30,031 nt of DNA from a virus. The first letter of the stretch is position 1. Every line of letters starts with the position of its first letter. The stretch is taken from the IMG/VR virus record IMGVR_UViG_3300010885_001575, positions 1-30,031 of that record; one strand, given 5' to 3'. A program made the translations under genes and the position numbers. Of this stretch, positions 1-30,031 are shown one piece after another. The notes below the pieces were generated by a model, which worked only from the letters and a program-made list of their open reading frames with translations, was not told where the DNA came from and searched no databases.

Positions 1-1340
1 AGCAGGACATCGACACCCATTGGAAGTCTTTCCACCAAGGCAAGGGCGTCTCCATCGGCACGCTGTTTCACCATGCCAAACTTGGCGGGTACTCAGCGCC
101 GAGCCGCGCCGAAGAGCGAAAGTCGGCAGTCGAGGATTTCTCCACCTACATCCAAGCGCAGCAGGCCACAAACCCAGAAAGGGTAGAGACAAACCCAGAT
201 CAGGCATCTGCGCCAGCCCCGTACTGGAAAGAACTGACCCTCGACCTGACAAAACTCTACCCTGTTGAATATCTGATTGATGGCTTTCTCGCCCATAGTT
301 TCTCGGTCACCGCCGGCCAGCCTGGTGTCGGCAAGACCACGGCAATAATCTCGGTCTGCCTTATCGCCGCTGGATTCACCTTATCAGACTCCCCACTGAA
401 AACAGAATCCCGTAGAAAGATTCTTTATGTCACCGAGGATGCCAATCAAGTCAGGCAATCTCTTTATGCATACATTAAATATTGGAATCTCGACCCCATC
501 GAAGTCGCCCATTGGTTTATCGTCATTGAATCAAAGCGCTCCAAAGTGCCAGAGATATTATTATTGGCAGAGAATGTCATCAGACACACAACTACTGAAC
601 GGCCATTCCTGATAATAGATACTTCTAATGCGACATTAGAGATAGATAATGAGAATGATAACTCTGAAGTCGGCAGTTATATGGCCGCCATCAAGCAGAC
701 TATCTACACTCAACTCTCAACCCCGATCAAGATCATCACCCACACCGCCAAGACCGCGCAAACAAGTGATGACAGCGCCTTGGCCCGTGGCGCATCTGCC
801 TTCACAGGTGACGCAACCCTGACCGCCATCCTGTTCATGGACGAGGACAAGAACCGCTTCATGCGGCTCATCAAGACCCGATACGAGCCGATCCACCGCG
901 AGATCAGCTTTCAGACCCACATCCACAACGAAGTCGTGACAACCCGTCACGGCAACATGCAGGATGTCCAGTGCATCACTGTCATCCCATACCCGACATC
1001 TGAATCCAGCCGCAAGCAGGAGGCGGCAGCCAGGATTGAGGACAGCAAGTCTCTACGCATCATGGACAAGTGCGACACGGCGGCAGCATTCGTCCAATCC
1101 ATCATCAATGAACACCCAGAAGGGGTCATTATCCGCAAGGGATCAAACGCCCCAAGGGACTGCCGCAGCCATCCAGATGCCTACAAATTGGATTGGGCAG
1201 ACATCTATGCGGCAGTCCCAGGATCATCAAAAGGGGATGTAAAACGGGCCATTGGGATCTCCATCTTCAGAAGATTTGCACCCAATCCAATCAATAATTC
1301 GTGGAACATTTTGTCCCAAGGTGGCCGCCATGAGGGCTGA
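1..1340 (+). CDS. Primase-helicase (RepA/D5-like ATPase), 5' truncated
   Basis: The frame is open from the left edge (first full codon at base 3) to a TGA at 1338-1340, so the N-terminus lies outside the window. The first visible residues (DIDTHWKSFH...IGTLFHHAKLGGY) resemble the end of a PriCT-type domain that joins a primase/polymerase part to a helicase part. A Walker A motif, GQPGVGKTT, is encoded at 315-341, and a Walker B-like FLIIDTSNA follows from about 606. This fits the RecA-like AAA_25/RepA ATPase group of phage and plasmid replication proteins, which unwind and prime DNA at the origin. A candidate origin follows directly downstream. The region about 430-680 is more AT-rich than its flanks. 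ATPase assignment is firm; the missing primase half is inferred. Confidence 0.85.
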   Translation, partial: QDIDTHWKSFHQGKGVSIGTLFHHAKLGGYSAPSRAEERKSAVEDFSTYIQAQQATNPERVETNPDQASAPAPYWKELTLDLTKLYPVEYLIDGFLAHSFSVTAGQPGVGKTTAIISVCLIAAGFTLSDSPLKTESRRKILYVTEDANQVRQSLYAYIKYWNLDPIEVAHWFIVIESKRSKVPEILLLAENVIRHTTTERPFLIIDTSNATLEIDNENDNSEVGSYMAAIKQTIYTQLSTPIKIITHTAKTAQTSDDSALARGASAFTGDATLTAILFMDEDKNRFMRLIKTRYEPIHREISFQTHIHNEVVTTRHGNMQDVQCITVIPYPTSESSRKQEAAARIEDSKSLRIMDKCDTAAAFVQSIINEHPEGVIIRKGSNAPRDCRSHPDAYKLDWADIYAAVPGSSKGDVKRAIGISIFRRFAPNPINNSWNILSQGGRHEG

Positions 1341-1443
1341 AATCAGTGCTCTGGGGCAAGTCGAGGAGTCGGAGATACCCCGAAGATACCTCGGAGATCC
1401 GTATCCCCGACAAAGTGATGCGCTTTGGGATAACCCTGTGGAG

Positions 1444-1452
1444 TTATCCACA
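1444..1452 (+). promoter_or_regulatory. DnaA box (TTATCCACA)
   Basis: TTATCCACA matches the high-affinity bacterial DnaA box TTATNCACA exactly. It is followed at 1455 by TTATCACAA, a spaced partial copy. It lies inside the iteron-like cluster. Confidence 0.6.
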
Positions 1453-1566
1453 GGTTATCACAAGCCTAATCAGCGATTTTTGAGGGGCTTGACAAGTCGA
1501 GGATACCGAGGATTTTTCCCATGGGGGGTATCTTCGACTTGGTATCCTCGACTAAGGAGCTTGACA

Positions 1567-1902
1567 GTGAAAAGTTATCCACAGGCAGATGAATGGAAAG
1601 ATGATGAGCGCGTTTTGTGCAAAAACTGCTCGAACTTGGAGTCGAGGATACAGCACTGGAACTTCACGGCAGAGGACTTTGAGAAGTTCAGAAGGCTCAA
1701 CGAAAAGCCAGCGCAATGGATGTTTGAATCGGTGCTGGTCAAGAACGGCTGGGCCAAGGTTTCGTTCAGTCAGGACTTTTGTACAAGTACCGACACTTTG
1801 TGCATTCCAGATGTGCCGCACCGCTGCCACCTGTTCGCAGATCAGGATGCCGCAAAGCCTGCCGAGTCCGTAGAATCACCTGCATGGTGGGAATTGACCT
1901 AA
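1567..1902 (+). CDS. Small Cys-containing protein of unknown function (111 aa)
   Basis: The frame is open back to 1252, but the best start is GTG at 1567 because AAGGAG (1554-1559) sits 7 bases upstream. ATG starts at 1252 or 1330 have no good ribosome site and would translate the repeat array. The protein begins MKSYPQADEW and carries CKNC near residue 18, then further Cys residues around 75-90, so it may bind a metal. I do not recognise the family. It lies between the helicase and a VRR-NUC nuclease and overlaps the nuclease start by 19 bases, which suggests a replication or DNA-processing accessory. The reading frame is well supported by position; the function is unknown. Confidence 0.65.
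   Translation: MKSYPQADEWKDDERVLCKNCSNLESRIQHWNFTAEDFEKFRRLNEKPAQWMFESVLVKNGWAKVSFSQDFCTSTDTLCIPDVPHRCHLFADQDAAKPAESVESPAWWELT
1575..1583 (+). promoter_or_regulatory. Second DnaA box (TTATCCACA)
   Basis: This is an exact second TTATCCACA in the same orientation, 131 bases from the first. It falls within the first codons of the gene that starts at 1567. Two exact matches so close together are unlikely by chance, which supports a host DnaA-assisted origin. Confidence 0.55.
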
Positions 1903-2258
1903 AACGCAAAAGGAAAAGTATTGAGCATGCCGAACAGGTCAAGCTGGTGCAGCGCGTCAGGGCTTTCTATCCGGATGTGCTGATTGCGGCGATACCCAAC
2001 GGGGGCGACAGATCGGCGTCAGAGCGCGTTAGGCTGCATGGTGAGGGTGTACTGGCTGGAATGCCTGATCTGTGCGTCCTGCGGCGATCCAAGGGCTTTG
2101 GCGGGTTGTTCGTGGAGATGAAGACAAAGGTCGGGGTTGTCAGCAAAGAGCAGGGTTGCATTGCAAAGCAACTGAACAGCGAGGGCTACCTGTGCGTTAT
2201 CGCCAGATCAGCCGCAGAAGGTTTCAAAATCATTGAGGAATATTTACATGAGCCGTGA
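1884..2258 (+). CDS. VRR-NUC domain nuclease (124 aa)
   Basis: This is a compact PD-(D/E)XK-fold nuclease. From the ATG at 1884 the family marks appear in order: E17 in HAEQ, IPNGGDR at 37-43, EGVLAGMPDL at 54-63 (catalytic D62), and the FVEMKT motif at 76-81 (E78, K80). The length fits stand-alone phage VRR-NUC proteins, which are thought to act as Holliday-junction or structure-specific nucleases during replication, recombination or packaging. The ATG at 1884 overlaps the previous gene by 19 bases. An upstream in-frame start at 1779 would add 35 residues that do not look like the family, so I rejected it. The stop overlaps the next start. Confidence 0.9.
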   Translation: MVGIDLKRKRKSIEHAEQVKLVQRVRAFYPDVLIAAIPNGGDRSASERVRLHGEGVLAGMPDLCVLRRSKGFGGLFVEMKTKVGVVSKEQGCIAKQLNSEGYLCVIARSAAEGFKIIEEYLHEP

Positions 2259-2757
2259 CACATTGGCCGAGATGGCCGACCAAAGCGCTGCGAACATTGC
2301 GGCAGCCCAAAGCAAAAAGGCTGAACTCAGCGTAGCCAACAAGGCCATTCATGCATTCGGTGGTGAGGATGCCGCACTCGAATACATTGCAAATGGCGGC
2401 ACGACTTCCGCACTGTGCAAGGTATTGGGGATTGGTACGGCTACCTTTGATCGATGGGTTGACAGAGGCGGCGAGGGGCGCACGGCGGCTTACGCTCGCG
2501 CACGCACGCGAAGCGCTCAGAGTTTAGCAGAGCAAACCATCGACATTGCAGACGCTGCGACACCGCAACAGGCGCAGGTGGCCAAGCTGCGCGTGGACAC
2601 CAGGCGCTGGCTGGCCGGCAAGCTCAACGATGACTACAGTGACAAGCCTGCGCCTCTGGTGAACATCGACCTTGGCAGCTTGGCGCTGGACGCATTGAGG
2701 CATCGATCTGTCACGCCCGTAAACGGGGTTGTCAACGACACGATTGACGAGGGTTAA
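2248..2757 (+). CDS. Terminase small subunit (Sf6-like TerS)
   Basis: The small terminase subunit recognises the packaging site and loads the large subunit. The 169-residue protein has a helix-turn-helix at about 45-72 (TTSALCKVLGIGTATFDRWV), then YARARTRSAQSLAEQTIDIAD and AKLRVDTRRWLAGKL, the layout of Sf6-type small terminases. GAGGAA at 2235-2240 sets the start at ATG 2248 rather than 2233, with 11 bases of overlap with the nuclease gene. The large subunit does not follow directly; it begins about 2.3 kb downstream after a recombinase cassette. Confidence is good for a TerS-like protein and moderate for its being this phage's working TerS. Confidence 0.82.
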   Translation: MSRDTLAEMADQSAANIAAAQSKKAELSVANKAIHAFGGEDAALEYIANGGTTSALCKVLGIGTATFDRWVDRGGEGRTAAYARARTRSAQSLAEQTIDIADAATPQQAQVAKLRVDTRRWLAGKLNDDYSDKPAPLVNIDLGSLALDALRHRSVTPVNGVVNDTIDEG

Positions 2758-2776
2758 CCCTCGGTTTCTGGCGCCT

Positions 2777-2840
2777 CGATGCCGCCGGCTGGCCCCCGCC
2801 GCGCCGCGACCCCCCCCGTCCCGCGCCTTGGCGGGGGCGG
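2777..2840. other. Extreme GC-rich tract in the terS-recombinase gap
   Basis: This stretch is almost entirely G and C, with a run of eight C at 2810-2817 and a short imperfect hairpin around 2820-2837. No U-run follows, so it is not a standard intrinsic terminator. I see no coding support. The contrast with the A/T tract 40 bases downstream is sharp. Confidence 0.5.
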
Positions 2841-2877
2841 CTGATGCGGCACTAATCACCTACCAACCTACAACCCT

Positions 2878-2930
2878 AAAAAAAATTTTTTTTAAAAACC
2901 CCTTGACAACCCGCCAACCTGCTACATAAT
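2878..2930 (+). promoter_or_regulatory. Sigma70-type promoter with A/T upstream tract
   Basis: TTGACA at 2903-2908 and CATAAT at 2925-2930 are separated by 16 bases, matching the consensus at all six and five of six positions. An A8-T8-A5 tract at 2878-2898 lies just upstream, where an UP element would sit. The start of transcription would fall near 2937, about 30 bases before the recombinase ATG. No terminator is seen until 12404, so this promoter could drive everything from the recombinase to the capsid gene. Confidence 0.75.
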
Positions 2931-2967
2931 TGCACTGTCAGTCAATAATTTAACAGAGAGAGCAACT

Positions 2968-3636
2968 ATGACAGTCTACGGGTATGTGAGGGTGAGCACT
3001 ACAGAGCAGGTGGACAACACCAGCATGCAGGAGCAGAGGCAGCAGATCAACGGCAACGCGATGAGCCACAACCTAGCCATCTGGCAGTTCATTGAGGATG
3101 GCGGCGTGAGTGGCGCTGACCCTTTCTTTGCACGGCTGGAGGCCAACGGCATCACGCTCCAGCAGGGCGACACTGTGATCGTGGCCAAGCTGGATCGGTT
3201 CAGCCGTGATTTGCTTGATGCCTTGCAGTCGATCAAGAAGTGCAAGGAGCTTGGCGTCAAGCTCATCATCAACGGGCATGGGGATGTCACTGACAGCAGC
3301 AACATCTACGCGCAGTTGATGCTGGAGATCCTTTGCTCATTTGCCGGCCATGAGCGCAGAGTGCTGAAGGAAAGGCAGAAGCAGGGGCAAGCCGCCAAGC
3401 GCAAGGCTGGTGGCCATCTGGGTGGCAGCGCCAAGTTCGGGTATGCGATCCAAGGGACGGGTCAGGCGGCAGTCCTGGTGGCCAAGCCTGAAGAGCAGGC
3501 CGCACTGAAGTACGCGAAAGAGATGCGTGCGACAGGAATTTCGTTTAGGGCAATATCGGCAATTTTAAAAACCAGCCACAAGGTCATTGTTTCTCACGAA
3601 GCAATCCGCAGGGCATTACAAGGAGAGACAGCATGA
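2968..3636 (+). CDS. Serine recombinase (resolvase/invertase family)
   Basis: The enzyme cuts and rejoins DNA at specific sites through a serine nucleophile. The N-terminal catalytic domain shows YGYVRVST (R8, catalytic S10), SMQEQ at 19-23, and the AKLDRFSRDLLDAL arginine segment (R77, R80). The long E helix carries GHERRVLKERQKQG at 127-140. The C-terminal part (about 148-222) contains GGHLGGSAKFGYA and a helix-turn-helix-like end. At 222 residues it is a small serine recombinase, shorter than large phage integrases. It starts 37 bases after the promoter -10 and overlaps the next gene by four bases (ATGA). It could be a resolvase for genome multimers, an invertase or an integrase; no inverted or att-like sites were identified. 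Confidence 0.9.
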   Translation: MTVYGYVRVSTTEQVDNTSMQEQRQQINGNAMSHNLAIWQFIEDGGVSGADPFFARLEANGITLQQGDTVIVAKLDRFSRDLLDALQSIKKCKELGVKLIINGHGDVTDSSNIYAQLMLEILCSFAGHERRVLKERQKQGQAAKRKAGGHLGGSAKFGYAIQGTGQAAVLVAKPEEQAALKYAKEMRATGISFRAISAILKTSHKVIVSHEAIRRALQGETA

Positions 3637-3869
3637 AGTTAATGCATGAACATGTGACGGATTTGTGCCGCCAGCCACTGGAGTGCTGGTACGAGTGGGA
3701 GGCCGCAGAGCCTGAGATTAAAGAGGCGGGGGTAGTTATTGAGCCTGCCATCCCTGAACAGGTAATATTAATTGAAGTCTGGGTAGGTGGCGCGGATATA
3801 TTCGAGTTAATCAGTGATGACATGAAAGAAGTAATTGAGCTTGCGATTAAAGAGGACAGATATAAATGA
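3633..3869 (+). CDS. Small acidic protein of unknown function (78 aa)
   Basis: The ATG at 3633 overlaps the recombinase stop (ATGA), with AAGGAG at 3620-3625 upstream, so the gene looks translationally coupled. The product is acidic, rich in Glu and Ile/Val, with two aromatic clusters (CWYEWE) and a C-terminal helix (DDMKEVIELAIKED). I do not recognise the family. An overlap at both ends places it in one transcript with the recombinase and the small HTH protein that follows. Confidence 0.7.
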   Translation: MKLMHEHVTDLCRQPLECWYEWEAAEPEIKEAGVVIEPAIPEQVILIEVWVGGADIFELISDDMKEVIELAIKEDRYK

Positions 3870-4033
3870 CGCATGGCGGCAAAAGAAAGGGCGCTGGCAG
3901 ACCAAGAGCCAATATATCTGTGAGCAGAGTATTAAAGTTATTCGATCAAGGAATAACTAAGAAAGAGATAGCGATTAGATTTGAAGTTAGTGATATGACA
4001 ATTAGTCGAATTATTAAAAGGGAGAAACGATAA
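3866..4033 (+). CDS. Stand-alone 55-aa helix-turn-helix protein, resolvase-tail type
   Basis: This very short gene begins at ATG 3866 in an ATGA overlap and ends at TAA 4031-4033. It starts MTHGGKRKGAGRPRAN and continues with a helix-turn-helix, VLKLFDQGITKKEIAIRF then EVSDMTISRIIKR. GRP followed by this HTH is the pattern of the DNA-binding tail of Hin-type invertases and resolvases, here without a catalytic domain. The protein is very basic. Two genes after a serine recombinase, it may bind the same sites as an accessory factor or regulate the operon. It is more AT-rich than its neighbours. HTH assignment is good; the role is inferred. Confidence 0.75.
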   Translation: MTHGGKRKGAGRPRANISVSRVLKLFDQGITKKEIAIRFEVSDMTISRIIKREKR

Positions 4034-4239
4034 TGTGGAAATATATTTGGACTGAATTGAGATTGATGCTTAAAACCGTCACGCCAGCGCAAGCCATAGC
4101 GCATGAGTTGCTGCATGCGGAGCATGCGCTGCTTCAAGCAGAGAGTGGGGTGGAGTACGCGACTGCACTGGTGGCGTATAACAAGAATCGGGTGAAGAGA
4201 CTGAAGGCGTATCTTGGCAAGACTGAGGAGGTGGTATGA
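4033..4239 (+). CDS. Small phage protein of unknown function (68 aa)
   Basis: The ATG at 4033 shares its A with the preceding stop (TAATG). The product begins MWKYIWTELRLML and continues as a mostly helical segment, LLHAEHALLQAESGVEYA then AYNKNRVKRLKAYL. Similar short helical proteins with a YNKNRVKRLKAYL-like end are common in phage early or packaging operons, with no known function. It overlaps the next gene by four bases. Confidence 0.68.
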   Translation: MWKYIWTELRLMLKTVTPAQAIAHELLHAEHALLQAESGVEYATALVAYNKNRVKRLKAYLGKTEEVV

Positions 4240-4523
4240 AATACCGCAAGAAACCTGTGGTCATTGAGGCTACGCAGTGGTTTAAAGATGGCGACCATCC
4301 GCATGTATTTATGTGCTGGTTTGACGAGTCGGGGAAGGTGCGATGGGCACACGGAGACCACCAGAGCATCAACGTTTTTGGTTGCGTGCGAAAACCCGCA
4401 ATCGCTACGCTGGAGGGTTGGCACGCCGTCACCCCTGGCGACTTCATCATCACTGGCGTGAAGGGTGAGCACTACCCCTGCAAGCCGGACATTTTTGAGA
4501 TGACTTATGAGGAGGTGGTATGA
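4236..4523 (+). CDS. Conserved phage protein with PGDFIITGVKGE...CKPDIFE motif (95 aa)
   Basis: The protein starts MKYRKKPVVIEATQWF and ends PGDFIITGVKGEHYPCKPDIFEMTYE. This pair of motifs is a recurring signature of small uncharacterised phage and prophage proteins, so the gene is real even though its role is unknown. It starts in an ATGA overlap and ends in one, within the tightly packed cassette between the small and large terminase genes. The fold is probably a small beta-rich domain; that is a guess from the alternating hydrophobic pattern. Confidence 0.8.
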   Translation: MKYRKKPVVIEATQWFKDGDHPHVFMCWFDESGKVRWAHGDHQSINVFGCVRKPAIATLEGWHAVTPGDFIITGVKGEHYPCKPDIFEMTYEEVV

Positions 4524-4780
4524 ACAGACAATGCGACACGGGCGGCATCTGCCCACATACGCCACAGTGCTCCAGCTTCTGCCATTTCACCAATGCGGAG
4601 CTTGAGCCGGAGACGCGCAAGGTCAAGCCGTATCCGGCAGTACCCGCCGACATTGAGCCAGTGCCGGAAACTTGGCAGGTGATAGGCAGTGTTGTTGTTG
4701 GCTTTGTGCTGGTGGCCTTGGTGGTGATAGCGGTTCTGTTTTTCTTTACAGGGCTTTACATGTGGAGTCTGCTGATATGA
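4520..4780 (+). CDS. Small single-pass membrane protein (86 aa)
   Basis: The start is an ATGA overlap preceded by GAGGAGGTGG. The N-terminal half carries five Cys in the first 21 residues (MNRQCDTGGICPHTPQCSSF and one more Cys just after). One strong membrane segment follows at about 55-78 (GSVVVGFVLVALVVIAVLFF). The Cys spacing could bind a metal or form disulphides. I do not recognise the family. Its place between packaging genes gives no clear role; membrane location is the only firm statement. Confidence 0.68.
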   Translation: MNRQCDTGGICPHTPQCSSFCHFTNAELEPETRKVKPYPAVPADIEPVPETWQVIGSVVVGFVLVALVVIAVLFFFTGLYMWSLLI

Positions 4781-5121
4781 CACAAGAAGACATCATCCGC
4801 ATGGCGCGTGAGACTGGGCTTGAGGAAATGTGGGAATTGACTCCGCGCTTTGTAGAAAGACTTGAACGCTTTGCCGCCCTTCACGCAGCAGCAGAGCGTG
4901 AGGCGGTAATGCAAGCCGTAACCGACCCTGAAAACCAGCCAAGTCAATACGGCACAGTGACACTGGACTACCACTTTGCAAAGATAAAAGAGTGGGAAGA
5001 CAGGTTTGAGAGAATGAGCGATAAAGCCTTGGAACAGCCAGAGGAGCGTAACTTTTGCCCACGCTGCGGCAAGCGCACTGCTGACCTGACCACGATTCAC
5101 ACATGCACACCGCCAACATGA
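4777..5121 (+). CDS. Small helical protein with C-terminal zinc-finger-like motif (114 aa)
   Basis: I chose the ATG at 4777 because it forms an ATGA overlap with the preceding stop. The in-frame start at 4672 would overlap that gene by over 100 bases. The protein begins MTQEDIIRMARETGLEE, a common opening in small phage proteins, and has helical Arg/Glu-rich segments. It ends with CPRCGKRTADLTTIHTC, a likely zinc-binding C-x2-C...H-x-C cluster. The 3' end overlaps the large terminase start by 19 bases. No function can be assigned. Confidence 0.72.
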   Translation: MTQEDIIRMARETGLEEMWELTPRFVERLERFAALHAAAEREAVMQAVTDPENQPSQYGTVTLDYHFAKIKEWEDRFERMSDKALEQPEERNFCPRCGKRTADLTTIHTCTPPT

Positions 5122-6527
5122 TCAAAAAAAATGTCTTTGCCGAGTGGGTGGCTAGGTATCACAACGACCCCGTGCTGTTTGTCAAGGAGGTGCTGGGCGT
5201 AGACCCAGACCCTTGGCAAGAAAAATTCTTAGGTGCAATTGCCCGTGGAGATCGTAAGATCAGCGTGCGCTCGGGTCACGGCGTAGGCAAATCCACGGCC
5301 AGTTCATGGGCGATGCTGTGGTACTTTATGACCCGATCACCTGTCAAGGTGGTGGTGACAGCGCCGACAAGTTCGCAGTTGTACGACGCGATGTTTGCGG
5401 AGTTGAAGAGGTGGATCAACGCGATGCCTGCGCCATTGCAGAGCCTGCTGACTGTCAAGCAGGAGAGGATCGAGTTCAACGCCGCGCCCACTGAGATGTT
5501 TATAAGTGCCAGGACATCACGGGCCGAGCAGCCCGAGGCATTGCAGGGCATTCACTCTGAGTATGTGATGCTGGTGGCCGATGAGGCATCCGGCGTGCCG
5601 GAGCAGGTGTTTGAGGCGGCGGCTGGATCTATGTCTGGCCACAATGCCGTGACATTGCTTTTGGGCAATCCTGTGCGGAGCAGCGGGTTTTTCTACGACA
5701 CGCACACAAGGCTGGCGCAGGAGTGGACTACCTTTCAGGTGGCATGCACCGACTCGCCACGGGTGAGCGATGAGTATGTCAAAGAGATGGCCATGCGCTA
5801 TGGCGAAGAAAGCAATGTCTACCGGATCAGGGTGATCGGGGAGTTTCCCAAAGGGGACGATGACACTGTCATCCCGATGGACTTGCTGGAGAGTGCGCTG
5901 CACAGGGATGTGGCGGCCAGCAAGTCAGCGCCGATGGTGTGGGGGCTGGATGTGGCGCGGTTTGGGAGTGACAGGTCGGCACTGTGCAAGCGGCAGGGCA
6001 ATGTGGTGACGGAGAGCATCCGCACTTGGAAGAATCTGGACTTGATGCAGTTGACGGGGGCGGTGGTGGCCGAGTTCAATGCGCTGGCCCCGAGTGAGCA
6101 GCCACGGGAGATCCTGGTGGACAGCATCGGTCTGGGCGCTGGGGTGGTTGACCGGCTGCGGGAGTTGGGTCTGCCGGCGCGGGGGATCAATGTCTCGGAG
6201 AGTCCAGCGATGGGCGGGACTTACCGGAATCTCAAAGCCGAGCTTTGGTACAAGTCCAAGGCGTGGCTGGAGGCGCGGGACTGCAAACTGCCCAAGGATG
6301 ATGTGCTGATCAGTGAGTTGGCCACAGTACGCTACACCTTCACATCAAGTGGCAAAATTGCCATTGAGGGCAAGGATGAGATTAAAAAGAGGGGTCTGCC
6401 GTCACCAGACAAGGCTGACGCCTTTGTTTTGACCTTTGCGAGTGACGCCGTGGCGGGGATGTTTGGGTCAGCGGCCAGCAGCAAGTGGAGCCAACCCTTA
6501 CGCCGAAACCTGTCCAGAACTGCATAA
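5103..6527 (+). CDS. Terminase large subunit
   Basis: This is the packaging motor: an N-terminal ATPase pumps DNA and a C-terminal RNase H-like nuclease cuts it. The ATPase has Walker A SGHGVGKS (57-64, K63) and Walker B VMLVADE (155-161), with a coupling segment around LLLGNP (185-190). The nuclease has acidic residues at D283 (GLDVARFGSD), D340 (ILVDSIGLGAGV) and D436/D439 (SPDKADAF). At 474 residues it is of normal length. Translation may start at ATG 5103 or at ATG 5118; both overlap or abut the preceding gene. The Sf6/P22-type relatives of TerS and portal agree with this assignment. Confidence 0.95.
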   Translation: MHTANMIKKNVFAEWVARYHNDPVLFVKEVLGVDPDPWQEKFLGAIARGDRKISVRSGHGVGKSTASSWAMLWYFMTRSPVKVVVTAPTSSQLYDAMFAELKRWINAMPAPLQSLLTVKQERIEFNAAPTEMFISARTSRAEQPEALQGIHSEYVMLVADEASGVPEQVFEAAAGSMSGHNAVTLLLGNPVRSSGFFYDTHTRLAQEWTTFQVACTDSPRVSDEYVKEMAMRYGEESNVYRIRVIGEFPKGDDDTVIPMDLLESALHRDVAASKSAPMVWGLDVARFGSDRSALCKRQGNVVTESIRTWKNLDLMQLTGAVVAEFNALAPSEQPREILVDSIGLGAGVVDRLRELGLPARGINVSESPAMGGTYRNLKAELWYKSKAWLEARDCKLPKDDVLISELATVRYTFTSSGKIAIEGKDEIKKRGLPSPDKADAFVLTFASDAVAGMFGSAASSKWSQPLRRNLSRTA

Positions 6528-6557
6528 TTGGGCAATTGCAACTAAATGGGGAAAACC

Positions 6558-6746
6558 ATGATGATGACCAAAGGACAAAAGAAGGTCGGCAAGGTGATGG
6601 GCGAGTTCAAGTCAGGCAAGCTGACATCCAGCGGCAAGCCGGTCAAGAATCCAAAGCAGGCCATTGCCATTGCACTGTCTGAGGCCAAGCTGCCCATGCG
6701 CGGCAGCAGGACTGCAAAGAACATGAAAACAAAGGGGATGCGCTGA
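6558..6746 (+). CDS. Lys-rich small protein, DUF6496-like
   Basis: The protein reads MMMTKGQKKVGKVMGEFKSG and continues with NPKQAIAIALSEA, the pattern I recall as DUF6496. It is very basic. I place the start at 6558 because GGGGAAA at 6548-6554 can act as its ribosome site; an in-frame ATG at 6546 (66 aa) has no visible site upstream. The stop shares a base with the next start (TGATG). It is the first of four small basic proteins between terminase and portal. A DNA-condensing or packaged role is inference from charge and position. Confidence 0.8.
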   Translation: MMMTKGQKKVGKVMGEFKSGKLTSSGKPVKNPKQAIAIALSEAKLPMRGSRTAKNMKTKGMR

Positions 6747-7255
6747 TGGCCACGATCAAAGAAACCATGAGCCAGTTGATGGGTGACGATGAGGCTGGTG
6801 AGAACTGCCCAACGGCCACACAAGACATCACCATCAACTTGCGCAACAGGGCCAAGGCGATCAACAGCGCCAACTACGGCCCTGAGAATCCAGACCTGCC
6901 GAATACTGCCTTTTGGAAGAAAAAGGCAGACGAGTGGGAGGTGGACATTGAAGATGCCAAGATGAGCCGCTGCGGGAACTGCGCGGCGTTCAATCAAGAG
7001 GAATCAATGCTCGATTGCATTGAGAAGGGCATTGGCGGCGAAGGTGATGCCGAGGAGTTTATCGAAAAAGCCGATCTCGGCTACTGCGAAATCTTTGACT
7101 TCAAGTGCGCGGCCAGCCGCACCTGCGATGCCTGGGTGACTGAGAGCGATGAGGATGAGGGCGATGACTACGAGGCCGGCGAGAACAGCGCGATGGAGGG
7201 TGAGGATATGGGCGGCAAGCCGATGCTGGTGATCAAGATTGGCACGAAGAAATGA
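6746..7255 (+). CDS. Cys-rich phage protein, possible iron-sulphur or metal protein (169 aa)
   Basis: A central Cys cluster reads MSRCGNCAAF, later ESMLDC, then GYCEIFDFKCAASRTCDAWV. The set of six or more Cys with CxxC and C...YC...C...C spacing resembles high-potential iron-sulphur proteins. Proteins of this make-up occur beside portal genes in many environmental phages. The N-terminal half is predicted helical, with a motif around TAFWKKKADEW. The tail is acidic (DEDEGDDYEAGE), opposite in charge to its Lys-rich neighbours. The gene starts by TGATG overlap and ends by ATGA overlap. Metal binding is inferred; the gene itself is clear. Confidence 0.78.
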   Translation: MATIKETMSQLMGDDEAGENCPTATQDITINLRNRAKAINSANYGPENPDLPNTAFWKKKADEWEVDIEDAKMSRCGNCAAFNQEESMLDCIEKGIGGEGDAEEFIEKADLGYCEIFDFKCAASRTCDAWVTESDEDEGDDYEAGENSAMEGEDMGGKPMLVIKIGTKK

Positions 7256-7443
7256 AAGCCGCCAAGCCTGCCAAGTCAACAGTCAACGCTGCTGGCAACT
7301 ACACCAAGCCGACCATGCGCAAAGCCTTGTTTGAGTCAATCAAGGGTCGGGCGGTGCAGGGTACGGCGGCAGGGCAATGGTCGGCACGCAAGGCGCAGCT
7401 TTTGGCTAAGTCTTACAAAGAAAAGGGTGGGGGTTACAAATGA
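7252..7443 (+). CDS. Small Lys-rich protein (63 aa)
   Basis: Translation starts in an ATGA overlap. The protein has GNYTKPTMRKALFESIK and ends GQWSARKAQLLAKSYKEKG, a pattern recurring in small basic proteins next to phage portal genes. It is strongly basic, short and probably unstructured at the N-terminus. The function is unknown. It forms a set with the DUF6496-, DUF5872- and DUF6321-like genes on each side, all in one coupled transcript. Confidence 0.75.
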   Translation: MKAAKPAKSTVNAAGNYTKPTMRKALFESIKGRAVQGTAAGQWSARKAQLLAKSYKEKGGGYK

Positions 7444-7673
7444 AAGCTCCACAGCAATCCCTGAAAAACTGGGGCGATCAAAACTGGAGGACTAAAAGTG
7501 GTAAAAAATCTTCTGAAACAGGTGAGCGATACCTTCCAAGCGCTGCTATCAAAAGTCTCAGCCCTGCTGAGTACGCTGCGACAACACGCGCAAAGCGTGC
7601 TGGAAAAGCTGCGGGGAAACAATTCGTAAAGCAGCCCAAGTCAGTGGCCAAAAAAACAGCGGGGTTTAGATGA
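7440..7673 (+). CDS. Small basic protein, DUF5872-like (77 aa)
   Basis: The family mark as I recall it is WRTKSGKKSSETGERYLPSA followed by LSPAEYAATTRAKRAGKAAG and GKQFVKQPKSVAKKT. The match to DUF5872 is clear by eye but not searched. The protein is strongly basic and starts and ends in four-base overlaps. The family is known from viruses and environmental genomes without an assigned function. A role in binding packaged DNA is a guess from charge. Confidence 0.8.
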   Translation: MKAPQQSLKNWGDQNWRTKSGKKSSETGERYLPSAAIKSLSPAEYAATTRAKRAGKAAGKQFVKQPKSVAKKTAGFR

Positions 7674-7960
7674 AGACCCCAGCCTGGCAGCGCAAGGAGG
7701 GTAAAAACCCCAAGGGCGGCTTGAACGCTGCTGGACGGGCAAGCCTGAAAGCTGCCGGCCAAGACATCAAGCCACCCGTCAAAGCTGGTGACAATCCGCG
7801 CAGGGCGTCATTTCTTGCGAGAATGGGGAACATGCCTGGGCCTGAGATGAAGGGCGGGGAGCCGACTCGGCTACTGCTGTCACTCAAGGCATGGGGCGCA
7901 AGCTCCAAGGCCGATGCCAAGGCAAAGGCCAAAGCAATATCTGCAAGGAACAAAAAATGA
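7670..7960 (+). CDS. Small basic protein, DUF6321-like (96 aa)
   Basis: The sequence has AWQRKEGKNPKGGLNAAGRA, then IKPPVKAGDNPRRASFLARM and a C-terminal AKAKAISARNKK. This ordered set (GGLN..GRAS, KPPV, R..SF.ARM) is what I recall of DUF6321. The protein is basic. Its stop overlaps the portal start by four bases, so expression is probably coupled to portal synthesis. Packaging, portal assembly or DNA binding are all possible; none is shown by the sequence. Confidence 0.8.
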   Translation: MKTPAWQRKEGKNPKGGLNAAGRASLKAAGQDIKPPVKAGDNPRRASFLARMGNMPGPEMKGGEPTRLLLSLKAWGASSKADAKAKAKAISARNKK

Positions 7961-10158
7961 ACGAAAAAATCACCACCGACATTGCCGCCCAGACCCCGAT
8001 GGACGATGCGGAGTTGCAAGCGATCATCACGCAAGACCTGACTGACGCCATCAGCTATGTGGACAGCGACCTGTCGCCAACCCGTGCGCGGGGGACTGAG
8101 TACTACCGAGGCGACCCGTTTGGCAATGAGGTCGAGGGCAACAGCAAGGTGGTGGCGATGGAGGTGCGCGACACTGTCAGCGCCATGCTGCCCAGCCTGA
8201 TGAAGGTGTTTTTTTCTTCTGAGAATGTGGTCGAGTTTGTGCCTCGGGGGCCAGAGGATGTGAAGTCTGCGCAGCAGGCCACCGACTATGTGAATTACAT
8301 TTTCCAAAACGACAACAGCGGATTCCTGACCGCCTACGCCATTTTCAAGGATGCGCTGGTTAGGAAGTGCGGCATTGCCAAGTTTTACTGGACTGATGAC
8401 GAGAAAGTCCAGATTGACGATTACACCGGATTGGATGAACAGACCCTGCAAATGGTGATGCAAGAGCCTGACGCGCAAGTCAAGATTGTGGTTTCTTACC
8501 CAGACCCAGACATTGACGAGATGCAGATGACCACCATCGACCCGATGACGGGTCAGCCGGTGGCGATGCCGGCGCCAATGCTGCACGATGTGCAGGTCAA
8601 GCGCGTTACCAAGGATGGCCGCATCACTGTGATGGCCGTGCCGCCAGAAGAGTTGCTGCTTGACCGCAGGGCGCGGTCTTTTGATGACGCAACGATTATT
8701 GCCCACAGGCAGATGGCCACAGTGGCCGACCTGCTGGCGATGGGCTACGACCAAGACGAGATTGACGAAAATATCTCCAGCAGCGACTTGGACAGCAATG
8801 AAGAGTATCTGGCGCGGCAGCCCCTGTCTACCACTTTCGGAGAGAATGCGTCCAACCCGATGATGCAGCGCGTGCTGTACATCGAGGCGTATTCACGGGT
8901 TGACTATGACGGCGATGGCCTGCCAGAGTTGCGCAAGGTTTGCTGCATGGGTAGCGGCTACAAGGTGGTACGCAACCTGCCAGCCAGCTACATCCCGTTT
9001 GCTGACTTTCCCTGCGACCCAGAGCCGCATACAAGCCCATTGGAAGCGATGTCAATTTTTGACATCACGCATGACTTGCAAGAGATCAAGTCTGAGATCC
9101 TCCGCAATACGCTGGACAGCTTGGCTCAGTCAATCCACCCGCGAACAGCGATTGTTGAAGGTCAAGTCAACATTGACGATGTGCTGAACAACGAGACGGG
9201 CGCGATCATTCGGATGCGTGCGCCAGGTATGGTTCAGGCCATGTCCACACCTTTTGTGGGTCAGGCTGCATTCCCGATGCTGGAGTACATGGATCAGATC
9301 CGCGAAGACCGCACCGGCATGAGCAAGGCGGCGATGGGTCTGAACGCTGACGCATTGCAGTCAAGCACCAAGGCGGCGGTGGCCGCCACAGTGTCGGCCA
9401 GCCAGAGCCGCATTGAGTTGACGGCACGCATTCTGGCCGAGGGCATGAAGAAGCTCTTTAAGGGCATTTTGTTCTTGGTGGTCACGCACCAAGACAAGGC
9501 TCGGATCGTGCGTATGCGCAACGAGTTTGTGACCATTGACCCAAGCCATTGGGAATCTAACATGGACACCAACATTAACATCGGTCTTGGTAATGGCGAC
9601 ACCAATGAGCGTTTGCAAGGCTTGATGATGATCATGGCCAAGCAAGAGCAGATCTTGCAGCAGCTTGGCACTCAAAACCCATTGGTCACGCCGCAGCAGT
9701 TTTCCAATACGCTGCGCAAGATCGTGGAGCTGTCTGGGTTCAAGGATGCGTCCAGCTATTTCCAAGACATCCCTGCCGACTATGTGCCGCCACCACCACC
9801 AGCCCCCAAGCCGACACCCGAAGAGGTTTTGGCACAGGTGCAGGCCGAATCCATCAAGGCCGACATTCAGAAGAAGGCGGCAGAGTTGGAGCTTCAGCGC
9901 CAGAAAATGCTGATGGATGACGATTTGAAGCGCGACCAGATGGCCCAAGATCTGTATCTCAAAAAGTATGAAATTGAGTTAAAGTACAAGTCACAGATCA
10001 GTACGGCTGAGATCGATGCGGCTCAGAATATTGATCGTGAAGCAATTCGTCAGCAGGCAGCGCTGGCCCAGCAGCAGGCGGCTCAGTTTATTGAGCAGCA
10101 GCAGCAGCCCCCGATGCAGCCGATGAATCCATCAACCTTTAATGGAATGGCACAGTAA
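7957..10158 (+). CDS. Portal protein (P22-type head-tail connector, 733 aa)
   Basis: The portal forms the dodecameric DNA gate at one capsid vertex and docks the terminase. The start at ATG 7957 (ATGA overlap) is preferred over the upstream in-frame 7891. The N-terminal pattern EYYRGDPFGNEVEGNSKVVA, then MLPSLMKVFFSSENVVEFVP, is typical of P22-like portals of podoviruses. The middle has GDGLPELRKVC and the clip/stem region with DRTGMSKAAMGLNADALQSS. The C-terminus is a long Gln/Ala-rich helix (about 640-720), like the P22 portal barrel. The length (733) matches P22-type portals (about 725). It lies between terminase and scaffold genes as expected. Confidence 0.92.
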   Translation: MNEKITTDIAAQTPMDDAELQAIITQDLTDAISYVDSDLSPTRARGTEYYRGDPFGNEVEGNSKVVAMEVRDTVSAMLPSLMKVFFSSENVVEFVPRGPEDVKSAQQATDYVNYIFQNDNSGFLTAYAIFKDALVRKCGIAKFYWTDDEKVQIDDYTGLDEQTLQMVMQEPDAQVKIVVSYPDPDIDEMQMTTIDPMTGQPVAMPAPMLHDVQVKRVTKDGRITVMAVPPEELLLDRRARSFDDATIIAHRQMATVADLLAMGYDQDEIDENISSSDLDSNEEYLARQPLSTTFGENASNPMMQRVLYIEAYSRVDYDGDGLPELRKVCCMGSGYKVVRNLPASYIPFADFPCDPEPHTSPLEAMSIFDITHDLQEIKSEILRNTLDSLAQSIHPRTAIVEGQVNIDDVLNNETGAIIRMRAPGMVQAMSTPFVGQAAFPMLEYMDQIREDRTGMSKAAMGLNADALQSSTKAAVAATVSASQSRIELTARILAEGMKKLFKGILFLVVTHQDKARIVRMRNEFVTIDPSHWESNMDTNINIGLGNGDTNERLQGLMMIMAKQEQILQQLGTQNPLVTPQQFSNTLRKIVELSGFKDASSYFQDIPADYVPPPPPAPKPTPEEVLAQVQAESIKADIQKKAAELELQRQKMLMDDDLKRDQMAQDLYLKKYEIELKYKSQISTAEIDAAQNIDREAIRQQAALAQQQAAQFIEQQQQPPMQPMNPSTFNGMAQ

Positions 10159-10422
10159 GTGACAAATGAAGACCAGGTAAACAAGGGCCGAAAGGCCAAG
10201 CAGCTACTTGAGGACGAAACCCTCAACGCTGCGATTGCAAAATTGGAAAATGACCAACTTTGGGTATTTCGATCATCGAAACCCGAAGAGTCTGTGAAGA
10301 GAGAGACAGCGTGGTGCATGTTGCAAGCCATTAGTGGCCTGCGGCTAGAGTTGACCAAAATCATGGACAACGGAAAGATTGCACAGAGCGCTATCACTAA
10401 ATCACAGAAAAATCTAATTTAA
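10159..10422 (+). CDS. Small helical head-operon protein (87 aa), GTG start
   Basis: The gene begins with GTG at 10159, immediately after the portal TAA, and has no alternative ATG before residue 53. The product is predicted all-helical: GRKAKQLLEDETLNAAIAKL, then TAWCMLQAISGLRLELTKIM with DNGKIAQSA near the end. Short proteins with this layout commonly sit between portal and scaffold genes in podoviruses. Their function is unknown. Contiguity with the portal argues for a head assembly role. Confidence 0.75.
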   Translation: MTNEDQVNKGRKAKQLLEDETLNAAIAKLENDQLWVFRSSKPEESVKRETAWCMLQAISGLRLELTKIMDNGKIAQSAITKSQKNLI

Positions 10423-10431
10423 GAAAATATC

Positions 10432-11412
10432 ATGGCAGAAATACAAGCAACGAATTTGGCCGATGCGGCCAGTGCAATCTCAGCAATGTTGGCCCCTGAA
10501 GAAGGACAAGCGCAAGTTGGTGAGACGCAGTCAGCCGAAGAGTCCGAAGAGGACTTGACGGCAGCGGCCTCTGAGGATGATGAGTCTGGTGTGGAAGACG
10601 CGCCAGATGAAGAAACCTCGGAGGAACAGTCTGGAGAAGAGGAAGAGTCAGAGGAGCAAGAACAGCCACAGACTTTCTCCGTCAAAGTTGACGGCAAGGA
10701 AGTTTCTGTCACGCTGGACGAGCTACAAAAAGGCTATTCAAGGACTCAGGACTACACCCGAAAAACGCAGCAGATTGCCGAGGTGCGAAAGCAAGTCGAG
10801 GCAGAGACGCAGGCAGTTCGGGCCGAGCGTGGACAGTACGCTCAATTGTTGGGAGCATTACAAGCCCAGCTTCAGTCTTCAGAGCCGCAGATCGATTTGG
10901 ATCGTCTTTATAACGAAGACCCGATTGAATGGGTGCGGCAAAAAGAGGTTTTGCGGGATCGACAGGAGAAGGCATACGCTATTCAGGCCGAACAGCAGCG
11001 TCTTAACCAGTTGAGTCAGCAAGAGCGACAGCAGTCTATGCAGCAGCATCTAGAAAGCCAAAGAGATGCGCTGTTGGCGGCATTGCCAGAGTGGAAAGAT
11101 GCAAAGAAAGCAAAGCTGGAAAAAGCGATGCTGATTGAATCTGCCAAGTCTGCCGGTTTTTCTGATGAAGATTTGAAGAGTGTTTACGATCACCGGCTGG
11201 TTTTACTGCTGCGAAAAGCGGCACTGTTTGACCAGATGGTAAGTAAGCGTCAAGGCATCAAGCCTGTGGTGAATAATGGCCCACGACCAGCCAAGCCAGG
11301 AGCAGCGGGTCGGGTTTCGACAACAAGTGAGGTTACTCGCGCACAACAGCGTCTTGCAAAAACGGGCCGTGTCGATGATGCGGCTGATGCAATTTACAAA
11401 CTTCTAAGATAG
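10432..11412 (+). CDS. Scaffolding protein (326 aa)
   Basis: Scaffold proteins guide coat assembly and leave before or during packaging. The N-terminal 85 residues are extremely acidic (EESEEDLTAAASEDDES and similar). A small domain FSVKVDGKEVSVTLDELQKG (about 82-101) follows, then SRTQDYTRKTQQIAEVRKQV, a motif common in phage scaffold-like proteins. Residues about 110-230 are Gln/Glu/Arg-rich and should form coiled coil. The C-terminus is basic, as in P22 scaffold, where it binds coat. The position just before the capsid gene supports the call. Confidence 0.85.
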   Translation: MAEIQATNLADAASAISAMLAPEEGQAQVGETQSAEESEEDLTAAASEDDESGVEDAPDEETSEEQSGEEEESEEQEQPQTFSVKVDGKEVSVTLDELQKGYSRTQDYTRKTQQIAEVRKQVEAETQAVRAERGQYAQLLGALQAQLQSSEPQIDLDRLYNEDPIEWVRQKEVLRDRQEKAYAIQAEQQRLNQLSQQERQQSMQQHLESQRDALLAALPEWKDAKKAKLEKAMLIESAKSAGFSDEDLKSVYDHRLVLLLRKAALFDQMVSKRQGIKPVVNNGPRPAKPGAAGRVSTTSEVTRAQQRLAKTGRVDDAADAIYKLLR

Positions 11413-11421
11413 GGAAAAATC

Positions 11422-12387
11422 ATGACAATCGCTACCAATACATTCCTGACTTACTCTGCAAAGGGTATTCGGGAAGATCTTAGCAATGTGATCACCAACA
11501 TTGCGCCTGAAGAAACGCCTTTCATGTCCAACATTGGACGCGAAACTGTGACCAACACTCTGTTTGAATTTCAAACGGATACCTTGGCCGCAGCCGCTGC
11601 CAATGCGCAGCTTGAGGGTGACGATGTCGGCACTTATGACGCCGTGGTCGCCACTGTGCGAGTGCAGAACTACTGCCAGATCAGCCGCAAGACTATTGTC
11701 TTGTCAGCTACTGAAGAAGTAGTAAATAAGGCAGGCAGACGCTCTGAACTAGCATACCAAATAGCTAAGCGCGGGAGCGAGCTAAAAAGGGACCAAGAAT
11801 TCATCATGTTGCAAAACACTGGTGCAGTTGCTGGTGACTCGACCACTGCGCGTAAGACGGCGTCTTTGCTGGCCTTCTTGAAGACCAACATTGACTTTGA
11901 CACCACCAACGGCGTCAACCCAACTTACACGACTCTGCCCAACGCTGCCCGTACCGATGGCACTGTGCGCACCTTCACTGAAACCATTCTCAAGAATGTG
12001 ATTCAGAAAGTGTGGACTGCTGGCGGCACGCCAAAAATCCTGATGGTTGGCCCTGTCAACAAGCAGCGCGTTTCTGGTTTCACCGGCATTGCATCTTCAC
12101 GCTTCAACATTGACGGCGGTGCAAAACCTGCTACTTTAGTTGGCGCTGTAGATCTTTATGTTTCAGATTTTGGAAATGTAGCCGTGATTGCGAACAGATT
12201 CCAGCGCGAGCGTGATGCTTTTGTACTAGATCCTGACTACGCAAAGATGACTGTGCTGCGTCCTTACCAGCAGATCGAACTGGCCAAAACAGGCGATGCC
12301 GACAAGCGCATGCTGCTTGTCGAGTACGGCCTGAAGATCTTGGCAGAAAATGCTCACGGCTTGGCCGCTGACTTGGTTACTTCCTAA
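11422..12387 (+). CDS. Major capsid protein, SU10-type (DUF5309-like)
   Basis: The 321-residue protein starts MTIATNTFLTYSAKGIREDL and has NIAPEETPFMSNIGRETVTN, the N-terminal signature of the SU10-like major capsid family with an HK97 fold. TFTETILKNVIQKVW and KILMVGPVNKQRVSGF match later conserved blocks. Segments about 11695-11815 and 12120-12240 use more A/T-ending and rare codons (AGA, ATA, CTA) than the rest, suggesting exchange with a related phage. The gene is followed within 20 bases by a strong terminator. Confidence 0.92.
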   Translation: MTIATNTFLTYSAKGIREDLSNVITNIAPEETPFMSNIGRETVTNTLFEFQTDTLAAAAANAQLEGDDVGTYDAVVATVRVQNYCQISRKTIVLSATEEVVNKAGRRSELAYQIAKRGSELKRDQEFIMLQNTGAVAGDSTTARKTASLLAFLKTNIDFDTTNGVNPTYTTLPNAARTDGTVRTFTETILKNVIQKVWTAGGTPKILMVGPVNKQRVSGFTGIASSRFNIDGGAKPATLVGAVDLYVSDFGNVAVIANRFQRERDAFVLDPDYAKMTVLRPYQQIELAKTGDADKRMLLVEYGLKILAENAHGLAADLVTS

Positions 12388-12401
12388 CAGTAAGCAACGG
12401 G

Positions 12402-12429
12402 AAGGGCCAGAGAAATCTGGCCCTTTTTT
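12402..12429 (+). terminator. Intrinsic terminator after the major capsid gene
   Basis: A perfect stem GGGCCAGA / TCTGGCCC (12404-12411 with 12416-12423) closes on a GAAA tetraloop and is followed by six T (12424-12429). The A-A before and T-T after can extend the stem to ten pairs. It is only 14 bases past the capsid stop, so it would end the packaging and head transcript there. Confidence 0.93.
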
Positions 12430-12431
12430 AA

Positions 12432-12749
12432 ATGATTCACAAAAGACTATTTAGCGAAAACAAAGATCAAGGCATCACCCGCTACTGGCATGAGAATGCC
12501 GAAACTGGCGATGTGACAATTGAGACTGAGCAAGATGTGACTGCGGTTATTGAGGCCAACAAGGCCATCTATAACGCGACTGATGAAAAAGCCAACTGGA
12601 CAGGCGAGTGGCACTTGGTGGCGTCCATCCCCGAGGCTCTCTATTACAAGATGAAAGCTGAAGGCAAGATCGATGACCAAGAGTACATGAAGCGCTGGCT
12701 CAACGACTCCGACAATCAATTCTTTAGAACACGACCTGGGAAAGTATGA
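12432..12749 (+). CDS. Conserved head-region protein of unknown function (105 aa)
   Basis: The protein reads MIHKRLFSENKDQGITRYWH, later ANKAIYNATDEKANWTGEWH and ends KRWLNDSDNQFFRTRPGKV. Proteins with this RLFSE.KD...WLNDSDN.FFRTRPG pattern are common just downstream of podovirus capsid genes, with no assigned role. The ATG lies two bases after the T-run of the capsid terminator, with no ribosome site between. It must be read by a transcript that passes the terminator or starts at its edge. The stop overlaps the glycosyltransferase start by four bases. Confidence 0.85.
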   Translation: MIHKRLFSENKDQGITRYWHENAETGDVTIETEQDVTAVIEANKAIYNATDEKANWTGEWHLVASIPEALYYKMKAEGKIDDQEYMKRWLNDSDNQFFRTRPGKV

Positions 12750-13390
12750 ATTACATTGCGGTCTGCACTCCGGCACGGGACATGGTTCACACCATGTACA
12801 GCTACGACTTGGTGAACATGGTCGCGTATCACACGATCAACACCAATGACGCTGTGAGCCTCAAGATCTCTCAAGGCACATTGATTGCCAACCAGAGGGC
12901 AGAGTTGTCACTGGACGCAATGGCCGAGGGTTGTACCCACATCCTGTTCATTGACTCTGACATGCGGTTTCCGCAAGACATGATCGAGCGTCTGTTAAAG
13001 CATGACCTTGACATTGTGGCAACCAACTGCGCACGGCGTAGAATGCCCACTGGCCCGACAGCGCAACTGTACAAAGAGAACGGCGAGAGGGAGTTGGTCT
13101 GGACAATGCCAGAGTCCACCGGCCTGCAAGAGGTGGGTTCTGTGGGTATGGGCGTGATGATGATCAAGGCCAATGTCTTTGCGGCACTGGCCGAGCCTTG
13201 GTTTGAGACGCCTTGGCGCGTGGACAAACGAGGCTATGTCGGTGAGGATGTCTTTTTCTGTCAGAAAGCAGCGGCTGCTGGCTTTAAAATATGGATTGAT
13301 CACGATGTCTCCAAAGAGATTGGCCACATCGGGACTTTTGAATTCAAGCATGACCACACCTGGGTGATGAAAGAAATAAAGGCAGTCTGA
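12746..13390 (+). CDS. Family 2-like glycosyltransferase (214 aa)
   Basis: This is a compact GT-A-fold protein. The DxD motif appears in HILFIDSDMRFP (D70, D72), expected to hold the metal and nucleotide sugar. GYVGEDVFFCQKAAAAG (163-179) contains the acidic catalytic motif region, and HDVSKEIGHIGT carries a later conserved His. The start is an ATGA overlap and the end shares a base with the next gene, so it is fixed in the head-completion operon. Phage enzymes of this kind may modify virion proteins or host surface sugars. Neither acceptor nor donor can be read from the sequence. Confidence 0.85.
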   Translation: MNYIAVCTPARDMVHTMYSYDLVNMVAYHTINTNDAVSLKISQGTLIANQRAELSLDAMAEGCTHILFIDSDMRFPQDMIERLLKHDLDIVATNCARRRMPTGPTAQLYKENGERELVWTMPESTGLQEVGSVGMGVMMIKANVFAALAEPWFETPWRVDKRGYVGEDVFFCQKAAAAGFKIWIDHDVSKEIGHIGTFEFKHDHTWVMKEIKAV

Positions 13391-14013
13391 TGGCTCTGAC
13401 AACCTACACCGAATTGAAGGCATCCATTGCAGACTGGCTCAACCGAGATGACCTGACGGCGGCTATTGCTGACTTCATCTCTCTGGCCGAGGCGCAGATG
13501 GAGCGCACACTGCGCACAAGGCAGATGATTGTTCGGGCCAATGCCTCATTCAATGCCGAGTACGGCGCCACACCCAATGACTTTTTGGAGGTCAAGTCCT
13601 TCAAGCTGAGTGGCACTAATCCCGTTACCCCGCTGTCGTTTATGACGATAGATGCGCTGGATGCAGAGGCAACAAAATTCACAGCCAGCGGCAGGCCAAG
13701 TTTCTTTGGCGTGGTCGGCCAACAATTCAGACTTGTCCCAACACCAGACTCAAACTATGCGACTGAGTTGACTTACTACGCAAAAATAAGCAAGTTGTCG
13801 GCGTCAGTCGCAACCAACTTTATTTTGGAGTCCAGCCCAGACGCCTATTTGTACGGAAGTCTGCTGCAAGCTGCGCCATACCTTCAAGATGACAATAGAA
13901 TTCAGGTGTGGGCAAGTTTGTATGAGCGTGCCTTGACTGATTTGCAAGTCGCTGATGACCGAGGAGCGACATCAGGCGGTGCATTGCTTACCCGTGCAAA
14001 AACTTTTGGATGA
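13390..14013 (+). CDS. Head-tail adaptor (SU10/P22 gp4-like connector)
   Basis: The adaptor ring binds below the portal and completes the packaged head. The protein begins MALTTYTELKASIADWLNRD and continues DFISLAEAQMERTLRTRQM, the usual N-terminus of SU10-type podovirus adaptors. LSFMTIDALDAE, QQFRLVPTPDSNYATELTYYAKI and SPDAYLYGSLLQAAPYLQDD match later blocks. It starts in a TGATG overlap after the glycosyltransferase and ends in an ATGA overlap. At 207 residues the length fits. Confidence 0.88.
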   Translation: MALTTYTELKASIADWLNRDDLTAAIADFISLAEAQMERTLRTRQMIVRANASFNAEYGATPNDFLEVKSFKLSGTNPVTPLSFMTIDALDAEATKFTASGRPSFFGVVGQQFRLVPTPDSNYATELTYYAKISKLSASVATNFILESSPDAYLYGSLLQAAPYLQDDNRIQVWASLYERALTDLQVADDRGATSGGALLTRAKTFG

Positions 14014-14201
14014 ATATGATTACGACCACCAAAGGCGAGATGGACGAATCACTGCTTGAAAAGCGTGAGGGGTCTGTGGAGAACGATACCGAGACAACGA
14101 CTTGGGTCGAGTACTGGCTGGGCGAAGAGTTGGTGCATCGATCCGTCCACATGGCGCTGAAGCGCGGTGTTTTTACTGATGGCATCACTGAACAAATTTA
14201 A
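14010..14201 (+). CDS. Small conserved phage protein (63 aa)
   Basis: The protein reads MNMITTTKGEMDESLLEKRE, later TTTWVEYWLGEELVHRSVHM. I recall short proteins of this type downstream of adaptor genes in similar phages, without function. ATG 14010 overlaps the adaptor stop; ATG 14016 is a possible alternative. The acidic first half and the WVEYWL core suggest a small folded domain. Its steady place beside the adaptor suggests a virion or assembly role, which is inference. Confidence 0.78.
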   Translation: MNMITTTKGEMDESLLEKREGSVENDTETTTWVEYWLGEELVHRSVHMALKRGVFTDGITEQI

Positions 14202-14212
14202 GGGGAAATATC

Positions 14213-14668
14213 ATCGCTAATACTCAAGCCCTCTGCACCAGCTTCAAAGGTGAACTGCTGGTCGGTCATCACAACTTTGGCACTGGCGTCATTCGTGCAG
14301 CAACGACTGCCGACACCTTCAAGGCTGCGCTGTACTTGGCATCTGCCACTGTCAATGCAGCCACCACGGCGTACAGTTCCACCAACGAGGTGACAGGCAC
14401 TGGCTACACTGCCGGCGGCGTGACAGTGACCTTTGGTACTGCCCCAAGCACCAGCGGAACGACAGCGTTTGTGACCCCCAGCGCCAGCATCAGTTACTCT
14501 GCTGTCACGCTGTCCACGGCGTTTGATGCTGTCCTGATCTACAACAGCACTCAGTCAAACAAGGCAGTCAGCGTCCACACCTTTGGCTCACAGACAGTGA
14601 CCGCTGGGACATTCACGCTGACCATGCCCGTCAACGATGCCAGCACCGGCCTGATTCGGCTGGCTTAA
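14213..14668 (+). CDS. Beta-rich structural protein with apparent ATC start codon (151 aa)
   Basis: The frame upstream of the first ordinary start codon (TTG 14336) keeps its coding character back to IANTQALCTSFKGELLVGHH at 14213. Proteins of this type normally begin MANTxALCT, so the ATC at 14213-14215 stands where ATG is expected. AAGGGGAA ends six bases upstream, a well-placed ribosome site, and no ATG, GTG or TTG lies nearer. The rest is Thr/Ser/Gly-rich beta sequence (VTGTGYTAGGVTVTFG, then VHTFGSQTVTAGTFTLTMP). It sits between adaptor and tail genes and is probably a virion surface or decoration protein. The exact role is unknown. Confidence 0.72.
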   Translation: MANTQALCTSFKGELLVGHHNFGTGVIRAATTADTFKAALYLASATVNAATTAYSSTNEVTGTGYTAGGVTVTFGTAPSTSGTTAFVTPSASISYSAVTLSTAFDAVLIYNSTQSNKAVSVHTFGSQTVTAGTFTLTMPVNDASTGLIRLA

Positions 14669-14683
14669 CCAAGGGGCAGCGGC

Positions 14684-15199
14684 ATGGCTGCTTATGGGAC
14701 AGGCTATTACGGCAGGGGCGCTTACGGGATAGGCAATGTTGTCATCAGCGGCAACCAGGCGACTAGTGCTGTTGGCAATTTGCTGGCCAGCAGGTCTGTC
14801 CAAGAGGACGGGACAATTGCCACTGGTAATGTCGGCACAGTCGGGCCGACTGTATCCCTTGCCGTCACCGGCAATGCGGCGACAGGTGCTGTTCAATCCG
14901 TTTTTGTATCGCCAATTGTCACGGGCAACAGCGCCACGGGTGCTGTCGGGACAATGTTGGCCGAGGTCATATCGTTCCAAGCTATCACTGGTGTTGCGGG
15001 TACGGGAGCAGTTGGCACTGCTGTCGGCGTCATTTCAGTTGAGATTAGCGGCAATGCGGCCACCGGTGCTGTCGGCACTATGTTCGGCTTTGGCTGGGGG
15101 GCAATTCCCAATTCAGCAGAAACTTACACACCGATCAGCGACAGTGCAGAAACTTGGGTCTCAATCGTTGATAATTCAGAGACTTGGACATCCATTTAG
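14684..15199 (+). CDS. Repeat-rich structural protein (171 aa)
   Basis: The protein opens MAAYGTGYYGRGAYGIGNVV and then carries five copies of a unit close to TGNAATGAVGT with hydrophobic beta flanks. It ends with three copies of a SAETW..I unit (NSAETYTPI, DSAETWVSI, NSETWTSI). The layout suggests a solenoid or fibrous beta protein, likely an appendage or decoration component. It has no recognised family. ATG 14684 is preceded by GGGGCAGCGGC. Position between structural genes supports a virion role. Confidence 0.72.
   Translation: MAAYGTGYYGRGAYGIGNVVISGNQATSAVGNLLASRSVQEDGTIATGNVGTVGPTVSLAVTGNAATGAVQSVFVSPIVTGNSATGAVGTMLAEVISFQAITGVAGTGAVGTAVGVISVEISGNAATGAVGTMFGFGWGAIPNSAETYTPISDSAETWVSIVDNSETWTSI
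14748..15078 (+). repeat. Five imperfect coding repeats
   Basis: Copies of a GGCAAT-GCGGC-ACAGGTGCTGTCGGC-like unit begin near 14751, 14871, 14925, 14985 and 15051. They encode GN-ATGAVG motifs. Spacing is irregular (54-120 bases), so they are diverged protein repeats rather than a recent DNA tandem. Confidence 0.6.
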
Positions 15200-15208
15200 G
15201 AGTAACGC

Positions 15209-15973
15209 ATGGCAGATACCACCACCACCAACCTACTGCTGACGAAGCCAGAGGTAGGCGCATCGACAGACACCTGGGGGACGAAGATAAACACCGACCT
15301 GGACTCGGTGGACTCAATCTTTGCCGCAGCCGGTACAGGCACAAGTGTTGGCTTGAATGTCGGTTCTGGTAAGACATTGGCGGTGGCCGGAACGCTGACT
15401 GCTTCTGGGACGCTGACTGCTTCTGGTACTCAGACATTTACTGGGACTACGAGGTTTGGGGGGGCTACATCAGGCAATACTACATTGGCGGCTACTGCGG
15501 TGGCTGGCACTACAACTCTTACGCTGCCTGCTGCTACCGATACTTTGGTTGGTAAAGCGACCACAGACACCTTAACAAACAAGACGCTGACCAGCCCCAC
15601 GCTGACAACGCCAAACATCGACTCAGCACAGTTTGCCACTGTGTCTGGGACAGCGCCTATTTATCCTTGCCGCGCATGGGTGAACTTCAACGGCACTGGC
15701 ACTGTGGCTATTCGTGCTAGTGGGAATGTGTCAAGTATTACGGATAACGGTGTTGGTAATTACACAGTTAATTTTACAACCGCCTTGCCTGATGCAAATT
15801 ATTCTGTAGGGACAGAAACGGTAGATACAACTGCTGGTAACAATGCCTATGTACGAGAAAGCGCTTCGTCACGGGCAACACGCACAAGTTCTGCGTATCA
15901 AATATCCGCCGTCCAAACTGCAAGTTTTACACTGACAGATTGTAATTTTGTTTGTGTTTCATTTTTCCGCTGA
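15209..15973 (+). CDS. Tail fibre / receptor-binding protein (254 aa)
   Basis: The N-terminus [20 protein letters not shown] followed by [18 protein letters not shown] is the common opening of short phage tail fibres. The middle has low-complexity repeats: [17 protein letters not shown] and [16 protein letters not shown]. The C-terminal domain begins about residue 155 with [20 protein letters not shown], a widespread fibre tip. AGGAG at 15199-15203 sets the start. Bases from about 15720 on, which encode the tip, are clearly more AT-rich than the shaft. This suggests the receptor-binding end was exchanged. The host target is unknown. Confidence 0.85.
15392..15427 (+). repeat. 18-base tandem duplication in the fibre shaft
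   Basis: ACGCTGACTGCTTCTGGG occurs twice head to tail, the copies differing at one base. It encodes two TLTASG units, so the shaft may lengthen or shorten by slippage in frame. Confidence 0.75.
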
Positions 15974-15982
15974 AAGAACACT

Positions 15983-16159
15983 ATGACCCAAAGAATCATC
16001 TATAAAACCACAGACGGCGGCGTTGCCGTCATCATCCCCGCTGACACCATCGTAGCCTGTATGAAAGACATTCCAGAGGGCGCTGAGTACGCCATCGTGG
16101 ATGTGGCAGACATCCCTTCAGACAGAACATTCCGCAACGCATGGGAGTACACAGCATGA
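15983..16159 (+). CDS. Small conserved phage protein (58 aa)
   Basis: This short gene starts at ATG 15983, ten bases after the fibre stop, with GAAAGAAC upstream. It reads MTQRIIYKTTDGGVAVIIPA and ends IPSDRTFRNAWEYTA, a pattern I recall from small proteins near fibre and lysis genes of betaproteobacterial phages. Its stop overlaps the next ATG by four bases. The compact beta-alpha sequence suggests a folded domain. It may help fibre assembly, since small chaperones often follow fibre genes; that is inference. Confidence 0.72.
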   Translation: MTQRIIYKTTDGGVAVIIPADTIVACMKDIPEGAEYAIVDVADIPSDRTFRNAWEYTA

Positions 16160-16386
16160 TTACTGTCAACCTAACCAAAGCCAAGACCATCACGCATGAT
16201 GCGCGTAGGACAGCCCGTGCCGCTGAGTTTGCACCACTGGACATCAAGGCCACCATCCCGTCAGAGGCTGTAGCTGCTGAAGCTGCCCGTGCGGCTATCC
16301 GTACCAAGTACGCTGACATGCAAACCGCTGTTGACGCTGCCGCTGATGTAGCTGCATTGAAGACCATCATTGAGCAACTGGCATGA
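16156..16386 (+). CDS. Small helical protein, possible fibre chaperone (76 aa)
   Basis: I chose ATG 16156 because of its ATGA overlap; the in-frame ATG 16141 lies within the previous gene. The product reads MITVNLTKAKTITHDARRTA, then FAPLDIKATIPSEAVAAEAA and a helical end, TAVDAAADVAALKTIIEQLA. Proteins of this layout often follow tail-fibre genes in phages and are thought to be assembly helpers. No activity is known. It overlaps the XhlA-like gene by four bases. Confidence 0.75.
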   Translation: MITVNLTKAKTITHDARRTARAAEFAPLDIKATIPSEAVAAEAARAAIRTKYADMQTAVDAAADVAALKTIIEQLA

Positions 16387-16610
16387 CCGAAGACATCACC
16401 CACCGAGAGATCTACGACCGCCTGGTGGCTGTCGAGGTGAAGGTGGATGCCCTGACCGAGAACACCAAGGATGTGACGGCGGCATTCGCTGCCGCCCAAG
16501 GCGCATTCAAGGTGCTGGAGACACTCAGCAAGCTGGCCAAGCCTTTGCTCTGGCTGGGCGGTCTGCTGGCCGCTGTCGTGACATTCTGGGATCACCTCAA
16601 GGCACGCTGA
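16383..16610 (+). CDS. XhlA-like membrane protein (75 aa)
   Basis: Residues 1-50 form an amphipathic helix or coiled coil (ITHREIYDRLVAVEVKVDAL...NTKD), and residues about 54-69 form one membrane segment (PLLWLGGLLAAVVTFW). This N-terminal coiled coil with a C-terminal anchor matches the XhlA (haemolysin) group, which helps holins and endolysins in host lysis. It starts in an ATGA overlap and precedes the holin and endolysin by about 0.7 kb. The XhlA match is by layout, not search. Confidence 0.75.
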   Translation: MTEDITHREIYDRLVAVEVKVDALTENTKDVTAAFAAAQGAFKVLETLSKLAKPLLWLGGLLAAVVTFWDHLKAR

Positions 16611-16611
16611 G

Positions 16612-16737
16612 ATGGACGCGCTGCCGCCACCACCGCCAGCAGTCCAAGCCCCAGCACCGGCCTTTGAGTGCGTGCGCTGGTCGTGGTCATCTGACCGGCT
16701 GCTGGTGTGGTGTCTCCAGTGGAGGGTCAAGAAATGA
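16612..16737 (+). CDS. Tiny Pro-rich peptide (41 aa)
   Basis: An ATG one base after the XhlA-like stop opens MDALPPPPPAVQAPAPAFEC, followed by a Trp-rich end (VRWSWSSDRLLVWCLQW). The stop overlaps the next ATG by four bases. The Pro-rich start and small size resemble Rz1-type outer-membrane spanins, but it has no signal peptide or lipobox, so I do not call it a spanin. The overlap at the 3' end is the main support. It could be a coupling leader. Confidence 0.5.
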   Translation: MDALPPPPPAVQAPAPAFECVRWSWSSDRLLVWCLQWRVKK

Positions 16738-17225
16738 TCGATCCGTTCACAGCGCTAGCGGCGATCAGCACTGCCGTCAAGCTGGTCAAGACTGCTGCCA
16801 AGACAGTGCAGGATGTCGAAAGCCTCGGCCCTGTACTTGGCAAGTTCTTCAGTGCCAAGTCAGATGCCATCAAAGTTGTCCAGCAGTCCAAGACGGGCGG
16901 CTTTAAGGGCAGCGCAATGGGCAAGGCCATTGAGCTTGAGCTTGCGATTGAGCAGGCCAGGGCGTTTGAGGAGGAGGTAAAAATGCTCTTCTTTCAAAGC
17001 AACAAGATGGATGTCTGGGCCAAAATCGTGGCCCGTGCAAATAGCATGGACAAAGAGGCTGCGCATGATGCACGGCGTGAGCGCGAGGCTGCTGCACGGC
17101 ACAAGAAGGATATTGATGAACTCATCACCTTTGTTCTCATGGTGCTGGTGTTCGGCGCTCTTCTGGGTTTTTTGGGATGGCTGATCTTTGAGGTGATGCA
17201 GCAGCAGTGCGGCGGCAAATGTTAA
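16734..17225 (+). CDS. Membrane-anchored phage protein, possible lysis or virion accessory (163 aa)
   Basis: The start at ATG 16734 (ATGA overlap) is preferred over the in-frame 16707. The protein reads MIDPFTALAAISTAVKLVKT, has a long charged helical middle, then one membrane segment at about 131-153 (ITFVLMVLVFGALLGFLGWL). It ends CGGKC. The basic stretch before the anchor (ARREREAAARHKK) suggests a cytoplasmic N-terminus. Proteins with this layout occur in the lysis regions of large phages. An i-spanin-like role is possible but the orientation would be unusual. Function unknown. Confidence 0.72.
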   Translation: MIDPFTALAAISTAVKLVKTAAKTVQDVESLGPVLGKFFSAKSDAIKVVQQSKTGGFKGSAMGKAIELELAIEQARAFEEEVKMLFFQSNKMDVWAKIVARANSMDKEAAHDARREREAAARHKKDIDELITFVLMVLVFGALLGFLGWLIFEVMQQQCGGKC

Positions 17226-17236
17226 AAAGGTAAAAC

Positions 17237-17647
17237 ATGTTTCCTCTTACAGCATTACTTGAAGTCGGCGGCAAGCTGATTGACAAATTGATTCCAGATC
17301 CGCAAGCCAAAGCAAAAGCGCAACTTGAACTTGCACAAATGGCGCAAGACGGCGAGTTGGCCAAAATGGCCAACGACACCAAGCTGTTTGAGGTGGAGCA
17401 GCAAAACACCACTGACCGCTGGACTGCCGACATGGCATCAGACTCTTGGCTGTCAAAGAATATCAGACCAATGGCGCTGATTGCGATCTTTACCGCTTAT
17501 TTTTTGTTTACCGCCATGTCTGCATTTGGATACAACGCACAAGAGAGCTATGTAAATCTCTTAGGTAGCTGGGGCCAGATAGTGTTCCTCGCATATTTCG
17601 GTGGCAGAACGGCTGAGAAGATCATGGAAATGCGAGCTAAGAAATGA
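17237..17647 (+). CDS. Holin (3-TM, GTA-type)
   Basis: Holins pierce the inner membrane and let the endolysin reach the wall. The N-terminus MFPLTALLEVGGKLIDKLIP, the Lys/Ala/Gln-rich helix PQAKAKAQLELAQMAQDGEL, and the membrane segments at about 79-97 (MALIAIFTAYFLFTAMSAF) and 107-122 match the three-TM holin family found in GTAs and prophages. SKNIRPMALIAI is the typical lead into the first strong segment. AAAAGGTAAAAC precedes the ATG. The endolysin follows with a four-base overlap. Confidence 0.86.
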   Translation: MFPLTALLEVGGKLIDKLIPDPQAKAKAQLELAQMAQDGELAKMANDTKLFEVEQQNTTDRWTADMASDSWLSKNIRPMALIAIFTAYFLFTAMSAFGYNAQESYVNLLGSWGQIVFLAYFGGRTAEKIMEMRAKK

Positions 17648-18156
17648 AAGAAAACTTTGACCAGTGCTTGGCCGCAGTGCTGCACCATGAAGGCGGCTTT
17701 GTAAACCACCCGAAAGACCCTGGCGGCATGACCAACCTTGGCGTGACCAAGCGCGTCTGGGAGGAGTGGGTCGGGCATGAGGTGGACGAAAAAGCCATGC
17801 GTGCGCTGACCCCCGAAGTTGTCGGCCCAATGTACAAAAAGAAGTATTGGGACAAGGTCTGCGGCGATGATCTGCCAACCGGCGTGGACATGGCGGTCTT
17901 TGATCTGGCCGTTAACTCCGGCCCAGGCCGCGCTGCCAAGATGCTGCAAAGGGTGCTGGGCGTGCCAGAAGATGGCATGATCGGGCCAAAGACGCTGGAG
18001 AAGGTCGCAAGCATAGATGCCAGCAAGCTGGTCGAGGACTACAACGCCCAGCGCTTGAGTTTCTTGCAAGCCCTACCCACATGGGAGACATTCGGCAAGG
18101 GCTGGGGTCGGCGCGTGGCCGAGGTATCCAAAGACGCCGAAAAGATGATGGCCTGA
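17644..18156 (+). CDS. Endolysin, GH108 muramidase
   Basis: The enzyme cleaves the peptidoglycan glycan backbone. The GH108 core appears as HHEGGFVNHPKDPGGMTNLG (14-33), with the catalytic Glu at E16, followed by GVTKRVWEEW. A C-terminal PG_binding_3-like part starts near residue 90 (NSGPGRAAKMLQRVLG, then VPEDGMIGPKTLEKV). There is no signal peptide, so release needs the holin encoded just upstream (ATGA overlap). At 170 residues the length is standard. A clear Rz/Rz1 pair was not seen after it. Confidence 0.92.
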   Translation: MKENFDQCLAAVLHHEGGFVNHPKDPGGMTNLGVTKRVWEEWVGHEVDEKAMRALTPEVVGPMYKKKYWDKVCGDDLPTGVDMAVFDLAVNSGPGRAAKMLQRVLGVPEDGMIGPKTLEKVASIDASKLVEDYNAQRLSFLQALPTWETFGKGWGRRVAEVSKDAEKMMA

Positions 18157-18213
18157 CATGAGGCGGTAATAAGCCGGCGGTATCCTCCGCAGGTTGCAGC
18201 AACAAGGGCGACC

Positions 18214-18585
18214 ATGAGAAACCCCGTCAAGAACATGCCCAGCGCCGAGCAGGTGCTTTTGTTCGACCAGTGCATGTGGCACTGGCAGGAGGAGTTGTCG
18301 CTGGGTGATTGGCGCATTGAGCGCGGCTCAAAGCCGGCCAAGGGCGCGATGGCGTCTGTTGAATTTAACCAACCAGCGCGGCTGGCGACTTACCGGATTG
18401 GTGACTTTGGCGCTGAGAAGATCACGCCACAGACCTTGAAAAAGACAGCACTGCATGAGTGCTTGCATGTCTTGATGCACGACCTGATTGAAACCGCAAC
18501 CGACAGAGGCTCATCTGATGAGCAAATTGAAGCAGCCGAACACCGAGTAATAAATGTGCTTGAGCGCATGTTGACAAGGGAATGA
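18214..18585 (+). CDS. HExxH putative zinc metalloprotease-like protein (123 aa)
   Basis: HECLH at 81-85 in a helix (TALHECLHVLMHDLIE) is a textbook HExxH zinc site, with D90 or E93 as a possible third ligand. The N-terminal half has a short beta region (WRIERGSKPAKGAMASVEF) typical of small SprT/Wss1-type or phage Zn-peptidase-like folds. The gene follows a 57-base gap after the endolysin, with AAGGG before the ATG. It is followed at one base by the metallophosphoesterase. Its substrate is unknown. Roles in virion maturation or host takeover are inference. Confidence 0.75.
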   Translation: MRNPVKNMPSAEQVLLFDQCMWHWQEELSLGDWRIERGSKPAKGAMASVEFNQPARLATYRIGDFGAEKITPQTLKKTALHECLHVLMHDLIETATDRGSSDEQIEAAEHRVINVLERMLTRE

Positions 18586-18586
18586 C

Positions 18587-19561
18587 ATGCCTTTACCAAG
18601 AGTCACAGATGCTGAATTCATTGAGCTTTGGAAGACGCTAGGCTCTGCCGCCAAGATTTCTAAAATCATTGATGTTGATGTGTCAAATGTCCATCAGCGG
18701 CGCAGGGTAATTGAGCAGAGGCACAAAATCCAACTGGTGGCTGCGGACAAGAGCCGCAGCAAATACTACAAGCATTTACAGACCGCCCATAATCATGCGG
18801 CGCGTCATCAACTTGGAATTGAAAACGGCGTAGTCATTGTGTTCAGCGATGCCCACTTCTGGCCTGGCATCCGCACCACGGCCTTCAAAGGGCTGCTGTG
18901 GGCAATACGCGAATTCAAGCCAAAGGCGGTTATCAACAATGGTGACGCCTTTGACGGCGCGTCCATCAGCCGATTCCCCCGTATCGGATGGGATACAAAG
19001 CCCAGCATCATCCAAGAACTCAAGGCTTGTGAGGCCAGCTTGGGCGAGATTGAGGAGGACGCTGGACGGGCCAAACTGATCTGGGCGATGGGCAACCATG
19101 ACAGCCGGTTTGAAAACCGCCTTGCCGCCAACGCCCATGAGTTTGAGGGCGTCAAAGGGTTTTCCCTTAGAGATCACTTTCCGGCATGGCTATCCTGCTG
19201 GGCCTGCTGGCCGACTGAGGATGTGTGCGTCAAGCACAGGTACAAGGGCGGCATCCACGCCACGCACAACAACACTGTCGGCTCTGGCAAGACAATCGTC
19301 ACTGGCCACCTGCACAGCCTAAAAGTGACTCCATTTGCTGACTACAACGGCAACAGGTTTGGGGTTGACACTGGCACGCTGGCCGACCCAAGCGGCCCAC
19401 AGTTTGTCGATTATCTGGAAGACAACCCCACTAACTGGCGCAGCGGGTTTGCCATCCTGACCTTCTTTAACGGCCAACTGCTGTGGCCGGAACTTGTACA
19501 CGACTTTGGCAATGGGTGCGTTGAATTCCGTGGCGAAGTGATTGATGTCTCTGAGCTATGA
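18587..19561 (+). CDS. HTH-metallophosphoesterase fusion (324 aa)
   Basis: A calcineurin-like phosphoesterase has its metal ligands in order: D88 and H90 (VFSDAHFWP), D120 (NNGDAFDGAS), N170-H171-D172 (MGNHDSRFE), H224/H227 and H241-x-H243 (VTGHLHS). In front lies a small helical domain (residues 5-50: DAEFIELWKTLGSAAKISKI then VSNVHQRRRVIEQR) that looks like a helix-turn-helix, so the enzyme may act on nucleic acid. AAGGG lies upstream of the ATG. Phage members are thought to be nucleic acid or nucleotide phosphodiesterases. The gene overlaps the next by four bases. Confidence 0.87.
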   Translation: MPLPRVTDAEFIELWKTLGSAAKISKIIDVDVSNVHQRRRVIEQRHKIQLVAADKSRSKYYKHLQTAHNHAARHQLGIENGVVIVFSDAHFWPGIRTTAFKGLLWAIREFKPKAVINNGDAFDGASISRFPRIGWDTKPSIIQELKACEASLGEIEEDAGRAKLIWAMGNHDSRFENRLAANAHEFEGVKGFSLRDHFPAWLSCWACWPTEDVCVKHRYKGGIHATHNNTVGSGKTIVTGHLHSLKVTPFADYNGNRFGVDTGTLADPSGPQFVDYLEDNPTNWRSGFAILTFFNGQLLWPELVHDFGNGCVEFRGEVIDVSEL

Positions 19562-19698
19562 GTGGCTGGCTGATCATTCTGGTGACAGTGATCTACGCCG
19601 GCATTGCCGTAGAGCAGTTTTACAAGGGCAACATCCCGATGGGGATCGTCTACGCCGGCTACGCCGCAGCCAACATTGGGCTGTATATGGCGGTTTAA
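19558..19698 (+). CDS. Tiny membrane protein (46 aa)
   Basis: An ATGA overlap with the phosphoesterase stop starts MSGWLIILVTVIYAGIAVEQ. A second hydrophobic stretch, IVYAGYAAANIGLYMAV, ends the protein. Two short membrane segments are joined by a basic-polar loop (FYKGNIPMG). I do not recognise it, but the overlap and clean membrane profile support a real gene. A regulator of lysis or an exclusion peptide would fit the size; neither is shown. Confidence 0.65.
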   Translation: MSGWLIILVTVIYAGIAVEQFYKGNIPMGIVYAGYAAANIGLYMAV

Positions 19699-19747
19699 CG
19701 GGGTCAGCAAAGCCGCGCTGACATGACAAAAGTGGAATAATCATGTC

Positions 19748-20404
19748 ATGGCCAATGTAAAGCAACAATTAGAGACGCCTTCACTGTCACCTCTGGGTTA
19801 TCCACCAGAGGTGTACGAGCGCCGGAACTTGAACGAGAACAATGGCGCACTGAACATTTTTTCCAGAAAAATAACTTCCGTCCTTGGGTCACTGTTTGGG
19901 CTAAGGGGCGGCAAGTTTATGAATAACCCTCATGGGGCTTTTCAAGACTCAACCGACCAGACAGCGGCCAACACCACCACGGCCTACGCCGTCACATTCA
20001 ACACGACAGACTTCAGCAATGGCGTGACAATAGCCAGCAACAGCCGAATCACAGTGGCCGACAGCGGGATCTGGAACTTGCAGTTTTCCATTCAGCTTAC
20101 AAATACGACAAATTCCTCGCAAGATGTGGACATTTGGTTTCGGGTCAATGGCACAAATGTGGCCAACTCAAACAGTCGATTTGGCTTTGCGCCCCGAAAG
20201 GGTGCTGGAGATCCGTATCACACCATTGCGGCCATAAATTACTTTGTGAGCTTGAATGCAAGTGACTATGTTGAAATCATGTGGAGGCCAACCGACATCG
20301 GTGTTCAAATTGAGAAGTACGCTGCCAGCGCCAGCCCAACCCGACCAGCAGTGCCATCGGCCATCGTCACGATGAGCTTTGTGTCCAACCTACCGACAAT
20401 ATAG
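19748..20404 (+). CDS. Structural protein with C1q/TNF-like jelly-roll domain (218 aa)
   Basis: The C-terminal 160 residues show the common phage jelly-roll pattern: HGAFQDSTDQTAANTTTAYA, then FNTTDFSNGVTI, SGIWNLQFSIQL, VDIWFRVNGTNVANS, and AAINYFVSLNASDYVEIMWR. The N-terminal 60 residues (LGYPPEVYERRNLNENN) are a linker to the virion. Proteins of this kind are receptor-binding or decoration proteins. A six-pair hairpin (GTCAGC/GCTGAC at 19703-19722) lies in the 49-base gap upstream. The gene is followed by the tail hub gene with a two-base gap. Confidence 0.82.
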   Translation: MANVKQQLETPSLSPLGYPPEVYERRNLNENNGALNIFSRKITSVLGSLFGLRGGKFMNNPHGAFQDSTDQTAANTTTAYAVTFNTTDFSNGVTIASNSRITVADSGIWNLQFSIQLTNTTNSSQDVDIWFRVNGTNVANSNSRFGFAPRKGAGDPYHTIAAINYFVSLNASDYVEIMWRPTDIGVQIEKYAASASPTRPAVPSAIVTMSFVSNLPTI

Positions 20405-20406
20405 CC

Positions 20407-21885
20407 ATGTACATCCCACTAAAACTACCACCAGGCATTTACAGAAACGGCACAGAGTACCAAGCAGCAGGCCGCTGGTATGACGCGAATCTGGTGCGCT
20501 GGTACGAGAATACCTTGCGGCCAGTGGGCGGCTGGAGGAAGCGCTCGGCAAGCCAGATGACGGGTCTGTGCAGGGGGTTCATCACTTGGCGCAACAATAG
20601 CGGTGAGCGATTTATTGCCGCTGGTACGCAATCCAAGCTCTACGCCATGAACGAGGCTGGGACACTCAAAGAAATTACCCCTACCGGCATCACTGCCGGC
20701 ATTGCCAGTGCCACGATCAAAACCGGCTACGGCTACGGCACTTATGGCTCATACGCCTATGGCGTGGCCCGACCTGACTTGGGTGGACTGATCCCAGCCA
20801 CCACATGGTCACTTGACACATGGGGCGAGTATCTGGTGGCCTGTTCAAGCGCTGACGGCAAGCTCTACGAGTGGCAGCTTGGCTTTACAACCCCGACACT
20901 GGCTGCGGCCATCACCAACGCGCCAACTGGCAACAAGGCTCTTCTGGTCACTGCCGAGCGCATCCTGTTTGCACTTGGCGCTGGCGGCAACCCCCGCAAG
21001 GTGCAGTGGTCGGATCAAGAGGACAATACAGTCTGGACGCCACTGGCCACCAATCAGGCGGGTGACTATGAGTTGGCCACACCTGGCACTCTGCTGGCCG
21101 GTAAGCGCGTCAAGGGTGTCAACCTGCTCTTTACAGATGTGGATGTACACACGGCGGTGTACATCGGCGCACCATTTGTTTATGGCTTTGAGAAAGCCGG
21201 ATCTGGCTGCGGCCTGATCTCGGCCCAAGCTGTGGCGGCCATTGACACGGCTGCCATCTGGATGAGTAAGTCCGGTTTCTGGACTTATGACGGATATGTC
21301 AAACCCCTGCAAAGCGATGTGTCGGATTATGTGTTCAGCAACATGAACTTCAACCAAGCGTCCAAGGTGTACGCTGTCCACAACAGCCAATTTGGCGAGA
21401 TCTGGTGGTATTACCCAAGCAGCGGCAGCAACGAGAATGACAGTTATGTCACCTACAACTACCGCGAAAACCATTGGAACATAGGCTTATTGGCCCGTAC
21501 TGCCGGCACTGATGCGGGTGTGTTCACCAACCCGCTGCTGGTCTCATCTGATGGCTACATCTACGAGCATGAAGTGGGCTTTGCCTATGACAGCGCCAGC
21601 ATCTACGCTGAGTCTGGGCCAGTGCAGCTTGGCAATGGCGACAACCTCATGTCGGTGCGGCAAGTTGTCCCAGACGAGCAGACACTTGGCGAGGCGGTGG
21701 TTTCATTTAAAACCCGTAATTACCCGACAGGCGCTCAGTCCACCTTTGGGCCATACACGGCGGCCAACCCTACGGATGTCCGGTTTGTGGCTCGGCAGGT
21801 CAATGTGAAGGTGACGGGTGCGGTTTTGGCTGATTGGCGCATCGGGGTGATGCGGCTGGATGCGGTGGCCAGCAGCAAGCGATGA
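20407..21885 (+). CDS. Tail hub / stabilisation protein (P22 gp10-like), 492 aa
   Basis: P22 gp10-type proteins plug the tail and carry its spikes. The protein begins MYIPLKLPPGIYRNGTEYQA and continues GRWYDANLVRWYENTLRPVG, the family opening. Repeated W/Y-rich strands such as WGEYLVACSSADGKLYEW and MSKSGFWTYDGYVKPLQSDV suggest a beta-propeller. YNYRENHWNIGLLAR is a further conserved block. The length matches the family (about 470-500). A local Tyr/Gly repeat, TGYGYGTYGSYAYG, may be a flexible loop. It ends in an ATGA overlap. Confidence 0.86.
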   Translation: MYIPLKLPPGIYRNGTEYQAAGRWYDANLVRWYENTLRPVGGWRKRSASQMTGLCRGFITWRNNSGERFIAAGTQSKLYAMNEAGTLKEITPTGITAGIASATIKTGYGYGTYGSYAYGVARPDLGGLIPATTWSLDTWGEYLVACSSADGKLYEWQLGFTTPTLAAAITNAPTGNKALLVTAERILFALGAGGNPRKVQWSDQEDNTVWTPLATNQAGDYELATPGTLLAGKRVKGVNLLFTDVDVHTAVYIGAPFVYGFEKAGSGCGLISAQAVAAIDTAAIWMSKSGFWTYDGYVKPLQSDVSDYVFSNMNFNQASKVYAVHNSQFGEIWWYYPSSGSNENDSYVTYNYRENHWNIGLLARTAGTDAGVFTNPLLVSSDGYIYEHEVGFAYDSASIYAESGPVQLGNGDNLMSVRQVVPDEQTLGEAVVSFKTRNYPTGAQSTFGPYTAANPTDVRFVARQVNVKVTGAVLADWRIGVMRLDAVASSKR

Positions 21886-22256
21886 CGGATAGAATTTTTG
21901 AGATCAACCGGTGTCGCCAATGGATTGATGCGGCTTTAGAATACAGTGGTGGGACGCACACACTGGATGACATAGCGGCTGGGATAATGTCGGATCGATA
22001 CCAGTTATGGCCTGGTCAAAGTTCAGCGGTGGTGACAGAGATTCTTGTTTATCCGAAGCTAAAAAATTTACATTTTTTTCTTGCTGGTGGCAATCTTGAT
22101 GAACTCAAGCAAATGCGGCCCCACATCGAGGCATGGGGGAAGTCTGTTGGATGTACAAGGGTGACGCTTGCAGGGCGCAAAGGCTGGGAGCGTACATTTT
22201 TAAAAGACGAGGGATATGAGCCGCAGTGGTTTATTCTTTCAAAGGAGTTGATATGA
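21882..22256 (+). CDS. GNAT-like protein (124 aa)
   Basis: ATG 21882 in an ATGA overlap is chosen over 21834. The protein reads MTDRIFEINRCRQWIDAALE, then HTLDDIAAGIMSDRYQLWPG, AVVTEILVYPKLKNLHFFLAGG and GCTRVTLAGRKGWERTFLKD. The order (helix, strand VVTEIL, strand LHFFLAGG, helix, GRKGW) fits an acetyltransferase fold, as in the T7 gp13-type internal virion proteins. The classic acetyl-CoA loop is not clear, so catalysis is doubtful. It sits between tail hub and ejection-protein genes and may itself be a virion or assembly protein. Confidence 0.65.
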   Translation: MTDRIFEINRCRQWIDAALEYSGGTHTLDDIAAGIMSDRYQLWPGQSSAVVTEILVYPKLKNLHFFLAGGNLDELKQMRPHIEAWGKSVGCTRVTLAGRKGWERTFLKDEGYEPQWFILSKELI

Positions 22257-23350
22257 GTCTAGGTGGACAAGATGATGCTGGCATTGGCGACTTTGAGCGC
22301 CGTCAATTTTTGCCGTACAACCAGCCCGAGCCTATGCCCTTACCTAGCGGTAATGTGGGGGCTGACCCGTACTCGCAGATCATGGGTCAGATGGGCGGTG
22401 GTGATCCATATTCGCAGATCATGTCTCAGATGCCAGTGCGGCAAAATCCATACGCCTACCCATCCGGTGGCGCACTTGGCGGCTACGACCCGCGCATGTA
22501 CAACAACGCATTTACAGGATCAAACAGCCGCCTAAATCTTAGCGGCCTTCTTGGCGGGGGTGGCAGCGTTAATTATGGTGATGGCGGCACAGGGGTCAGT
22601 TCAAACCCAGGCTGGGAAAGCATGACTCCTGCGCAACAGGCTGGCTACTACGCAGCAAACCCAACAATGGCCACCATTACTCAAATGGGCCAAGGTCTTT
22701 TTGGGAACACATCACTTGGACTGTTGCAAAATTACTTTAATCCTGGCTTTGTGAGCGAACAGGGTTTGATTGCAATGGGCGTCAACCCTGCCGCATATCA
22801 AAACGCAATAGAGAGTTTCCGAGGCAGTGAGATTGCCGCCATGAATGCAGGTTATCCAAGCGCTCAACAGAATAATATTGACGCCGGAATGGCAGTGGCC
22901 TCTGATGCAGAGGCTGCGGCACAACAGGACAATAATGTTGCCGCAGGAATGGCGGCTGCTGCTGATGCAGAGGCGGTTGCTGCTGATGCGGCGGCTGGTG
23001 GCGGCGGCGGTGATGGCGGCAGCAAGATAGTCTGCACGGCCATGAATCAAGAGTACGGCTTTGGATCGTTCCGCAACGCAGTCTGGCTCAAGTACTCAGA
23101 AAGCAAGTTGACTAAGGCGCACGAAGTCGGCTACCACGCGCTGTTCTTGCCGCTGGTTGACTTTGGCTTCAAGCAGGGTGACGGCAAGGTCAACCTGATG
23201 GTGCGCAAGTTCCTTGAGAGTTGCGCCCGTCACAGGTCACTTGACTTACGCGCTGAGATGCGTGGCACAAAGCGTGATCCAATTGGCCGCGCTTATCGTT
23301 TTGTTCTTGAGCCGCTGTGCTATGCGGTTGGCAAATTTAAGGGGTATTGA
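22253..23350 (+). CDS. Virion protein with Gly/Ala-rich linker and conserved C-terminal domain (365 aa)
   Basis: The start at ATG 22253 is an ATGA overlap. The N-terminal third has a duplicated DPYSQIMGQM/DPYSQIMSQM unit and Gly-rich loops. The middle holds a duplicated Ala-rich unit (GMAVASDAEAAAQQDNN then GMAAAADAEAVAADAAA) ending in a Gly run. The C-terminal domain (about 262-365) is conserved in phage tail-associated proteins: KIVCTAMNQEYGFGSFRNAV, HEVGYHALFLPLVDFGF, and IGRAYRFVLEPLCYAVGKF. The layout is head domain, flexible linker, terminal domain. I read it as a tail-tip or ejection component; the exact role is unknown. Confidence 0.72.
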   Translation: MSLGGQDDAGIGDFERRQFLPYNQPEPMPLPSGNVGADPYSQIMGQMGGGDPYSQIMSQMPVRQNPYAYPSGGALGGYDPRMYNNAFTGSNSRLNLSGLLGGGGSVNYGDGGTGVSSNPGWESMTPAQQAGYYAANPTMATITQMGQGLFGNTSLGLLQNYFNPGFVSEQGLIAMGVNPAAYQNAIESFRGSEIAAMNAGYPSAQQNNIDAGMAVASDAEAAAQQDNNVAAGMAAAADAEAVAADAAAGGGGGDGGSKIVCTAMNQEYGFGSFRNAVWLKYSESKLTKAHEVGYHALFLPLVDFGFKQGDGKVNLMVRKFLESCARHRSLDLRAEMRGTKRDPIGRAYRFVLEPLCYAVGKFKGY

Positions 23351-23352
23351 AA

Positions 23353-24102
23353 ATGTCTAAAGGTGGAACTCAAACATCGTCAACTTCAATTGATCCACAG
23401 ATCAAAGAGGCATTCCTTCAAAACTTTGGTCAGGCTCAAAATGTCGCAGGTGCATTGCCCGTCCAGCAGTTTGCTGGGTACAACCCGTTGTATCAAGCCG
23501 GTGAGAGGGCGGTGGTCAACCAATCCCTGACCCCGTTTACTGGTCAGGACATCAACGCCTTTATGAATCCGTACCAGCAAGAAGTCATTGACCGCAGCCT
23601 TGGCGATATTGAATCAAGCCGCCAGATGCAGGACATCAGAGATCGTCAGGCCGCCACACAAGCCAAAGCCTTTGGCGGCTCACGCCAAGGTGTGCAATCC
23701 TCACTCACCAATGCCGCTGCCTTGAAGCAGGCCGCTGACCTGTCAGCGAACATGCGCAATCAAGGCTATGGCCAAGCTGCACAGTTGGCTCAGTACGCTC
23801 GGGGTCAGAACATCCAAGGCGGCCAAAATGTGCTGGCCTTGGGCGGTGCGCGTCAGGCTTTTGAGCAGCAGCAGATGGATGCCCTCCGCAACATCGGCCT
23901 GCAACGCCTTGGCATTGTGCAGTCGGCACTTGGTGCAAACCCTGCCAACTTGGGCGGCAGCACACAAACTCCGTACAGCCGAAATGTCGGTGCGGGTCTT
24001 TTGGGCGGTGCTTTAGCTGGCTCTCAGTTGGCCGGTCTTAGCGGCGGCGCGATCAGTGGCGGCGCTGGTGCAGGACTTGGCGCACTGCTCGGCCTAATTT
24101 GA
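23353..24102 (+). CDS. Ejection or tail-associated protein with glycine-zipper end (249 aa)
   Basis: AAGGGG at 23339-23344 favours ATG 23353 over TTG 23347. The protein begins MSKGGTQTSSTSIDPQIKEA and contains MNPYQQEVIDRSLGDIESSR and AFGGSRQGVQSSLTNAAALK, a common pattern in podovirus virion proteins that are Gln/Ala rich and helical. The last 40 residues are a glycine-zipper hydrophobic run (VGAGLLGGALAGSQLAGLSG and onward). Such an end could insert in the host membrane, as suggested for ejection proteins. It is followed by another such gene. Confidence 0.72.
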   Translation: MSKGGTQTSSTSIDPQIKEAFLQNFGQAQNVAGALPVQQFAGYNPLYQAGERAVVNQSLTPFTGQDINAFMNPYQQEVIDRSLGDIESSRQMQDIRDRQAATQAKAFGGSRQGVQSSLTNAAALKQAADLSANMRNQGYGQAAQLAQYARGQNIQGGQNVLALGGARQAFEQQQMDALRNIGLQRLGIVQSALGANPANLGGSTQTPYSRNVGAGLLGGALAGSQLAGLSGGAISGGAGAGLGALLGLI

Positions 24103-24114
24103 TAGGGGATAAAA

Positions 24115-25371
24115 ATGGCAGATTTTGACTTTTCAAATCTTGGCAGCATGTTTGGCGGCGGCATGGGCGGCACGCCCACTGGTCTTGATGCGCTGCTGAG
24201 TGAAGACCAGCGCAAGCTGATGGGGCGCAACGCTGCCCTGTCAGCGGCTGCTGCACTGCTGCAAGCCAGTGGCCGCAGCACTACCCCCATCGGCTTGGGA
24301 CAAGCCCTTGGCTCGGCACTGCAAGCTGGCCAGCAGGGCTACAGCCAAGCGCGTGCTGGCTCGGTGCAGGATCTGATGGTCGGCGAGAAGCTGAAAGAGG
24401 CTCAAGACGAGCGTCAGCGCAATGTGGACTATTTTGAAATGCTGAAAAGAGCCGGCCAGCCAGCGCCAGCAATGCAGCCAACAATGCAGCCAGCAATGCA
24501 GCCACTGACGGGTGTGTCAGCGCCGATTGCTAGGCCAGCAGCAACTGGCCCATTTGCTAACTTGACCCCGCAGCAGCTTGCGCTGATGCAAGGCTTGTCA
24601 CGCAAGGAGGGTTTGCAGTTTGCGCTGGACGCCACCAAGCCAGAGGCATCACCAGAAGCCATTAGGACTCTAAACGCTTTGGGCTTAGCCCCTACTTTGG
24701 CAAACTTGCGCCTGCTTGACAAGCCAGAGGCATCACCAACAGAATCCAGATTGTTGAAAGATGCCGGAATGCCCGTCACCTTTGACAATATTGTGAAGTT
24801 GAGGCAGGCTGGGGCAAGCAATGTCAATGTCAGAGTTCCAGTGGACATGACAGGTGGGCAAAAGGGCTTTGAAAACGAGATGAAGCTCAGCGGTGCATTC
24901 AAGCAAGAGCCGATTTACAAAGACTTTAGCGACATGAAGTCTGCATACGGCCAAGTTGTATCGTCACTTGCCCAAGGCACACCAATCGGTGATGTCGCTG
25001 GCGCTACCAAGGTGATGAAGTTGCTTGATCCTGGCTCTGTCGTGCGTGAGTCTGAGCTTGGCATTGCAATGGCCGCTGCTGGTCGCATGGATCTTTTGCA
25101 GAATTACTTCAACAACTTGATGACCGGACAAAAGCTGACACCTACTCAGCGTGAAGATTTCCAGAGGTTGTCCAATGAACTCTACGCTGCCGCTGGTCAG
25201 GCTTACAACAACAAGCGTGCAGAGTACGAACAGTTTGGCAAAACTTACGGATTCAAAAACCTTGACACTGCACTTGGCGCACCGGCCACTGTTCCATCAG
25301 TTATGAAAAAGCCACCTGTCAGCGCTGGCAAAACCATGCAATGGGACGGCACTAAATTTGTCTTTAAATGA
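24115..25371 (+). CDS. Internal virion / ejection protein candidate (418 aa)
   Basis: The N-terminus is Gly/Met-rich, then Ala-rich helix (AALSAAAALLQASGRSTTPI). MQPTMQPAMQP is a short repeat. Two diverged copies of about 33 residues start with KPEASP (KPEASPEAIRTLNALGLAPT and KPEASPTESRLLKDAGMPVT). The C-terminal half holds a segment found in many phage virion proteins: IYKDFSDMKSAYGQVVSSLA, then MKLLDPGSVVRESELGIAMA and LTPTQREDFQRLSNELY. No lysozyme motif is visible. The order after tail hub genes fits an ejected protein. Confidence 0.72.
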   Translation: MADFDFSNLGSMFGGGMGGTPTGLDALLSEDQRKLMGRNAALSAAAALLQASGRSTTPIGLGQALGSALQAGQQGYSQARAGSVQDLMVGEKLKEAQDERQRNVDYFEMLKRAGQPAPAMQPTMQPAMQPLTGVSAPIARPAATGPFANLTPQQLALMQGLSRKEGLQFALDATKPEASPEAIRTLNALGLAPTLANLRLLDKPEASPTESRLLKDAGMPVTFDNIVKLRQAGASNVNVRVPVDMTGGQKGFENEMKLSGAFKQEPIYKDFSDMKSAYGQVVSSLAQGTPIGDVAGATKVMKLLDPGSVVRESELGIAMAAAGRMDLLQNYFNNLMTGQKLTPTQREDFQRLSNELYAAAGQAYNNKRAEYEQFGKTYGFKNLDTALGAPATVPSVMKKPPVSAGKTMQWDGTKFVFK

Positions 25372-25377
25372 GGCCGT

Positions 25378-27231
25378 ATGAAAAAAATCAACATCGAAGG
25401 CATTGGAACGCTTGAGTTTCCAGCAGAGGCAACAGATGATCAAATTGCTGCATTCGTTAACGGCACGCCAATTGAACAACTAAAGCAGATTGCTGGAGTG
25501 CAAGCTCCAAGCACACTTGGCCGTGAAGTTGGCTTGGCAGTGCGCCCGATGGCTCAAGCTGCCATGACCGCTGGTGGCCTGCTGCCGATGGTTGTCGATC
25601 CTTTGGTGAATTTGTTTAACTTGGCCGCTGGCACGAATGCGCCGACCATGACAAGGGCCACTGAAACCAACCTTAGACGCATGGGTTTCCCAGAGCCAAG
25701 GACAGCGCAAGAGCGCGTAGTCCAAGACATCAGTGGCGCTGGCTATGGCACGGCTGGTGTGGCCAAGGTCGCTGGACAAGTCGCGCCCATGCTGCCGGAG
25801 ATGGGGCGTGATGTTGCTCAGTTCTTTGCCCAAAGCCCACAGGCTCAGACCGCAGCAGCTTTGGCAGCATCGACTGCCGCTGGTGCTTTGCGCGAGGGTG
25901 GCGCACCTCCAGCGCTCCAGCTTGGCGGGGCTATGCTGGCCGGCATGGCCGCACCTGGTGGCCCGAGCCTGCCCTTGACCCAGCGTGCAATGAATGTCCC
26001 CAAGTCGCTGGTGCAACCCTTCACTCAACAAGGCCGCGAGGTCATGGTCGGCAATGTGCTGCGCAATGTTGCAACAGATCCAGAGCGAGCCATTGCCAAC
26101 TTGCAAGCCGCAAGGCCAACAGTGCCAGGTGTGCAACTGACCACTGCCGCCAGTGCGCGTGACCCTGGTCTTGCCGGCCTTGAGTCGCCCCTGCGGTCTG
26201 CCACATTTGACCCGTCCAACCTGTTTGGCGCAAGGCTGTCTGCCAACCAGCAGGCTTTGATGGATGCGTTTGAGCGTACTGCTGGCCGATCTGGCTCTAT
26301 CCCCTACGCCCAAGCCAAGCGAACCAGCATCACAGCGCCAATGCGTGAGCAGGCATTTTTGAATGCGCCACCCGTATCAGTCGAGCCAGTTGCCGCAGCC
26401 ATTCAGGGCATCACCAGCAATCCGGCAACCCAGCGCCAGACAGTTGACCAAGCCATGAAGTATGTGTCCGACCTACTGGCCAAGCGCGTAGACCCAGAGA
26501 CGGGAACGATTGACCCGATGGCGCTGTACAGCGTGCGCAAGGACATCACCGATGCGATGGCTGGCAAGCTGTCCGGCGACTTGGCCAACCTGCGCTTGGC
26601 GCGTGGTCAGTTGGCCGACCTGCTGCCCGTCATTGACCGGACTATTGAGTCTGGTGCGCCAGGATTCAGCAAGTACATGGAGCAGTTTGCCAAGTCATCA
26701 AAGCCGATTGATCAGATGGAGTTGCTGCAAGCGATCCAGAGCAAGGTCACGACAGGCCAGCCCAACATAATGACGGGTGAGCCTGTGCTGGCGGCGGCTG
26801 CACTGCGCAGGCAGTTGGCGGCCAAGCGGGAAGAGCTTGGCACTGATCTGTCACCGGCTGCACAGAGAAAGATTGACAACATCATCAACGAGATCAACCG
26901 AGGCCAAGCGTCAACAGCGCCAGGTGTTCGCGCACCAGGCTCAAACACTTTCCAGAACATGAGCATGGGTAACCTGATTGGCCGAGTGTTCAGCGAGTCG
27001 ATGGCCGACAACACCACGCTGCGCACCATGACCCGCCCATTGGATTGGCTGTACAAGCTGCCCGACCAGCAGGTGCAGAATCTCTTGGTTGAGGCTATGC
27101 TTGACCCGCAGCTTGCCGCATCTTTGATGAGCAAGGCGAACATAATGAAGGTCGAGCCACTGGCCAAGTCACTGCGCAAGAAGGCCGAAGAACTTGGCTA
27201 CGGATCAATCATTGGTGCAACACCGGAGTAA
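25378..27231 (+). CDS. Large internal virion protein candidate (617 aa)
   Basis: The opening, MKKINIEGIGTLEFPAEATD followed by DQIAAFVN, is a common N-terminal tag of podovirus internal proteins. The rest is Ala/Leu/Arg-rich, mostly helical, with a hydrophobic region at about 160-200 (AAALAASTAAGALREGGAPP then AMLAGMAAPGG). A second helical half runs to KLPDQQVQNLLVEAMLDPQL. No enzymatic motif was found. The length and helical make-up match gp16- or gp20-type DNA ejection proteins that form a channel across the envelope; this is inferred from context. Confidence 0.72.
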   Translation: MKKINIEGIGTLEFPAEATDDQIAAFVNGTPIEQLKQIAGVQAPSTLGREVGLAVRPMAQAAMTAGGLLPMVVDPLVNLFNLAAGTNAPTMTRATETNLRRMGFPEPRTAQERVVQDISGAGYGTAGVAKVAGQVAPMLPEMGRDVAQFFAQSPQAQTAAALAASTAAGALREGGAPPALQLGGAMLAGMAAPGGPSLPLTQRAMNVPKSLVQPFTQQGREVMVGNVLRNVATDPERAIANLQAARPTVPGVQLTTAASARDPGLAGLESPLRSATFDPSNLFGARLSANQQALMDAFERTAGRSGSIPYAQAKRTSITAPMREQAFLNAPPVSVEPVAAAIQGITSNPATQRQTVDQAMKYVSDLLAKRVDPETGTIDPMALYSVRKDITDAMAGKLSGDLANLRLARGQLADLLPVIDRTIESGAPGFSKYMEQFAKSSKPIDQMELLQAIQSKVTTGQPNIMTGEPVLAAAALRRQLAAKREELGTDLSPAAQRKIDNIINEINRGQASTAPGVRAPGSNTFQNMSMGNLIGRVFSESMADNTTLRTMTRPLDWLYKLPDQQVQNLLVEAMLDPQLAASLMSKANIMKVEPLAKSLRKKAEELGYGSIIGATPE

Positions 27232-27234
27232 AAC

Positions 27235-28593
27235 ATGGCCCTGCTTGATGAAGAATTGATGCCATTCTTTGGCAACCCCAACATCCAGCGCCAAGGTGCA
27301 AGGGCCAGAGCCTTGGCCGCGCAGCGTGATGTCAATACGCTGCCAGACCCGCGCACCTATGCTGCCGTCTCCGGCCTGCTTGGTACTGCGCCTGATGAGA
27401 TGGGGTTTAGTGTTTTGCATCCTCAGTATGAGTCCATCCAGAATGTGGCCCGTCCAGCTTATGGCCTGGGTCTTGCCGCACAGCTTGCACCATTCTTAGC
27501 GCCAATTACAAAAGGCTTGCCAGTTGGTGCAAGCATTAAAAATCTTGGATTTGATCCAGTAAAAATGAGGACTCAATATCCAGACAGGCTACCGCCAGTT
27601 TTGGCTTTTGACAAAATAAAGCAAAAAGAATACTTGGCAAAACAACTTTCACCAGAAGCAAAGTTGGTTCAAAAAGCAAGTACAGCAGCCCAAAGAGACA
27701 TTGAAAAAGGAAATTACACGCCTTATTTCGATGTGTCGAAAAGGTTCTTTGCAGACCCAGCAAAATACAATTTGCAGGGCGAAACATTGACCCAAGCATT
27801 GCCAGCAAAGGCTGAAACAATTGCGAAGTACAAAGCAATGTATGACACACCTGAGTCGCGCAGTAGATTGTCGAAAGCGTATGAGGCTGGACGATTAGAC
27901 CCAAATGCTGAAAATTGGTATGCGATGGGTCAGCTTGAAGAAGAGTACATAAAAAGACTCGGAGCTAAGAAGGGCGCAGCAAGATTTAAAAATGATTTTG
28001 CAGATGCTATGGCGGCCACCACAGGTGGTGCAGATCCAACATCCAACTTTCTGATGGGAAGTTATGGCAACTATTTGAGAGAACAGGGAACGGCCATTCC
28101 TAAAAATGCATACGACTTGCCATATCCAATTGGCGGCAGATTTGCGTCTGGCAACATGGCCATGTATGACAAGGTCATCAACCAGGGCGCTGGTCTAAGC
28201 GCAAAAGAAACGCCCAAGCGATTTGATTTCTCGGGTAATTTCTTGGGTGATATGAACAGGGCCACGATTGATGAGCAAATGATGACAGGAATTTATCCTG
28301 CTCTAAAAGCTCCGGCTGGTGATTCTTATGGGGTTGCAGAGCAAGTGGTTAACGATTTGGCAGCCCAGTACGGGGTCAAGCCAGGGAACTTCCAAGATGT
28401 AACTTGGAAAGGGCTGAAGGGTGTCCCAGGCATGCCGATGATGGAACACATCAATCAGTCAATTGAAAGAACTGCCAGAATTACAAATCAAACTCCGCAA
28501 GAGGTTCTTGATGCGTTTATTCGTAAACGAGCGCCGATGTACAGTGCGGCCCCATTTGGCCTACTGGGATTTACGCCAGAAGAGGATCAATAA
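27235..28593 (+). CDS. Two-part virion-associated protein with unnamed conserved domain (452 aa)
   Basis: The first 100 residues (MALLDEELMPFFGNPNIQRQ, then GLGLAAQLAPFLAPITKGLP) look like the helical ejection proteins before it. From about 225 a distinct domain begins: NWYAMGQLEEEYIKRLGAKK, ARFKNDFADAMAATTGGADP, SNFLMGSYGNYLRE, PYPIGGRFASGNMAMYD, FDFSGNFLGDMNRATIDEQM, and after 380 GNFQDVTWKGLKGVPGMPMM. I recall this order from unnamed regions of large phage and polyvalent proteins. Composition shifts from GC-rich to A-rich near 27540. ATG 27235 has GGAG upstream. It ends the rightward run; the 3' end overlaps a minus-strand gene by 23 bases. Confidence 0.72.
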   Translation: MALLDEELMPFFGNPNIQRQGARARALAAQRDVNTLPDPRTYAAVSGLLGTAPDEMGFSVLHPQYESIQNVARPAYGLGLAAQLAPFLAPITKGLPVGASIKNLGFDPVKMRTQYPDRLPPVLAFDKIKQKEYLAKQLSPEAKLVQKASTAAQRDIEKGNYTPYFDVSKRFFADPAKYNLQGETLTQALPAKAETIAKYKAMYDTPESRSRLSKAYEAGRLDPNAENWYAMGQLEEEYIKRLGAKKGAARFKNDFADAMAATTGGADPTSNFLMGSYGNYLREQGTAIPKNAYDLPYPIGGRFASGNMAMYDKVINQGAGLSAKETPKRFDFSGNFLGDMNRATIDEQMMTGIYPALKAPAGDSYGVAEQVVNDLAAQYGVKPGNFQDVTWKGLKGVPGMPMMEHINQSIERTARITNQTPQEVLDAFIRKRAPMYSAAPFGLLGFTPEEDQ

Positions 28594-28774
28594 GCTCTCT
28601 GATCTCTATGCTCAAAGACCTGGCCTGTTCCAGGTCTTCTTTTGCATAGTCTCCATCAAAGAATGGATACACATCACCGCTGTCCATAATTTCAGCGCTG
28701 ACTTTTAACAAGGCCAACAATCCAGACCGCGATGTCTTGAGTGTTTTGCCATCAACTGTAATTTCAATTTCCAT
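28571..28774 (-). CDS. Small acidic protein of unknown function (67 aa)
   Basis: The minus-strand ATG at 28774 lies just inside the end of the winged-helix gene, with GGGG 11 bases upstream. A TTG at 28786 is in frame but less likely. The protein reads MEIEITVDGKTLKTSRSGLL, then ALLKVSAEIMDSGDVYPFFD, and ends ARSLSIEIRELIDPLLA. It is acidic and folded-looking with no known family. It is the last gene of the leftward operon and overlaps the 3' end of the converging virion gene. Confidence 0.68.
   Translation of the reverse strand: MEIEITVDGKTLKTSRSGLLALLKVSAEIMDSGDVYPFFDGDYAKEDLEQARSLSIEIRELIDPLLA
28615..28643 (+). terminator. Intrinsic terminator of the rightward late transcript
   Basis: A nine-pair perfect stem AAGACCTGG / CCAGGTCTT (28615-28623 with 28630-28638) has a six-base loop, and CTTTT follows directly (the right arm itself ends TCTT). 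It starts 22 bases after the last rightward stop. The reverse strand has no T-run after the stem, so it works mainly for rightward transcription. It lies inside the coding sequence of the converging minus-strand gene. Confidence 0.75.
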
Positions 28775-29150
28775 TTCTAGCCCCAAAAAATGCCGCTGTC
28801 AGTGGGTCGATCTTGATCTTTCGATTTCTCTGACGGCGGCGTGCATTCAGAAAATCTTTATCGTCAGCCGACATCTTGTGGCGCTTTTTGCGCATGCGCT
28901 CGGCGGCGGTGAACGACAGCGGCCTTGGTGCATCTGGCTCACTGCCCAGCGTCAGCAGGGCCGTGGTCATGTTGCCGGACTTCTCATAGCCATGCACCCG
29001 CACCACCTTGGCCTTGCGCAGTGCGCGAACATTGTCGTATGCAGTGACCAGTGCGCAGGGCAGACGCACGGAGATCTCGGCCACGCTCAACGGGCCAATG
29101 CTCAACAGCCGGATGATGCCGGCTCTATAGACCGGCTTTAGACCGCGCAT
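28764..29150 (-). CDS. Winged-helix DNA-binding protein (128 aa)
   Basis: ATG 29150 is preferred over the in-frame 29237 because AGGA lies seven bases before it and the extra residues look unlike protein. The protein begins MRGLKPVYRAGIIRLLSIGP and continues LSVAEISVRLPCALVTAYDN then VRALRKAKVVRVHGY, a helix-turn-helix with a wing. The C-terminal half is basic (RMRKKRHKM, RRRQRNRKIKIDPLTAAFFG). I recall close relatives in betaproteobacterial mobile elements, also ending IDPLTAAFFG. A regulator of the divergent switch region is likely; target sites are unknown. Confidence 0.78.
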   Translation of the reverse strand: MRGLKPVYRAGIIRLLSIGPLSVAEISVRLPCALVTAYDNVRALRKAKVVRVHGYEKSGNMTTALLTLGSEPDAPRPLSFTAAERMRKKRHKMSADDKDFLNARRRQRNRKIKIDPLTAAFFGARNGN

Positions 29151-29313
29151 CTTGCATCCTGCGGGTGTACTCACGGCGCAGCATGGCACGCACCACAAAG
29201 GCCCGAGCGTGGGCGTCTGCCGGTATCGCATGGCCATAGACCTCTGGGCTGAGCAGATCGTCCATCAATTCGATGGCGGCCACCAGTGCTGGCTCAAGAA
29301 CTGGCTCACTCAT
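29125..29313 (-). CDS. Small helical protein (62 aa)
   Basis: The minus-strand ATG at 29313 overlaps the previous stop by four bases. The protein reads MSEPVLEPALVAAIELMDDL, then LSPEVYGHAIPADAHARAFV and VRAMLRREYTRRMQDAR. It is helical, acidic at the start and basic at the end. The 3' end overlaps the winged-helix start by 26 bases. Function unknown. The overlap pattern on both sides is the main support. Confidence 0.68.
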   Translation of the reverse strand: MSEPVLEPALVAAIELMDDLLSPEVYGHAIPADAHARAFVVRAMLRREYTRRMQDARSKAGL

Positions 29314-29471
29314 AGCTTGTCTGCATCTTTTCTGTATGTACGCAAATTCCCGATCAAGGACGGCAGCTTGAACGCATCCATAGCACCAGGTCTGCCCATG
29401 AAGGGTTTCAGTTCAACAGGGACATACGCCCCGAGCGTCTTGTTCAATGATGGGGGCGGCGTCTTGTTCAT
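29310..29471 (-). CDS. Small protein, MNKTPPPS...GRPGAMDAF type (53 aa)
   Basis: On the minus strand ATG 29471 overlaps the stop of the 34-residue gene (ATGA), and TGA 29310-29312 overlaps the next ATG. It reads MNKTPPPSLNKTLGAYVPVE, then LKPFMGRPGAMDAFKLPSLI and GNLRTYRKDADKL. I recall similar short proteins in Burkholderiales mobile elements with the PxFxxRPGAMDA motif, without function. It is small enough to be skipped by default gene callers. Confidence 0.65.
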   Translation of the reverse strand: MNKTPPPSLNKTLGAYVPVELKPFMGRPGAMDAFKLPSLIGNLRTYRKDADKL

Positions 29472-29572
29472 GCTGACCACCATGCCACCAAGGCCATTGC
29501 CAAGCCGCAGCCGATGGCCAGCACCAGCAGGTAGTCCAGTGCCGCCTCGGCACGATTGCTTAATTTGTTCAT
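29468..29572 (-). CDS. Tiny membrane peptide, first gene of leftward operon (34 aa)
   Basis: AAGGGG (29583-29578 on the minus strand) is an excellent ribosome site five bases before ATG 29572. The peptide reads MNKLSNRAEAALDYLLVLAI and ends GCGLAMALVAWWSA, one membrane segment after a short amphipathic start. The stop overlaps the next ATG by four bases. Functions such as exclusion, toxin or transport helper are possible; none is shown. Confidence 0.65.
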   Translation of the reverse strand: MNKLSNRAEAALDYLLVLAIGCGLAMALVAWWSA

Positions 29573-29669
29573 GTTGTCCCCTTGAGTTAGTAGTGTTACG
29601 AAGTTTACATCAAATAAACTAATTCGCATAGTAGTCAATAAATTGATCTGTTGTTGCTAAAATACACCT
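29573..29669. promoter_or_regulatory. Divergent switch region with two candidate operators
   Basis: This 97-base gap separates the leftward operon from the Cro/CI-like gene. Inverted repeats are AGTTTA-N7-TAAACT at 29602-29620 and TCAAT-AA-ATTGA at 29635-29646. A leftward promoter can be read as TTGACT (29638-29633) with a weak TATTTG -10 (29616-29611), 16 bases apart. The two palindromes would overlap its -10 and -35. Operator function is inferred. Confidence 0.55.
29655..29663 (+). promoter_or_regulatory. Extended -10 promoter for the Cro/CI-like gene
   Basis: TGCTAAAAT matches the extended -10 form TGnTATAAT with one mismatch in the hexamer. No good -35 is present 17 bases upstream. Transcription would begin near 29669-29671, at the ATG itself, which implies a leaderless message. 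Confidence 0.55.
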
Positions 29670-29891
29670 ATGCAATCAGTACAAGATATTCGGGATAAGG
29701 CCAGAGAACACGGGATTAGGATGAATGCCGTCTGCCGTGAGGCTGGCATCCAGCAGCCGCAGGTGAGCCGCTGGATGTCTGGGTCTGTGAAGCCTTTGTG
29801 GGAGTCGGTGCATGCACTGGCTGCTGCGCTTGATCGGCTTTTATCAGCCAGTGAAGATTCTGCGCCAGCCAAAACAAAGCAGACTGTTTAA
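29670..29891 (+). CDS. Cro/CI-like HTH regulator, probably leaderless (73 aa)
   Basis: The protein reads MQSVQDIRDKAREHGIRMNA, then VCREAGIQQPQVSRWMSG, a helix-turn-helix of the lambda-repressor/Cro type at about 17-37. KPLWESVHALAAALDRLL completes the small helical domain, and the tail is short and basic. There is no oligomerisation or peptidase domain, so it is Cro-sized rather than a full CI. No ribosome site precedes the ATG, and the extended -10 is seven bases upstream. It faces away from the leftward operon and probably controls the region between. Confidence 0.82.
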   Translation: MQSVQDIRDKAREHGIRMNAVCREAGIQQPQVSRWMSGSVKPLWESVHALAAALDRLLSASEDSAPAKTKQTV

Positions 29892-29961
29892 AGGTGGGGG
29901 CTACTCGCTGCGTCTGTGCTTTACAGAAATTGCGACAGCATCCGCTTTCGCCCCCCGATTT

Positions 29962-30031
29962 TTACCAGTCTGAGGACTCGGCGGCAGCGGCGGCTGGTGC
30001 AGCCGACTTGCCGATACCAAAATCATCGGCA
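29962..30031 (-). CDS. C-terminal end of an unidentified minus-strand protein
   Basis: From the right edge a minus-strand frame reads ADDFGIGKSAAPAAAAESSD then W and a TAA at 29964-29962. The Asp-rich start and Ala-rich linker resemble C-termini of phage DNA-binding or replication proteins, but only 22 residues are visible. It converges on the Cro/CI-like gene with a 70-base gap that holds no clear terminator. The identity cannot be given. Confidence 0.45.
   Translation of the reverse strand, partial: ADDFGIGKSAAPAAAAAESSDW

Follow-up and report, generated by a model that had tools for sequence, protein, structure and literature searches.

The region directly after the repA gene of an uncultivated freshwater phage is interpreted here, with a probability of about 0.8, as the replication origin of the phage, with the roles of RepA at its iterons, of the helicase-PrimPol and of a hairpin as proposed below. 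The origin is probably bound by RepA and assisted by DnaA, as judged from the DNA and its predicted proteins. This reading is based on the place of the region, its conservation in relatives, the GC skew, the co-variation and the domain make-up of the adjoining protein, and what is new is an origin combining features of the RSF1010, P4-alpha and pRN1 replicons. The binding of RepA and of DnaA, the role of the hairpin and a theta (bidirectional) mode are what we infer from these features. The candidate origin placed here by the first-pass annotation is largely upheld, with a layout kept in relatives and a skew minimum at the site in all 14 genomes analyzed. A literature search, of incomplete coverage, found no paper describing this origin.

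The window, i.e., the whole stretch of DNA analyzed, is an entire IMG/VR contig of 30,031 bp and begins within repA. Its capsid and portal proteins belong to SU10 families, which, as far as these two head proteins go, agrees with a short-tailed phage. A RepA search yielded 46 contigs with a close RepA and a profile search 206 relatives, 80 of which were fetched for comparison; near-complete related contigs are 34-39 kb long, and the public relative MW202879.1 is circular with 36,472 bp. The latter entry is titled 'Myoviridae sp.' and is, by RepA, a close relative of this SU10-type phage. Plasmids gave partial matches only, mostly around PriCT-2. The features are as follows, in window coordinates.

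3 to 1340, + strand: repA lacking its 5′ end; it encodes the end of PriCT-2, the RecA-like helicase (AAA_25) and a putative C-terminal DNA-binding domain
1008 to 1337, + strand: winged-helix-like C-terminal domain of RepA (AF2 model, pLDDT 80)
1251 to 1253, + strand: codon of Ile417 (numbering of the 445-aa fragment), a residue of the putative recognition helix
1360 to 1411, + strand: element A, kept in relatives, with direct 11-bp iterons at 1369-1379, 1380-1390 and 1391-1401, a partial unit at 1360-1368 and a closing inverted copy at 1401-1411
1428 to 1459, + strand: element B, hairpin GGATAAC-c-CTGTGGA / TCCACAGGTTATC with a GTTA loop
1444 to 1452, + strand: exact DnaA box 1, TTATCCACA, in the loop and 3′ arm of hairpin B
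1455 to 1462, + strand: TTATCACA, one base short of the DnaA box found at that place in relatives (alignment)
1495 to 1552, no strand assigned: element C, with one forward iteron (1496-1507), the centre TTTTTCCCATGGGG and two inverted iterons (1527-1538, 1541-1552)
1567 to 1902, + strand: downstream CDS with a likely GTG start, encoding a Cys-pair protein; homologue annotated in MW202879
1575 to 1583, + strand: exact DnaA box 2, TTATCCACA, inside the downstream CDS near its start
1640 to 1652, + strand: sixth iteron-like copy, coding (ESRIQ), inside the downstream CDS

Within the interval 1357-1652, six matches to GTCGAGGATACC with at most two mismatches are found at 1368+, 1400-, 1496+, 1527-, 1541- and 1641+, and two weaker ones at 1360+ and 1379+. 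The six copies in both orientations described in the first-pass annotation are thereby borne out, as is their place directly after a RepA-type helicase gene, with the repA stop at 1340 and element A from 1360. The interval contains 48 near-identical 11-mer pairs against a shuffle mean of 0.85 and maximum of 5 (60 shuffles), and by this statistic it ranks first among 201 windows of the contig. Element A provides phased direct repeats at 11-bp spacing directly 3′ of repA, as in iteron origins, and element C has inverted repeats with arms of 15-16 nt (1495-1510/1538-1553 and 1493-1507/1527-1541). The sixth copy is absent from distant relatives and is probably incidental. An origin of the repeats in protein constraint was rejected; ORF 1252-1902 crosses them, and its frame relative to the repeats differs among relatives. 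The motif TTTGGTTA, reported together with GTG as a start site of the NrS-1 PrimPol (PMC8718748), shares only part similarity with the centre of element C, which varies around CCYWWRGGG. In 30-nt steps across 1201-1800, AT content reaches at most 63%, with no obvious AT-rich unwinding element.

Some 70 related viral contigs, with RepA identities as low as approximately 50%, have the same layout 3′ of repA, and the repeats are kept at the same place, which is the conservation that had been named as a check on the origin. In nearly all relatives, the order is element A, hairpin B with its DnaA box, element C and then DnaA boxes at the start of the next gene. Element A consists of iterons at 11-bp spacing ended by an inverted copy, and element C of inverted iterons around a CCYWWRGGG-like centre; close relatives have one forward copy and two inverted ones there, distant relatives two forward copies and one inverted. 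In most phages, elements A and C have the iteron unit in common, and between clades the unit is much less alike (TCGGAGATACC, TCGGCGCGACC, TCGGAGGGACC, TAAACCGGTAG and CTAATGCGGAA); the exception is L012, whose A array shows hardly any match to its element C.

The protein encoded directly upstream suits such a site. In the window, repA contains the AAA_25 helicase domain (E 2e-15), and its full-length relatives of approximately 730 aa carry PriCT-2 and AAA_25 (Pfam). The AF2 model of one full-length relative (pLDDT 71) matches, by structure comparison and also by Foldseek, NrS-1 PrimPol in its N-terminus (Z 12.0) and RSF1010 RepA (1g8y, Z 11.9), the best helicase fold matches being RSF1010 RepA and DnaB-like folds. 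As modelled, RepA is an NrS-1-type PrimPol followed by PriCT-2, an RSF1010-RepA-like helicase and a C-terminal winged-helix-like domain. The "D5-like" label of the first-pass annotation was wrong, AAA_25 with an RSF1010-RepA-like fold lying in one protein with a PrimPol. For the C-terminal domain, the best second-look matches were the CAP/CRP and cullin winged helices, which are weak (Z 4.4-3.4); Foldseek with this domain alone gave no significant match, the absence of P4 alpha's domain from its rows excluding nothing, and a search of the PDB by sequence returned nothing at E 0.01.

Full-genome GC skew, proposed earlier as a check, also points to this site. In 14 of 14 genomes (MW202879 and 13 near-complete contigs), with linear contigs treated as circles by assumption, the detrended minimum is located 16-223 bp upstream of the repA end, and in the window it lies at 1319. 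Block permutation gave p <= 0.023 in each of the 14 genomes, and the minimum still adjoins the site when the 3 kb around it are left out. In MW202879, the genes on either side share one reading direction, so that a switch in gene orientation fails to explain the minimum there. The maximum varies between approximately 6 and 26 kb downstream, and fork direction is for this reason not settled by skew. Conservation in relatives and a switch in composition, both features of iteron origins, thus coincide at the site.

Binding of the iterons by RepA is indicated indirectly by a match between one residue and one base. Among the 31 closest sequences, a single column of approximately 735 in RepA, an Ile/Val position in the putative recognition helix, perfectly separates the iteron base at position 8 (Ile-T in 21 of 21, Val-G in 10 of 10; ATACC-type versus GACC-type iterons), in a scan made after the pattern had already been seen in a table; the next best column carries 0.79 of the information. 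On a tree built from repA without its C-terminus, the trait changes six times by parsimony, always in step with the DNA, and three of the changes are forced by well-supported branches; a sign test on these three independent pairs gives p 0.25, three pairs being too few to reach significance. In the distant group, seven columns tie and base 4 follows the clade, and that scan is therefore uninformative. The match may possibly reflect exchange of a linked cassette of repA 3′ end and origin together with shared ancestry, a reading that concerns one step of the mechanism and not the identity of the origin. It is consistent with a codon only approximately 120 bp from the iterons, with the small number of independent pairs and with the behavior of base 4, but it would not predict one perfect column where many nearby columns are equally linked, nor the pair L013 and L017, whose hairpins and flanks are identical although both iteron cores and the Ile/Val residue differ between them.

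Hairpin B folds as DNA with -12.3 kcal/mol (z -4.9), and its arms covary in the alignments. In the close group, 99.3% of cells in 14 pairs are paired, three pairs are changed on both sides, and the covariation score was reached in 0 of 500 shuffles. Across 27 distinct, related sequences, 11-13 pairs each were counted by a pair-seeking script that leans towards structure, and at 8 of the 13 positions of the stem two or more Watson-Crick types occur. The two exact TTATCCACA boxes noted in the first pass were confirmed at 1444 and 1575 and are the sole exact ones in 30 kb (0.12 expected; no shuffle yielded two), and in whole genomes exact boxes are found almost only at this site. The 13-base inverted repeat described alongside them is in fact a direct repeat of the exact 13-mer AGTTATCCACAGG (1442/1573); inverted repeats are present in the region, as the arms of element C and the hairpin at about 1428-1459. 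Distant relatives alone (contigs G004, G012, G013, G014 and G016-G019) have a further group of DnaA boxes approximately 1.45-1.52 kb after repA, frequently arranged as an inverted pair. The clade of L033, L035, L086 and L091 is without exact DnaA boxes; roughly where hairpin B would lie, its members have the palindrome GATGGATATGCACACATATGTGTGCATTCCATC, the hairpin in the L033/L086 clade being read by eye. The homologue of the downstream CDS in MW202879 had no Pfam or NCBIfam match.

The TTATCCACA boxes might instead be template sites for the primase of RepA next to the hairpin, in the manner of RSF1010 ssiA/ssiB, and not DnaA sites, which we consider unlikely. The complement TGTGGATAA holds GTGG, and NrS-1 PrimPol starts at 5′-GTG(G/A)-3′ (PMC8718748), a motif close to the GTG of pRN1; the RepA N-terminus has the fold of that enzyme (Z 12), and L034 and L116 carry paired changes that preserve the stem and spoil the DnaA box. 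A motif of three or four bases would not, however, keep the full DnaA consensus 9-mer, which is observed in the majority of relatives, frequently as tandem boxes spaced by 11 bp.

That the site is a control region of the operon at the level of RNA or transcription is improbable; on this reading, RepA bound at the iterons would repress the operon that encodes it, and the hairpin would function within the mRNA, between repA and the following gene. In its favor, transcription through the region is likely, element C has G-T pairs compatible with a structure on the + strand, the conserved TTGACA adjoins element C, and a 230-nt strand folds well (z -6.9). However, a sigma-70 scan of 1000-3100 gave a promoter-like site only at 2903, no Rfam family reaches its threshold, the DnaA boxes and skew minimum are left unexplained, and the changing orientation of element C copies between close and distant relatives fits protein sites better than one RNA fold. 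TTGACA occurs twice (1489-1494 and 1561-1566), within GCTTGACA, and is kept in close relatives with no matching -10 box.

That the serine resolvase (2968-3636) uses the region as a recombination (res) or partition site is very improbable. Its gene, 1.3 kb downstream, is what would suggest such a role, but this is a long distance, the 11-bp phasing, DnaA boxes and skew minimum suit an origin, and the repeats track RepA. Elsewhere in the contig, an A8/T8 tract and a near-consensus promoter (TTGACA-16-CATAAT) lie at 2877-2930 just before the resolvase gene. A G+C-rich inverted repeat around CGACCCCCCCC at 2790-2845 directly follows the gene for the small terminase and is possibly a cos or packaging site; a similar stretch is found at about the same place in distant relatives. 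Short tandem repeats within predicted genes are located at 24465-24504, 22951-22997 and 15392-15426.

The origin can be compared with several known systems. RSF1010 oriV comprises RepC iterons, the RepA helicase and the ssiA/ssiB hairpins with the RepB′ primase, and the phage region likewise places iterons and a hairpin beside a RepA-type helicase (a hexamer by analogy) and a primase. It differs in joining PrimPol, helicase and DNA-binding-like domain in one protein instead of separate RepC and RepB′, in the NrS-1 type of its PrimPol, in its DnaA boxes and in its 11-bp repeats. The repeats of RSF1010 are about 20 bp. P4 alpha, described together with RSF1010 (PMC4234260), similarly unites primase, helicase and a winged-helix origin-binding domain in one repeat-binding protein, the winged helix being only modelled here, with weak matches. 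By contrast, the P4 alpha primase is of the Toprim type (PMC4234260), whereas PrimPol, PriCT-2 and a RecA-like helicase are present here, with the origin directly 3′ of the gene and a DnaA-box hairpin. In pRN1 and BIP-1, a structured origin lies just 3′ of the gene for a PrimPol-helicase-winged-helix protein, and the BIP-1 protein also contains PriCT-2 (PMC4234260), a parallel to the phage; these replicons have an SF3 helicase and a large stem-loop without iterons, whereas the phage has a RecA-like helicase (AAA_25), iterons and DnaA boxes. Hairpin B carries a DnaA box as does the ABC-primosome A-site, where such a hairpin can load DnaB (PMC6127211), although in the phage only part of the box falls within the stem and loading by DnaA would be by analogy. 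Finally, in the PLE satellites of V. cholerae, the DNA-binding domain of the RepA initiator and the iterons covary as an exchangeable module (PMC8263062), with a RepA_N domain, semi-palindromic iterons of approximately 30 bp and swaps of whole domains, whereas one residue is concerned here.

In the proposed mechanism, RepA, made from the adjoining upstream gene, would bind the 11-bp iterons of elements A and C via its C-terminal winged-helix-like domain, melt or enter the DNA there as an RSF1010-RepA-like hexameric helicase, and prime synthesis with its own PrimPol domain. Hairpin B and the DnaA boxes would most likely come into play after strand opening, when the single strand would serve as a start or loading site, either for host DnaA-DnaB or for the primase of RepA. 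A more specific proposal, which is tentative, holds that in this one-protein phage initiator (PrimPol, RSF1010-RepA-like helicase and winged helix) a single recognition-helix residue would set specificity, Ile reading T and Val reading G, that the covarying DnaA-box hairpin would recruit the host replisome, and that related freshwater phages would fall into separate replication-compatibility groups.

For a large group of uncultivated freshwater phages (206 stretches found), the region offers a concrete origin that can be tested, and it joins iterons, a DnaA-box hairpin and a PrimPol-RepA helicase, features so far described in separate replicons. Furthermore, the relatives form a natural series of matched initiator-iteron pairs, in which the Ile/Val rule is testable by two point mutants. 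The series may reveal how the specificity of origins changes among phages, a change reported for PLE satellites (PMC8263062).
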